Positions 1 to 64,000 of a stretch of DNA of 64,000 nt are shown in pieces. Position 1 is the first letter of the stretch, and every line of letters begins with the position of its first letter. This DNA comes from Polytrichum commune (taxonomy: Eukaryota > Streptophyta > Polytrichopsida > Polytrichales > Polytrichaceae), in contig OX485806.1 in assembly GCA_950295325.1 (NCBI GenBank), positions 13,020,001 through 13,084,000 of the forward strand. Reading direction: 5' to 3'. The notes below the pieces were generated by a model. That model searched no databases and was not told the origin of the DNA. It saw only the letters and a list, made by a program, of their open reading frames with translations. Both the position numbers and the translations under genes were made by a program.

Positions 1-217
1 TTCCATGGATGGAAGTCCACATTGGGGAAATGGGTTACCGATTAAGGGGTGAGTCCCGAAAGCAAAGTAGGAGGGTTGGTTCCCTCCTATGAACTATTGG
101 TCCGGGGTAAGAGGAGCTATCCATTAGCATGGCGGAATGCGAAGGGTTAGCGCTCGTAACCTTTGCTAGAAACGAAAATTGGCAAGATTATTAAGGGACC
201 TAGCAAGGGTTGCGTCA
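1..217 (+). repeat. Family-A LTR, 3' part, cut by window edge
   Basis: This matches the last ~217 bp of the ~974-bp LTR seen complete at 40027-41000. It has the same inverted repeat around CTTCCATGGATGGAAG, the same GGAGGG...CCCTCC stem and the GCAAGGGTTGCG end. The sequence after it is not the family's primer binding site, so this is a 3' LTR or a solo LTR. Its 5' part lies outside the window. Confidence 0.9.
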
Positions 218-830
218 CCCAAGTAGGTACGAGGAGGAGTAAGCCACCGGACCGATGGCGGTGGGGACTTAAGAAGCAAGTAGGGAGAACGAGAGCGGCC
301 GCTGGACTCAAGAGGCAAGGTGGATTCTAGTGACAAGCGCGGCCGAGAGCTGGGAACGCACGGGAACGACCGGGGAGAACGAGAACGGCCACTGGGAACG
401 GTGCGAACGCGGGAACGTGAGCACGGCCGGGAAGGGAACGCCCGACTCAAAAACGGCAGTGGAAACAGTGCCGCGGGACGGCCGAACGGAAATGGAAATA
501 GGGCCAGTCTCGAGAATTAAAGGGGCACGAATGCTTCCCCGTTTTAGGAGCACATGTTAAATAGAATTAGGATGGATGAGAATCCAACTAGGTGATATGA
601 AAAGTTATGTAAGTAGGAAGTACATTCCAAGCAAGGTAGATTGAGTAATTTGAATTAAAACTCTAAATTCAGACTATAAATTAGATTCAGTACTAAATAT
701 AGCTGCAGCTGACATTTAAGAAAACTTGCAAATTCCTAGATGCAAGACACTATATAATGAGGCCAAGTTGAGCCCCCTAATACACTTCATTCTCACACGA
801 ATACTCTACATGAGTGTCGAGCCTCTTAGC
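218..830. other. No recognisable gene; GC-rich then AT-rich spacer
   Basis: Positions 220-530 are G/A-rich with many GGGAACG-like words and GCGGCCGC/CGGCCG sites. The short Arg/Ser-rich open frames on both strands reflect that composition. From about 540 the sequence turns AT-rich. I see no domain, splice pattern or repeat end that supports a gene. Confidence 0.6.
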
Positions 831-844
831 CTTCCCGAGCTCTT

Positions 845-1046
845 ATAGGCACCCGTGGTGCATCAACATTCTAATTGGCTTATAGGCATCCGTGGTGCAT
901 TAGAGTTCTCCATAGGCACCCGTGGTGCAAACTAACTTAAGACGTGAGGCACCCGTGGTACAAACTAACTTAAGACGTGAGGCACCCGTGGTGCAAATTA
1001 ACTTGAGACGTGAGGCACCCGTGGTGCAAACTAATTTGAGTGTTAA
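845..1046. repeat. 33-bp minisatellite with a palindromic core
   Basis: Four regular units start near 915, 948, 981 and 1014 with a period of exactly 33 bp. Two more diverged copies of the core lie near 847 and 885. Nearly every unit contains GCACCCGTGGTGC, a perfect 5-bp inverted repeat around CGT. The period is a multiple of three, so the minus strand has a short open frame with an 11-residue repeat, which I treat as a by-product. The array is not part of any element recognised nearby. Confidence 0.85.
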
Positions 1047-1049
1047 AGA

Positions 1050-3789
1050 ATTAGCTTGAGTCGTGAGGAAATCGAGCATTCGGGAGCAAGCAAATCGAAG
1101 TAACCACATGCGGCCTTAAGGTTACCTACGACTTATGGAATTGTGAAAATCACTCTCGGCCATTAAGTGAATTATGGGAGAGAGGAGTTCGTATGCGCAT
1201 TCATCGGAACCTTGAAAGAGGCCAACATTGAGGTTTTCATAAAAGCTTTGGACAATTACGACATACACAAAATTATACAAAAATAAGCAGGGGTAAGAGG
1301 AGTGGCCAAGTGGCTAGCAACGAATCACATGGGGAAGGTGTATGTGGAGGATGGACACGGTAGGCCGTCAATCGAGGAGGACACCTAGGATGAAAAGACG
1401 GTGATTACCTCCTATGAGCCCCAAACCCTCACCCTTATGCATCTTAGTCCAAATGAGGGCCTGACACTCACATACTCCTCTGACACCTTCTCACACCAGA
1501 AATTGCCACCACGATTCAACCTCATCGATGTAATGAACCCTTTATTTCACTTGCAAATCCTGGAGCATTTAGAAATGCTTCTCAGTCCTAGGTGCCCTGT
1601 CGTTAGCCAACCCCTCTAACACACCACACAACTCCTAAGCTTGTCAAAAACCTACATCAATGCTTTGATTAACCAATCCTAGGTTGCTTTTAAAATCACC
1701 CTCACATGCGGTGATGGGGAGATGTCCTTACGTCCTCTACCTTCCCCTAAAACCACCCAACTCTATCCCCTAACCATATTTTAATGGACTTCTACTTCTC
1801 TGCCTCAATAATACTTTCAACCCCGGATCCCCATGGCCCTGATGTGGCCTCCAAACCCTGTATCATTCCTTCAGTCTAGCCCATAAGTCCTCGATTCTAC
1901 GTTGTTTGACTGGTCCCTCGGCCCATCAAGCCCGTCACCGTCGGCCATTTACCACCTGGCCCCTTCGGCCGAGCTCACTCCCAGTGTCGCTTCTTGAAGG
2001 CAGCAGGTGCATACTCTTGATTGCGAGGTCAATTGCTTCTCCTCGAGATGTGGCTGCATTCCTTTCCAGCCGTGGCATTCACACCAATTTGTTAGGCCCC
2101 CCTTGTCTCGCCCTGTGCGACCCCTCCTTGGTCACTGACCACATTACGAGAGCGCCCAGTTGATTCTTCTTTAGCATCCGCTTCGTCCCTTGTAATGCAT
2201 TGCATCCCTCTTCAATCTACCCTGAGTTGGATAATCACACCGCCTTCCTCACCCCCTCGGCACTTCATCCACATGTCAATCCTTGACATTCTGCCTTAGA
2301 CCGGCACCTCAGGGTTGATGTGCGCCCACATTAGCCTCTCCAGCCATCCTGGCTGCGGCCAATTTGTTCAATCCTCCTTCTTCCGAGTTCTCTTCCCGGA
2401 TTACCACCCAGCTTGCATCTGCGCCCAAACAGGCTGCCGTTGAGGATCAATCCCCTGCCTCATCCCCCTTTGAAAGTCTCCGAACCCAACACCCGAGGGA
2501 GAAATCCAGCAGCCCGCCTTCATCCTGTCTGCAACCCCCCTTCGCACACACACCTGCCTCGCTAATCTCATAGGCCCCTTCAGTCTCCTGATCTTCCCGC
2601 ATTCTTCTGATCCTGCATTGGGGTTTATCCTAGGAGGTTGGACCCCCCCTAATACAAACACTTGGGATCCCATTTTGAACACTAAAACCCTTGGTCAAGC
2701 CCCTCCTTAGGCACTACCTACCTCATCCCCTTCTAGCTTCAATAAACGTAATTACATTAAACAACTAAATCAAAGCTAACTTAATCCTAGCTCTCCTCCA
2801 CATCCCCTCCTTCGGTTTACTTTAAAGCAATCCAAGCTACTCCCCCAGTAATCTAACCTCAGTACAAACTGCTCACACAAATCCTATCCTAATGTCACAA
2901 CTCACAATAATTGAACATAATTCACTTTCACTCTTTTTAATCTTTTTAATTAATTGAGATAGTACTACTTAGGGAAATCGATGATTCCTTTTGTGTTTAA
3001 AAACACATGTGTGCACAAGATTGGGCTCACACCTCCGTCAAAGTAACCTCGGATTTGAGGTAATTGATAAGGGAAATCTACTCGATGGGTACCTAAGCTA
3101 TCAAGTGCTAGGCAAGCAAGAAGAGATGATTTAAAGTGGGCTAAGCCGCCACCTCGCCATCCCATCTCCTATCTTACCTCACATATAGACTTAGGGGAAT
3201 GTGAGGCAACCAAGGGGAATACTTGGGAATTTAAAGCAACTAAGGGGGACACTTGGGGAATTTAGGTGAATAATGACCAAGAATTGGAATACCCCTTAAG
3301 CACGTGGATGATTTTTATCAAAGCACCTTGGAATGACAATCGGAGTAATATGCACTTATGAATAATGGAATGAATAGGGATTCCATCACATCAAGGGAAT
3401 TATCTAAACCAGGTAGCTTGGAATTAGTGAGGGAGTATGCTTGCCTTGTAATAGAAACTTAGGCAAGGATCCTCAAATGAATATTGGAGAAACTAGAGAA
3501 CTCTTATGAGTTCTATTTAGTGAGAGAGCATGCTTGAAGCTATAAACCCTTTTAATAGAACATTCTTGGAATAGTTTTAGAGAACAAGGAAGGTTTTAAT
3601 CATCCAAATCATGAAAAATATTGTATAGGAATGATTTCCCTTAGAGAACACTTAACCTTGACATTAGGATTTTGGGGAACATAACCTTGAAAACTTAGGG
3701 CACTTTCTCCTCCGAGATTCACTAAGAGGAAACATCATGCATTAGACCACCTTCAAGTATTAGAAGTTATAAACATGCTAATTTGGATA
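1050..3789. other. About 2.7 kb without recognisable genes
   Basis: Positions 1390-2700 are strongly C/T-rich on the plus strand and hold only short open frames (1906-2163, 2364-2573, 2401-2682 on the minus strand) without motifs I know. From 2700 to 3790 the sequence is AT-rich; around 3208-3265 a ~30-bp stretch is duplicated in tandem. It may be decayed transposon DNA, but I could not place it in a family. Confidence 0.55.
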
Positions 3790-3849
3790 GGTGTAGTGTC
3801 TGTGTAAACTGGTCAGCAACGGGTTACACCGTCTAAGGCTGAGGGTTGA

Positions 3850-4390
3850 AGGTGGCCTCGACATGCGTCTTGTCGTGAAAATAGATTGCTTCATTTGCTT
3901 TGTCGCATCACTATTGCAACATCCTCACCTTAAGGCTATTTTTCCTCGTGCTTCAATATCTTGTGCATCAAATGTACCATTACATAGTCCATTATAAGTT
4001 CCTTCATTGACATTGTTTCCAAAGCAGTGACTAAGTATTCATACAATGTTGGCAAACTCTCGAGAAAGATCATGACAATGTTTTTGTGTCTCATGGGTAC
4101 ATCCAATCAAACAAGTTGATTTATAAATGCCTTGATCTTGTTGACGTGGTCTACCAAGTCGTTGCTCTCTTGCATATTACATGTGAAGAATTTGTGTCTA
4201 AAGAAGAGGATATTGGATAAACTCATTGTCTTATAAATGTTGCTAAGGATATTCCACGCCTCTGGGGGTCTTTAGCAACTTTTGATGTGCGCAAGTTGGT
4301 TGTCTGCCAAATTGAGGCCGATGATAGAAATTATATTCTTGTCGTACTTTTGATACTCCTCCAACATTTTGAGATTTGCATTAGAAGGGG
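3850..4390 (-). mobile_element. Ty1/copia gag relic (UBN2-type)
   Basis: Read on the minus strand, this encodes a stretch typical of plant copia Gag. Recognisable parts are an AWNILSNIYKTMSLSNILF-like block, then KFFTCNMQESNDLVDHVNKI, LESLPTLYEYLVTALETM and MKELIMDYV. In this family Gag packages element RNA into virus-like particles. No LTR, protease, integrase or RT of the same element is visible next to it. The piece is old and broken, with several interruptions, and ends where an old family-A LTR begins. Confidence 0.85.
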
Positions 4391-4697
4391 TCGCGCATCA
4401 CTCCATTAGGAGTGTCCGAAACACCACAAGCATAAGGAGGACCCCGGAGTGACACCCGGGACTTGTGGCGTCGTTGGTGAGAGGGGCCAAGTGATACTAA
4501 TGTGGGTGAGGGCCCCGGGCATTGTAAACACCTCCCACCCACGGAGACTAGGATTCACAACAGTAGGACTATAAGCTATATATAGCTTATGATGTGTGAA
4601 TTCTAGAATGCTCAAGAGCACCTCAATGAGCTAGGAGATATGGCAATTTGAGTGGGGCGTTGTCCCGGGACTGCGCCCTCGTACAGCAGTGGCATGG
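4391..4697 (+). repeat. Old diverged family-A LTR, 5' part only
   Basis: About the first 310 bp of the family-A LTR can be followed, from the GTCGCGCA start through the GTGACACCCGGGACTTGTGG block to the remains of the CCCGGGAC palindrome. It differs clearly more from the other copies than they do from each other, so it is the oldest family-A piece here. The remaining two thirds of the LTR is absent. Confidence 0.8.
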
Positions 4698-4701
4698 GGG
4701 T

Positions 4702-4862
4702 GAAGCATCTTGCGCAAGACGGTCTTGGATTCTAAGAGGGATTGGGATGTGAAGTTGACGGCGACATTATGGGCCTATCGTACAACTAACAAGGTGACCA
4801 CACAAGCCACCCCTTTCTCTTTGGTGTATGGTTTGGAGGCTACGCTCCCGATTGAGTACGAG
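4702..4862 (+). mobile_element. Gypsy integrase fragment, G lineage
   Basis: This encodes about 53 residues collinear with the integrase C-terminal part of element G: an RKTVLDSKRDWDVKL block, then LWAYRTT, TPFSLVYGLEA and PIEYEV. The same stretch is at 13060-13210 (minus) in G and 54825-54985 (plus) in G2. It is an isolated fragment. Sequence unrelated to G follows at 4863. Confidence 0.85.
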
Positions 4863-5524
4863 GTGTGTGGGAGTCCAAATTCGACGGAAATACGGAAATA
4901 CGGATTCAATTTCCGTATTTTACCTTGCTTATCTGAGGATAATAGGGTCTATTAGGACAAAATTAATGGTACTAGGAAATAGAGTATTCTAACCCCGCCT
5001 TGTGCGGTAAAACGACTCTAAATAAGTACTATGACCGGTCCGTCAAATAGGATGGGCGGACCATGTAATCATGGCCCAAACCATTGGTCCGGACCAAGTA
5101 ACGGACGCGCCAAGATTACCCAACGGCCCGGAAGTGGCGGTTATAACGGGCCTTATGACGGTTGGGGGAAAAGAAAGCCGTTGGTAAAAATGTTAGTAAA
5201 ACCGTTGGTGAGAACCGCCGGAAAACGGTTGGTAACCGTTTTCCGTTAAACCAAACGGTAACAGGGGAAGGAAGAGGGAGGAAGGATATTTAAGGGTCCC
5301 TTCCTTCTCCCTCCCATTCTTTTCTGGAAAAAGGCCACCTGTTGAGAGAACGAGTGGTGAGGTGTTCATTCTTTCGAGCCGCCAGCAACTGGATTGCTGG
5401 GACTCTGCACTTTTCAGTCACTGGCAGTGGGCTTGCCGGGACTTTGTGGCAATTAGACGGAAGAGAAGGACTCGGGAAGAGAGAGAGAGAGGTTGCAAGC
5501 CGGAAAGGGTGAGAGGAGAGGAAA
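4863..5524 (+). promoter_or_regulatory. Upstream region of the 469-codon gene, with TATA box
   Basis: There is a TATA-like TATTTAAG near 5288-5295, followed by a C/T-rich stretch (5299-5325) and 200 bp of purine-rich leader with a GA run near 5480 before the ATG at 5525. Three perfect inverted repeats precede the TATA box: 4897-4920 (9-bp arms), 5084-5097 (TTGGTCCGGACCAA) and 5221-5245 (11-bp arms around GGT). The stretch starts with TGTGTGGGAGTCC directly after a gypsy fragment, so it could also be the LTR of an unrecognised retroelement. I did not find a partner LTR. Confidence 0.5.
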
Positions 5525-6934
5525 ATGCCGGAAGCACGGGAAGAGGATCAGCGGGAACCCATCCCGATTCCGCTGAAAGCCCTCACCCCTGCAATTCCGA
5601 GGGAGGATAGAGAGCTGCAGGAGCTCGCGGAGGATCTCAGGGTCATGGGTTGTGCGGGATTGCTCTCCAAACCCTGGAATCTCAGAGCGGAAGATACCCT
5701 CCGCGAGTTTAAATTCGAGAGGGGAAATCAGTGGCTAGGCACAAAGAGGAGGGATCCGGAACATTGGACTCCGGATACGTGGAACAGGGTCTACGGGTTT
5801 CCCAGGGGAATCACGGAGGGGTGGGCCGGCCGCCGCGACGGCATGTTCGCCGGGAAGTTCAGAGGGGACGTGGATCCAAAGGATGGATTCCACCCAGGGA
5901 ACTGCCGGAATATTAGGGAGCGGAGAGTGCTAGAGTTTCTCCTGCCCATTCTCAATCCGGACAAGCCGAAGCGGATTAGCCTCACCATGGCTAACACGCT
6001 GTTTGGTGCAATGTCCGGAGTCCGGCCGGTGAATTGGGGCCTGATCATCCAGAAGATAGTCGGACGGGCTCTCCCCCACATCGGCCGGAAACCCTCCTTC
6101 CTCTCCCCCTTCATTCTACACCTTTACCAGCACTTCGACTGCATCCTGGCGGAGGAGGAGGACCTGCTAACGATAGCGGCGGACGAGGTCACCTACAAGC
6201 TTCTTCCGGAAACCGGAGATGTCGAGACGGAAACATCCAGCGACCCCATCCTTCCGGAAGCACCTCCCTCGTCGCCCGGAAGCCCGCCGCCGACTGTCTC
6301 GAGGCCACTCTCTCCTCCTCCCTCTCACCATCATCCGGAAGCCGGACCCAGCCGGGAGACCCCATGGCAGAATGTGGACGTATCCACTTGGGACTTTCCG
6401 GAGAATCCGTTCAAACGGTTCCAGGAGGGCATGGAGGACCTCAAGACCCAATATTACCGACTGGAGCACATCGTCAAGGGGGCAAACCATGCTCTGGACG
6501 ACTGCGGACCTGGAAACATTCTCCGGGAATTGGCAAAGAGGGCGGACCGGAAGGAGCTGGAGCAGGCGAAGACGGAGAACGCCCACCTCACCGCACAGGT
6601 AGCGGCTATGACTCAGGAGCTGAGTCAGAAGAGCGAGGAGATCCGGAAGTACCATGCGGAGCAGGCAGTGCTCTTCAGCCGGATCCGGGAGCTGGTGGGT
6701 CATCTGGCGGAGATCGTGAACAAGACACATCTCTACGACCGGATGATGGAGTCCGGAGATCCCGCTTCCGCCAGGCAGACCCTCCCCATCCTCGTGAAGT
6801 ATTCACGGACGATGAAGGATCTCCTGGCGGAAATCCAGAGGGTGGTCCCGCCAAGCGGAACACCGCGGAGGTGCTCTATCTGGGTCCGCCAGGGTCACCA
6901 ACCGGAACCCTCTACGAGGTGGTTGGTGAAGTAG
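5525..6934 (+). CDS. Open 469-aa protein, unknown function, coiled-coil C-terminus
   Basis: I do not recognise this gene with confidence. Residues ~40-225 look like a compact helical domain with conserved-looking blocks: KPWN at 50, FERGNQW at 64, GWAGRRDGMFAGKF at 99, GFHPGNCRN at 121 and PHIGRKPSFLSPF at 184. Residues ~240-280 are rich in Pro and Ser. Residues ~330-395 look like a coiled coil. There is no signal peptide or membrane segment. The frame is uninterrupted over 1.4 kb and purine-rich, unlike the decayed elements around it, which suggests it was coding recently. The first ATG is used because it follows a clear leader and TATA box. The layout (helical domain, Pro-rich linker, coiled coil) could fit a Gag-like or mobile-domain protein carried by an element as well as a host gene. 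A family-A LTR begins 47 bp after the stop. Confidence 0.6.
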   Translation: MPEAREEDQREPIPIPLKALTPAIPREDRELQELAEDLRVMGCAGLLSKPWNLRAEDTLREFKFERGNQWLGTKRRDPEHWTPDTWNRVYGFPRGITEGWAGRRDGMFAGKFRGDVDPKDGFHPGNCRNIRERRVLEFLLPILNPDKPKRISLTMANTLFGAMSGVRPVNWGLIIQKIVGRALPHIGRKPSFLSPFILHLYQHFDCILAEEEDLLTIAADEVTYKLLPETGDVETETSSDPILPEAPPSSPGSPPPTVSRPLSPPPSHHHPEAGPSRETPWQNVDVSTWDFPENPFKRFQEGMEDLKTQYYRLEHIVKGANHALDDCGPGNILRELAKRADRKELEQAKTENAHLTAQVAAMTQELSQKSEEIRKYHAEQAVLFSRIRELVGHLAEIVNKTHLYDRMMESGDPASARQTLPILVKYSRTMKDLLAEIQRVVPPSGTPRRCSIWVRQGHQPEPSTRWLVK

Positions 6935-6981
6935 CCCTGGTTCAGAATCCGCCGTCCTCTGCAGGACCCAGCCAGCAGGGA

Positions 6982-7954
6982 TGTCGCGCACCTCTCCATG
7001 AGGAGTGCCCGAAACACCATGGGCACAAGGGGGACCCCGGAGTGACACCCAGGACTTGTGGCGCCATTGGTGAGAGGGCCCAAGTGATCCTAGTGTGGGT
7101 GAGGGCCCCGGGCGTTGGGAACGCCTCCCACCCACTGAGACTAGGAAGCATGAGGGTTAGGCCATGAGCTATGCGTAACTCATGGCATGGTGATTCTAGA
7201 ATGCTCAAGAACACCTCAATCGGAGGTGTAAGCTAGGAGTTATGGCCATTTGAGTGGGGCGCTGTCCCGGGACAGCGCCCTGGTACAGCAGTGCCTGGGA
7301 GTGATTCCCGGGACTGCCAAGGTTCAAACAGGCATGACTTCCTCAAGACTTGCCCGAATGGGGCAAGTGAGGAGTCCATCGGCATCTACGTGAAGCGTAG
7401 ATGAAGATGGAGTGGTCAAGTGTTAGCATCAGACATCATAGAGGGAAGTTATGATGGTCTGAAGCTGTGGGGGCTTCTAGGCCCAGCGGCTAAAGGAAAA
7501 TGTCCACTTGGCCCCAACTCTTGGTGGAGAGACAAGAGGTTGGTTGACGGTGGGGTAGGGGCCCCGCGTTGAGTCCTAGAGGCTTATATGGGTGAGGTGG
7601 TGTGGCCTCACCCACCCGAGGCCGAACGGCAAGGCCTCCATGGGCATTGGCCCAATGTGAGGCCATAGTTGCCTAGTATGGTTCGGGTTGTTGTAGTGTT
7701 GCTCCGGCAATGCGGTGATCAACATAGGATTGGACTTCCATGGATGGAAGTTCACATTGGGGAAATGGGTTACCGATTAAGGGGTGAGTCCCGAAAGCAA
7801 AGTAGGAGGGTTGGTTCCCTCCTATGAACTATATGGTCCGGGGTAAGAGGAGCTAACCATTGGCATGGCGGAATGCGAAGGGTTAGCGCTCGTAACCTTT
7901 GCTAGAAAATGAAAATTGGCAAGATTGTCAAGGGGGCTAGCAAGGGTTGCGACA
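6982..7954 (+). repeat. V 5' LTR (family A, 973 bp)
   Basis: The LTR is bounded by TGTCGC and GCGACA and followed within two bases by the primer binding site. It carries the CCCAGG and GCCATTGG variants that recur only in the W 3' LTR at 8716-9688. Confidence 0.95.
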
Positions 7955-7956
7955 CT

Positions 7957-7976
7957 TGGTATCAGAGCAGGGTTCC
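7957..7976 (+). other. Primer binding site, initiator-Met tRNA type
   Basis: TGGTATCAGAGC followed by AGGGTTCC lies two bases after the LTR. The first 12 bases complement the 3' end of plant initiator methionine tRNA, the usual primer of this lineage. The same site, reverse complemented, lies left of 29098 (X2) and of 32493 (W); a near copy follows 37244 (Q). Confidence 0.9.
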
Positions 7977-8715
7977 AAGTTTTGAACTCGCACTTTGAGG
8001 GAAACATGGCTATAAAAAAAAAAATGCGGGTTATGATGGTAAGCCTAGGGTTTCCATAAGGTTGTCAGGCTCAAATTGGAACAAGGATCATGTGCAAGTG
8101 GAATTTGACCATACCATTGGTTCTAATGACAATGGTGGGCATGAGGGTGCATTTGGTAAGGAAAATGGAGGAGTGCTTTGAAAAAGGCTCCCTCAAACCT
8201 CAAAAAACATTTGGGGCCTAGAATACCGAAAACATCCAAAACCTTGGAGGGCATTATTGTTGGATTGAAATTCCAATTCGAAATGCTTGGAAGGTATTGA
8301 TGTTGGAATGAATTTGGTGCTAATGAGGCACCCGGGGCCTCTTAAGGCCTATGTGCGTTATTCAAATGCACAAATGAAGGATACACCTAAAACGGACGAG
8401 CTTTCTAAGAAATGCATCCTTTTAGGTGGGGTTTTAAAAGCGGGTGGTGGATGCCTTGTTTAAGTCCCCAAGGCTTCTTGAGGACATGGTGGGGACCATC
8501 AAGTTTGCAAGAGCATTGAAGACGATGGTCCCAAAGAGAAGTTTGGCGGCGCATCACCACAAGTGGCTTTAGCCAAAGTAGGTCCCAAAGAAATGAGTGC
8601 AAATTGTTTGGTGCATTTTACTTAGGCAAAACATGTTGGTGCCGCGGACGGAATGTTGAAAGGTGGCTTTATGCTTCCAAAGCAATTCATGTTCGTGCCG
8701 CGGACGGAGTGTGGG

Positions 8716-9688
8716 TGTCGCAACCCTTGCTAAGTCCCTTAATAATCTTGCCAATTTTCAATTCTAGCAAAGGTTACGAGTCGCTAACCCTTCGCATTCC
8801 GCCATGCTAATGGTTAGCTCCTCTTACCCCGGACCAATAGTTCATAGGAGGGAACCAACCCTCCTACTTTGCTTTCGGGACTCACCCCTTAATCGGTAAC
8901 CCATTTCCCCAATGTGGACTTCCATCCATGGAAGTCCAATCCTATGTTGATCATCGCGTTGCCGGAGCAACACTACAACAACCCGAACCATACTAGGCAA
9001 CTATGGCCTCACAATAGGCCAAAGCCCATGGAGGCCTTGCCGTTCGGCCTCGGGTGGGTGAGGCCACACCACCTCACCCATATAAGCCTCTAGGACTTCA
9101 CGCGGGGCCCCTACCCCACCGTCAACCAACCTCTTGTCTCTCTACCAAGAGTTGGGGCCAAGTGGACATTTTCCTTTAGCTGCTGGGCCTAGAACCCACT
9201 AGCAGCTTAAGACCATCATAACTTCCTTGTATGATGTCTGATCATAACAACCAACCACTCCATCTTCATCTACGCTTCACGTGGATGCCGATGGACTCCT
9301 CACTTGCCCCATTCGGACAAGTATTGAGGACGTTATGCCTGTTTGAACCTTGGCAGTCCCGGGAATCACTCCCAGGCACTGCTGTAGCAGGGCGCTGTCC
9401 CGGGACAGCGCCCCACTCAAATGGCCATAACTCCTAGCTCACACCTCCGATTGAGGTGTTCTTGAGCTTTCTAGAATCACCACGCCATGAGCTACGCATA
9501 GCTCATGGCCTTACCCTTGTGCCTCCCAGTCTTCGTGGGTGGGAGGCGTTCCCAACGCCCGGGGCCCTCACCCACACTAGGATCACTTGGGCCCTCTCAC
9601 CAATGGCGCCACAAGTCCTGGGTGTCACTCCGGGGTCCCCCTTGTGCCCATGGTGTTTCGGGCACTCCTCATGGAGAGGTGCGCGACA
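8716..9688 (-). repeat. W 3' LTR (family A, 973 bp)
   Basis: The plus strand reads TGTCGCAACC at the left and GTGCGCGACA at the right. It is flanked on the left by the TSD GTGGG, and on the right by the 104-bp patch shared with 6878-6981 instead of the polypurine tract seen in X2. Confidence 0.95.
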
Positions 9689-9792
9689 TCCCTGCTGGCT
9701 GGGTCCTGCAGAGGACGGCGGATTCTGAACCAGGGCTACTTCACCAACCACCTCGTAGAGGGTTCCGGTTGGTGACCCTGGCGGACCCAGAT

Positions 9793-10775
9793 ATGAGCAC
9801 GCGCCATCACCTTGTCCCCGCCCGGACAAGCCCACAACTAAGAAGTTTCTTGGTTTTATCCAAGGCCCCTCGAAGCCATGGCCCCCAATTACTCGGCTTA
9901 CCCAACCTAGTTTGGCATGTCTATTCCCCCTCTTCCATTAACCAAGCACAAGTACAAGACTAGGACCTCATCTCATACTTTTCTCTTTGCACCACTAAAG
10001 TTTGGACTTTATTCCCTCAAGCCAAAGAACAAGTTAATGTTGTGGAGCAATTAACCTCGAAGCTAAGTGTGCTACTAGCGTCTCTCCCCCACTAAAGGAG
10101 ATTGATGTCCTCATCAATGCCTACGCTTCATTTTATTGGAATCCTTAGCCTTAGTTTCTCCAAAGTGCTTCACCAATTCATTGGTGTTGACCATGTCTCT
10201 TGCCGCCACCCAAGCGGTTTCTTTCTCATGGTATCCTCACCATTTCACCAAGTACTCCTTTGTACATTTTCTTTCATTTTCACTTGGGCTTCCTACACTT
10301 GAGGATGCCCTCTTACCTCATGTTCCAAATGACGTCCACAAGGTGGGGAGGTGGCCTAATCACTTGCTTGTGTTCAGGCCACAAGGTGTCGTCCTAAAAT
10401 GACTTTCGTAATGAGACATGAAATGTCGGATGCACTTTGATCTCCGGCGGTAATTCCAACTTATATATGTCCTTGACCACTTGTTCCACAATGGGAAACG
10501 GAGCTCCAATTTTGGACATAAACTTTGGAGTGAGGCCTTCCGGCTAAGTGAAGTTGTTCACATTCAACAACGCCTTTTGGCCCACCTCATTCTCCACTTC
10601 GCGTCTTCCGGCATTGACTTGCACTCCGTAGCACCTTCGGGTTTTCTCCACCAACAACTTGGTCATCTCCAAGACTTGTTTACATTCTTGGCCAAGTCCT
10701 CACCATCTTGGTTGAACTCTAGTGTTGAATGTGCCCCCTCGAGAGCTAGGTTAATAGGTTGGAGCGCATCCACTC
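9793..10775 (-). mobile_element. W 3' coding end with chromodomain-like region
   Basis: Read on the minus strand, this region matches X2 24710-25690. It includes the integrase C-terminal part, a KLELPPEIKVHPTFHVS-like block and, near 10100-10330, chromodomain-like words (YLVKWRGY type). In chromoviruses this domain binds histone marks and steers integration into heterochromatin. The region is broken. It ends at the TSD of element G (CACTC, 10771-10775). Confidence 0.8.
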
Positions 10776-12620
10776 TGTGAGGCCAAACCCCCCACCCTTA
10801 AGCGTCCGTAGTCCGAGTAGTGGGTTTGGGCTCACATTCCTCCACGGTATTGGATTTGGACTTGGATGAGTCCATAGTGCAATGTTCACCCTTCAAGTGG
10901 TCTTGGATTTAATTGGTGTCTCCATACCGTACATAAGCCTTTAAGTATTAAGAAATACTTATGTGACTTATGTCAATCTCTCCCTCGCACCTTTGGTCTT
11001 TGCTTCCTTTGTCTTGCCATCGCGAGAGTGCTCCAAATTCTCCATTAAGTTGTGCACGTGGTTTATTTTTAAAGAGAGGATGCAAGTGTTAAAAAAAACA
11101 CTATTCTCTATAGTCAATCTCAAATACATTTACTTGTGAAAGCCACACATAACACTAACTAGCATAATGTAACTAACTACTTGTCTATGAGCTAATTAGG
11201 TAGGCTATCTACTAAGCTCCTTCATGAACCCATCTCTTTACTTTCTAATTACATAAACCTAGCTCCTTCATAAACCCAACTCCTTCATGAACCCAGCTCC
11301 TTAGCTTCTAACTAAACAAACCCAGGTCCTTCATAAACCCAGCTCTTTACTTTCTAACTAAACAAACCCAGCTCCTTCATAAACCCAGCTCCTTCATGAA
11401 CCCACAACTTTGTAGTTGTAATCCCCAACTACCTCACTAATTATTCAAGCCCTTAACTAATCTTCCTACCTAATTTCTCTAATTCTACTAACAACCCCTT
11501 TCTAATCACACAATTCTTCTCTAATCCTAAAATCCTAAAATCCTAGAGAGGAGAGGGGGAGAGAGAATTTCCTAACTTCACTAAGACTAACTAATCCACA
11601 CAAGTATATTTTTGCACTCATCACAACATCAAGTGCTCAACTCTTAAACATGGAACTTGCAACCACGTGTATTCAAAACATGAACTTTAAGTACCACAAA
11701 TTGGAATCATGAATTAACTTTAAAATCCTTCACGTCAACACTAATTCTACCAAGAGGTCAAGCCCTCTTCAAGGCTAACAAGCCTTGGCTCTCAAACTAA
11801 AAACTAAGCACACGCATGTGCTCCAATATGGCTTCCCACACCCACACTTATAACTCGTGGGGTGCCTTGGAGCACAAAGGAAAGAGAGGATGAGTGAGGG
11901 AAGAATGAGGGATTATATAGTAAGCTTGAGGGGGTGAGCACCCTCAAGGCTCACGATAAGCCCTTGAGATTTCCTCCTACTTAGTAGGCGCCAATCCTAT
12001 CTTCTAAGCCTTCCTCCCTCAAATGATCAACAAGGATCATAATTCGAACATTTAACTAGCCTTGGCTTTCTACCTACCACACTTTACCAAACTTGGGATG
12101 CTTCAACCCAAACTTAGCCTCCTTCGCTTTCCGCCGCCATAACTTTCTCCCCTTACTTTTCCAAATCGTCGCTCACCACTTAATTCAAACCACGATGCTT
12201 AACTCGTGATTTGATTGGTGCTTTGAGAATTTGCTTATCCTCCACCTTGCATTCTTCCTTGGGCCTTCCCCATTAAGTGGCCATGATGAGGTGGTCCACT
12301 TGTGCGCTCCATGTGATCCTCCATTCATCCCAATTCGAATGCACTTGCCTCTTGAGTCACTTTGGTTGTCTCCATCCATTTGTACTAGCCTACTCACTAA
12401 CTACTCAATCCAAGTTCTCCTTACCTATCCTCATTCACTCAAATCCTTCCGAAGGTAAAAACACAATAACAACTCACATCCTAGCCTCTTACAACATGGT
12501 ACTTCTAAGACTAACATTTCACTCTTTTTATATTTTTGTGAAGTAACATGCTACTTCAAAGTGCATCAACTAACGTTTCAAGGGTCTAAGACTAAATGTG
12601 GGCACCCTTTTGGGCTCACA
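10776..12620 (-). repeat. G 3' LTR (1,845 bp)
   Basis: On the plus strand it starts TGTGAGGCC and ends GGGCTCACA. It holds a stretch of tandem AACCCAGCTCCTTCAT-type units (about 11210-11400) and a TATA box on the minus strand near 11911-11919. Compared with the 5' LTR it has ~300 bp more near 10917-11215 and lacks a ~470-bp internal duplication. Confidence 0.93.
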
Positions 12621-12681
12621 TAATTGGCGACCATCGGGGGATGAATCCAAACATCTCTTGCTCCAAGGGTAAGTTGCCTAG

Positions 12682-15600
12682 TCAAGCTCGGTACTCCTTA
12701 CATCTACTTCCCGATGTACGGGTAGGAAAGAGCTCACCATTCAACGTTTCCAATTGAATTGAATTATTAGGAAAGACCTCATAGACAAGGTAAGGTCCTA
12801 ACCATACCGCATTGAATTTCGCCGGAAATTCAAGCTTTCGTGCGTCTTGAATCATGACCATCATTCCCGGTGTTAGGGCCCTTCTCTTATGTCGTTTGTC
12901 AAAAGTAATCTTTCTCCTTCTTTGGGTTGCCTCAATATGTTGAGCCGCCATTCTCCTCCCTTCGTCAAGTGCTTCCAAATCGGTTAGTCGATTTCGTAAG
13001 GATTGACTTTCGGTAAGTCTCGTACTCACGGCCACCCTAAGTGACTCGACTTCATATTCGATTGGTAGTGTCGCTTCAAGACCATAGACTAAGGAAAATG
13101 GTGTAGCACGCGTAGTTACCTTATAGGTTGTACGGTATGCCCAAAGTGCCGCCGTTAGTTTCGTATCCCAATCCCGCTTCGAGTCTATAACCGTCTTGCG
13201 TAGTATACTCACCAAAATTCCGTTAACCCTTTCCGTTTGTCCATTGGTTTGTGGGTGGTAGGGAGTAGTCTTCCGGTGATCAATTTTAAATTTCTCTGTC
13301 ATCTCTCGAATCAAGTCATTCAAAAAATGAGTACCCCTATCGCTTACTAGGATCTTCGGCACCCCGAACCGCGAAATTATGTTTTCGTACATAAATGTTG
13401 CCGCGTGTTCCGCCGTGTCGGTCTTCACCGCTTTGGCTTCCGCCCACTTGGTGAGGTACTCGGTTGCCACCACAATATATTTCATTCCTTTTGAAGATTG
13501 GGGATGGACCTCACCCACATAGTCGATGCCCCATTTTTCGAAAGGAATTAAGGGTAATGATACATGTAAAGGCATCTCCATTCTAAGGTCGTTTCGGGCA
13601 TACCGTTGGCAAGCGTCGCATTTCCTTACATAGTCATGGGCGTCCTTAAATAGTGTAGGCCAAAAGTAGCCCGCTCTAAGTATTTTTTGCCCGGTGAGTT
13701 GACCCGAGAAGTGACCGCCGCAAGCGCTATCGTGGCAAGCGATTAAAATCGCTTCAACCTCCGTTTTTGACACGCATCGTCGTAAAATACCATCGGACCC
13801 CCTTCTAAACAACCTATGGCCCACTACAACAAATTGCCTACTATTTACCCTCACCTTCCTTCTCTCTTCTTTTGTCCACTCTTTGGGCAACTTGTGGGTT
13901 GTTAGAAATTCCACTATGTCCGCATACCACTCCGGTGTAGAAGTGACCACAAAGAGGCTATCATCTACTAACATATCATTTACCGGATTTTTTCCTATCT
14001 CCTCCGACAACCTAGACAAGTGGTCCGCTTGTAAATGCATACGACCCGGTTTATATTCCACCGTGTAGTCGAATTCTTCTAATAACAAAACCCACCTAGC
14101 TAACCTACCACTTAACTCCGCCTTGTTAATTAGATACTTGATAGCCATGTGGTCAACAAAAAATACAACCGGGTTGCACATGAGGTAATGCCTAAACTTT
14201 TTAACGGAAAACACCATGGCTAGGCACTCCCTCTCCGTTGTAGAGTAGTTTCTTTCGGCGGGGGTCAATTGCTTACTCGCATAAGCTATAGGTTGATCCT
14301 TCTCTTTTTCTCCCGTTGCTTGACAAAGCGCACTCCCTATTGCCACATTACTAGCATCACAATAGACGTGAAAAGGTTTACCCCAATTGGGTGGTATCAA
14401 CACCGGATAGGTGCTCAACCTATCCCGCAATTCCTCAAAGGCTTTTTGACAAGCATCCGTCCACTCGAATTTGACATCCTTTTTGAGCAAATGGGTAATG
14501 GGCACCACTATCTTTGAAAAATTAGGAATAAGTTCCCGGTACCATCCCACATGTCCTAACAACTTAGAGATCCCCTTGGAATTGGTTGGAGTTGCCAAGT
14601 CGCTTATGGCCGCAATCTTATCCGGATCGGGTTCTCTACCTTTCTCACTAACAACATAACCCAACAACACTCCCTTATTCACTCCCAAAAATGTCTTATC
14701 CGGGTTCAATGCTAACCTCATCTTCCTACACCTAACCAATGCCTCCCTAACACAATGTAGGTGATCATCCACATTACTTTGTGTGCTAAAATCGTCCACA
14801 AAGACGGTCATGGATTTGAACAACAAGTCGGTGAAGATATACATTACTAATCGTTGGAAAGTAGCCGGGGCATTACATAACCCAAATGGCATCACTACCC
14901 ACACAAAAGTACCCCAAGGTGTAGTAAAAGCCGTTTTATGGATATCTTGGAGGGCTATGGAAATTTGATTATAACCCGCATACCCATCCATAAAGGTATA
15001 TCGCGAATGACCTCCAACCTCCTCAACCAACAAGGTGATAAAAGGTAAGGGGAAGTGATCCTTTTGTGTGCACGAATTCAATTTCCTATAGTCGACACAA
15101 ACCCTTAATTTCCCATTTTTTTTCTTTACTAAGACCATAGGAGAAACCCAATCCGTGATTTCCACCGGCTTGATAAACCCGGCCTTCAATAACCTTTCCA
15201 ATTCCGCTTTCACCAACAATTGCAATTGAGGATTCATCCTCCTCTCCTTTTGTCTAATTGGCCTCGCCCCCGGAATTAAAGGAATCCGGTGCTCTACCAT
15301 TTCCCTAGGAATTCCCTTAAGCTCATCGTAGGACCATGCAAAAGTATCACTAAACTCATCCACCAAATTGCTATACTCCCTAACCTCTTTCTCCCCCAAT
15401 TTGGAGCCCATCTTCATTTGTCGGGTTTTTCCATTCTTTAATTTCACATCCACGTACCGCCAATCCGCTTCCGACACATGTGCTTGTTCCTCTTTGTTCC
15501 GATACCAATCGGAAGGCACATTGGGGTAATCTTTCACATCTTGACCTACAACTATCCCCGTAGACGTGGTCTTGAAATGTAAAGGCTCCTCCAATTTCGA

Positions 15601-18600
15601 TGACTCAATAATCACATCCTCCTCTTGAGTCCCATCTACATGAATTAAACTAACCTCACCCTCTTCCACGTCATCTACCCAAGGTGTTAACCCACCGCTA
15701 ATCCACTCTTCCTCGGTGAGCACCTCACATGGCTCCAACAATGAGCCCTCTCCTAAACTAACACTAGGAAATTCACTCCCTAAGCCTACTTGGTGAAATG
15801 TAACCATTACATCAACCTCGGACTCGGGGTACTCCCTTAGCCATTGGGCATAATCCCCATTATCCCCATAATTGTAAAAATTAGGACCTAGACTTCCCGA
15901 GCCCGAATCTATAACAACCCTTTGACCTTCGGGATGGACGACTCCCACCAATGCCTTGCCAATCTCATTCTCGTTTAAGTCATCAATTTCCTTCTCCAAT
16001 GGCAAATACATCTCCTTCTCCATCCATCCTTCTAATGAACCAATGGACACTATGACCCTATTACCCTCCGGACCATAAGTGATGGATGGTTTAGGTCCAC
16101 CCCAATTGACCATAGCATTCGCCATCCGCAACCAAGGCCTACCTAGCAAAATGGGGAAGGTGTCCTTGTTGGAGTGCATTTTAATGACATGGAAGGTGAC
16201 CAAGTACTCCTCACCTCCCGTAGTCATTCTACAATCCTTGATCATCCCCAAAGGCGTAGTCGAACTTTGATTTGCCATATTTATGACCAAAGATGAAGGC
16301 CCCGTGAGTCCAAGTCCCAATTTTTTCATAGTATCCTCCGGTAGTATATTTAGACTACTCCCTCCGTCGACTAGCACATTAGGAACCACCTTATCTACTA
16401 TAACAACTTCTATTTCTATAGCTTTCACGTCTCTTCCACCTTGTGATTGGATCCTAGCGGCTATTTTAGCTTTCACCTTCCTCATCCTCTTGTGTACCGG
16501 CATTCCCTCCTTTAATGTTTTCCTTGCCGTGGGTGAAATTTCCAATAGTTGGCCGAAAGTAATATCCGCCTTGAGTGTACTAAGGTCCGCCCACAAGTCG
16601 TACCCGGTAGATCTTTCCACCTTAGAATTACCCACTACGTCGAATTCGTCTACGGGAACCCCCGGTCCTTCCCATTCACCCACATCGCTATTATCCAAGT
16701 CATGTACCGCATTAGTCCTCTCCCTATCTTGTAAAATTATATTTTCCCTCTCCACATCCTTAGTAGCTCTTCTAGCTACCCTATCCAACTCGGAGAGATT
16801 AATCTCTTCATCCGAAGAGTAATTTCCTTGCTCTCCTATTCCTACCTCCAACGGGGCATCCCCTCTCCTAGCCCTAGTAGTTACCGCTAGTGCAGGTGCT
16901 TCTTCAACCACACCCTTACCCTTCACTAACTCATATGTAATAGCATTGGTGTGAGGAGGCCATTGACTTTGCTCCTCTCCAATTCTCGTTGGGAGAGGAA
17001 GCATGTCATCACATGTGGCCTCCAACACTCCATCCATGAACCTAACATCTTGGGAGTTAGATGGTCCCGGATCCGTTGGAGGCGCTTGTCTCCCGTTACT
17101 ACCATTAGGTGGAACTCCTTGTCTATTTTGTATTGGAATGTAACCGGTTGTAGTTTGCAAGCCCGCCGGTGGATGAAAAGTTTGCCTAGCATTACTATGG
17201 TCATAGTATAAGTTAGGTGGCCTAAGTTCATTGGCCGGTACTCCTTGTGGCCTAGCACCTCGCATATTATCCCTTGCTTGTTGTTGTGGATTAGCCACCG
17301 GGTAAGGGACATTAATTATTTTGTCCGGTTGGCGACACGTATCCGAGGGATGACTTCCTCCACAATTGCTACAATTAAACTCTTGACCTTCGGACCAACA
17401 TTGTCCTTGAGCGTGCCACCTTCCACAAAAGGGATGAAATTCCTTCTTCTCTAAATTTTGGCCACCTTGCCCTCTAGGTTGTGGTCCTCTATTGCTTCCA
17501 TTTCCATAGTGAGGTGGCGCTTGACCTCGTTGATTTTGTTGAGGTGGGTTACCGTTTCCTCTTTGGTCACGGTTTTGTCCACTTCTACAAAATTGACGCG
17601 TGTGGCCCGGTTGGCCACATTGGACACACCATAATCCGGAAGAATGCCTACCCGACTCAACCGGGGGTGGAGGCCCCGGTTGTTGACTCCGGATCATTAA
17701 TGACATTTGATCCGTGAGGCTTTGCATTTGTTTTATCATAGCCTCTTGGAATCCTAGTTGGCTAGCACCTAGTCTTCTCTCAACCTCCTCCAAGTGTGGA
17801 TCCGTTCTAGGGGCCGGTAGTGCCAAAAGAGGTGCCGGTTCCCTAACCGCTAAAGGTCGGGGACCGGTGTCCACAATGGCATATGGAATTTGGTTCTCAT
17901 ACTTAGCGGGTTCTACCGCTACCACCCTAGGGCGTATGGGGATGAATTGTGGGATCAATTCATCCTCCCTTCTCCATAGCCTTTCGTGATCTTTATCCAA
18001 GTTTTCAATATCTCTAGCCGCACGCTTGGCATCCGCCAAGGTCAAGGGATTCCTTTCTAGAACACCCCTAATAGTTCCGGACTTAAAAAACCCTTGAATG
18101 AAAAATTGCTTTAGCGTATCGTCGTTGAGCATGGTACCCACAAATCTAGTGCACACTAAATCAAACCTCCTAATGTAAGCCGAAATTTCTTCCTCCCTTC
18201 CTTGCTTCAATGACGACAATGCCCTTAATGCGGTACTTTGACCCACTTCCGGCCTAAATTCGTTAAGAAACTCCCTTTGTAATTGTTCCCATCCCCTAAA
18301 ATGTCCCTCGGCATGATCCCGATACCATTCATAGGCTTCCCCCTCTAGAGTGGTAGGAAACCACACTAACCAATAACCCGGGTCGGTTATGAGGAAGCTA
18401 GCCAACCGTTCGATATACCGTTCCATGTGCCGAGAGGGGTCCTCATCCTTGGTCCCATAAAATTTAGGGAGATGAGATGGCATATCCATCGCCGCTAAAT
18501 TTTGTGGAACCACAATTGGTAGGCCTCTTGGCCTAACCAATGGGTCTATTGGAGGTATAGGAGGTATGGGCGGAATTGGGGGTATGGGTGGTGGATCCAT

Positions 18601-18921
18601 CCCCCGTTCCTCGGCCATGGTGACCGGTGAACTATTCAACAATCCCCTATCAACTTCTACCGGGAATTCTTCTCTAAGTGTGTAATTTTCCGAAGAAGTT
18701 TCACCACTCAATTTGGAGGGAGTGATCTCCTCTTCAAGTTGAGCTCCAAGTTCTAAGGTGTCTAGAATTGACCTAGTCCTAGGTTCGACGTTCAAACAAC
18801 TCTCTATTCTAACATTATCTTGTTCTAATCTATCACTGATTTTAGAGGACCGCCTCTTTCGAGTAGATTTCTCTAGTCCTACTATCAAACTTGGTTTTTG
18901 TGAGCGAGTCCTACCTTGCAT
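12682..18921 (-). CDS. G gag-pol polyprotein, 2,079 aa, uninterrupted
   Basis: One open frame encodes Gag and Pol. Gag includes a retrotransposon-gag domain (residues ~170-290, with FPTTLEGEAYEWY and FLNEFRPE) and a CCHC zinc knuckle near residue 430 (CVQCGQPGHTRQFC), followed by a second Cys/His-rich motif. The aspartic protease motif VDGGSSLNIL is near 850. RT follows, with VCVDYRKLN near 1275 and FVDDFS near 1375. RNase H has FHVYCDASN near 1515 and ends ADHLSR. Integrase has its zinc module near 1740 (HFSGQ... CDACQR) and core near 1790-1900 (DYVGE, SDRGTHF, GQTERVNG). No chromodomain or envelope frame follows. The DGGSSLN protease and missing chromodomain place it among the non-chromodomain plant gypsy lineages. 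The first ATG gives the longest frame; no frameshift lies between gag and pol. Confidence 0.95.
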   Translation of the reverse strand: MQGRTRSQKPSLIVGLEKSTRKRRSSKISDRLEQDNVRIESCLNVEPRTRSILDTLELGAQLEEEITPSKLSGETSSENYTLREEFPVEVDRGLLNSSPVTMAEERGMDPPPIPPIPPIPPIPPIDPLVRPRGLPIVVPQNLAAMDMPSHLPKFYGTKDEDPSRHMERYIERLASFLITDPGYWLVWFPTTLEGEAYEWYRDHAEGHFRGWEQLQREFLNEFRPEVGQSTALRALSSLKQGREEEISAYIRRFDLVCTRFVGTMLNDDTLKQFFIQGFFKSGTIRGVLERNPLTLADAKRAARDIENLDKDHERLWRREDELIPQFIPIRPRVVAVEPAKYENQIPYAIVDTGPRPLAVREPAPLLALPAPRTDPHLEEVERRLGASQLGFQEAMIKQMQSLTDQMSLMIRSQQPGPPPPVESGRHSSGLWCVQCGQPGHTRQFCRSGQNRDQRGNGNPPQQNQRGQAPPHYGNGSNRGPQPRGQGGQNLEKKEFHPFCGRWHAQGQCWSEGQEFNCSNCGGSHPSDTCRQPDKIINVPYPVANPQQQARDNMRGARPQGVPANELRPPNLYYDHSNARQTFHPPAGLQTTTGYIPIQNRQGVPPNGSNGRQAPPTDPGPSNSQDVRFMDGVLEATCDDMLPLPTRIGEEQSQWPPHTNAITYELVKGKGVVEEAPALAVTTRARRGDAPLEVGIGEQGNYSSDEEINLSELDRVARRATKDVERENIILQDRERTNAVHDLDNSDVGEWEGPGVPVDEFDVVGNSKVERSTGYDLWADLSTLKADITFGQLLEISPTARKTLKEGMPVHKRMRKVKAKIAARIQSQGGRDVKAIEIEVVIVDKVVPNVLVDGGSSLNILPEDTMKKLGLGLTGPSSLVINMANQSSTTPLGMIKDCRMTTGGEEYLVTFHVIKMHSNKDTFPILLGRPWLRMANAMVNWGGPKPSITYGPEGNRVIVSIGSLEGWMEKEMYLPLEKEIDDLNENEIGKALVGVVHPEGQRVVIDSGSGSLGPNFYNYGDNGDYAQWLREYPESEVDVMVTFHQVGLGSEFPSVSLGEGSLLEPCEVLTEEEWISGGLTPWVDDVEEGEVSLIHVDGTQEEDVIIESSKLEEPLHFKTTSTGIVVGQDVKDYPNVPSDWYRNKEEQAHVSEADWRYVDVKLKNGKTRQMKMGSKLGEKEVREYSNLVDEFSDTFAWSYDELKGIPREMVEHRIPLIPGARPIRQKERRMNPQLQLLVKAELERLLKAGFIKPVEITDWVSPMVLVKKKNGKLRVCVDYRKLNSCTQKDHFPLPFITLLVEEVGGHSRYTFMDGYAGYNQISIALQDIHKTAFTTPWGTFVWVVMPFGLCNAPATFQRLVMYIFTDLLFKSMTVFVDDFSTQSNVDDHLHCVREALVRCRKMRLALNPDKTFLGVNKGVLLGYVVSEKGREPDPDKIAAISDLATPTNSKGISKLLGHVGWYRELIPNFSKIVVPITHLLKKDVKFEWTDACQKAFEELRDRLSTYPVLIPPNWGKPFHVYCDASNVAIGSALCQATGEKEKDQPIAYASKQLTPAERNYSTTERECLAMVFSVKKFRHYLMCNPVVFFVDHMAIKYLINKAELSGRLARWVLLLEEFDYTVEYKPGRMHLQADHLSRLSEEIGKNPVNDMLVDDSLFVVTSTPEWYADIVEFLTTHKLPKEWTKEERRKVRVNSRQFVVVGHRLFRRGSDGILRRCVSKTEVEAILIACHDSACGGHFSGQLTGQKILRAGYFWPTLFKDAHDYVRKCDACQRYARNDLRMEMPLHVSLPLIPFEKWGIDYVGEVHPQSSKGMKYIVVATEYLTKWAEAKAVKTDTAEHAATFMYENIISRFGVPKILVSDRGTHFLNDLIREMTEKFKIDHRKTTPYHPQTNGQTERVNGILVSILRKTVIDSKRDWDTKLTAALWAYRTTYKVTTRATPFSLVYGLEATLPIEYEVESLRVAVSTRLTESQSLRNRLTDLEALDEGRRMAAQHIEATQRRRKITFDKRHKRRALTPGMMVMIQDARKLEFPAKFNAVWLGPYLVYEVFPNNSIQLETLNGELFPTRTSGSRCKEYRA

Positions 18922-19817
18922 TCCATAAGAATCGATCGACCCTCACTTGACCACACATAATCCTAGCAATTCCCCTCTTAATATTTTCACTTGTCTTGGT
19001 GTGGTTATAATTTTTTTAGGAGGTGAGGAAAAGAACCTGCAAGCCCAATCCCAATAGGGGATAGGCATGTTCATGTTAATTTTTTGGTTAAGTCGGAGCA
19101 TCACCTCGGCACCTTCCCGCAAATTAACACTCACCACAATACCGATTGTGAGGGGGTGACCTTCCGAGTAGATTATGTTAAAAGTCGAGGCTTCACCCTT
19201 CAACTTCTCACACCATCCACAATTCGGGAATTACCCTCTACAACGGATAACAACAATCACGAGTACAAAAGGCATTCCTTAATTAGTTAATGAGTTCACT
19301 TTGAAGAAATAAACATACCTTGAGCAATCGCATCCCCCTGTGAGTTAGCACTCCCCTCAATCGTGACTCAATGTAACAACACCATAAACTTTGTGAAATA
19401 TTAATTTAATCTAGAGCATGAAATGACAACTCCCAAAACTTTGAGACTCACCCCGAGGTGAGTGTCAAAGTTCAATGTCCTAAGGTGAATTTACCCTCTA
19501 ATGTTTTAATGAGCTACTCGGTTATAGGTTCCTTTTAAGTTCTTAGCAAATCCCCAAAAAGGTTGAGGACGTACCTTCGCCGCGCTCCTTCCTCAAAAAT
19601 GAATTTGCGTAATTGACAATGCAATTCATTCCAAGGAATAGTTGAAATACAATGAATTCAAATGTAACCCACAGAGAGAATACTTACCGAGTTTCGGGTG
19701 CTCCTTCCCTTCTCTCAAGTTTGTGTCTCCAATTTTTCCTAGTTGCCTCCAAGTCTCCTAGTCGCCTCCAAGTCTTGTAACTACCTTCCGCTTCGCTCCC
19801 GGCGGACGCACCAATTA
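18922..19817 (-). other. G 5' leader, with splice-like signals
   Basis: This lies between the 5' LTR and the gag-pol start. Next to the LTR is the primer-site-like sequence (TGG at its start, near 19800-19815); I could not assign the tRNA. On the minus strand there are strong donor-like sequences, GGTAAGTA near 19688, AGGTACGT near 19575 and AGGTATGT near 19319, and an acceptor-like TTGCAG ending at 19037. An open 86-codon frame at 18943-19203 has no recognised motif. Leader introns are plausible but only inferred. Confidence 0.55.
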
Positions 19818-21793
19818 TGTGAGGCCAAACCCCCCACCCTTAAGCGTCCGTAGTCCGAGTAGTGGGTTTGGGCTCACATTCCTCCGCGGTATTGGATTTG
19901 GACTTGGATGAGTCCATAGTGCAAGGTTCACCCTTCAAGTGGTCTTGGATTTAACTAGCTCCTTCATAAACCCAGCTCCTTCATAAACCCAGCTCTTTAC
20001 TTTCTAACTAAACAAACCCAGGTCCTTCATAAACCCAGCTCTTTACTTTCTAACTAAACAAACCCAGCTCCTTCATAAACCCAGCTCCTTCATGAACCCA
20101 CAACTTTGTAGTTGTAATACCCAACTACCTCACTAATTATTCAAGCCCTTAACTAATCTTCCTACCTAATTTCCCTAATTCTACTAACAACCCCTTTCTA
20201 ATCACACAATTCTTCTCTAATCCTAAAATCCTAAAATCCTAGAGAGGAGAGGGGGAGAGAGAATTTCCTAACTTCACTAAGACTAACTAATCCACACAAG
20301 TATATTTTTGCACTCATCACAACATCAAGTGCTCAACTCTTAAACATGGAACTTGCAACCACGTGTATTCAAAACATGAACTTTAAGTACCACAAATTGG
20401 AATCATGAATTAACTTTAAAATCCTTCACGTCAACACTAATTCTACCAAGAGGTCAAGCCCTCTTCAAGGCTAACAAGCCTTGGCTCTCAAACTAAAAAC
20501 TAAGCACACGCATGTGCTCCAATATGGCTTCCCACACCCACACTTATAACTCGTGGGGTGCCTTGGAGCACAAAGGAAAGAGAGGATGAGTGAGGGAAGA
20601 ATGAGGGATTATATAGTAAGCTTGAGGGGGTGAGCACCCTCAAGGCTCACGATAAGCCCTTGAGATTTCCTCCTACTTAGTAGGCGCCAATCCTATCTTC
20701 TAAGCCTTCCTCCCTCAAATGATCAACAAGGATCATAATTCGAACATTTAACTAGCCTTGGCTTTCTACCTACCACACTTTACCAAACTTGGGATGCTTC
20801 AACCCAAACTTAGCCTCCTTCGCTTTCCGCCGCCATAACTTTCTCCCCTTACTTTTCCAAATCGTCGCTCACCACTTAATTCAAACCACGATGCTTAACT
20901 CGTGATTTGATTGGTGCTTTGAGAATTTGCTTATCCTCCACCTTGCATTCTTCCTTGGGCCTTCCCCATTAAGTGGCCATGATGAGGTGGTCCACTTGTG
21001 CGCTCCATGTGATCCTCCATTCATCCCAATTCGAATGCACTTACCTCTTGAGTCACTTTGGTTGTCTCCATCCATTTGTACTAGCCTACTCACTAACTAC
21101 TCAATCCAAGTTCTCCTTCTAACTCACGATAAGCCCTTGAAATTTCCTCCTACTTAGTAGGCGCCAATCCTATCTTCTAAGCCTTCCTCCCTCAAATGAT
21201 CAACAAGGATCATAATTCGAACATTTAACTAGCCTTGGCTTTCTACCTACCACACTTTACCAAACTTGGGATGCTTCAACCCAAACTTAGCCTCCTTCGC
21301 TTTCCGCCGCCATAACTTTCTCCCCTTACTTTCCCAAATCGTCGCTCACCACTTAATTCAAACCACGATGCTTAACTCGTGATTTGATTGGTGCTTTGAG
21401 AATTTGCTTATCCTCCACCTTGCATTCTTCCTTGGGCCTTCCCCATTAAGTGGCCATGATGAGGTGGTCCACTTGTGCGCTCCATCTGATCCTCCATTCA
21501 TCCCAATTCGAATGCACTTGCCTCTTGAGTCACTTTGGTTGTCTCCATCCATTTGTACTAGCCTACTCACTAACTACTCAATCCAAGTTCTCCTTACCTA
21601 TCCTCATTCACTCAAATCCTTCCGAAGGTAAAAACACAATAACAACTCACATCCTAGCCTCTTACAACATGGTACTTCTAAGACTAACATTTCACTCTTT
21701 TTATATTTTTGTGAAGTAACATGCTACTTCAAAGTGCATCAACTAACGTTTCAAGGGTCTAAGACTAAATGTGGGCACCCTTTTGGGCTCACA
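19818..21793 (-). repeat. G 5' LTR (1,976 bp)
   Basis: It has the same ends as the 3' LTR. The minus-strand TATA box (TATATAATC) is at 20607-20615. It contains a tandem duplication of ~470 bp: about 20650-21118 is repeated at 21124-21590, including the fragment that gives the short frames at 20881-21093 and 21358-21570. Confidence 0.93.
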
Positions 21794-23242
21794 CACTCCA
21801 TAAGCCACCACGAAAGACCACCCCTTGGTAGCCAAGTGCGTGGCTACATTGCAATTACACTCCACTCGACCCACATAGTCCGCCCAATCTCCTTGGTCCG
21901 CCCCCACCAAGTTCCTCAAGTATTGCTTCAAGACTCCATTCACACGTTCCGATTTCCCATTCATTTGGGAATGCAAGGTCGTGCTAAACCTTAGTTTCAT
22001 TCCGACCTCCTTAGAGCAATGCATTGAAAATGCACTTGTGAACTTTGGATCTTGATCCCACACAATCAGTCTTGGCAACCCGTGGTGCCTCAACCATCCT
22101 TTGAGAAAAGGCTATGCGGTCTCCAACGCGGTGGCGGTTCCCACAATCGGCACCATGTGTGCCAACTTGGCAAACCGCTCTACCATCAACAAGATGGCAT
22201 CATACCCATGTGACTCCGGGAAACTTGTGATCAAGTCCATGCACATACCATGCCATGGCGCCAACGGGATAGGCAACGGTTGCAAGAAGCCGCCTTGCTT
22301 TTGGTAAGAGGCTCGGTTCACTTTGCACTTTGATTCAAGCCTTCACAATGTGGGCTATATCTTCCTTTATGCACCGCCAATGGTACCTCTTTGACACATT
22401 CTATGGCGGTTTTTTCTTTCTCCTCTATGGTCGGCAATAGGACTATCATATTCCTCCTTCAAAACCGATAGCCTCAACTTGCCTTGTGGCACATATACCC
22501 GACTTTGTTTGCACTTGAACAATCCGTCCACCAACTTAACCTCTTTGAGCACCTTGCTCTTGCGAAGCTCACCTAAAAGCTTTTGTGCTTTGGGGTAGTT
22601 AATTTACCCCTCCCGTATCTTGCATCACAAGTTTCGTTTGCCGGCACACATTAGCCACAAGGTTTGGATGGTTCTCATTGCTTGGAACTCTTCCGGTCTA
22701 CTTCGCGCATCCGGCACCACATTTCCACGGTCCGGTTTGTGGATCAAATCCACCTTCATAAGCGCCAAACTATCATGCCTCCGCAATGACTTGGCGTTCA
22801 CTTATGCTTGTATGTCAAAATACTTTTAGGACACATTGTCCATGTAGACCTTTGCTTTGTGCGACCCCATATAATGTCGCCACATCTTCAAGCAATGCAC
22901 TACGGCAAAGAAGTTCTTTGTCATGAGTTGGTTGTCTTCTTTGACAACCATCGAGCTTTATGCTCCCATATGCAATGGCCATCCATCTTACACAAAATCC
23001 ACCATTGGCAAAGTCATTCACCCCCGTATGCACCTCAAAAGGTTTGTCAAGCTCCGCGAACTTGAGCACGGGCGGCGAAGAGAACTTGCTCTTAAGCTCC
23101 CCAAAGACTTGGTGACAAGGCTCATCCCATTCTTGGGATAGCCATTTCTTTCACGAGTCACACAAGGTCGGACAACCATCGAGCTTCATGCTCCCATATA
23201 CAATGGTCATCCATCGTGCATCAACATCCACCAATGGTAAAG
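21794..23242 (-). mobile_element. W middle piece: integrase, RNase H, connection
   Basis: Between G and X2 the minus strand carries W integrase core (about 21799-22110, HGLPRLIVWDQDPKFTS), integrase zinc module and linker (about 22112-22560), an RNase H end (about 22620-23000) and one connection unit up to the X2 TSD (TAAAG, 23238-23242). It is broken. Confidence 0.85.
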
Positions 23243-24217
23243 TGTCGCAACCCTTGCTAGCCCTCCTTGACCATCTTGCCAATTTTCATTTCCTAGCAAA
23301 GGTTACGAGCGCTAACCATTCGCATTCCGCCATGCTAATGGTTAGCTCCTCTAACCCCGGACCTTATAGTTCATAGGAGGGAACCAACCCTCCTACTTTG
23401 CTTTTGGGACTCACCCCTTAATCGGTAACCCATTTCCCCAATGTGGACTTCCATCCATGGAAGTCCAATCCTATGTTGATCATCGCGTTGCCGGAGCAAC
23501 ACTACAACAACCCGAACCATACTAGGCAACTATGGCCTCACAATGGGCCAATGCCCATGGAGGCCGTGCCGTTCGGCCTCGGGTGGGTGAGGCCACACCA
23601 CCTCACCCATATAAGCCTCTAGGACTCTACGCGGGGCCCCTACCCCACCGTCAACCAACCTCTTGTCTCTCTACCAAGAGTTGGGGCCAAGTGGACATTT
23701 TCCCTTAGCCGCTGGGCCTAGAAGCCCCCAGCAGCTTCAGACCATCATAACTTCCTTGTATGATGTCTGATTCCAGCAACCAACCACTCCATCGTCATCT
23801 ACGCTTCACGTCGATGCCGATGGACTCCTCACTTGCCCCATTCGGGCAAGTGGTGAGGAAGTTATGCCTGTTTGAACCTTGGCAGTCCCGGGAATCACTC
23901 CCAGGCAATGCTGTACCAGGGCGCTGTCCCGGGACAGCGCCCCGCTCAAATGGCCATAACTCCTAGCTCACACCTCGGATTGAGGTGTTCTTGAGCATTC
24001 TAGAATCACCACGCCATGAGCTACGCACAGCTCATGGCCTTACCCTTGTGCCTCCTAGTCTTCGTGGATGGGAGGCGTTCCCAACGCCCGGGGACCTCAC
24101 CCACACTAGGATCACTTGGGCCCTCTCACCAACGGCGCCACAAGTCCCGGGTGTCACTCCGGGGTCCCCCTTGTGCCCATGGTGTTTCGGGCACTCCTCA
24201 TGGAGAGGTGCGCGACA
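23243..24217 (-). repeat. X2 3' LTR (975 bp)
   Basis: It is a complete family-A LTR. It is preceded (in element sense) by the polypurine tract at 24218-24232. Confidence 0.95.
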
Positions 24218-24710
24218 CTCACCCCCACCAAACGGAGTCGATGCCCTCATCGACTATACTCGTAGTCGGCACACCAATTCTCAAGTTGCCATCCTCTATG
24301 GTGCGGCATTGTGTTTACCTTAGGGCGCGACCCCCACAATGCATCTTCAAATTTGGCATAGTCCCAAAGGTGTCGTTCCTAGGTGGTCTGTTAACGACCT
24401 TGGATCTCTCATCCAAGGACCTAACCTATACTAGACCGACCTACTTTGGGACTCACTTGGGTTGCCCCTCCTTTGGGGCCGCCCCCGTTAGGCTCCACTA
24501 GCCTAACGTGACACATCTAGGCGAGACCTCAACGCTTCCACTAAGTTGTCTCGGTTGCAACTCCGAGATGGCTTTCCATTGTTAAGCCACGCCTCGATCG
24601 CACGGGGGTGATGCCAAGTCCCGCCCGACTCGGTTCCCACTTTGCTCTTTCGAGACATGGGTTCATGACTCCCATGCGCCAACTCTCGTTAGCTCGCGGG
24701 TAGCACTTTT
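24218..24710 (-). other. X2 3' untranslated region and polypurine tract
   Basis: In element sense the stretch ends GGTGGGGGTGAG directly before the LTR, a good polypurine tract for plus-strand DNA priming. The same ~490-bp region precedes the LTR at 40027 (Q) and, shortened, the one at 41402 (R), but is missing from W. Confidence 0.85.
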
Positions 24711-27700
24711 ATGAGCACGCGCCATCACCTTGTCCCCGCCCGGACAAGCCCACAACTAAGAAGTTTCTTGGTTTTATCCAAGGCCCCTCCAACCCATGGC
24801 CCCCAATTACTCGGCTTACCCAACCTAGTTTGGCATGTCTATTCCCCCTCTTCCACTAACCAAGCACAAGTACAAGACTAGGACCTCATCTCATACTTTT
24901 CTCTTTGCACCACTAAAGTTTGGACTTTATTCCCTCAAGCCAAAGAGCAAGTTCATGTTGTGGAGTAATTAACCTCGAAGCTAACTGTGCTACTAGCGTC
25001 TCTCCCCCACTAAAGGAGATTGATGTCCTCATCAATGCCTATGCTTCATTTTATTGGAATCCTTAGCCTTAGTTTCTTCAAAGTGCTTCACCAATTCATT
25101 GGTGTTGACCATGTCTCTTGCCGCCACCCAAGCGGTTTCTTTCTCATGGTATCCTCACCATTTCACCAAGTACTCCTTTGTACATTTTCTTTCATTTTCA
25201 CTTGGGCTTCCTACACTTGAGGATGCCCTCCTACCTCATGTTCCAAATGACCTCCACAAGGTCGGGACGTGGCATAACCACTTGCTTGTGTTCGGGCCAC
25301 AAGGTGTCGTCCTAAAATGACTTTCGTAATGAGACATGAAATGTCGGATGCACTTTGATCTCCGGCGGTAATTCCAACTTATACATGTCCTTGAACACTT
25401 GTTCCACAATGGAAAACGAAGCTCCAATTTTGGACATGAACTTTTGCAGTAAGGCCTTTGGGCAAGGTGAAGTTGTCCACATTCAACAACACCTTATTGG
25501 CCCACCTCATACTCCACTTCGCGTCTTCCGGCATTGATTTGCACTCCGTAGCACCTTCGGGTTTTTTCCACCAACAACTTGGTCATCTCCAAGACTTGTT
25601 TACCATCCTTGGCCAAGTCCTCACCATCTTGGTTAAACTCTAGTGTTGAATGTGCCCCCTCGAGAGCTAGGTTAATAGGTTGGAGCGCATCCACTCCATA
25701 AGCCACCACCAAAGACCACCCCTTGGTAGCCAAGTGCGTGGCTACATTGCAATTACACTCCACTCGACCCACATAGTCCGCCCAATCTCCTTGGTCCGCC
25801 CCCACCAAGTTCCTCAAGTATTGCTTCAAGACTCCATTCACATGCTCCGCTTTCCCATTCATTTGGGAATGCAAGGCCGTGCTAAACCTTAGTTTCATTC
25901 CGACCTCCTTAGAGAAATGCATTGAAAATGCACTTGTGAACTTTGGATCTTGATCCCACACAATCAGTCTTGGCAACCCGTGGTGCCTCAACCATCCTTT
26001 GAGAAAAGGCTATGCGGTCTCCAACGCGGTGGCGGTTCCCACAATCGGCACCATGTGTGCCAACTTGGCAAACCGCTCTACCATCAACAAGATGGCATCA
26101 TACCCATGTGACTCCGGCAAACTTGTGATCAAGTCCATGCACATACTATGCCATGGCGCCGACGGGATAGGCAACGGTTGCAAGAAACCGCCTTGCTTTT
26201 GGTAAGAGGCTCGGTTCACTTGGCATTTTATGCACACCTTCACAAAGTGGGCTATATCCTCCTTTATGCACCGCCAACGGTACCTCTTTGACACCATTCT
26301 ATGGCGGCTTTTTGTTTCTCCTCTATGGCCCGCAATAGGACTATCATATTCTTCCTTCAAAACCGATAGCCTCAACTTGCCTTGTGGCACATACACCCAA
26401 CTTTGCTTGCACTTGAACAATCCGTTCACCAACTTAACCTCTTTGAGCACCTTGCTCTTGCGAAGCTCACCTAAAAGCTTTTGTGCTTTGGGGTAGTTAA
26501 TTTACCCCTCCCGTATCTTGCATCACAAGTTTCTTTTGCCGGCACACATTAGCCACAAGGTTTGGATGGTTCTCATTGCTTGGAACTCTTCCGGTCTACT
26601 TCGCGCATCCGGCACCACATTTCCACGGTCCGGTTTGTGGATCAAATCCACCTTCATAAGCGCCAAACTATCATGCCACCGCAATGACTTGGCGTTCACT
26701 TGCGCTTGTATGTCAAAATTCTCTTAGGACACATTGTCCATGTAGACCTTTGCTTTGTGCGACCTCAAATAGTGTCGCCACATTTTCAAGCAATGCACTA
26801 CGACAAAGAAGTTCTTTGTCATGAGTTGGTTGTCTTCTTTGACAACCATCGAGCTTCATGCTCCCATATACAATGGCCATCCAATTACACATAATCCACC
26901 ATTGGCAAAGTCGCTCACCCCGGTATGCACCTCAAAAGGTTTGTCAAGCTCCGCGAACTTGAGCACGGGCGGCGAAGAGAACTTCATCTTAAGCTCCCCA
27001 ATGGCTTGGTGGCACGGCTCATCCCACTCTTGGGATAGCCATTTCTTGTACAAGCCGGACAAGGTTCGACAACTATGAAGCTTAATGCTCTCATAAGCAA
27101 TGGTCATCCATCTTGGATCAACATCCGCCAATGATAAAGTCCTTCGTCTCCATGTGCACCTCAAAATGCTTATGAAAACCCGGAAACTTAACCATATCTT
27201 GTGAAGGGAACTTGCTCTTGAGCTTCCCAAAGGCTTGGTGACAAGGCTCATCCCACTCTTGGGATAGCCATTTTTTCAACAAATTGACTAAGGTCCTAGC
27301 AACCTTAGAAAAACCTCGAATGAAGTGGTGGTAGTAGTTGGCTAGGCCAACAAATGACCTAAGCCATTTTCTTGAGTCAAGGACCAATTCTCCTTTTGGA
27401 TGGCCTTGATATTCTTCATGTTTGTCACCAACTTCCTTTGTCACCACATACCTCTAGAACTCAATATCTTGTTGAGCAAAGTTATTTTCATTTCTTGGCG
27501 GTAACTTTTGGGCAACACATTGGTGAATACATCATTGTATCTCCCCAACATCCCACCAAAGTGGTTTAGGGGAGGCCCATCTATCCTAGCCTCCCCATAA
27601 GTTCTATCGAGTTGCTCCAATTGAACCACGACTATTATGTTGGCCATTTTTCATTTGGTCCATTAAGACCAAATTCAACTTGGGTCCTCCTACCATAGGA

Positions 27701-28175
27701 GTCCTTATCAATTTGAACTTCATCTCTTTGCCATTATGACACATCATAATGCACCGCAAGCACACCGGCTTGCACCTCACATCTCTCATGTGAGTTTCAA
27801 AGAAGGTGACCTTTCCAATGACATGCACCTCATTTATTTCACATAGAGTGAAATGTTGACAAAAATCTAATGTCCCACATCAAAAGGTTACATGCATCGC
27901 CGCCTCCTTTGCTTCATGCGGTTCGCCCTTTGCAAACCGTACTTTGGTGGGCTTGCCGGCTCTACCCGTCCGCGAGCCCCAACCCCCTTGTGAGCTTTCG
28001 GCTCATGAAAGAGTCCGTTGCCTCTTTGACAACTCATGAGACATATCTCCCATTCATTTGAGCCTCAAGGTATACATGACTTGGCCTTGGCTTAAGGCTA
28101 CTAGCCTTGGCCACAAAGCCACCATCTAATTCTCCGTCCACCGCAACAATATGTTTTGGCTCGGTCCGCAAAGCC

Positions 28176-28445
28176 AACTTTTAACATTTCGTCCGGGGGA
28201 CGAATTGGTTTAGTGCCACAAAAGCAATTTCCAATAATTTGTCCACAAAACAAACATGTTTTCCCTTGATAGCACAAAGCCACCTTCCCACACTCCGTAT
28301 GCGGCACGAACATGAATTGCCTTGGTAGGACAAACCCACCTTCCAACATTCCGTCCGCGGCATGAGTATGATTTGCCTTGGAAGCATAAAGCCACCTTTC
28401 AACATTCCGTTAGCGGCACCAACATATTTTGCCTAAGTAAAATGA
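28176..28445 (-). repeat. 56-bp tandem repeats in the family-A leader
   Basis: Three units of exactly 56 bp are flanked by two shorter degenerate ones. Each carries a GTCCGCGGCAC-like core (CCGCGG). Matching arrays lie at about 31574-31850 (W) and 8620-8715 plus 34447-34560 (V). The unit length is not a multiple of three, so a conserved repeated peptide is unlikely. Confidence 0.8.
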
Positions 28446-29097
28446 ACCAAACAATTTGCACTCATTTCTTTGGGACCAACTTTGGCTAAAGCCACTTGTG
28501 GTGATGCGCCCCCAAACTTTTCTTCGGGACCATCGGATTCAATGATCTTGCAAACTTGATGATCCCCACCATGTCCTCAAGAAGCCTTGGGGACTTAAAC
28601 AAGGCATCCACCACCCGCTTTTAAAACCCCACCTAAAACGATGCATTTCTTAGAAAGCTCGTCCGTTTTAGGTGTATCCTTCATTTGTGCGTTTGAATAG
28701 CGCACATAGGCCTTAAGAGGCCCCGGGTGCCTCATTAGCACCAAGTTCATTTCAACATCCGAACCTTCGAAGCATCTCGAATTGAAATTTCAATCCAACA
28801 TTAATACCCTCCAAGGTTTTGGGTGCATTCGGTATTCTAGGTCCCAAATACTATTTGAGGTTTGCGGGAGCCCTTTCAAAGGACACCTCCATTTTCCTCA
28901 CCGAATCCACCCTCATGCCCACCATTACCATTAAAATCAATGGTATGGTCAAACTCCATTTGCACATGATCCTTGTTCCAATTTGAGCCTCACAACCTTT
29001 TGGAAACCCCGGGCTCACCATCATAACCCGCATTTTTGATACCCATGTTTCCCTCAAAGTGCGAGCTCAAAACTTGGAACCCTGCTCTGATACCAAG

Positions 29098-30072
29098 TGT
29101 CGCAACCCTTGCTAGCCCTCCTTGACCATCTTGCCAATTTTCATTTCCTAGCAAAGGTTACGAGCGCTAACCATTCGCATTCCGCCATGCTAATGGTTAG
29201 CTCCTCCTACCCCGGACCTTATAGTTCATAGGAGGGAACCAACCCTCCTACTTTGATTTCGGGACTCACCCCTTAATCGGTAACCCATTTCCCCAATGTG
29301 GACTTCCATCCATGGAAGTCCAATCCTATGTTGATCATCGCGTTGCCGGAGCAACACTACAACAACCCGAACCATACTAGGCAACTATGGCCTCACAATG
29401 GGCCAATGCCCATGGAGGCCGTGCCGTTCGGCCTCGGGTGGGTGAGGCCACACCACCTCACCCATATAAGCCTCTAGGACTCTACGCGGGGCCCCTACCC
29501 CACCGTCAACCAACCTCTTGTCTCTCTACCAAGAGTTGGGGCCAAGTGGACATTTTCCATTAGCCGCTGGGCCTAGAAGCCCCCAGCAGCTTCAGACCAT
29601 CATAACTTCCTTGTATGATGTCTGATTCCAGCAACCAACCACTCCATCGTCATCTACGCTTCACGTCGATGCCGATGGACTCCTCACTTGCCCCATTCGG
29701 GCAAGTGGTGAGGAAGTTATGCCTGTTTGAACCTTGGCAGTCCCGGGAATCACTCCCAGGCAATGCTGTACCAGGGCGCTGTCCCGGGACAGCGCCCCGC
29801 TCAAATGGCCATAACTCCTAGCTCACACCTCGGATTGAGGTGTTCTTGAGCATTCTAGAATCACCACGCCATGAGCTACGCACAGCTCATGGCCTTACCC
29901 TTGTGCCTCCTAGTCTTCGTGGATGGGAGGCGTTCCCAACGCCCGGGGACCTCACCCACACTAGGATCACTTGGGCCCTCTCACCAACGGCGCCACAAGT
30001 CCCGGGTGTCACTCCGGGGTCCCCCTTGTGCCCATGGTGTTTCGGGCACTCCTCATGGAGAGGTGCGCGACA
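29098..30072 (-). repeat. X2 5' LTR (975 bp)
   Basis: It is a complete family-A LTR. The initiator-Met-type primer site lies directly to its left (about 29076-29095), and the TSD TAAAG to its right. Confidence 0.95.
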
Positions 30073-32492
30073 TAAAGTCACTCGCCCCCGTATGCACCTC
30101 AAAAGGTTTGTCAAACTCCAAAAACTTGAGCACGGGTGGCGAATAGAACTTCGTCTTAAGCTCCTCAAAGACTTGGTGGCAAGGCTCATCCCACTCTTGG
30201 GATAGCCATTTCTTGCACAAGTTGGACAAGGTTGAACAACCATCAAGCTTCATGCTCTTATATGCAATGGCCATGCATTTTGCCTTAACATCCGCCAATG
30301 GTAAAGTCACCCGCCCCCGTATGCACCTCAAAGGTTTGCCAACTCCACGAACTTGAGCACGGGCGGCGACGAGAACTTGGTCTTAAGCTTCCCGAAGGCT
30401 TTGTGGCAAGGCTCATCCCACTCTTGGGATAACCATTTCTTGCACACGCCGGACAAGGTTCAACAACCATGGAGGTTAATGCTCCCATAAGCAATGGTCA
30501 TCCATCTTGGATCAACATCCGCCAATGGTAAAGTCCTTCGCCTCCATGTGCACCTCAAAATGCTTACGAAAATCCGGAAACTTAACCACATCTTGTGAAG
30601 AGAACTTACTCTTGAGCTCCCCAAAGGCTTGGTGACAAGGCTCATCCCACTCTTGGGATAGCCATTTTCCTCAATAAGTTGATTAAGGTCCTAGCAACCT
30701 TCAAAAACTCTTGAATGAAGTGGTGGTAGTAGTTGGCTAGGCCAACAAATGACCTAAGCATTTTTTTGAATGAAGGGCCAATTCTCCTTTTGGATTGCTT
30801 TGACATTCTTCATGTTCATCCACCAACGTCCTTTGTCACCACATACCTCAAGAACTCAATCTCTCGTTGAGCAAAGTTATTTTTCACTCCTTGGCGGTAA
30901 TTTTTTTGGGCAACACATTGGTGAATACATCCTTGTATCTCACCAACATCCCACCAATGTGATTTGGGGGAGGCCCATCTTTCCTCGCCTCCCCATACGT
31001 TCTTTGGAGTTGCTCCAATTGAACCACGACAATTATGTTTATATTTTGCATTTGGTCCATTAAGACCAAATTCAACTTGGGTCCTCCTACCATAGGAGTC
31101 CTTGTCAATTTGAACTTCAATTCTTTGCTATTATGACACATCATAATGCATTGCAAACACCCGGCTTGCACCTCACATCTATCATGTGAGTTTCAAAGAA
31201 GGCGGCCTTCACAATGACATGTATTTCATCTATTTCACTTGGTGTGAAATTTTGACAAAAATCCAATGTCCCACATTGAAAGGTTACATGCATCGCGGCC
31301 TCCTTTGTCTCATGCGGTTCGCCCTTTCCAAACCGCACCTTGGTGGGCTTGCCCACTCTATCAATTGGCAAGCCCCAACTCCCTTGTGAGCTTTGGGCTC
31401 ATGAAAGAGTCCATTGCCTCTTTATCAACTCATGAGACATATCTCCCATTCATTTGAGCCTCAAGGTACAAAAGACTTGGCCTCGGCTTAAGGGTACTAG
31501 CCTTGGCCACAATGCCATCGTCTTACATTTGGTCCTCCGCAACTTGGCTTGGCTTGGTCCGCAAAGCCAACTTCAAACATTTCGTGCGCGGGACAAATTG
31601 GTTTGGTGCCACAAAACCAATTTCTAATAGTTTGTCCGCAAAACAAACATGTTTTGACTTGGTAGCACAAAGCCACCTTCCCACACTCCGTCCGCGGCAC
31701 GAACATGAATTGCCTTGGTAGGACAAACCCACCTCCCAACATTCCGTCCGCGGCACAAGTATGATTTGCTTTGGAAGCATAAAGCCTCCTTTCAACATTC
31801 CGTCCGCGGCACCAACATGTTTTGCCTAAGTAAAATGGACCAAACAATTTGCACTCATTTCTTTGGGACCTACTTTGGCTAAAGTCACTTGTGGTGATGC
31901 GCCGCCAAACTTCTCTTTGGGACCATCGGCTTCAATGCTCTTGCGAACTTGATGGTCCCCACCATGTCCTAAAAAAACCTTGGGGACTTAAACAAAGCAT
32001 CCACCACCCGCTTTTAAAACCCCACCTAAAACGATGCATTTCTTAGAAAGCTCGTCCGTTTTAGGTGTATCCTTCATTTGTGCGTTTGAATAGCGCACAT
32101 AGGCCTTAAGAGGCCATGGGTGCCTCATTAGCACCAAGTTCATTTCAACATCCGAACCTTCGAAGCATCTCGAATTGAATTTCAATCCAACATTAATACC
32201 CTCCAAGGTTTTGGGTGCATTCGGTATTCTAGGCCCCAAATGTTTTTTTTGAGGTTTGCGGGAGCCCTTTTCAAAGCACTCCTCCATTTTCCTTACCAAA
32301 TCCACCCTCATGCCCACCATTGTCATTAGAACCAATGGTATGGTCAAATTCCACTTGCACATGATCCTTGTTCCAATTTGAGCCTCACAACCTTTTGGAA
32401 ACCCCGGGCTCACCATCATAACCCGCATTTTTGATAGCCATGTTTCCCTCAAAGTGCGAGCTCAAAACTTGGAACCCTGCTCTGATACCAAG
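30073..32492 (-). mobile_element. W 5' internal piece: leader, protease-like block, connection units
   Basis: Read on the minus strand from 32492, this has the primer site, the ~1-kb leader or gag region with 56-bp repeats (about 31574-31850), a protease-like block (about 30884-31480, with LTRTPMVGGPKLNLVLMDQ) and three connection units (markers near 30660, 30431 and 30203). A fourth unit lies across X2 near 23133. It is broken. Confidence 0.85.
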
Positions 32493-34446
32493 TGTCGCAA
32501 CCCTTGCTAGGTCCCTTAATAATCTTGCCAATTTTCAATTCTAGCAAAGGTTACGAGTCGCTAACCCTTCGCATTCCACCATGCTAATGGTTAGCTCCTC
32601 TTACCCCGGACCAATAGTTCATAGGAGGGAACCAACCCTCCTACTTTGCTTTCGGGACTCACCCTGTCGTGCACCTCTCCATGAGGAGTGCCCGAAACAC
32701 CATGGGCACAAGGGGGACCCCGGAGTGACACCCGGGACTTGTGGCGCCGTTGGTGAGAGGGCCCAAGTGATCCTAGTGTGGGTGAGGGCCCCGGGCGTTG
32801 GGAACGCCTCCCACCCACAAAGACTAGGAGGCATGAGGGTGAGGCTATGAGCTTTGCGTAGCTCATGGCGTGGTGATTCTAGAATGCTCAAGATCACCTC
32901 AATCGGAGGTGTGAGCTAGGAGTTATGGCCATTTGAGTGGGGTGCTGTCCCGGGACAGCGCCCTGGTACAGCAGTGCCTGGGAGTGATTCCCGGGACTGC
33001 CAAGGTTCAAACAGGCATAACTTCCTCAAGACTTGCTCGAATGGGGCAAGTGAGGAGTCCATCGGCATCTACGTGAAGCGTAGATGAGGATGGAGTGGTT
33101 GGTTGTTATGATCAGACATCATACAAGGAAGTTATGATGGTCTGAAGCTGCTGGGGGGGGTTCTAGGCCCAGCAGCTAAAGGAAAAAGTCCACTTGGCCC
33201 CAACTCTTGGTAGAGAGACAAGAGGTTGGTTGGCGGTGGGGTAGGGGCTCCGTGTAGAGTCCTAGAGGCTTATATGGGTGAGGTGGTGTGGCCTCACCCA
33301 CCCGAGGCCGAACGGCAAGGCCTCCATGGGCATTGGCCTATTGTGAGGCCATAGTTGCCTAGTATGGTTCGGGTTGTTGTAGTGTTGCTCCGGCAACGCG
33401 ATGATCAACATAGGATTGGACTTCCATGGATGGAAGTCCACATTGGGGAAATGGGTTACCGATTAAGGGGTGAGTCCCAAAAGCAAAGTAGGAGGGTTGG
33501 TTCCCTCCTATGAACTATTGGTCCGGGGTTAGAGGAGCTAACCATTAGCATGGCGGTATGCGAAGGGTTAGCCACTCGTAACCTTTGCTAGAATTGAAAA
33601 TTGGCAAGATGGTCAAGGGGGGGCTAGCAAGGGTTGCGACACACCCCTTAATCGGTAACCCATTTCCCCAATGTGGACTTCCATCCATGGAAGTCCAATC
33701 CTATGTTGATCATCGCGTTGCCGGAGCAACACTACAACAACCCGAACCATACTAGGCAACTATGGCCTCACAATAGGCCAAAGCCCATGGAGGCCTTGCC
33801 GTTCGGCCTCGGGTGGGTGAGGCCACACCACCTCACCCATATAAGCCTCTAGGACTTCACGCGGGGCCCCTACCCCACCGTCAACCAACCTCTTGTCTCT
33901 CTACCAAGAGTTGGGGCCAAGTGGACATTTTCCTTTAGCTGCTGGGCCTAGAACCCACTAGCAGCTTAAGACCATCATAACTTCCTTGTATGATGTCTGA
34001 TCATAACAACCAACCACTCCATCTTCATCTACGCTTCACGTGGATGCCGATGGACTCCTCACTTGCCCCATTCGGACAAGTATTGAGGACATTATGCCTG
34101 TTTGAACCTTGGCAGTCCCGGGAATCACTCCCAGGCACTGCTGTAGCAGGGCGCTGTCCCGGGACAGCGCCCCACTCAAATGGCCATAACTCCTAGCTCA
34201 CACCTCCGATTGAGGTGTTCTTGAGCTTTCTAGAATCACCACGCCATGAGCTAGGCATAACTCATGGCCTTACCCTTGTGCCTCCCAGTCTTCGTGGGTG
34301 GGAGGCGTTCCCAACGCCCGGGGCCCTCACCCACACTAGGATCACTTGGGCCCTCTCACCAACGGCGCCACAAGTCCCGGGTGTCACTCCGGGGTCCCCC
34401 TTGTGCCCATGGTGTTTCGGGCACTCCTCATGGAGAGGTGCGCGAC
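32493..34446 (-). repeat. W 5' LTR, split by a solo LTR
   Basis: The LTR consists of 32493-32664 and 33647-34446, separated by the inserted solo LTR and its TSD copy. The primer site lies at its left. The TSD of W (GTGGG) follows at 34447-34451. Confidence 0.93.
32665..33641 (+). mobile_element. Solo family-A LTR inside the W 5' LTR
   Basis: A complete 977-bp LTR, in opposite orientation to its host, with a perfect TSD CACCC (32660-32664 and 33642-33646). A solo LTR is what remains when the two LTRs of an element recombine. Confidence 0.95.
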
Positions 34447-35464
34447 AGTGGGAAGGTGGCTTTGTGCTACCAAGGCAAAACATGTTTGTTTTGCGGACAA
34501 ACTATTAGAAATTGGTTTTGTGGCACCAAACCAATTTGTCCCGCGGACGAAATGTTTAAAGTTGGCTTTGCGGACCAAGCCAAGCCAAGTTGCCGAGGAC
34601 CGAATGTAAGACGATGGCATTGTGGCCAAGGCTAGTAGCCTTAAGCCAAGGCCAACTATTTTATATCTTGAGGCTCAAATGAATGGGACAAACGTCTAAT
34701 GGGTTGACAAAGAGGCAAGCCATGCCTTCTTGAGCCCAAAACTCATAAGGGAGTTGGGGCTTGCCGATTGGTAGAGCGGGCAAGCCCACCAAGGTGCGGT
34801 TTGGAAAGGGCAAACCGCATGAGACAAAGGAGGCCGCGATGCATGTAACCTTTCAATGTGGGACATTGGATTTTTGTCAAAATTTCACACCAAGTGAAAT
34901 AGATGAAATGCATGTCATTGTGAAGGCCGCCTACTTTGAAACTCACATGATTGATGTGAGGTGCAAGCCGGTGTGCTTGCGGTGCATTATGATGTGTCAT
35001 AATGGCAAAGAATTGAAGTTCAAATTGACAAGGACTCCTATGGTAGGAGGATCTAAGTTGAATTTGGTCTTAATGGAGCAAATGAAAAATGGCCAACATA
35101 ATGGTCGTGGTTCAATTGGAGCAACTCGATAGAACTTATGGGGAGGCTAGGAAAAATGGGCCTCCCCTAAACCACTTTGGTGGGATGTTGGGGAGATACA
35201 ATGATGTATTCACCAATGTGTTGCCCGAAAGTTACCGCCAAGAAATGAAAATAACTTTGCTCAACAAGATATTGAGTTCTAGAGGTATGTGGTGACAAAG
35301 GAAGTTGGTGACAAACATGAAGAATATCAAGGCCATCCAAAAGGAGAATTGGTCCTTGACTCAAGAAAATGGCTTAGGTCATTTGTTGGCCTAGCCAACT
35401 ACTACCACCACTTCATTCGAGGTTTTTCTAAGGTTGCTAGGACCTTAGTCAATTTGTTGAAAAA

Positions 35465-36115
35465 ATGGCTATCCCAAGAGTGGGATGAGCCTTGTCACCA
35501 AGCCTTTGGGAAGCTCAAGAGCAAGTTCCCTTCACAAGATGTGGTTAAGTTTCCGGGTTTTCATAAGCATTTTGAGGTGCACATGGAGGCGAGTGACTTT
35601 ACCATTGGCGGATGTTGATCCAAGATGGATGCCCATTGCATATGGGAGTAGTAAGCTTAAAGGTTGTCAAACCTTGTGCGACCTATGAAAGAAATGGCTA
35701 TCTCGAGAGTGGGATGAGCCTTGCCCCAAAGTCTTTGGGGAGCTTAATACAAAATTGTCTTTGACGCCCGTGCTCAAGTTCGCGGAGCTTGACAAAGCTT
35801 TTGAGGTGCATACGGGGGTGAATGACTTTGCCAATGGCGGATTGTTGATGTAAGATGGATGGCCATTGCATATGGGAGCATGAAGCTCGATGGTTGTCCG
35901 ACTTGTGAAAGAAATGGCTATCCCAAGAGTGGGACTAGCCTTGTCACCAAGTCTTTGGGGAGCTTAAGAGCAAGTTCTCTTCGCCGCCCGTGCTCAAGTT
36001 CGCGGAGCTTGACATACCTTTTGAGGTGCATACGGGGGTGAATGACTTTGCCAATGGCGGATTGTTAATGTAAGATGGATGGCCTTTGCATATGGGGGCT
36101 TGAGGCTCGATGGTT
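35465..36115 (+). repeat. Tandem ~225-bp pol units (RT-RNase H connection) in V
   Basis: Three units begin near 35465, 35694 and 35914 (spacing 229 and 220 bp). Each encodes a block of the KKWLSQEWDEPCHQ type, then FGELKSKF, PVLKFAELDKPFEVHTG, SDF and a PIAYGS-like stretch. In ordinary gypsy elements this connection between RT thumb and RNase H occurs once. The same array has 4 units in W, 2 in X2, 3 in Q and 3 in Z. The coding frames are broken. Confidence 0.85.
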
Positions 36116-36982
36116 GTCAAAGAAGACAACCAACTCATGACAAAGAACTTCTTTGCCGTAGTGCATTGGTTGAAGATGTGGCGACACTATTTGGGGTCGC
36201 ACAAAGCAAAGGTCTACATGGACAATGTGTCCTAAAAGTATTTTAACATATACAAGCGCAAGTGAGCGCCAAGTCATTGCGGTGGCATGATAGTTTGGCG
36301 CTTATGAAGGTGGATTTGATCCACAAACCGGACCATGGAAATGTGGTGCCGGATGCGCTAAGTAGACCGGATGAGTTCCAAGCAATGAGAACCATCCAAA
36401 CCTTGTGGCTAATGTGTGCCGGCGAAGGAAACTTGTGATGCAAGATACGGGAGGGGTAAATTAACTACCCCGAGGCACAAAAGCTTTTAGGTGAGCTTCG
36501 CAAGAGCAAGGTGCTCAAAGAGGTTAAGTTGGTGGACGGATTGTTCAAGTGCAAGCAAAGTCGGGTGTATATGCCTCAAGGCAAGTTGAGGCTATCGGTT
36601 TTGAAGGAAAAATGTGATAGTCCTATTGCCGGCCATAGAGGAGAAAGAAAAAACCGCCATAGAATGTGTCATGGAGGTACCATTGGCGGTGCATAAAGGA
36701 AGATATAGCCCACATTGTGAAGGCTTGAATCAAAGTGCAAAGTGAACCGAGCCTCTTACCAAAAGCAAGGCGGCTTCTTGCAACCGTTGCCTATCCCGTT
36801 GGCGCCATGGCATGGTATGTGCATGGACTTGATCACAAGTTTCCCGGAGTCACATGGGTATGATGCCATCTTGTTGATGGTAGAGCGGTTTGCCAAGTTG
36901 GCACACATGGTGCCGATTGTGGGAACCGCCACAGCGTTGGAGACCGCATAGTCTTTTCTCAAAGGATGGTTGAGGCACCACG

Positions 36983-39900
36983 TGTCGCGCACCTCTCCAT
37001 GAGGAGTGATCAACATAGGATTGGACTTCCATGGATGGAAGTCCACATTGGGGAAATGGGTTACCCATTAAGGGGTGAGTCCTGAAAGCAAAGTAGGAGG
37101 GTTGGTTCCCTCCTATGAACTATTGGTCCGGGGTTAGAGGAGCTAACCATTAGCATGGCGGTATGCGAAGAGTTAGCCACTCGTAACCTTTGCTAGAATT
37201 GAAAATTGGCAAGATTGTTAAGGGACCTAACAAGGGTTGCGACACTTGGTATGAGAGCAGGGTTCCAAGTTTTGAGCTCGCACTTTGAGGGAAACATGGC
37301 TATCAAAAATGCGGGTTATGATGGTGAGCCCGGGGTTTCCAAAAGGTTGTGAGGCTCAAATTGGAACAAGGATCATGTGCAAGTGGAATTTGACCATACC
37401 ATTGGTTCTAATGACAATGGTGGGCATGAAGGTGGATTTGGTAAGGAAAATGGAGGAGTGCTTTGAAAAGGGCTCCCTCAAACCTCAAAAAACATTTGGG
37501 GCTTAGAATACCGAAAGCACCCAAAACCTTGGAGGGCATTAATGTTGGATTGAAATTCCAATTCGAAATGCTTGGAAAGTATTGATGTTGGAATGAATTT
37601 GGTGGAAATCAGGCGTCCGGGCCTCTTAAGGCGTATATGCGCGAATTTCACACCCAAATGAATTGTACATCTTAGATGAACGAGTTTTTTAAGAAATACA
37701 TCGTTCTAGGTGGGCTTCAAAAGCGGGTGGTGAATACCAAGTTCAAATTTCCAAAAGTTTATTGAGGTTGTGGCGGGGATCATCAAAATTGCCACGAGCA
37801 TTAAGGCCGATGACCCCAATAAGAAATTTGGCGGTGCCTTACAACAATGGACGTTGAGGGGAGATAGGTACCACGCCAAATAATTCTTGTGCCGCGGACC
37901 GAATGTAAGACGATGGCATTGTGGCCAAGGCTAGTAGCCTTAAGCCGAGGCCAAGTCTTTTGTACCTTGAGGCTCAAATGAATGGGAGAAATGTCTCATG
38001 GGTTGACAAAGAGGCAAGCCATTCCTTCTTGAGCCCAAAATTGACAAGGGAGTTGGGGGTAGCCGATTGATAGAGCGGGCAAGCCCACCAAGGTCCGGTT
38101 TGGAAAGGGCGAACCGCATGAGACAAAGGAGGCCGCGATGCATTTAACCTTTCAATGTGGGACATTGGATTTTTGTCAAAATTTCACACCATGTGAAATA
38201 GATGAAATGCATGTCATTGTGAAGGCCGCCTTCTTTGAAACTCATATGATAGATGTGAGGTACAAGCCGGTGTGCTTGCGGTGCATTATGATGTGTCATA
38301 ATGGCAAAGAATTGAAGTTCAAATTCACAAGGACTCCTATGGTAGGAGGACCCAAGTTGAATTTGGTCTTAATGGACCAAATGAAACATAGAAAACATAA
38401 TGGTTGTGGTTCAATTGGAACAACTCCAAGGAACTCATGGGGAGGCTAGGAAAGATGGGCCTCCCCCAAACAACATTGGTGTGATGTTGGTGAGATACAA
38501 GGATGTATTCACCAATGTGTTGCCCAAAAAAAAATTGCCGCCAAGGAGTGAAAAATAACTTTGCTCAACGAGAGATTGAGTTCTTGAGGTATGTGGTGAC
38601 AAAGGAAGTTGGTGGACGAACATGAAGAATGTCAAGGCAATCCAAAAGGAGAATTGACCCTTGATTCAAAAGGGCTTAGGTCATTTGTTGGCCTAGCCAA
38701 TTAGTACCACAACTTCATTCGAGAGTTTTCTAAGGTTCCTAGGACCTTATTCAACTTATTGAGGAAAATGGCTATCCCAAGAGTGGGATGAGCCTTGTCA
38801 CCAAGCCTTTGGGGGGCTCAAAAACAAGTTCTCTTCGCCGCCCGTGCTTAAGTTCGCGGACTTTAACAAACCTTTTGAGGTGCATATGGGGGCGAGTAAT
38901 TTTACAATTGGCGGATGTTGATCCGAGATGGATGCCCATTGCATATGGGAGCATTAAGCTTAATGGTTGTCGAACCTAGTGCGATTTGTGAAAGAATGGG
39001 CTATCTCAAAAGTGGGATGAGCCTTGTCCCCAAGTCTTTGGGGAGCTTAATACAAAGTTGTCTTTGCCACCCGTGTTCAAGTTCGCGGAGCTTGACAAAC
39101 CTTTTGAGGTGCATACGGGGGGGGGGGGGCGAGTGACTTTGCCATTGGCGGATGGTTAACGTAAGATGGATGGCCATTGCATATGAGAGTGTTAAGCTTG
39201 ATGGTTATCCGACCTTATCCGACTTGTGGAAGAATTGGCTATCCCAAGAGTGGGAGGAGCCTTGCCACCAAGTCTTTGGGGAGCTTGAGAGCAAGTTCTC
39301 TTAGACGCCCGTGCTCAAGTTCGCGGAGCTTGACAAACCTTTTGAGGTGCATACGGGGGTGAATGACTTTGCCAATGGCGGATTGTTGATTTAAGATGGA
39401 TGGCCATTGCATATGGGAGCATGAAGCTCGATGGTTATCAAAGAAGACAACCAACTCATGCCAAAGAACTTCTTTGCCGTAGTGCATTGCTTGAAGATGT
39501 GGCGACACTCTTTGGGGTCGCACAAAGCAAAGATCTACATGGACAATGTGTCCTAAAAGAATTTTGAGCACGCGCCATCACCTTGTCCCCGAGCAAGAGC
39601 AAAGTGGGAACCGAGTCGGGCGGGACTTGGCATCACCCCCGTGCGATCGAGGCGTGGCTTAACAATGGAAAGCCATCTCGGAGTTGCAACCGAGACAACT
39701 TAGTGGAAGCGTTGAGGTCTCGCCTAGATGTGTCACGTTAGGCTAGTGGAGCCTAACGGGGGAGGCCCCAAAGGAGGGGCAACCCAAGTGAGTCCCAAAG
39801 TAGGTGGGTCTAGTGTAGGTTAGGTCCTTGGAGGAGAGATCCAAGGTCGCTAACGGACCACCTAGGAACGACACCTTTGGGACTATGCCAAATTTGAAGA

Positions 39901-41000
39901 TGCATTGTGGGGGTCGCGCCCTAAGGTAAACACAATGCCGCACCATAGAGGATGGCAACTTGAGAATTGGTGTGCCGACTACGAGTATAGTCGATGAGGG
40001 CATCGACTCCGTTTGGTGGGGGTGAGTGTCGCGCACCTCTCCATGAGGAGTGCCCGAAACACCATGGGCACAAGGGGGACCCCGGAGTGACACCCGGGAC
40101 TTGTGGCGCCGTTGGTGAGAGGGCCCAAGTGATCCTAGTGTGGGTGAGGGCCCCGGGCGTTGGGAACGCCTCCCACCCACGAAGACTGGGAGGCACAAGG
40201 GTAAGGCCATGAGCTATGCGTAGCTCATGGTGTGGTGATTCTAGAAAGCTCAAGAACACCTCAATCGGAGGTGTGAGCTAGGAGTTATGGCCATTTGAGT
40301 GGGGCGCTGTCCCGGGACAGCGCCCTGGTACAGCAGTGCCTGGGAGTGATTCCCGGGACTGCCAAGGTTCAAACACGCATAACTTCCTCAAGACTTGCCC
40401 GAATGGGGCAAGTGAGGAGTCCATCGGCATCTACGTGAAGCGTAGATGAGGATGGAGTGGTTGGTTGTTATGATCAGACATCATACAAGGAAGTTATGAT
40501 GGTCTGAAGCTGCTGGGGGGGTTCTAGGCCCAGCAGCTAAGGGAAAATGTCCACTTGGCCCCAACTCTTGGTAGAGAGACAAGAGGTTGGTTGGCGGTGG
40601 GGTAGGGGCTCCGTGTAGAGTCCTAGAGGCTTATATGGGTGAGGTGGTGTGGCCTCACCCACCCGAGGCCAAACGGCAAGGCGTCCATGGGCATTGGCCC
40701 ATTGTGAGGCCATAGTTGCCTAGTATGGTTCGGGTTGTTGTAGTGTTGCTCCGGCAATGCGATGATCAACATAGGATTGGGCTTCCATGGATGGAAGTCC
40801 ACATCTAAGGAATGGTTACCGATTAAGGGGTGAGTCCCAAAAGCAAAGTAGGAGGGTTGGTTCCCTCCTATGAACTATAAGGTCCGGGGTAGGAGGAGCT
40901 AACCATTAGCATGGCGGAATGCGAATGGTTAGCGCTCGTAACCTTTGCTAGAATTGAAAATTGGCAAGATTGTCAAGGGGGCTTAGCAAGGGTTGCGACA
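36983..41000 (+). mobile_element. Element Q: shortened family-A copy
   Basis: Q begins with a 5' LTR reduced to 262 bp (36983-37244), the primer site, leader (to ~37940), a protease-like block (38138-38450), connection units (markers near 38769, 38994 and 39234) and part of RNase H to 39565. After that comes the family's 3' untranslated region, the polypurine tract and a full LTR (40027-41000). Integrase and chromodomain are not present. The flanks do not match as a TSD. It is broken and internally shortened. Confidence 0.85.
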
Positions 41001-42375
41001 CTTGGCATCACCCGCGTGCGATCGAGGCGTGGCTTAACAATGGAAAGTCATCTCGGAGTTGCAACCGAGACAACTTAGTGGAAGCGTTGAGGTCTCGCCT
41101 AGATGTGTCATGTTAGGCTAGAGGAGCCTAACGGGGGAGGCCCCAAAGGAGGGGCAACCCAAGTGAGTCCTAAAGTAGGTGGGTCTAGTATAGGTTAGGT
41201 CCTTGGATGAGAGATCCAAGGTCGCTAACGGACCACCTAGGAACGACACCTTTGGGACTATGCCAAATTTGAAGATGCATTGTGGGGGTCGCGCCCTAAG
41301 GTAAACACAATGCCGCACCATAGAGGATGGCAACTTGAGAATTGGTGTGCCGACTACGAGTATAGTCGATGAGGGCATCGACTCCGTTTGGTGGGGGTGA
41401 GTGTCGCGTACCTCTCCATGAGGAGTGGCCGAAACACCATGGGCACAATGGGGACCCCGGAGTGACACCCGGGACTTGTGGCGCCGTTGGTGAGAGGGCC
41501 CAAGTGATCCTAGTGTGGGTGAGGGCCCCGGGCGTTGGGAACGCCTCCCACCCACGAAGACTGGGAGGCACAAGGGTAAGGCCATGAGCTATGCGTAGCT
41601 CATGGCGTGGTGATTCTAGAAAGCTCAAGAACACCTCAATCGGAGGTGTGAGCTAGGAGTTATGGCCATTTGAGTGGGGCGCTGTCCCGGGACAGCGCCC
41701 TGTTACAGCAGTGCCTGGGAGTGATTCCCGGGACTGCCAAGGTTCAAACAGGCATAACGTCCTCAATACTTGTCCGAATGGGGCAAGTGAGGAGTCCATC
41801 GGCATCTACGTGAAGCGTAGATGAAGATGGAGTGGTTGGTTGTTATGATCAGACATCATACAAGGAAGTTATGATGGTCTGAAGCTGCTAGTGGGTTCTA
41901 GGCCCAGCAGCTAAAGGAAAATGTCCACTTGGCCCCAACTCTTGGTAGAGAGACAAGAGGTTGGTTGACGGTGGGGTAGGGGCCCCGCGTGAAGTCCTAG
42001 AGGCTTATATGGGTGAGGTGGTGTGGCCTCACCCACCCGAGGCCGAACGGCACGGCCTCCATGGGCATTGGCCCATTGTGAGGCCATAGTTGCCTAGTAT
42101 GGTTCGGGTTGTTGTAGTGTTGCCCCGGCAACGCGATGATCAACATAGGATTGGACTTCCATGGATGGAAGTCCACATTGGGGAAATGGGTTACCGATTA
42201 AGGGGTGAGTCCCGAAAGCAAAGTAGGAGGGTTGGTTCCCTCCTATGAACTATTGGTCCGGGGTAAGAGGAGCTATCCATTAGCATGGCGGAATGCTAAG
42301 GGTTAGCCACTCGTAACCTTTGCTAGAATTCAAAATAACCAAGATGGTCAAGGGGGGCTAGCAAGGGTTGCGACA
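40027..42375 (+). mobile_element. Element R: LTR, 401 bp, LTR
   Basis: Two full 974-bp LTRs (40027-41000, 41402-42375) enclose only 401 bp of family-A 3' untranslated region with its polypurine tract. The first LTR is shared with Q, so the three LTRs form a tandem array. At the left inner junction the sequence CTTGGCATCA resembles the start of the primer site (CTTGGTATCA). Confidence 0.85.
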
Positions 42376-45300
42376 TTGATGTCCTCATCAATGCCTACGC
42401 TTCATTTCATTGGAGTGTCTAGCCTTAGTTTCTTCAAAGTGCTTCACCAATTCATTGGTGTTCACCATGTCTCTTGCCGCCACCCAAGCGGTTTCTTTCT
42501 CATGGTATCCTCACCATTTCACCAAGTACTCCTTTGTACATTTTCTTTCCTTTTCACTTGGGCTTCCTACACTTGAGGATGCCCTCCTACCTCATGTTCC
42601 AAATGACCTCCACAAGGTCGGGACGTGGCCTAACCACTTGCTTGTGTTCGGGCCACAAGGTGTCGTCCTAAAATGACTTTCGTAATGAGACATGAAATGT
42701 CGGATGCACTTTGATCTCAGGCGGTAATTCCAACTTATACATGTCCTTGAACACTTGTTCCACAATGGAAAACGAAGCTCCAATTTTGGACATGAACTTT
42801 TGGAGTAAGGCCTTTGGGCAAGGTGAAGGTGTCCACATTCAACAACGCCTTTTGGCCCACCTCATTCTCCACTTCGCGTCTTCCGGCATTGATTTGCAGT
42901 CCGTAGCACCTTCGGGCTTTGTCCACCAACAACTTGGTCATCTCCAAGACTTGTCTACCATCCTTGGCCAAGTCCTCACCATCTTGGTTGAACTCTAGTG
43001 TTGAATGTGCCCCCTCGAGAGCTAGGTTAATAGGTTGGAGCGCATCCACTCCATAAGCCACCACGAAAGACCACCCCTTGGTAGCCAAGTGCGTGGCTAC
43101 ATTGCAATTACACTCCGCTCGACCCACATAGTCCGCCCAATCTCCTTGGTCCGCCCCCACCAAGTTCCTCAAGTATTGCTTCAAGACTCCATTCACATGC
43201 TCCGCTTTCCATTCATTTGGGAATGCACGGCCGTGCTAAACCTTAGTTTCAATACAACCTCCTTAGAGAAATGCATTGAAAATGCACTTGTGAACTTTGG
43301 ATCTTGATCCCACACAATCACTCTTGGCAACCCGTGGTGCCTCAACCATCCTTTGAGAAAAGGCTATGCGGTCTCCAACGCGGTGGCGGTTCCCACAATC
43401 GGCACCATGTGTGCCAACTTGGCAAACCGCTCTACCATCAACAAGATGGCATCATACCCATGTGACTCCGGCAAACTTGTGATCAAGTCCATGCACATAC
43501 TATGCCATGGCGCCGACGGGATAGGCAACGGTTGCAAGAAACCGCCTTGCTTTTGATAAGAGGCTCGGTTCACTTTGCACTTTGATTCAAGCCTCCACAA
43601 AGTGGGCTATATCTTCCTTTATGCACCGCCAATGGTACCTCTTTGACACCATTCTATGGCGGTTTTTTCTTTCTCCTCTATGGCCGGCAATAGGACTATC
43701 ATATTCCTCCTTCAAAACCGATAGCCTCAACTTGCCTTGTGGCACATATACCCGACTTTGTTTGCACTTGAACAATCCGTCCACCAACTTAACCTCTTTG
43801 AGCACCTTGCTCTTGCGAAGTTCACCTAAAAGCTTTTGTGCTTTGGGGTAGTTAATTTACCCCTCCCGTATCTTGCATCACAAGTTTCCTTCGCCGGCAC
43901 ACATTAGCCACAAGGTTTGGATGGTTCTCATTGCTTGGAACTCTTCCGGTCTACTTCGCGCATCCGGCACCACATTTCCACGGTCCGGTTTGTGGATCAA
44001 ATCCACCTTTATAAGCGCCAAACTATCATGCCACCGCAATGACTTGGCGTTCACTTGCGATTGAATGTCAAAATTCTTTTAGAACACATTGTCCATGTAG
44101 ACCTTTGATTTGTGCGACCCCAAATAGTGTCGCCACATCTTCAAGCAATGCACTACGGCAAAGAAGTTCTTTGTCATGAGTTGGTTGTCTTCTTTGACAA
44201 CCATCGAGCTTCATGCTCGCATATGCAATGGCCATCCATCTTACATTAACAATCCATCATTGGCAAAGTCATTCACCCCCGTATGCACCCCTCAAAAGGT
44301 TTGTCAAGCTCCGCGAACTTGAGCACGGGTGGCGAAGAGAACTTGGTCTTAAGCTCCCCAAAGACTCATGACAAACATCATCCCACTCTTGGGATAGCCA
44401 TTTATTTCACAAGTCGAACCATCGAGCTTCATGCTCTCATATGCAATGGCCATCCATCTTGCATCAACATCCGCCAATGGTAAAGTCACTCGCCCCCCGT
44501 ACGCACCTCAAAAGGTTTTTCAAGCTCTGCAAACTTGAACACGGGTGGTAAAGAGGAACTTGGTCTTAAGCTCCTCAAAGACTTGGTGGCAAGGCTCATC
44601 CCACTCTTGGGATAGCCATTTCTTGCACAAGTTGGACAAGCTTCTACAACCATGGAGCTTAATGCTCCCATAAGCAATGGTCCTCCATCTTGGATCAACA
44701 TCCGCCAATGGTAAAGTCCTTCGCCTTCATGTGCACCTCAACATGCTCATGAAAACCCGAAACTTAACCACATCTTGTGAAAAGAACTTGTTTTTGAGCC
44801 CCCCAAAGGCTTGGTGACAAGGCTCATCCCACTCTTGGGATAGCCATTTTTTCCAACATGTTGACTAAGGTTCTAGCAACCTTAGAAAAACCATGAATGA
44901 AGTGGTGGTAGTAGTTGGTTAGGCCAACAAATGACCTAAGCCCTTTTCTTGAATCAAGGGCCAATTCTTTTCTTGGATTGCCTTGACATTCTTCATGTTC
45001 GTCCACCAACTTCCTTTGTCACCACATACCTCAAGAACTCAATCTCTCGTTGAACAAAGTTATTTTTCAGTCCTTGGCGGTAACTTTTTGGGCAACACAT
45101 TGGTGAATACATCCTTGTATCTCACCAACATCCCACCAAGGTGATTTGGAGGAGGCCCATCTTTCCTAGCCTCTCCATACATTCCTTGGAGTTGGTCCAA
45201 TGGAACCACGACCATTATGTTTTCTATTTTTCAGTTGGTCCATTAAGACCAAATTCAACTTAGGTCCTCCTACCATAGGAGTCCTTGTCAATTTGAACTT

Positions 45301-45552
45301 CAATTCTTTGCCATTATGACACATCATAATGCACCGCAAGCACACCGGCTTGCACCTCACATCTATCATGTGAGTTTCAAAGAAGGCGCCTTCACAATGA
45401 CATGCATTTCATCTATTTCACATGGTGTGAAATTTTGACAAAAATCCAATGTCCCACATTGAAAGGTTACATGCATCGCGGCCTCCTTTGTCTTATGCGG
45501 TTCGCCCTTTCCAAACCGCACCTTGGTGGGCTTGCCCGCTCTATCAATCGGC
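42376..45552 (-). mobile_element. Element Z: family-A internal region without LTRs
   Basis: This is a minus-strand copy. From the left it has a chromodomain-like region (42376-42790), integrase (about 42735-43850), RNase H (about 43873-44200), three connection units (markers near 44393, 44611 and 44839) and a protease-like block (45060-45500). It begins directly at the R LTR end and stops at 45552 against unrelated sequence. Neither LTR of its own is present. It is broken. Confidence 0.85.
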
Positions 45553-46330
45553 CTTTCCAACCCACCTATCTACCTTCTAACTTCAAAAATTCATAGCACA
45601 TTCCTTACTACTTGGATCTAGGCTTTCCTTATACCATTGGAAAGCTATGAACAAGCTCTAACTAGAAAAATTATGACATCAGCAGGTTAAGCTAATAGAA
45701 ATTCAGCGGACTCCTTGTAACACAGCAGTCAATCAAGAAGGCTTAAACTATGTATCTCGCCTTCAACAATTCATATCTAATTCAAATCTTAGTCAAATCA
45801 AACGTTCTATATGACCCTGGAGAGATATTAAAAATATGTATTTGATAAAAATATGTGATTAGAAAGGTAAGCCGAAGTGAACCCAGCAGGTCCTCTGTAA
45901 TGCAGCAGTCAACCAAAAGTTCTCAAACTATGTGTCCCATCTTGCACAATTCATATCTAATTCAAATCATGCTCAAATCAAATGTTCTAAGCCATTTTGG
46001 AAAGCTACACAAAAGTTCTACTTGGGAAAAATATAATTTCTTGGAATTAAAATTCCTATTGGGCTCGCAGGTCTGATCCAGCAGCCGCTACCCACAAGAC
46101 CACCCAGTTTTTCTACTCCATCTTTGAAAATCCATAACTAATTGTCATCTCAACCAAATCACAAATGGGAAACGGCTATGGATAGCTATATGAAATCTCT
46201 CTAAGAGAAAAATGATAAGTATCTTGTTCTAGCTTTTGAACTAAGCCTTTAGGGCATTGGCAGATGAGGTCTATAATGCCTCTACTCAAAACTCTACCAT
46301 CCAACCTACCTCTACAAAAGAAGGAATAAT
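45553..46330. repeat. Diverged ~190-bp repeats, LTR-like
   Basis: About four diverged units share words such as AATTCATATCTAATTCAAATC, TCAAATCAAA and TGGAAAGCTA. Such units are common in LTRs of large plant gypsy elements, but I found no LTR ends, primer site or coding region to prove it. Confidence 0.5.
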
Positions 46331-47200
46331 TTTGTTGGTGTGTTAATAAACACACAACCTAACTAGGAGAGAGAGAGTAGAGGAGGTTCTCAAGCCTTTC
46401 TTCTAGACCATTGAGAATACATGCTAAAGGATTTTTTCCTAACTACATTGAAGCAGGGCTTCGCCCAAAAACTAGAGAAAGAGAGAGAGCTACAAGGTGG
46501 AAGGAGGGGTTTTTAAACCCTCTCACAAAAGGGTTGGACCCCTCCTCCACCGGATCCATTTTTCAAACCCTTTCCCGAAATTTTGGCTCGGGGGTTTTCC
46601 CGGTTGAGGTTGCCACCCTCTCGCCGAGGTGGCTCCGACAAAAAACCTTTAGAAATCTTTCTAATTTTTCCGCCATCGAGTTGGCAAGGGGGCAAGTGGG
46701 CAAGTATCCCCCTTGCTCTCTTTCTTTTTTTCTTCAAAATTCTTCACGCCGATTTTATCTTCTTACGTAAAACACCTCCAATAGTCTTGTGTGCCTCACA
46801 CTAACTAATAAACTAACACTTGCTTAGCTAGCATCTACTAACATTTGCTTAATAACTAGCATCTACTAATATTTGCTTAGCTAGTTGTTTTTACTAGCAA
46901 GCATATTTTTTCTACTTTGCTATCTTCTAGCACTACTTAGTTTCATTTTGACCTTCCTTCTTCTAGGCTAAATGCTAAATGAACTAATTTTCCCTAAATT
47001 CCCTATCAATTCTAACTTTTAATGCTAACATTCTAACTAAAAGTGATCCCGCAGAGTGGTGGACCATTCAAAGGGTTCACACATTCTAAACATTGTTGGT
47101 TATAATATATATTGGCAAATAAGGCCATAAGAATGACGGCCGCCACGAATAATGTGGAGAGCATGATAGTAGCTCTGCAATAATAAATTCCAAACAATAG
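46331..47200. other. No recognisable gene; GA run and AT-rich sequence
   Basis: There is a short GA microsatellite near 46366-46378, then a stretch with GGGTTT/AAACCC inverted words near 46500-46600, then AT-rich sequence with repeated CTAGCATCTACTAA words (46825-46880). The open frames here have no known motif. This may be the continuation of the LTR-like stretch to the left. Confidence 0.45.
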
Positions 47201-47215
47201 AATGCTACATTGTGA

Positions 47216-47644
47216 TTAACGACAAAGACGCTTATGGGGCCCTTTGCCATTTTTGTCACCGTCATGTTTATGACAATGATCAATCCCTAAACTATGAACT
47301 GCAGTGCATCCTGCGCAACCGAGTTTCTGTCGTTTGGGAAGTGGGAAACTCTTTAATACAGATCTAGAGTACGTGCCCGGTTTAATAACCCCTGCTCTAG
47401 AATATGCATGAGTCTGTAAAGTAGACAAGTCCTCTATCAGCGTTGCAACATCTGCTTGCAAGGATGGAGTCCGTGCATGTGGACTCTGAACCACGACCGC
47501 CGGAGTAACTGAGGAGTCAGGTGGGTTGTCAATCTTCATGTTGTTGACAACTGCGAAACCATCGATGGACAACGTGGTGTGAACTTGAGATGTACTAGGA
47601 GAACCTAAAGGAGCAGGGCTTGGGAGACTTGAGTCAGTACCCAT
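47216..47644 (-). CDS. Possible small gene, 142 aa, Cys/His-rich C-terminus
   Basis: I do not recognise it. The ATG at 47644 is chosen over the one at 47707 because a TATATAA box on the minus strand (47698-47704) lies about 55 bp upstream of it, leaving room for a short leader. Residues 1-60 are Ser/Pro-rich. The C-terminus has a basic KRQK and a CAGC...HCHKH cluster that could bind metal. There is no signal peptide or membrane segment. It is divergent from the gene at 48085, with ~440 bp between the start codons. It could be one exon of a longer gene or a transposon gene. Confidence 0.35.
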   Translation of the reverse strand: MGTDSSLPSPAPLGSPSTSQVHTTLSIDGFAVVNNMKIDNPPDSSVTPAVVVQSPHARTPSLQADVATLIEDLSTLQTHAYSRAGVIKPGTYSRSVLKSFPLPKRQKLGCAGCTAVHSLGIDHCHKHDGDKNGKGPHKRLCR

Positions 47645-48084
47645 TGGAGAAGAATATGATGAGATGACATGAAGGAATGGGTACAAGCAATCGGGTATTA
47701 TATACACCTAGGGTAGACACCAATGCGCGAATATTTGATAACATGTTAGATCAATTAATAGTCAATGTTTATTTATGTAAATGTTGGACACCCTGTTTCA
47801 TGTAGGAAAAGAATGTACTACAATAATAGTCAATACTTTATCAACCACCAAATATGTGACATGGCAGGATTTTATTATGTAGAATAGGTTTTAGTGCCGC
47901 CAATTGTAGTGTATTAATGCTGTGTGGATTAACAGAGGAATAAATCAAGGAAATGCAGATTAATTATCTAAATCCAATGTGAACACAATTATCCAAAATG
48001 TGAACATAATGATGGAGAATAGATGTTAATTATGACAGAGTTGACAATGATATATAAGATCTGTTTGCTTCAATATTATTAGAG

Positions 48085-48921
48085 ATGAACACTAGGTCGA
48101 GAGCGAGAGCAGATCGAGAGATTAGGAGGACTATTGAAAAACAGAGGCGTATTGAGAGAAGGCAAAGGTTAGAATCAAGAGGGAGCTTAGGAACGCCGTA
48201 CAACTTGCGGACAACAATGGGTAGACGAGGGGTTAATTCTTCTAGGGGCACAGGTAGAGGTTCCAAAGGGGAAAAAACGTTTGATGTTTCAGAGGTAGCT
48301 CCAGTAGTATTATTTCCTGCATCGGAGGAAGACAACGAAGTTGACAAAGGGGGCAGTGAGGTGATGTTTATCTGCAATCATAATGAAATTTTTATATGTG
48401 CAATCATAATGTTAAGTTCTATCACGGATAGTTGGAACAGATGAGACCCTCTAAATTCCCTTGTTGTGTGGGCAATGGTATCGGCTCCTTTATGTTGTGT
48501 TTTATGTTTGGTGGGGGATTGTGAATTGGGTTTGGTTTGGGTATCTGGAACAGGGAATGACGCAGACACAGGTTCAACCTGAGGCAACCTCCAGTGCCTC
48601 AACATCAGATCAAAGTGAGGAGCAGGTTTGTAAAGATTGTAATCAATTGGTGACTTGAATGGTTTTGGGTTTAGGGTAAGGGGTCTTTCAAATGCTAACA
48701 TTGTATAAGGCCAAATTCATAGCTAATGAGCACCGGACATATACACTTAACAGATCCTTGGCGAATTCGATCAAGGCGCTGATAAAGGTGATCTTCGCGA
48801 AGCAAGAATGGACAATGAAGAACAACAATTCGGGGAAGAGGTACGTTGTCCCACACAAAAACACCCTGAATTTTATTTTTTTGCATAGTGTTCGGAGATC
48901 CAAGATTGTGAACTGAAATAA
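48085..48921 (+). CDS. Possible four-exon small gene, ~155 aa, charged protein
   Basis: Exons are proposed at 48085-48360, 48554-48625, 48754-48840 and 48889-48921 (TAA). All introns would be phase 0, with donors GAG/GTGATG, CAG/GTTTGT and GAG/GTACGT and acceptors ending AACAG, AACAG and CATAG. The third intron would be only 48 bp, short for a plant; if it is retained, the frame stops at 48886-48888. The N-terminus is strongly Arg-rich (MNTRSRARADREIRR), later parts are acidic and Ser/Gln/Glu-rich. A TATATAAG at 48051-48058 is so close to the ATG that a later in-frame ATG (48217) may be the true start. No domain is recognised. Host gene or transposon gene cannot be decided. Confidence 0.35.
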
Positions 48922-49001
48922 GGTAGACACCTATACCTGCCGAGGGAGACATTTCTGGTGAGGGGGAGGGTTGACGGTTGAGGGTGAAGGTGAGGGTTTT
49001 G

Positions 49002-49436
49002 TGTCGTTCTTGGAGTTCTTGAAATCTGATGTGAGGTCTAGATATGGACGTATTAAGGTCAAACTGATGTGAGGTTAGATATGTGGGTTACAAGTGTTAG
49101 GTTTTCTAAGGTTAGTTAGCTATGTTGGATATTAGGATAATCTGATGTAAGCGTAGAAATTTTGAAATTCCAGGGCCGAGTTTCAGTGTCTCGGTGCCGA
49201 GACACAATTTCTGGTTTTCAAACTGTAAACCCTACAATCATATTTGATATGGAAATCTAGATTTACTTTGTATAAGGGTACTCTGATATGAGACTACACA
49301 TGTGTGTTTGAAGTGAAATATGATGTGAGGTCTAGATATGCAAGTATTAAGGTCAAACTGATGTGAGGTTAGATATGTGGGTTACAAGTGCAATCTGATG
49401 TGAGGTCTAGATATGCTAGTATTAATGTCAAACCGC
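49002..49436. repeat. Duplicated stretch with GATGTGAGGTCTAGATATG words
   Basis: A ~65-bp block (GATGTGAGGTCTAGATATG, GTATTAAGGTCAAACTG, GTTAGATATGTGGGTTAC) near 49028-49097 recurs near 49321-49389 and partly at 49395-49430. Between them lies a perfect inverted repeat, GTGTCTCGG-TG-CCGAGACAC (49179-49198). No gene is visible. Confidence 0.6.
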
Positions 49437-49795
49437 GCTGTCCCCCCCCCCCTTCCCCGTCCGCCCCATTTTAAAAAAAAATAATAATTTCCCCCCCCTC
49501 CGTCCGCCCCCGTTCCCGACCCCGTCCGCTCCGTTCCCCCCCCCCCGTCCGCTCCCGTTCCCCCCATCCGCCCCCGTTCCCGGCTCCGTCCGCTCCGTTC
49601 CCCCCCCCCCCCCGTCCGCTCCGTTCCCGCCCCCCCCCCGTCCGCTCCGTTCCCGCCCCCGTTCCCGCCCACGTTCCCGACCCCGACCCCGTCCGCTCCG
49701 TTCCCGCCCCCGTTCCCGACCCCGACCCCGTCCGCTCCGTTCCCCCCCCCCCCCACCCCCGTCTGCCCCACCCTCGTCCCCCGTCCGCCCCACAC
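49437..49795. repeat. C-rich minisatellite (G-quadruplex-prone on minus strand)
   Basis: Runs of 7-12 C alternate with CCGTCCGCTCCGTTCCC- and CCCGACCCCGTCCGC-like units. The minus strand therefore has dense G runs. The same type of tract fills the MITE at 60561-61601. Gly-rich open frames on the minus strand are products of the repeat. Confidence 0.85.
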
Positions 49796-50070
49796 CCTCC
49801 TTAGTCGTTTTTTACTACTTTGATTTTAACAAAATGGTAAACAAAATGGCAAAATGATTTACCTGGCGCTAGGCATATCCACGACCACGTCGGCGTTTTC
49901 TGCCACATAGGACGCCACCTTGGCAAGAAGGTAAGTATTTTACCCACCCTAGTCCGTTCCCCCTATGTTGACCCTACGTGGACCCTATTGTGTCGTGACG
50001 GAGGGGTCCGTCACGACACGACACGACATGACGGCACGACACCGTCATGACGTCGCGATAGACAACCCTG
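49796..50070. mobile_element. Right end of a hAT-type DNA transposon
   Basis: This ~275-bp stretch is practically identical to the right end of the MITE at 61325-61601. It includes the hairpin GTGTCGTGACGGA-GGGG-TCCGTCACGACAC and the terminal ATAGACAACCCTG. It abuts gypsy coding sequence (G2) at 50071, as an insertion would. I could not find the matching left end (CAGGGTTGTCTAT) or a second copy of the adjacent GGTGGTTG in the window, so the left side is lost or diverged. Confidence 0.75.
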
Positions 50071-53000
50071 GGTGGTTGGGTTAGGGAGGAGATTGATCCA
50101 ATGTCGGATGAAGAGGAAAATGGCGGAACTAAGGAGGATTTTGAGGATACATTGGTGGGGGTTGTTCAAGACAAGAAGAAGGCTAAAATGTATTCCTCTA
50201 GCGGGTTCTTAGGTCCACACTTTTACAATCAAGATGTTGATGGGGATTTTATACATTGGTCAAGGCAATACACGGAGTCTATTAGCGACGTCATGATGAT
50301 GATTCATAGTTGTATCCTCCAAGATAGGGTGTCTAGAGAAGATTATTTGTCCTTAGAGCCGTGTGAGGTTCTCACGGAGGAGGAATGGGTGAAGGGAGGA
50401 CTCACTCCATGGTTAGATGATATTGAGTTGAGTGATGTGAGTTTGGTACATGTAGATGGGACTCAAGATGAGGAGGCCATGTTAGAACTCTCAAAATTAG
50501 AGCCCGCTTTGCATTTTAAAACTACTTCTACGGGCATTATAGTGGGTCATGATGTCAAGGACTACCCTAATGTACCCAACGATTGGTATAGAGATACCGA
50601 GGAGCAAACACGAGTGGTCGAAGAAGATTGGAAGTTTGTGGACGTCAAAATGAAGGATGAGAAAGTTAGACCAATGAAGATGGGCTCTAAACTCGATAAG
50701 AAGGAGATTAAGGAGTATAGCGACTTGATAGATGAATTTAGTGATACCTTTGCTTGGTCATACGATGAGCTCAAGGGGATTCCTAGAGAGATGGTTGAGC
50801 ATCGTATTCCGTTAGTTCCGGGCTCTAAACCGGTGAGACAAAAAAAAAAGGATGAATCCTAGATTGCAATTATTGGTCAAGGCAGAATTAGAAAGGTTGT
50901 TGCAGGCTGGGTTTATAAAGCCGGTAGAGATTACGGATTGGGTTTCTCCTATGGTGTTAGTGAAAAAGAAAAATGGGAAGCTTAGAGTTTGTGTAGACTA
51001 TAGGAAACTCAATGATTGTACGCAAAATGATCACTTTCCTTTGCCGTTCATTACCTTGTTGTTAGAGGAGGTAGGGGGTCATGAGAGGTACACATTCATG
51101 GATGGATACGCCGGCTACAACCAAGTAGCCATAGCACTAGCGGATTTGCACAAGACGGCATTTACAACACCTTGGGGGACTTTCATATGGGTGGTGATGC
51201 CATTTGGTTTATGCAACGCACCGGCAACGTTCCAACGACTAGTCATGTATATCTTCAGCGACTTGCTCTTCAAATCCATGACGGTTTATATTGATGATTT
51301 TAGTACCCAATCTAGTACTAAGGAGCATGTGCATTGTGTGAGAGAGGCCTTACTTAGGTGTAGGCAAATGCGGTTGGCATTAAACCCGGACAAGATATTT
51401 CTAGGGGTACAAAGGGGAGTTTTGTTGGGTTATGTTGTGAGTGAAAATGGGAGAGAACCGGATCCCGACAAGATCGCGGTCATTGATGGGTTAGAAACTC
51501 CGAAAAATGCCAAGGGGATCTCGAAATTGTTAGGTCATGTGGGGTGGTATAGGGAGTTGATTCCGGATTTTGCAAAGATAGCGGTCCCTATCACTCAATT
51601 GCTCAAGAAGGATGTTAGATTTGTTTGGACGGATGAGTGCCAAAAAGCCTTTGTTGAGTTGAGGTCCAAATTGAGCATTTATCCCGTCTTAAAGTCCCCG
51701 GATTGGGAAAAGCCTTTTCATGTGTATTGTGATGCCAACAATGTAGCGGTCGGTAGTGCCTTGTGTCAATTTACGGGAGAGAAGGGGAAGGATCTACCCG
51801 TAGCTTACGCTAGTAAGCAATTGACTTCCGCGGAGAGGAATTACTCCACTACGGAGAGAGAGTGTCTAGCCATGGTATTTTCGGTCAAGAAGTTTAGGCA
51901 CTATCTTATTTGTAATCCGGTAGTATTTTTTGTGGACCACATGGCCATTAAGTATTTGGTCAACAAGCCGGAGTTGAGTGGAAGGTTGGCTAGGTGGGTT
52001 TTGTTACTTGAAGAGTTTGATTACACGGTGGAATATAAACCGGGTCGCATGCATTTACAAGCCGACCACTTGTCTAGATTGTCGGAGGAGATGGGCACTA
52101 CGCCAATAGACGATACCCTCATGGATGATAGATTGTTTGTAATCACGTCCACACCGGATTGGTATGCCGGAATTGTAGAATTCTTGACCATTCAACAATT
52201 ACCATCCGAATGGACCAAGGAGGAGAAAAAAAAGGTTAGAGTCAATAGTAGGCACTTTGCCGTGATAGGCAATAGATTATTCAGGAGAGGAGCGGATACC
52301 ATCTTGAGAAAATGTGTATCGCAAGTAGAGGTTCCGGATATTCTAGAGGCATGTCATGATGTCACCAAAAAGCCTCCACCATTCAATTTCGTCCTAGCCC
52401 GAATGGAGAAGTTTATAATGACATGTAGATATTTCTCTCTTTGTAACACAATGTATGATTCCAATCTATCATTGGAATATACGCAACTTAGCCAAGTCTA
52501 TACTATGTCTTTTTACACTCCTTAATTTCGAAAATTTGGAAGTTTTTTTCAATTGGAAGAAATTTTGCTTACCTCAAGCAATTTGCTTCCTCCTGCTTTA
52601 TTAGTCTCTCCCCTCGATCGAATTGCTAAACATAAAGACACTTCAATAATTGCAATTGAAAAACACTAAAACCCTCTAGTTTAAAAAATTTAAACTCTCA
52701 CCACCGAGTGAGTGTTTGAAGTTTGAAATCCTAATTCTTTAATTATCCCTCTACCTCTTAGTTTTCTAGTGCGGATCCTATTAATGTGATCTTCGTTTAT
52801 GCCATCCCAAGAAGGTTTAGTAGTCGCACCTTTGCCGTGCTCCTTCCTCAATTGAAATTGCATAAAATAAATACTAAATGCAAAACATACCTCTCACGAG
52901 CGCTCCGTCCTTTAATCGCTCTTCACGCTTCGCTTCTCCTACCGCCTTCCAAGACTTCCGTCGCCCACTCTCCAAGCTCCAAGCTCCAAGCTCCAAGCTC

Positions 53001-55085
53001 CAAGCTCCCGGCGGACGCACCATTTATGTTACCAAAAAGCCTCCACCCTTCAATTTCGTCCTAGCCCGAATGGAGAACTTTATAATGACATGTAGAGATT
53101 TCTCTCTTTATAACATAATGTATGATTCCAATCTATCTTTGGAATATACGCAACTTAGCCAAGTCTATACTATGTCTTCTTACACTCCTTAATCTCGAAG
53201 TTTGGAAGTTTGGAAGTTTGGACATAGTCTCGGTTTTTTGGCTCTCAAAAATTCATATGAAGTCCAAAAAATGAGTTCTTGGTATCCATGGATAGGTAAT
53301 GAAGTCCTCTACATGAATATGCAATAATATTTCTACTGCCACAAAGTATATGGTCACAATTCTATGCTGTTCCCTTTGAACCTACATTTTTTCACTAGTT
53401 TTTGGAAGTTTGGACATAGTCTCGGTTTTTTGGCTCTCAAAAATTCATATGAAGTCCAAAAAATGAGTTCTTGGTATCCATGGATAGGTAATGAAGTCCT
53501 CTACATGAATATGCAATAATATTTCTACTGCCACAAAATATATGGTCGCAATTCTACGCTGTTGTCTTTGAATCTACACTTTCTCACTAGTTTTTGGAAG
53601 TTTGGACATAGTCTCGGTTTTTTGGCTCTCAAAAATTCATATGAAGTCCAACAAAACTAAATGCTCCAATAAGAGACTTTGCACATCCGCATAAGTATAA
53701 GGCTAATCAATGTAAATCCAAATATTCCAACAAAGCCATAAATTGAACTTTAAATCATTCACGTCCAACTAATACTAACAAGAGGCCAAGCCCTCTTCAA
53801 AGCCAACTAGCCTTGGCTCCTAACGTTACATCCATGCACACACACGTGCTCCTATCTTGCTTCCCACGCACCCACACTTATAACACGTGGAGTGCCAAGG
53901 AGCACGAAGGAAAGAGAGGATGAGTGAGGGAAGAATGAGGGATTATATAGTGAGTTTGAGGGGGTGAGCACCCTCAAGGCTCACGATAAGCCCCCGAGAT
54001 TTCCTCCTACTTTGTAGGTTCTTATCCTATCTCCTAAGTCTTCCTCCCTCAAATGATCAACAAGGATCATAATTCAAACATTTAACTAACCTTGGCTTTC
54101 TACCTACCACACTTTACCAAGGTTTGTCCTTCTCCTACTTAAATCCACTTCACAAAAGCCTAATGCTTCAAACTAAGTTTTCTTCAAGCTTCACTCTTTT
54201 TATATTTTTGTGAATAATCATAAATTACCAAAACACCATTTGTAATGTTTTACAAGTGTTAACAACCAATGTGGGCATCAATTTTGGGCTCACACATGAT
54301 AGTGCTTGTGGAGGACATTTTTCTGGCCAACTTACCGGCCAGAAAATCCTTAGAGCGAATTACTTTTGGCCTACATTATTCCAGGATTCACACGACTATG
54401 TTAAAAGGTGTGATGCTTACCAAAGGTACGCTAGAAATGACCTTAGGATGGAGATGCCATTACACATTTCATTACCACTAGTTCCCTTTGAGAAATGGGG
54501 AATAGATTATGTAGGGGAGATCCATCCCCACTCATCGAGGGGGATGGCCTACATTGTTGTAGCTACCGAATATTTGACTAAATGGGCGGAGGCTAAGGCG
54601 GTCAAAACCGACACGGCCGCACATGCCGCTACATTCATGTACGAAAATATCATTACTAGGTTTGGGGTCCCAAAGATTCTAGTTAATGATAGAGGAACTC
54701 ATTTTCTTAATGACCTCATTTCCGAGATGACTCAAAGGTTTAAAACCGACCATAGGAAGACAACTCCCTATCACCCTCAAACTAATGGCCAAACCGAGCG
54801 AGTGAACGGAATTCTAGTCGGCATCTTACGCAAGACGGTCATCGACTCAAAGAGAGATTGGGACGTAAAGCTAAACGCGGCTTTGTGGGCTTATCGGACA
54901 ACTTACAAGGTGACAACACAAGCAACTCCGTTTTCTTTGGTGTACGGTATTGAGGCTACACTTCTTATTGAATTTGAGGTAGAGTCATTAAGGGTTGCAA
55001 TAGGGACACGCCTCAACGACAATGAGTCTTTGAGAAATAGGCTAGAAAATCTAGAGGAGTTGGATGAGAAGAGGCGGAGGGCCAT
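50071..55085 (+). mobile_element. Element G2: broken relative of G
   Basis: G2 is a plus-strand gypsy fragment similar to G from the protease-RT linker onward. It starts inside coding sequence at 50071 next to the transposon end. It has RT (VCVDYRKLN near 50990, IDDFS near 51290), RNase H (ADHLSR near 52070) and, after insertion G3, the integrase zinc module and core (54300-54985). It ends inside integrase near 55085, at a junction with H. Both LTRs, gag and protease are missing. The rest has few interruptions and is fairly well preserved. Confidence 0.9.
52360..54294 (-). mobile_element. G3: LTR remnant of a G-like element inside G2
   Basis: It is bounded by TG...CA and a perfect TSD CATGA (52355-52359, 54295-54299). 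The right part, 53027-54294, is a full 1,268-bp 5' LTR of a G-like element on the minus strand, followed to its left by the same primer-site-like GGCGGACGCACCA as in G and a leader with CCAAGCT repeats (52974-53007). The left part begins with another copy of the LTR start and then joins the leader. Nothing coding remains. Inside the LTR a ~191-bp unit is repeated about 2.3 times (53212-53650). Confidence 0.9.
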
Positions 55086-56269
55086 CGAATTCGGAATTTG
55101 CCTGGACCGGGTTTGTTCATGCGTTGATGCCATAAAATCTTTTGACCCTTGTGAAACTTGAGAATTTTGTTCCCTTTTGATTTTTCCATTGCTTGATGTG
55201 TGTTCTCAATTTTCTCCGTAGTGTCACAAGAGGGTTTCTTGCAATGTTTGCACCTCTTGCCTTCAATTAACGTTTTATCTTGTCTCCTTTTTCTCAGGGT
55301 TTGAGTATGCTCAATATTTTCCTCCACTTCGATGCGGGTTAAATCTAATGTCTTTAATTGTTCCATTCTCTGTTTAAGAACGGGGTGCCATTCTTGACTC
55401 CTTTGTAGACTCTCCTCGTGGTAAATGAATGTCAATGGAAGTAAGGCTTCCGTTCCAAATACCAATGAGAATGGTGTATGCTTAGTGGTGACTTTGTATG
55501 CCGTTCTATACGCCCATAATGCCGCATAGAGTTTTGTGTCCCAATCCGTGCGATTGGCGTTTACCATTTTGGTAAGAGTTGTTTTAATGACCTTCTTCGT
55601 ACTTTTGGCTTGACCATTAGCTTGAGGGTAGTACGTTGTTGATTTCCGATGTAATACCATAAATGTCTTGGTTAAGATTTGGATTGTCTCATTTAGAAAG
55701 TGACTCCCTTGGTCACTAACTAGTTCGATCGGACATCCGAATTTGGTGATGATCTCCTCAAATATGAATTTTGCGGTAGATGCCGCGGTGTTATCCTTTA
55801 ATGCTCTCGCTTCATCCCATTTGGTAGTGTAATCTGTGGCGGTAATAATGTATCTATTTTTAGTACCTTTAGCCGGTGGATTGATTGGTCCTATAAAATC
55901 CAATCCCCATCTTTGAAACACCTCTGTAGGCATAATTGGGTGTAATGGTTGTGCGGACTTTGATACTTTTGGTCCCACTCTTTGACATATGTCACATTGT
56001 TTGCAATATAAGTACACGTCCCTTTTCATTGTAGGCCACCAATAAAGAGCCGTTAATATTTTGTGTAATGTGATGTTTGCCGCGAAATGTCCTCCCGCAA
56101 TGCCTTCATGTGCTTCGGCGATGATCGCCTCGGTAATTGGTCCGGAGACACATCTCCTCTTCATTCCATCGGCTCCTTCTTTTATTAATTGGTCTCCGTT
56201 GATGAGTTGAAAAGGTCTATTTCTTATCGCTATTTGTTGTCTTTGAAAAGTTGTTGCCGGTGTTGTCAA
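55086..56269 (-). mobile_element. H integrase
   Basis: Read on the minus strand this carries a linker, the zinc module (HEGIAGGHF, YWWPT at 56034-56048, CKQCDIC), the core start (RWGLDFIGPI), SDQGSHFLNE and YYPQANGQ, then LWAYRTAYKVTTKHTPFSLVFG and the C-terminal KPGPGKFRIRW. Integrase inserts element DNA into the chromosome. The zinc module is the fifth of an array that continues upstream (56306-58000). The piece ends at the junction with G2. Confidence 0.88.
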
Positions 56270-56305
56270 TCTCCCGTGCGATAAGTAGTCAATAAATGGT
56301 GTTCT

Positions 56306-58000
56306 TCAATCCTCTTGTGGATCGGTGGTAATTGCTCCGCATTGTATCTTAGTTGTTGCTTTCTTCTTACATCTTGGACATTCTCCATTGATATAATGTT
56401 CCGCGTCTTGTGCTATATTAGGCCACCAATAAGGCCCATTGAGAATTTGTTGAATTGTATCGTGTGTGATAAGATGAGTACCATTTTGTTCATGCACTTT
56501 TTTTATTAGATGCTTGATTGGATCTCCCGCGATACATATTTTACTTTCTCCGTGGTCTACTTCTTTTCGTAATTCTCCTTCTTCTATAAAGTAAGTTCCA
56601 TTTCCTTCTTCAAGTATCTTTTGATTCTTGGATTCTCCATGGTTCAAACATTCCATTATCGGTACTCTCCAATCTCTTTTGGTTGAATCATTCTTTTGTT
56701 GCATTGTTGTAGTACCATTTCTTTGGTTGTATTGCTTGATGAAATTTTGAATGTCGCGAGTCATCGTAGGCCACCAATATGGTCCTTGTGACGCTTCCTT
56801 TATCATTTCTTCACATGTTTGATGTTTTTCATGAAGTTCCTTTAAGAGTCTTTGTATCCGATTCTCCGATATGCATTCCTTTGGTATCTCGTTAGCAACA
56901 AATTGTCTCATTAGTTTGCCATTTATGATGGCGAAGAATTGGCTTCTATTCGCAATTCGTTCTTTCTCTTCTCCGGTCAATTCATTGCTAGTTACCTTTC
57001 CGAATGACAAATATTCGACGTAAGGTTTTCTCCAATCCGATGGTGAGATCTCCTTTAATGTAGTCGTTTGTTTTCCTTTTAGATTCATCTCTTCTTGTTT
57101 TCCATCGAGTTGTAACATGCATTCTTCACACTCGTATTCCGCATGATATTTGATGTCCTCGTCAATCGTTGGCCACCAATAAGGACTAAAGAATATTAAT
57201 TGTTTAGTCATCGGTAAGGTTAAGTGTTTTCCCTTTCCGTTGTGTGTCGCCGCTATTAGCTTTCCTCCTCGACTTCGTGTAACACATATTCGCGTATCTC
57301 CGTTGGGTAGTAATCTTATCAAGGTTCCTCTATCTAGAATGAACCGCTTGCATTTGTTTGCCCATTGAAGTTGCTTTTCATTTGTAATATTCTCTCCACT
57401 TACTTGTCCATTCCTCAAGTACTCAAAGTAGGGTGTTCTCCAATCCGTTGCTTGGTTCTCTTCCGTGGTTGATTCTTCATCCGTGTTTGAATCTAATATC
57501 AAAGTGTCGTTTTCTTGTTCATGTACTCGTCCTTCATTTTGTTGTAAGCAAACCAGACAATCTCCGCAATAACTCGCTACGTCTTTTTTTCTTGTTGGCC
57601 ACCAATAAGGTCCGCTTAGTATGGTGAACCACGTGTCTTCAAATGTTTGATGTCGCCCTTCTTGTTCATATGCTTCCGCAATGATTTCCTCAATAATTTG
57701 TCCCTTTATGCATGTCTTCGATTCTCCACTTGGGCTAACGCGTATTAGTTTTTCTTCATCCATGATGTAGGGTTCACTAACCCTTCTTATGCGTGTTTGT
57801 TCATCTTCCGTTGTTCTTATTGTTAACAACTTTCCATACTTGAGGTATTCTTTGAACGGTTTCCTCCAATCTTCCATTGGTTGAATATATACCATATACC
57901 ATTCAAGGCATGGTGTCACGTTTTCCTTTCCTTGTTCATTTTCTTCATTTGGTTGTTCATTTTCTTCCATATAATCATCTTCTTCTTCCAGTACCTCCAT
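56306..58000 (-). CDS. H: 564-codon frame with four tandem integrase zinc (H2C2) modules
   Basis: The frame is open and lies between RNase H and integrase of H. It holds four repeats at residues ~44-152, 186-294, 322-425 and 443-544. Each starts DWR-P--EYL--G, continues with a short FI--G-L-R linker and a CI block, then a helix with paired His, then GPYWWPT at ~131, 273, 407 and 523, and in most copies a C-x2-C pair (for example 291-294 and 541-544). This is the layout of the plant gypsy linker plus Integrase_H2C2 domain, normally present once. The modules differ a lot from each other, so the amplification is not recent, and their zinc-ligand sets are not equally complete. Acidic linkers separate modules. 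The marker GGCCACCAATA recurs on the plus strand at 57597, 57171, 56769, 56421 and, in integrase itself, at 56034. Confidence 0.85.
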   Translation of the reverse strand: MEVLEEEDDYMEENEQPNEENEQGKENVTPCLEWYMVYIQPMEDWRKPFKEYLKYGKLLTIRTTEDEQTRIRRVSEPYIMDEEKLIRVSPSGESKTCIKGQIIEEIIAEAYEQEGRHQTFEDTWFTILSGPYWWPTRKKDVASYCGDCLVCLQQNEGRVHEQENDTLILDSNTDEESTTEENQATDWRTPYFEYLRNGQVSGENITNEKQLQWANKCKRFILDRGTLIRLLPNGDTRICVTRSRGGKLIAATHNGKGKHLTLPMTKQLIFFSPYWWPTIDEDIKYHAEYECEECMLQLDGKQEEMNLKGKQTTTLKEISPSDWRKPYVEYLSFGKVTSNELTGEEKERIANRSQFFAIINGKLMRQFVANEIPKECISENRIQRLLKELHEKHQTCEEMIKEASQGPYWWPTMTRDIQNFIKQYNQRNGTTTMQQKNDSTKRDWRVPIMECLNHGESKNQKILEEGNGTYFIEEGELRKEVDHGESKICIAGDPIKHLIKKVHEQNGTHLITHDTIQQILNGPYWWPNIAQDAEHYINGECPRCKKKATTKIQCGAITTDPQED

Positions 58001-58646
58001 ACAAAATAAGTTGGCATCCGGTAATTGGTCGTTACTCCGGTGGGTGGTTCTCCATTATCGATTCTTGAGAGGTGATCTGCCATCACGTGTCGTCTTCCGG
58101 GCATATATACAATCTCGAAATCGTATTCTTGTAGAAGAAGCATCCATCTTGCGATTCTCCCCGAGATTATTGGTCTATTTATCAAGTATAACAATGCTTG
58201 ATGATCCACGTAAAACATGAAATGATTCGCCAAAAGGTAGTGTCGGAACTTGTTTACCGAATATACCATTGCTAAGGCTTCGCGTTCCGTTGTACTATAA
58301 TTTTTCTCTACTTGATTTAGTAATCGACTTGCGTAATATATAGGTGAGTCAATATTTCCATTCACCTTTTGCGCTAGTACCGCTCCAATGGCTATGTTTG
58401 ATGCATCACAATGGACATGAAATTCCATTGACCAATTTGGAGCCATTAATATTGGTGTTGTCGTGAGAAGTTTCTTGACTAGTTCAAATGTTTGTTGGCA
58501 ATTTGTCGTCCATTCAAATGCTTCATCCTTTTTGAGGAGAGCATAAAGAGGTCTCGTAATTTGTGCAAACATCCATATGAATCTCCTATGGTATGTTACC
58601 GAGCCTAAGAAAGCTCGTAAACTCTTGACATTGGTTGGTGGTGGTA
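57916..58646 (-). mobile_element. H RT C-terminal part and RNase H
   Basis: On the minus strand this encodes NVKSLRAFLGSVTYHRRFI (RT thumb side), the connection, RNase H (FHVHCDASNIAIGAVLAQ, NYSTTEREALAMVYSVNKF, VDHQALLYL) and the closing ADHLSRI. It is one normal connection unit, unlike family A. The upstream part of RT continues beyond the solo LTR at 59624. Confidence 0.88.
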
Positions 58647-59623
58647 TGTCGCGCACCTCTCCATGAGGAGTGCCCGAAACACCATGGGCACAAGGGGGAC
58701 CCCGGAGTGACACCCGGGACTTGTGGCGCCGTTGGTGAGAGGGCCCAAGTGATCCTAGTGTGGGTGAGGGCCCCGGGCGTTGGGAACGCCTCCCACCCAC
58801 GAAGATTAGGAGGCACAAGGGTAAGGCCATGAGTTATGCGTAGCTCATGGCGTGGTGATTCTAGAAAGCTCAAGAACACCTCAATCGGAGGTGTGAGCTA
58901 GGAGTTATGGCCATTTGAGTGGGGCGCTGTCCCGGGACAGCGCCCTGGTACAGCAGTGCCTGGGAGTGATTCCCGGGACTTCCAAGGTTCAAACAGGCAT
59001 AACTTCCTCAAGACTTGCTCAAATGGAGCAAGTGAGGAGTCCATCGGCATCTACGTGAAGCGTAGATGAAGATGGAGTGGTTGGTTGTTATGATCAGACA
59101 TCATACAAGGAAGTTATGATGGTCTGAGGCTGCTGGGGGGGTTCTAGGCCCAGCAGCTAAAGGAAAATGTCCACTTGGCCCCAACTCTTGGTAGAGAGAC
59201 AAGAGGTTGGTTGACGGTGGGGTAGGGGCCCCGCGTGAAGTCCTAGAGGCTTATATGGGTGAGGTGGTGTGGCCTCACCCACCCGAGGCCGAACGGCATG
59301 GCCTCCATGGGCATTGGCCCAATGTGAGGCCATAGTTGCCTAGTATGACTCGGGTCGTTGTAGTGTTGCTCCGGCAACGCGATGATCAACATAAGATGGG
59401 ACTTCCATGGATGGAAGTCCACATCTAGGAATGGATTACCGATTAAGGGGTGAGTCCCGAAAGCAAAGTAGGAGGGTTGGTTCCCCTCCTATGAACTATA
59501 TGGTCTGGGGTAAGAGGAGCTAACCATTAGCATGGCAGAATGTAAAGGGTTAGCGACTCGTAACCTTTGCTAGAATTGAAAATTGGCAAGATTGTCAAGG
59601 GGGGGCTAGCAAGGGTTGCGACA
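58647..59623 (+). mobile_element. Solo family-A LTR in H
   Basis: It is a complete 977-bp LTR inside the H RT gene, in opposite orientation. The flanks TGGTA (58642-58646) and TGGCA (59624-59628) are a TSD with one difference. Confidence 0.93.
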
Positions 59624-60560
59624 TGGCAAGCTTTGTATCACGGAGATCTTTTTGGGATCTATCAAAAGTCCTTCTTTGCAAACCACGTGACCAAGTAATC
59701 TTCCCGAGGTCACACAAATCATGCATTTCTCCGGATTAAGACTTAATCCACACTCTCTACATCGTTGAAGACAAAGCTTAAGGTTCTTGATATGATCCGC
59801 CTTGGTCCCATATATACTAAAATCGTCCAAAAATACTTTCATGAAATCATTTAGAAACTCCGCGAATATCGTCATCACTCCCCTTTGAAAAGTGGATGGT
59901 ACGCTTATTAGTCCGAATGACATCACTCTAGTAGCATACGCTCCCCATTCCGTGATAAAACAAGTTTTCGGTTGATCCTCCGGTGCTACTCTTACTTGAT
60001 TGTAACCACTAAACCCGTCTAGTAGTGACAACATCTCGTGTCTGGCTACCGTTTCAAGAATCTCCTCCGTGAATGGTAATGGAAATGGGTCGGATTTTGT
60101 TGCTCCGTTGAGTTTCCGATAATCTACACATACTCTCAACTTTCCATTTTTCTTTGGTACTATCACTATCGGTGAAAGCCATTCCGCTCTATCTACCGGG
60201 TATATGAATCCGGCCTTGAGCAATTTGTCGATCTCCTCTTTCACCTTTGCCGCATAATTCGGATTCATTCGATATCGACTTTGCTTGATTGGCTTGGTAT
60301 TTGGTTTGAGTTTTATCTTGTGCTCACAAATGTGAGGTGGTATCCCTTTCATATCCTCATACGTCCATGCGAATACATCCTTGTAATCCTTTAGTATCTC
60401 GATCACTTGGTTTTCATAGGTAGGGTCAAGTTCCTTTCCTATTCGTACCATTTTGGGATCCTCTGTTGTCCCAAGGTTAATCTCCTTTATCATATCTTCA
60501 TCTTCGATAGTCCATCCGGCGATTGTTTTCCCTTTCACCGCTTCGGATGCCGGTGTTCGA
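59624..60560 (-). mobile_element. H RT N-terminal part
   Basis: On the minus strand this encodes the region before RT (FAWTYEDMKGIPP), RT fingers and palm (VCVDYRKLNGATKSDPFPLPF near 60090-60130, LLDGFSGYNQV, FLDDFSIYG near 59820) and the stretch up to the solo LTR. The MITE at 60561 cuts it from protease. Confidence 0.9.
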
Positions 60561-61601
60561 CAGGGTTGTCTATTGTGTCGTGACGGAGGGTAATCCCGGC
60601 ATAATGTCGTGCCGTCACGACACGTATCCGTCACGACATTATGCCGGATGTTGTCTTTATCCTGACGGACTTGAATTTTACCGATTTTTTTGTGTAATTA
60701 CATTAACCCAATTCAGACACGTAGGATTTACAATGTCCACGTGTGATGACATGTCAGCAAAGTAAAGGTAAAGTGGGGAAAAATTTACTAGAGCCCGTCC
60801 GCCCCTCCGTCCGCTCCCCCGTCCGCCCCATTTTAAAAAAAAAATTCCCCCCCCTCCGTCCGCTCCCGTTCCCCCCGTCCGCTCCCCCGTCCGCCCCAGT
60901 TTTTTTTTTTTTTCCCCCCCCCCCTTTCCCCGTCCGCCCCATTTTTTAAAAAAAATTTCCCCCCCCTCCGTCCGCTCCCGTTCCCAACCCCGTCCGCCCC
61001 GTTCCCCCCCGTCCGCCCCTCCGTCCGCTCCCCCGTCCGCCCCAATTTCCCCCCCCCCTCTTCCCCGTCCGCCCCATTTAAAAAAAATAAAATAATTTCC
61101 CCCCCCTCCGTCCGCTCTCGTTCCCCCCCGTCCGCCCCCGTTCCCGACCCCGTCCGCTCCGTTCCCCCCCCCCGTCCGCCCCCGTTCCCGGCTCCGTCCG
61201 CTCCGTTCCCCCCCCCCCGTCCGCCCCCGTTCCCGGCTCCGTCCGCTCCGTTCCCCCCCCCGTCCGCCCCCGTTCCCGGCTCCGTCCGCTCCGTTCCCCC
61301 CCCCCCCACCCCCGTCCGCCCCACACCCTCCTTAGTCGTTTTTTACTACTTTGATTTTAACAAAATGGTAAACAAAATGGCAAAATGATTTACCTGGCGC
61401 TAGGCATATCCACGACCACGTCGGCGTTTTCTGCCACATAGGACGCCACCTTGGCAAGAAGGTAAGTATTTTACCCACCCTAGTCCGTTCCCCCTATGTT
61501 GACCCTACGTGGACCCTATTGTGTCGTGACGGAGGGGTCCGTCACGACACGACACGACATGACGGCACGACACCGTCATGACGTCGCGATAGACAACCCT
61601 G
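60561..61601. mobile_element. hAT-type MITE, 1,041 bp, with C-rich minisatellite
   Basis: It has perfect 13-bp terminal inverted repeats (CAGGGTTGTCTAT / ATAGACAACCCTG) and a perfect 8-bp TSD, GTGTTCGA (60553-60560 and 61602-61609), which together are typical of hAT transposons. It has no transposase frame. Subterminal parts are full of GTCGTGACGG / CCGTCACGAC words and form two strong hairpins, one near 60596-60648 (CCGGCATAATGTCGTG arms) and one near 61520-61550. Positions 60796-61325 are a C-rich minisatellite with units such as CCGTCCGCTCCGTTCCC. The shared right end is practically identical to 49796-50070, so both moved recently. Confidence 0.93.
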
Positions 61602-61609
61602 GTGTTCGA

Positions 61610-62358
61610 TCGATCGCTTGTTCTCCTTCTTTCATCTCATAAAAGTGAGATGGATAAACCGGTCTTTCTCCCATGTCTTCCTTTTGTTTTGGAGTTCCTT
61701 CTTTGAGCTTAGGGACTTGTTTCTCCTTCTTCTTGGTATTTGCTTTGAGTCCCTTTTTGTTGATATTCTCTACATTTTCTCCTTCGATGCTTGTCATAAC
61801 CATATTGCAATCGGTTTCATATAATAGCTTCAATCCATCTAGTTCTACATCGGCTATGTGGTGTAAACTTGGATAAGCTTGATAAACTACTTGCTCCTCT
61901 TCATCGGTTAATCCGGCCTCCCAATCAAATCCTTCGATATTGATTGGTCTTGATGAATCCGGAAGCTTTGGCCTTCGATTAGTACCAATAGATACATCTA
62001 TTCCATTTTGATACAAAATTAGTTGACTCTTTCCCCAATCGTGCTTGGCACGTGCTTGCTTAAGCCATGGTCGTCCAAGTAGCATTGAGTAACAATTCTC
62101 TTGATTTTCCATCTTCATTACCGTTACGGTGACCTTAAAGGTCAAACCTCCAATTGTGATTTTCAAATTTTTGATAATTCCAAGTGGCGTAACCTTCCTT
62201 TGATCCGCCATTTTGATCGTAAATGGTGCCACTTCAAGTTGTTTCTCTATTCCCAATTTGTCCATCAAAGTGTCCGTAATGATGTTCACTCCCGATCCTC
62301 CATCTAGTAATACGTTGGATATTCGTCGATTCTTAGTCCATACCGCTATCATCGGCAT
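61610..62358 (-). mobile_element. H aspartic protease region
   Basis: On the minus strand this encodes VLLDGGSGVNIITDTLMDKLG (the protease active-site block, motif DGGS), PLGIIKNLKITIGG, and SMLLGRPWLKQA. It matches the retropepsin of plant gypsy elements, which cuts the polyprotein. An acidic linker toward RT follows and is cut by the MITE TSD. Confidence 0.88.
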
Positions 62359-62415
62359 CTCTTCATCAAAGTCTTTTGTGGCTACGAGATATGTTTGAGG
62401 GACTTCCCTCTCATC

Positions 62416-63984
62416 TCACCCGTTCGTGTAAATTGCTTCCATTACTTTTCTTTTGCAATAAGGGGCTATCTCCAAAAGTTGCCCTATCGTTATATTTGCT
62501 TGAGTTGAATCTAGTACTTTTCGAATAATTTGTCCTACCCTTGATCGGGGTTCTTCTTCCGTCGCTTTTCTCCTAGACGACGTCCGGTACTCCGTTGCAA
62601 GATCTTCTGGCTCTAAAAGATCTTCACCCGCTTCCCGTTGTATCTTCTTAATCGTATTCGTTACTTGGCGGTGTATCTCCCGCTTCTTCTTCCATTCCGA
62701 GTCCTCCGGTGCATCCCGCACCTCCTGTGACTCATTTTCCTTTCGCCTCATCATGGGCTCATTCTCATTTTCACTAAGCTCTTCGCTTTCTTCATCGTGA
62801 ATCTCCCGATTCTTCTTCCGTTCTAAGTCCTCCGGTGCATCCCGCACCTCCTGTGACTTAAGTTCCTTTCGCCTTCTCCTTGGCGTCTTCGCGTTACCGG
62901 TTTCTCCATGGTGAATCTCCCGATTCTTCTTCCATGTTAAGTCATCCGGTGCATCCCGCACCTCCTGTGACATTTGCTCATCTTCACTATCATCATCCAT
63001 AACCTTTATGGTGTTCTCACCATCTTCATCATCACTATTCTCCGAGTCTTCGCTCTTTCTATCATCTCCATTATCTTCATCTTCCGATTTACTCTCTTCC
63101 TTAGAGTTTTCTTTCGCCGCTCTTTGGGCTCTCGTCATCACACACACACTTGGTGTCACTACATTTGCCGCCACCGTGGGCTTCTTCGCGTAATCATTCG
63201 CTTCTTCTTGGTGTTTCCTAAACAATGAGCATTCCGGTTTTCTATGACCCTGTTGATGACAATAATAGCACTCGTCGGCGTTGCCTTCCCGTCGCGGTAG
63301 GCCAGTGTACCCGATTCTCGGCGCGGCTTTTTGGCCATTGTTGTCCATCACATTCCTGGGGTACTCCAATCTCCCGTGATTAATAGGTCCTCTAGGGCCG
63401 CCTGTAAAGGGGTATGCTTCTTCCCTTAGGTAGTATTGGCTTCGGTAGGGGTATGTCGCTTCCCTCCGGTAATTGTCGTACGGGTACCGATCTCCTCTTT
63501 GGTATTCCTGCCCGTAATAGGGGTATTCATCATCCCTTTGCTTATCTCTCCCTTGATAGGGGTATCTCATATCTCGCCGATTCTCCCCGAACCGCGGTCT
63601 CTCTTCATCTCTAAATCTCGGAGGCTCGGCTCCCGCCCTTCTCCGGTTGTTGTTTAATTGTGGTTGTACTTGATTCACTCCAAATCTCCTTTCTCGCCTT
63701 CTTCCATCATAAACACATTCATTTGTATTGTGTGTAGTGCTATTGCAATTCGAGCAACTCTTTAATTGGCACTCGTTCGGATAATGGCCTTCGTTGTGGC
63801 ATCTCCGGCAAGTGACTCCCGTCCTGAACTTCCGAGTGCCGATGGCTAGTTCCTCTATTTCTTGTTTAAGAGCCTTTAAATCATCCTTAGTAACATCGGC
63901 TTTCTTAGCCTTTCCCTTTTTCTTCCTTCTTCTATCATCATCGGAATCACTACTTGAATCTCCACTTGATTCGTCTTCCTTCAT
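62416..63984 (-). mobile_element. H gag C-terminal part: three zinc knuckles and a repeated tail
   Basis: On the minus strand this open 522-codon stretch starts with an acidic and Lys-rich part, then has three CCHC zinc knuckles (CRRCHNEGHYPNEC, CSNCNSTTHNTNEC, CYYCHQQGHRKPEC), which in this family bind element RNA. Between them lies an Arg/Tyr-rich stretch with repeated RYPY-like words. The tail has three repeats with SQEVRDAP-DL--KKNREIH (plus-strand DNA at 62671-62733, 62799-62860 and 62912-62973). The frame probably continues past the window end, where the main gag domain should lie. Confidence 0.88.
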
Positions 63985-64000
63985 CCTTTCTTTCTTAGTC

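Follow-up and report, generated by a model that had tools for sequence, protein, structure and literature searches.

Multi-module integrase N-terminal arrays between RNase H and the integrase core in a Ty3/gypsy lineage of Polytrichum commune

The window analysed, by which is meant the whole 64,000-nucleotide stretch of Polytrichum commune contig OX485806.1 (positions 13,020,001 to 13,084,000), contains on its minus strand a gypsy pol copy, here called H, in which an array of repeated modules is flanked by RNase H on one side and by the integrase core on the other. Four of the modules are carried by a single frame of 582 codons (58054..56306, minus strand), and the fifth forms the head of the integrase frame, behind a stop codon. 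A preliminary description of this DNA had given the same layout of four modules in one frame and a fifth on the integrase, and this layout stands, as does its place between RNase H and the integrase core; the open frame is of 582 codons and not 564, and the RNase H and array frames differ. The further claim of a CxxC in every module was correct for modules 2, 4 and 5, where the HHCC set is complete, but not for module 3, where the Cys pair is missing. The parts of H are listed below, with positions in the window.

61576..62415, minus strand: aspartyl protease frame (gag-asp_proteas, 31.6 bits), assigned to H by place and strand
59606..60697, minus strand: reverse transcriptase (RT) frame (RVT_1, 85.2 bits)
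58635..59628, no strand assigned: insertion of about 990 bp in the gap between RT and RNase H
58123..58512, minus strand: RNase H (Pfam RT_RNaseH / RT_RNaseH_2), in a frame other than that of the array
57521..57871, minus strand: module 1, an extra N-terminal-half module; DWR motif starting at 57871, YWWP motif at 57607; H2C2 32.8 bits; first zinc His replaced by Tyr
57095..57445, minus strand: module 2, extra; DWR 57445, YWWP 57181; HHCC complete; 15.9 bits, under the Pfam cut-off
56693..57037, minus strand: module 3, extra; DWR 57037, YWWP 56779; H2C2 31.9 bits; no Cys pair
56345..56674, minus strand: module 4, extra; DWR 56674, YWWP 56431; HHCC complete; H2C2 30.2 bits
55958..56311, minus strand: module 5, the integrase's own N-terminal module; DWR 56311, YWWP 56044; HHCC complete; H2C2 58.1 bits
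56306..56308, minus strand: in-frame stop at the W codon of the DWR motif of module 5, from reading of the frame
55625..55927, minus strand: integrase catalytic core (rve, 36.7 bits)

The domain order in the window (protease, RT, RNase H, integrase), read from the separate frames of a broken copy, is that of Ty3/gypsy elements. The same order was indicated by other copies, in which RT and the end of RNase H also precede the array. In H, two inserted stretches separate the protease, RT and RNase H. Copies of the insertion of about 990 bp, with about 94-95% identity, lie elsewhere in the window at 23243-24231, 40013-41007 and 41388-42376. The stop codon, the change of frame between RNase H and the array, and the insertions mean that H itself is dead. 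A second gypsy copy in the window, near 13.6 kb, has one module.

Two C-rich, minisatellite-like stretches were also observed, at 60561-61602 and at about 49400-50071, with an identical 72-bp end common to both (50000-50071 and 61531-61602). The one inside H, between the protease and RT, has inverted 21-nt ends starting CAGGGTTGTC. In appearance both are copies of one non-autonomous DNA transposon, which may be hAT-like. The C-rich repeats near 60.8-61.3 kb were considered as H's own LTR and as the binding target of the array, but this was dropped, since the stretch has inverted ends, lies between the protease and RT, and has a twin beside a plus-strand gypsy element. From about 21800 to 45600, the window is a dense nest of related sequences, in which long repeats, both direct and inverted, of 1-2.4 kb and about 85-97% identity are numerous.

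The relationship of the modules to the H2C2 domain, proposed in the preliminary description, was borne out by profile and fold comparisons. Pfam Integrase_H2C2 (PF17921) matched four stretches on the 582-residue translation (87.9 bits, E 4.8e-25) and matched once on the integrase frame, the same frame as rve. When the five modules were scored singly, four exceeded the curated cut-off of 25.5 bits and only module 2 fell below it. For module 2, the AlphaFold2 model (pLDDT 87.9) matches the integrases of PFV and Ty3, and in a fold search of the PDB the first 12 among the best 50 of 261 matches were all integrases, with E below 0.001 for one of the 261. The integrase frame of H, comprising module 5 and the core, matched PFV integrase at E 1.3e-24. 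Predicted structures of modules 1 and 3 were of low or mixed confidence, and prediction of the whole array was poor (mean pLDDT 46.9, pTM 0.24).

The models further suggest that the repeated unit is larger than the H2C2 domain plus linker that had been described. In modules 4 and 2, an N-terminal extension fold is predicted ahead of the zinc domain, and the match to PFV takes in this extension too; H2C2 alone was therefore rejected as the unit. The zinc domain of the earlier description is retained, and the unit is the N-terminal half of an integrase, that is, an N-terminal extension followed by an H2C2 (HHCC) zinc domain. For retroviral and gypsy integrases, a single zinc-binding N-terminal domain is generally assumed. 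Ty3 integrase has one N-terminal module, and the PFV integrase carries its extension and zinc domain (NED and NTD) once, in contrast to the three to eleven times found in the array lineage. Residues 13-104 of PFV integrase (PDB 3l2q, 4e7k and 4bac) align with module 4 over the extension and HHCC domain together, and module 2 also matches; the same N-terminal-half unit in Ty3 integrase (PDB 7q5b) is matched by the module 2 fold. The extension of PFV integrase is reported to play no part in in vitro activity, which counts against the explanation favoured below.

The genome of the window (408 Mb, 64 contigs) was searched with the 582-codon frame, and at least 125 matches were obtained with 75 of 957 candidates scored. 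Among the scored candidates at least 18, including that of the window, matched over about the full length of the query at 79-100% identity. These constitute family A, and 4 of the 18 were without a stop. Five modules were present in each of the eight family A copies fetched, the fifth being cut or split in two of them (L002 and L008). A sister family with longer arrays, family B, shares about 69-73% RT identity with the window copy over the longer matches; it could not have been seen from the window alone. From the best 30 of its 59 matches, which were fetched, 16 loci had all eight modules in a single frame (the first module being partial in one locus), seven had eleven modules in one frame, four had eight modules over two or more frames, and three (L031, L036 and L038) showed decay, rearrangement or truncation at the locus end. 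No stop occurred inside the match in 15 of the 26 loci L009-L034, with frame shifts still possible, for example in L034, and the longest open frames among family B loci reached 3716 codons.

A decayed copy of a further relative, labelled D, has three modules and an RT 76% identical, and three loci of more distant gypsy families (RT 50-53%) have one module each. Counting the integrase's own module, the array sizes in this genome are thus 3 (in the one decayed copy), 5, 8 and 11. The multi-module array, between RNase H and the integrase core, is a trait of a Ty3/gypsy lineage in this genome, and the expectation that other copies would share it proved correct. As a separate observation on the host, radial-spoke protein 3 exceeded its cut-off at G000:C3:42365466-42366742 and G000:C7:28440008-28440154 and in none of 14 control genomes; the host probably makes flagella or cilia, which in a plant would point to a non-seed plant.

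Three queries against 5.8 billion public proteins returned 8, 7 and 25 matches, which together represent 29 proteins. By our own profile, 24 of these have at least two full modules and five (P0005, P0008, P0023, P0025 and P0027) have one, two of the five with pieces of neighbouring modules. One protein, P0004, has five modules in full and part of a sixth. Since nothing among the scored candidates of the window's genome exceeds 77% identity to it, P0004 very probably comes from another genome. The other public proteins were compared to the fetched loci only, with identities of 62-95%, and some may come from the same species as the window. In P0014, a JGI protein, the array modules run straight into the region normally downstream of the integrase core, with the integrase's own module and the core absent; it is possibly an integrase-less variant or a chimera.

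The array lineage was compared with the known groups of plant Ty3/gypsy elements. The distance from the end motif of RNase H to module 1 downstream is 34 residues in 16 family B loci and 70 residues in six family A loci, the eleven-module loci beginning too near module 1 to include the motif, and this spacing does not agree with the second RNase H that Tat elements (Ogre, Retand) have between RNase H and integrase. No match to such a domain was found there in the window frames scanned. TatI-TatIII have the second RNase H between protease and RT or after the integrase; a scan of the frame downstream of the integrase in two copies gave no match. A chromodomain was not found at E 0.1 in P0012, the one protein scanned, which extends past the integrase core. 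Phygy is described in an excerpt of PMC6317226 as a rather short element with an insertion preference for NCGN; in the array elements, the length of the terminal repeats (at least 3.2 kb) and the presence of another frame downstream argue against the term short. The same excerpt mentions no array for the plant non-chromoviruses (Athila, Tat, Phygy and Selgy; PMC6317226), and it is the three single-module outgroup loci of this genome, with RNase H, one H2C2 module and a core, that resemble these.

This other open frame was observed downstream of the integrase in two family B elements, L043 with L045 (G000:C4:53287500-53297759) and L044. The two frames are of over 600 and about 940 codons and have no clear Pfam match. 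That of L045 ends within sequence that recurs at the element's 5' end and may therefore lie partly in the LTR.

No prior description of such an array was found in the open-access literature searched, judged mainly by listings, with subscription papers mostly outside the scope. The statement that no gypsy lineage with this layout has been described stands within that literature, and as far as it shows, the integrase architecture of this gypsy element is new. According to the excerpt of PMC5384227, an integrase-type HHCC finger occurs outside integration in yeast Spt10 and vertebrate ZBTB11, with a role in the recognition of cellular DNA for which the finger of ZBTB11 is needed; there a single finger is part of a cellular regulator, in contrast to the retrotransposon-borne array described here.

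The history of the array was deduced from a tree of 47 modules. The extra modules were parted from the integrase's own modules and the single-module outgroups with split support of 100/100. A1, B1 and D1, which head the arrays of the two families and of the three-module relative, grouped together (94/92), and A4 grouped with B6 and B7 (96/95). Long branches drew a program warning for this tree and for a second one, which leaves the finer forks uncertain. On this evidence the extra modules form one clade that began to differ before families A and B split, and since all of them are parted from the integrase's own module, the array is older than that split. The simplest account would be an early single duplication of the integrase N-terminal half, further duplications before the A/B split, and then more in B. 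In the second tree, the eleven-module arrays have two related three-module blocks at the head, and the four eight-module arrays in that tree divide between them: L033 groups with the first block, whereas L010, L012 and L029 group with the second. Array length in family B thus seems to change three modules at a time. One eight-module element has long direct terminal repeats of 3242 bp with a single mismatch, a sign of either very recent insertion or gene conversion. In this same copy no target-site duplication was found, and the start of its 5' repeat looked cut.

Constraint on the individual modules was estimated as pairwise Nei-Gojobori dN/dS, with pairs too similar or too diverged omitted. 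Eight copies of family A were used (six for module 5). For family B, L022 and L025 were dropped, since L021 and L024 were regarded as their near duplicates, and L036 was omitted from the per-module values; loci of other module counts (L011, L031, L034, L035, L037 and L038) were excluded from dN/dS and from the ligand count below. In the true frame, dN/dS was 0.08-0.24 over the five positions of A and 0.04-0.22 over 14 position groups of B. The same alignments shifted by one or two bases, or reversed, gave 0.67-5.8. Nearest pairs, with each copy used once, gave 0.06-0.25 in the 19 groups (2 to 10 pairs per group). The extra modules alone ranged from 0.06 to 0.24, compared to 0.04 and 0.08 for the integrase's own module. 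The stretch of the integrase core had medians of 0.03-0.04 and that with RNase H 0.06-0.10, both from fewer pairs and some broken frames, with stops in some of the flanks (up to 13 in 230 codons). Constraint on the extra modules is therefore similar to that on RNase H or slightly weaker, for most of them weaker than on the core, and far from absent. They are under purifying selection, as the suggestion of dN/dS below 1 for each module had anticipated, and because selection has kept them in shape they very probably do a job. The earlier conjecture that the extra modules may have had a function gains from this result, which extends to all 19 position groups.

The zinc ligands were counted with near-duplicate loci kept. 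A full set of four (HHCC) was found in 219 of the 246 modules. Two positions account for 18 of the 27 exceptions, and the other 9 are single changes at five further positions. At module 3 of family A the set was complete in none of eight copies, all of which lack the Cys pair, although the pair is present at that position in P0001. At position 6 of family B it was complete in 14 of 24, and the remaining ten (L017-L026), taken as one group, lack both His and the second Cys together. This joint loss suggests that the ligands are otherwise kept for zinc. Zinc is evidently not needed at every position, given its loss at these two, and position 6 of family B as a whole remains under constraint. The zinc columns varied less than the others, with a majority frequency of 0.958 versus 0.903. 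Median net charge by position ranged from -8 to +8, the latter at position 3 of family B, so that the roles of the modules probably differ, and the acidic medians argue against nucleic acid binding by every module.

These data were weighed against several explanations of the array. The broken state of H, with its stop, change of frame and insertions, is what would be expected of a private duplication in one dead copy or of an assembly artefact. However, at least 18 near-full-length family A matches and 30 fetched sister loci, scattered over contigs C1 to C7, rule out a private duplication, and proteins from other assemblies carry arrays as well; the probability of this explanation is negligible. 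A selfish or neutral expansion would have arisen by unequal exchange and been tolerated in a linker, remaining open since the frame must reach the integrase. This would account for the changes of family B arrays in three-module blocks and is in keeping with the zinc site lost at two positions and the dead window copy. An open frame alone does not, however, yield values of 0.04-0.24 in frame when the shifted or reversed controls give 0.67-5.8, and neutral drift was rejected on this ground. The lower variability of the zinc columns and the identity that some positions hold across families in the tree also speak against such an expansion, which is improbable and already largely refuted.

The remaining alternatives assign the modules a function of a different kind. 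If the protease freed them as separate small zinc proteins, nucleocapsid-like or capsid-associated and apart from the integrase, the linkers between modules, some of them strongly acidic, and the predicted ability of module 2 to fold by itself would be understandable. In the L046 frame of a sister element, however, two CCHC-type knuckles were seen by eye upstream of the protease, so a nucleocapsid is not missing there, and the release of the modules is considered unlikely, if still worth keeping in mind. The array could instead be a scaffold for protein contacts only, which binds a host chromatin or transport factor and so steers insertion without touching nucleic acid. Acidic modules suit protein contacts, and sequence and median charge do vary by position, but several positions are basic (position 3 of family B being the extreme), and we regard a pure scaffold as rather doubtful.

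The explanation we favour, with a probability of about one half, is that the array is a selected multi-module front end of the integrase, with the role of holding nucleic acid or organising the integration complex. The modules, most of them stabilised by zinc, would form a string that is not separated from the integrase, at least not in the precursor, and the likeliest work of the array would be to hold nucleic acid, whether cDNA ends, target DNA or packaged RNA. The need for the ZBTB11 finger in the recognition of cellular DNA speaks for this explanation. Basic modules would touch the nucleic acid and acidic modules would make protein contacts. The integrase of maedi-visna virus assembles sixteen subunits, as stated in the excerpt of PMC9065133; within a single chain, the array may provide the N-terminal domains for which retroviral integrases recruit more subunits. 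Since array lengths change by whole modules, no exact number of modules would be needed. A more specific version of this front end, put forward tentatively, is a modular reader of nucleic acid with up to eleven specialised modules per chain, the basic ones binding nucleic acid and the acidic ones joining chains. One or two chains might then build in cis what others build from many subunits, and the gain or loss of modules might retune where or how the element inserts.

Elements with 1, 3, 5, 8 and 11 modules in one genome provide a natural series for the role of the integrase N-terminal domain. When annotation filters reject elements because of repeated domains, genuine architectures can stay hidden, and arrays such as these may have been lost in that way.
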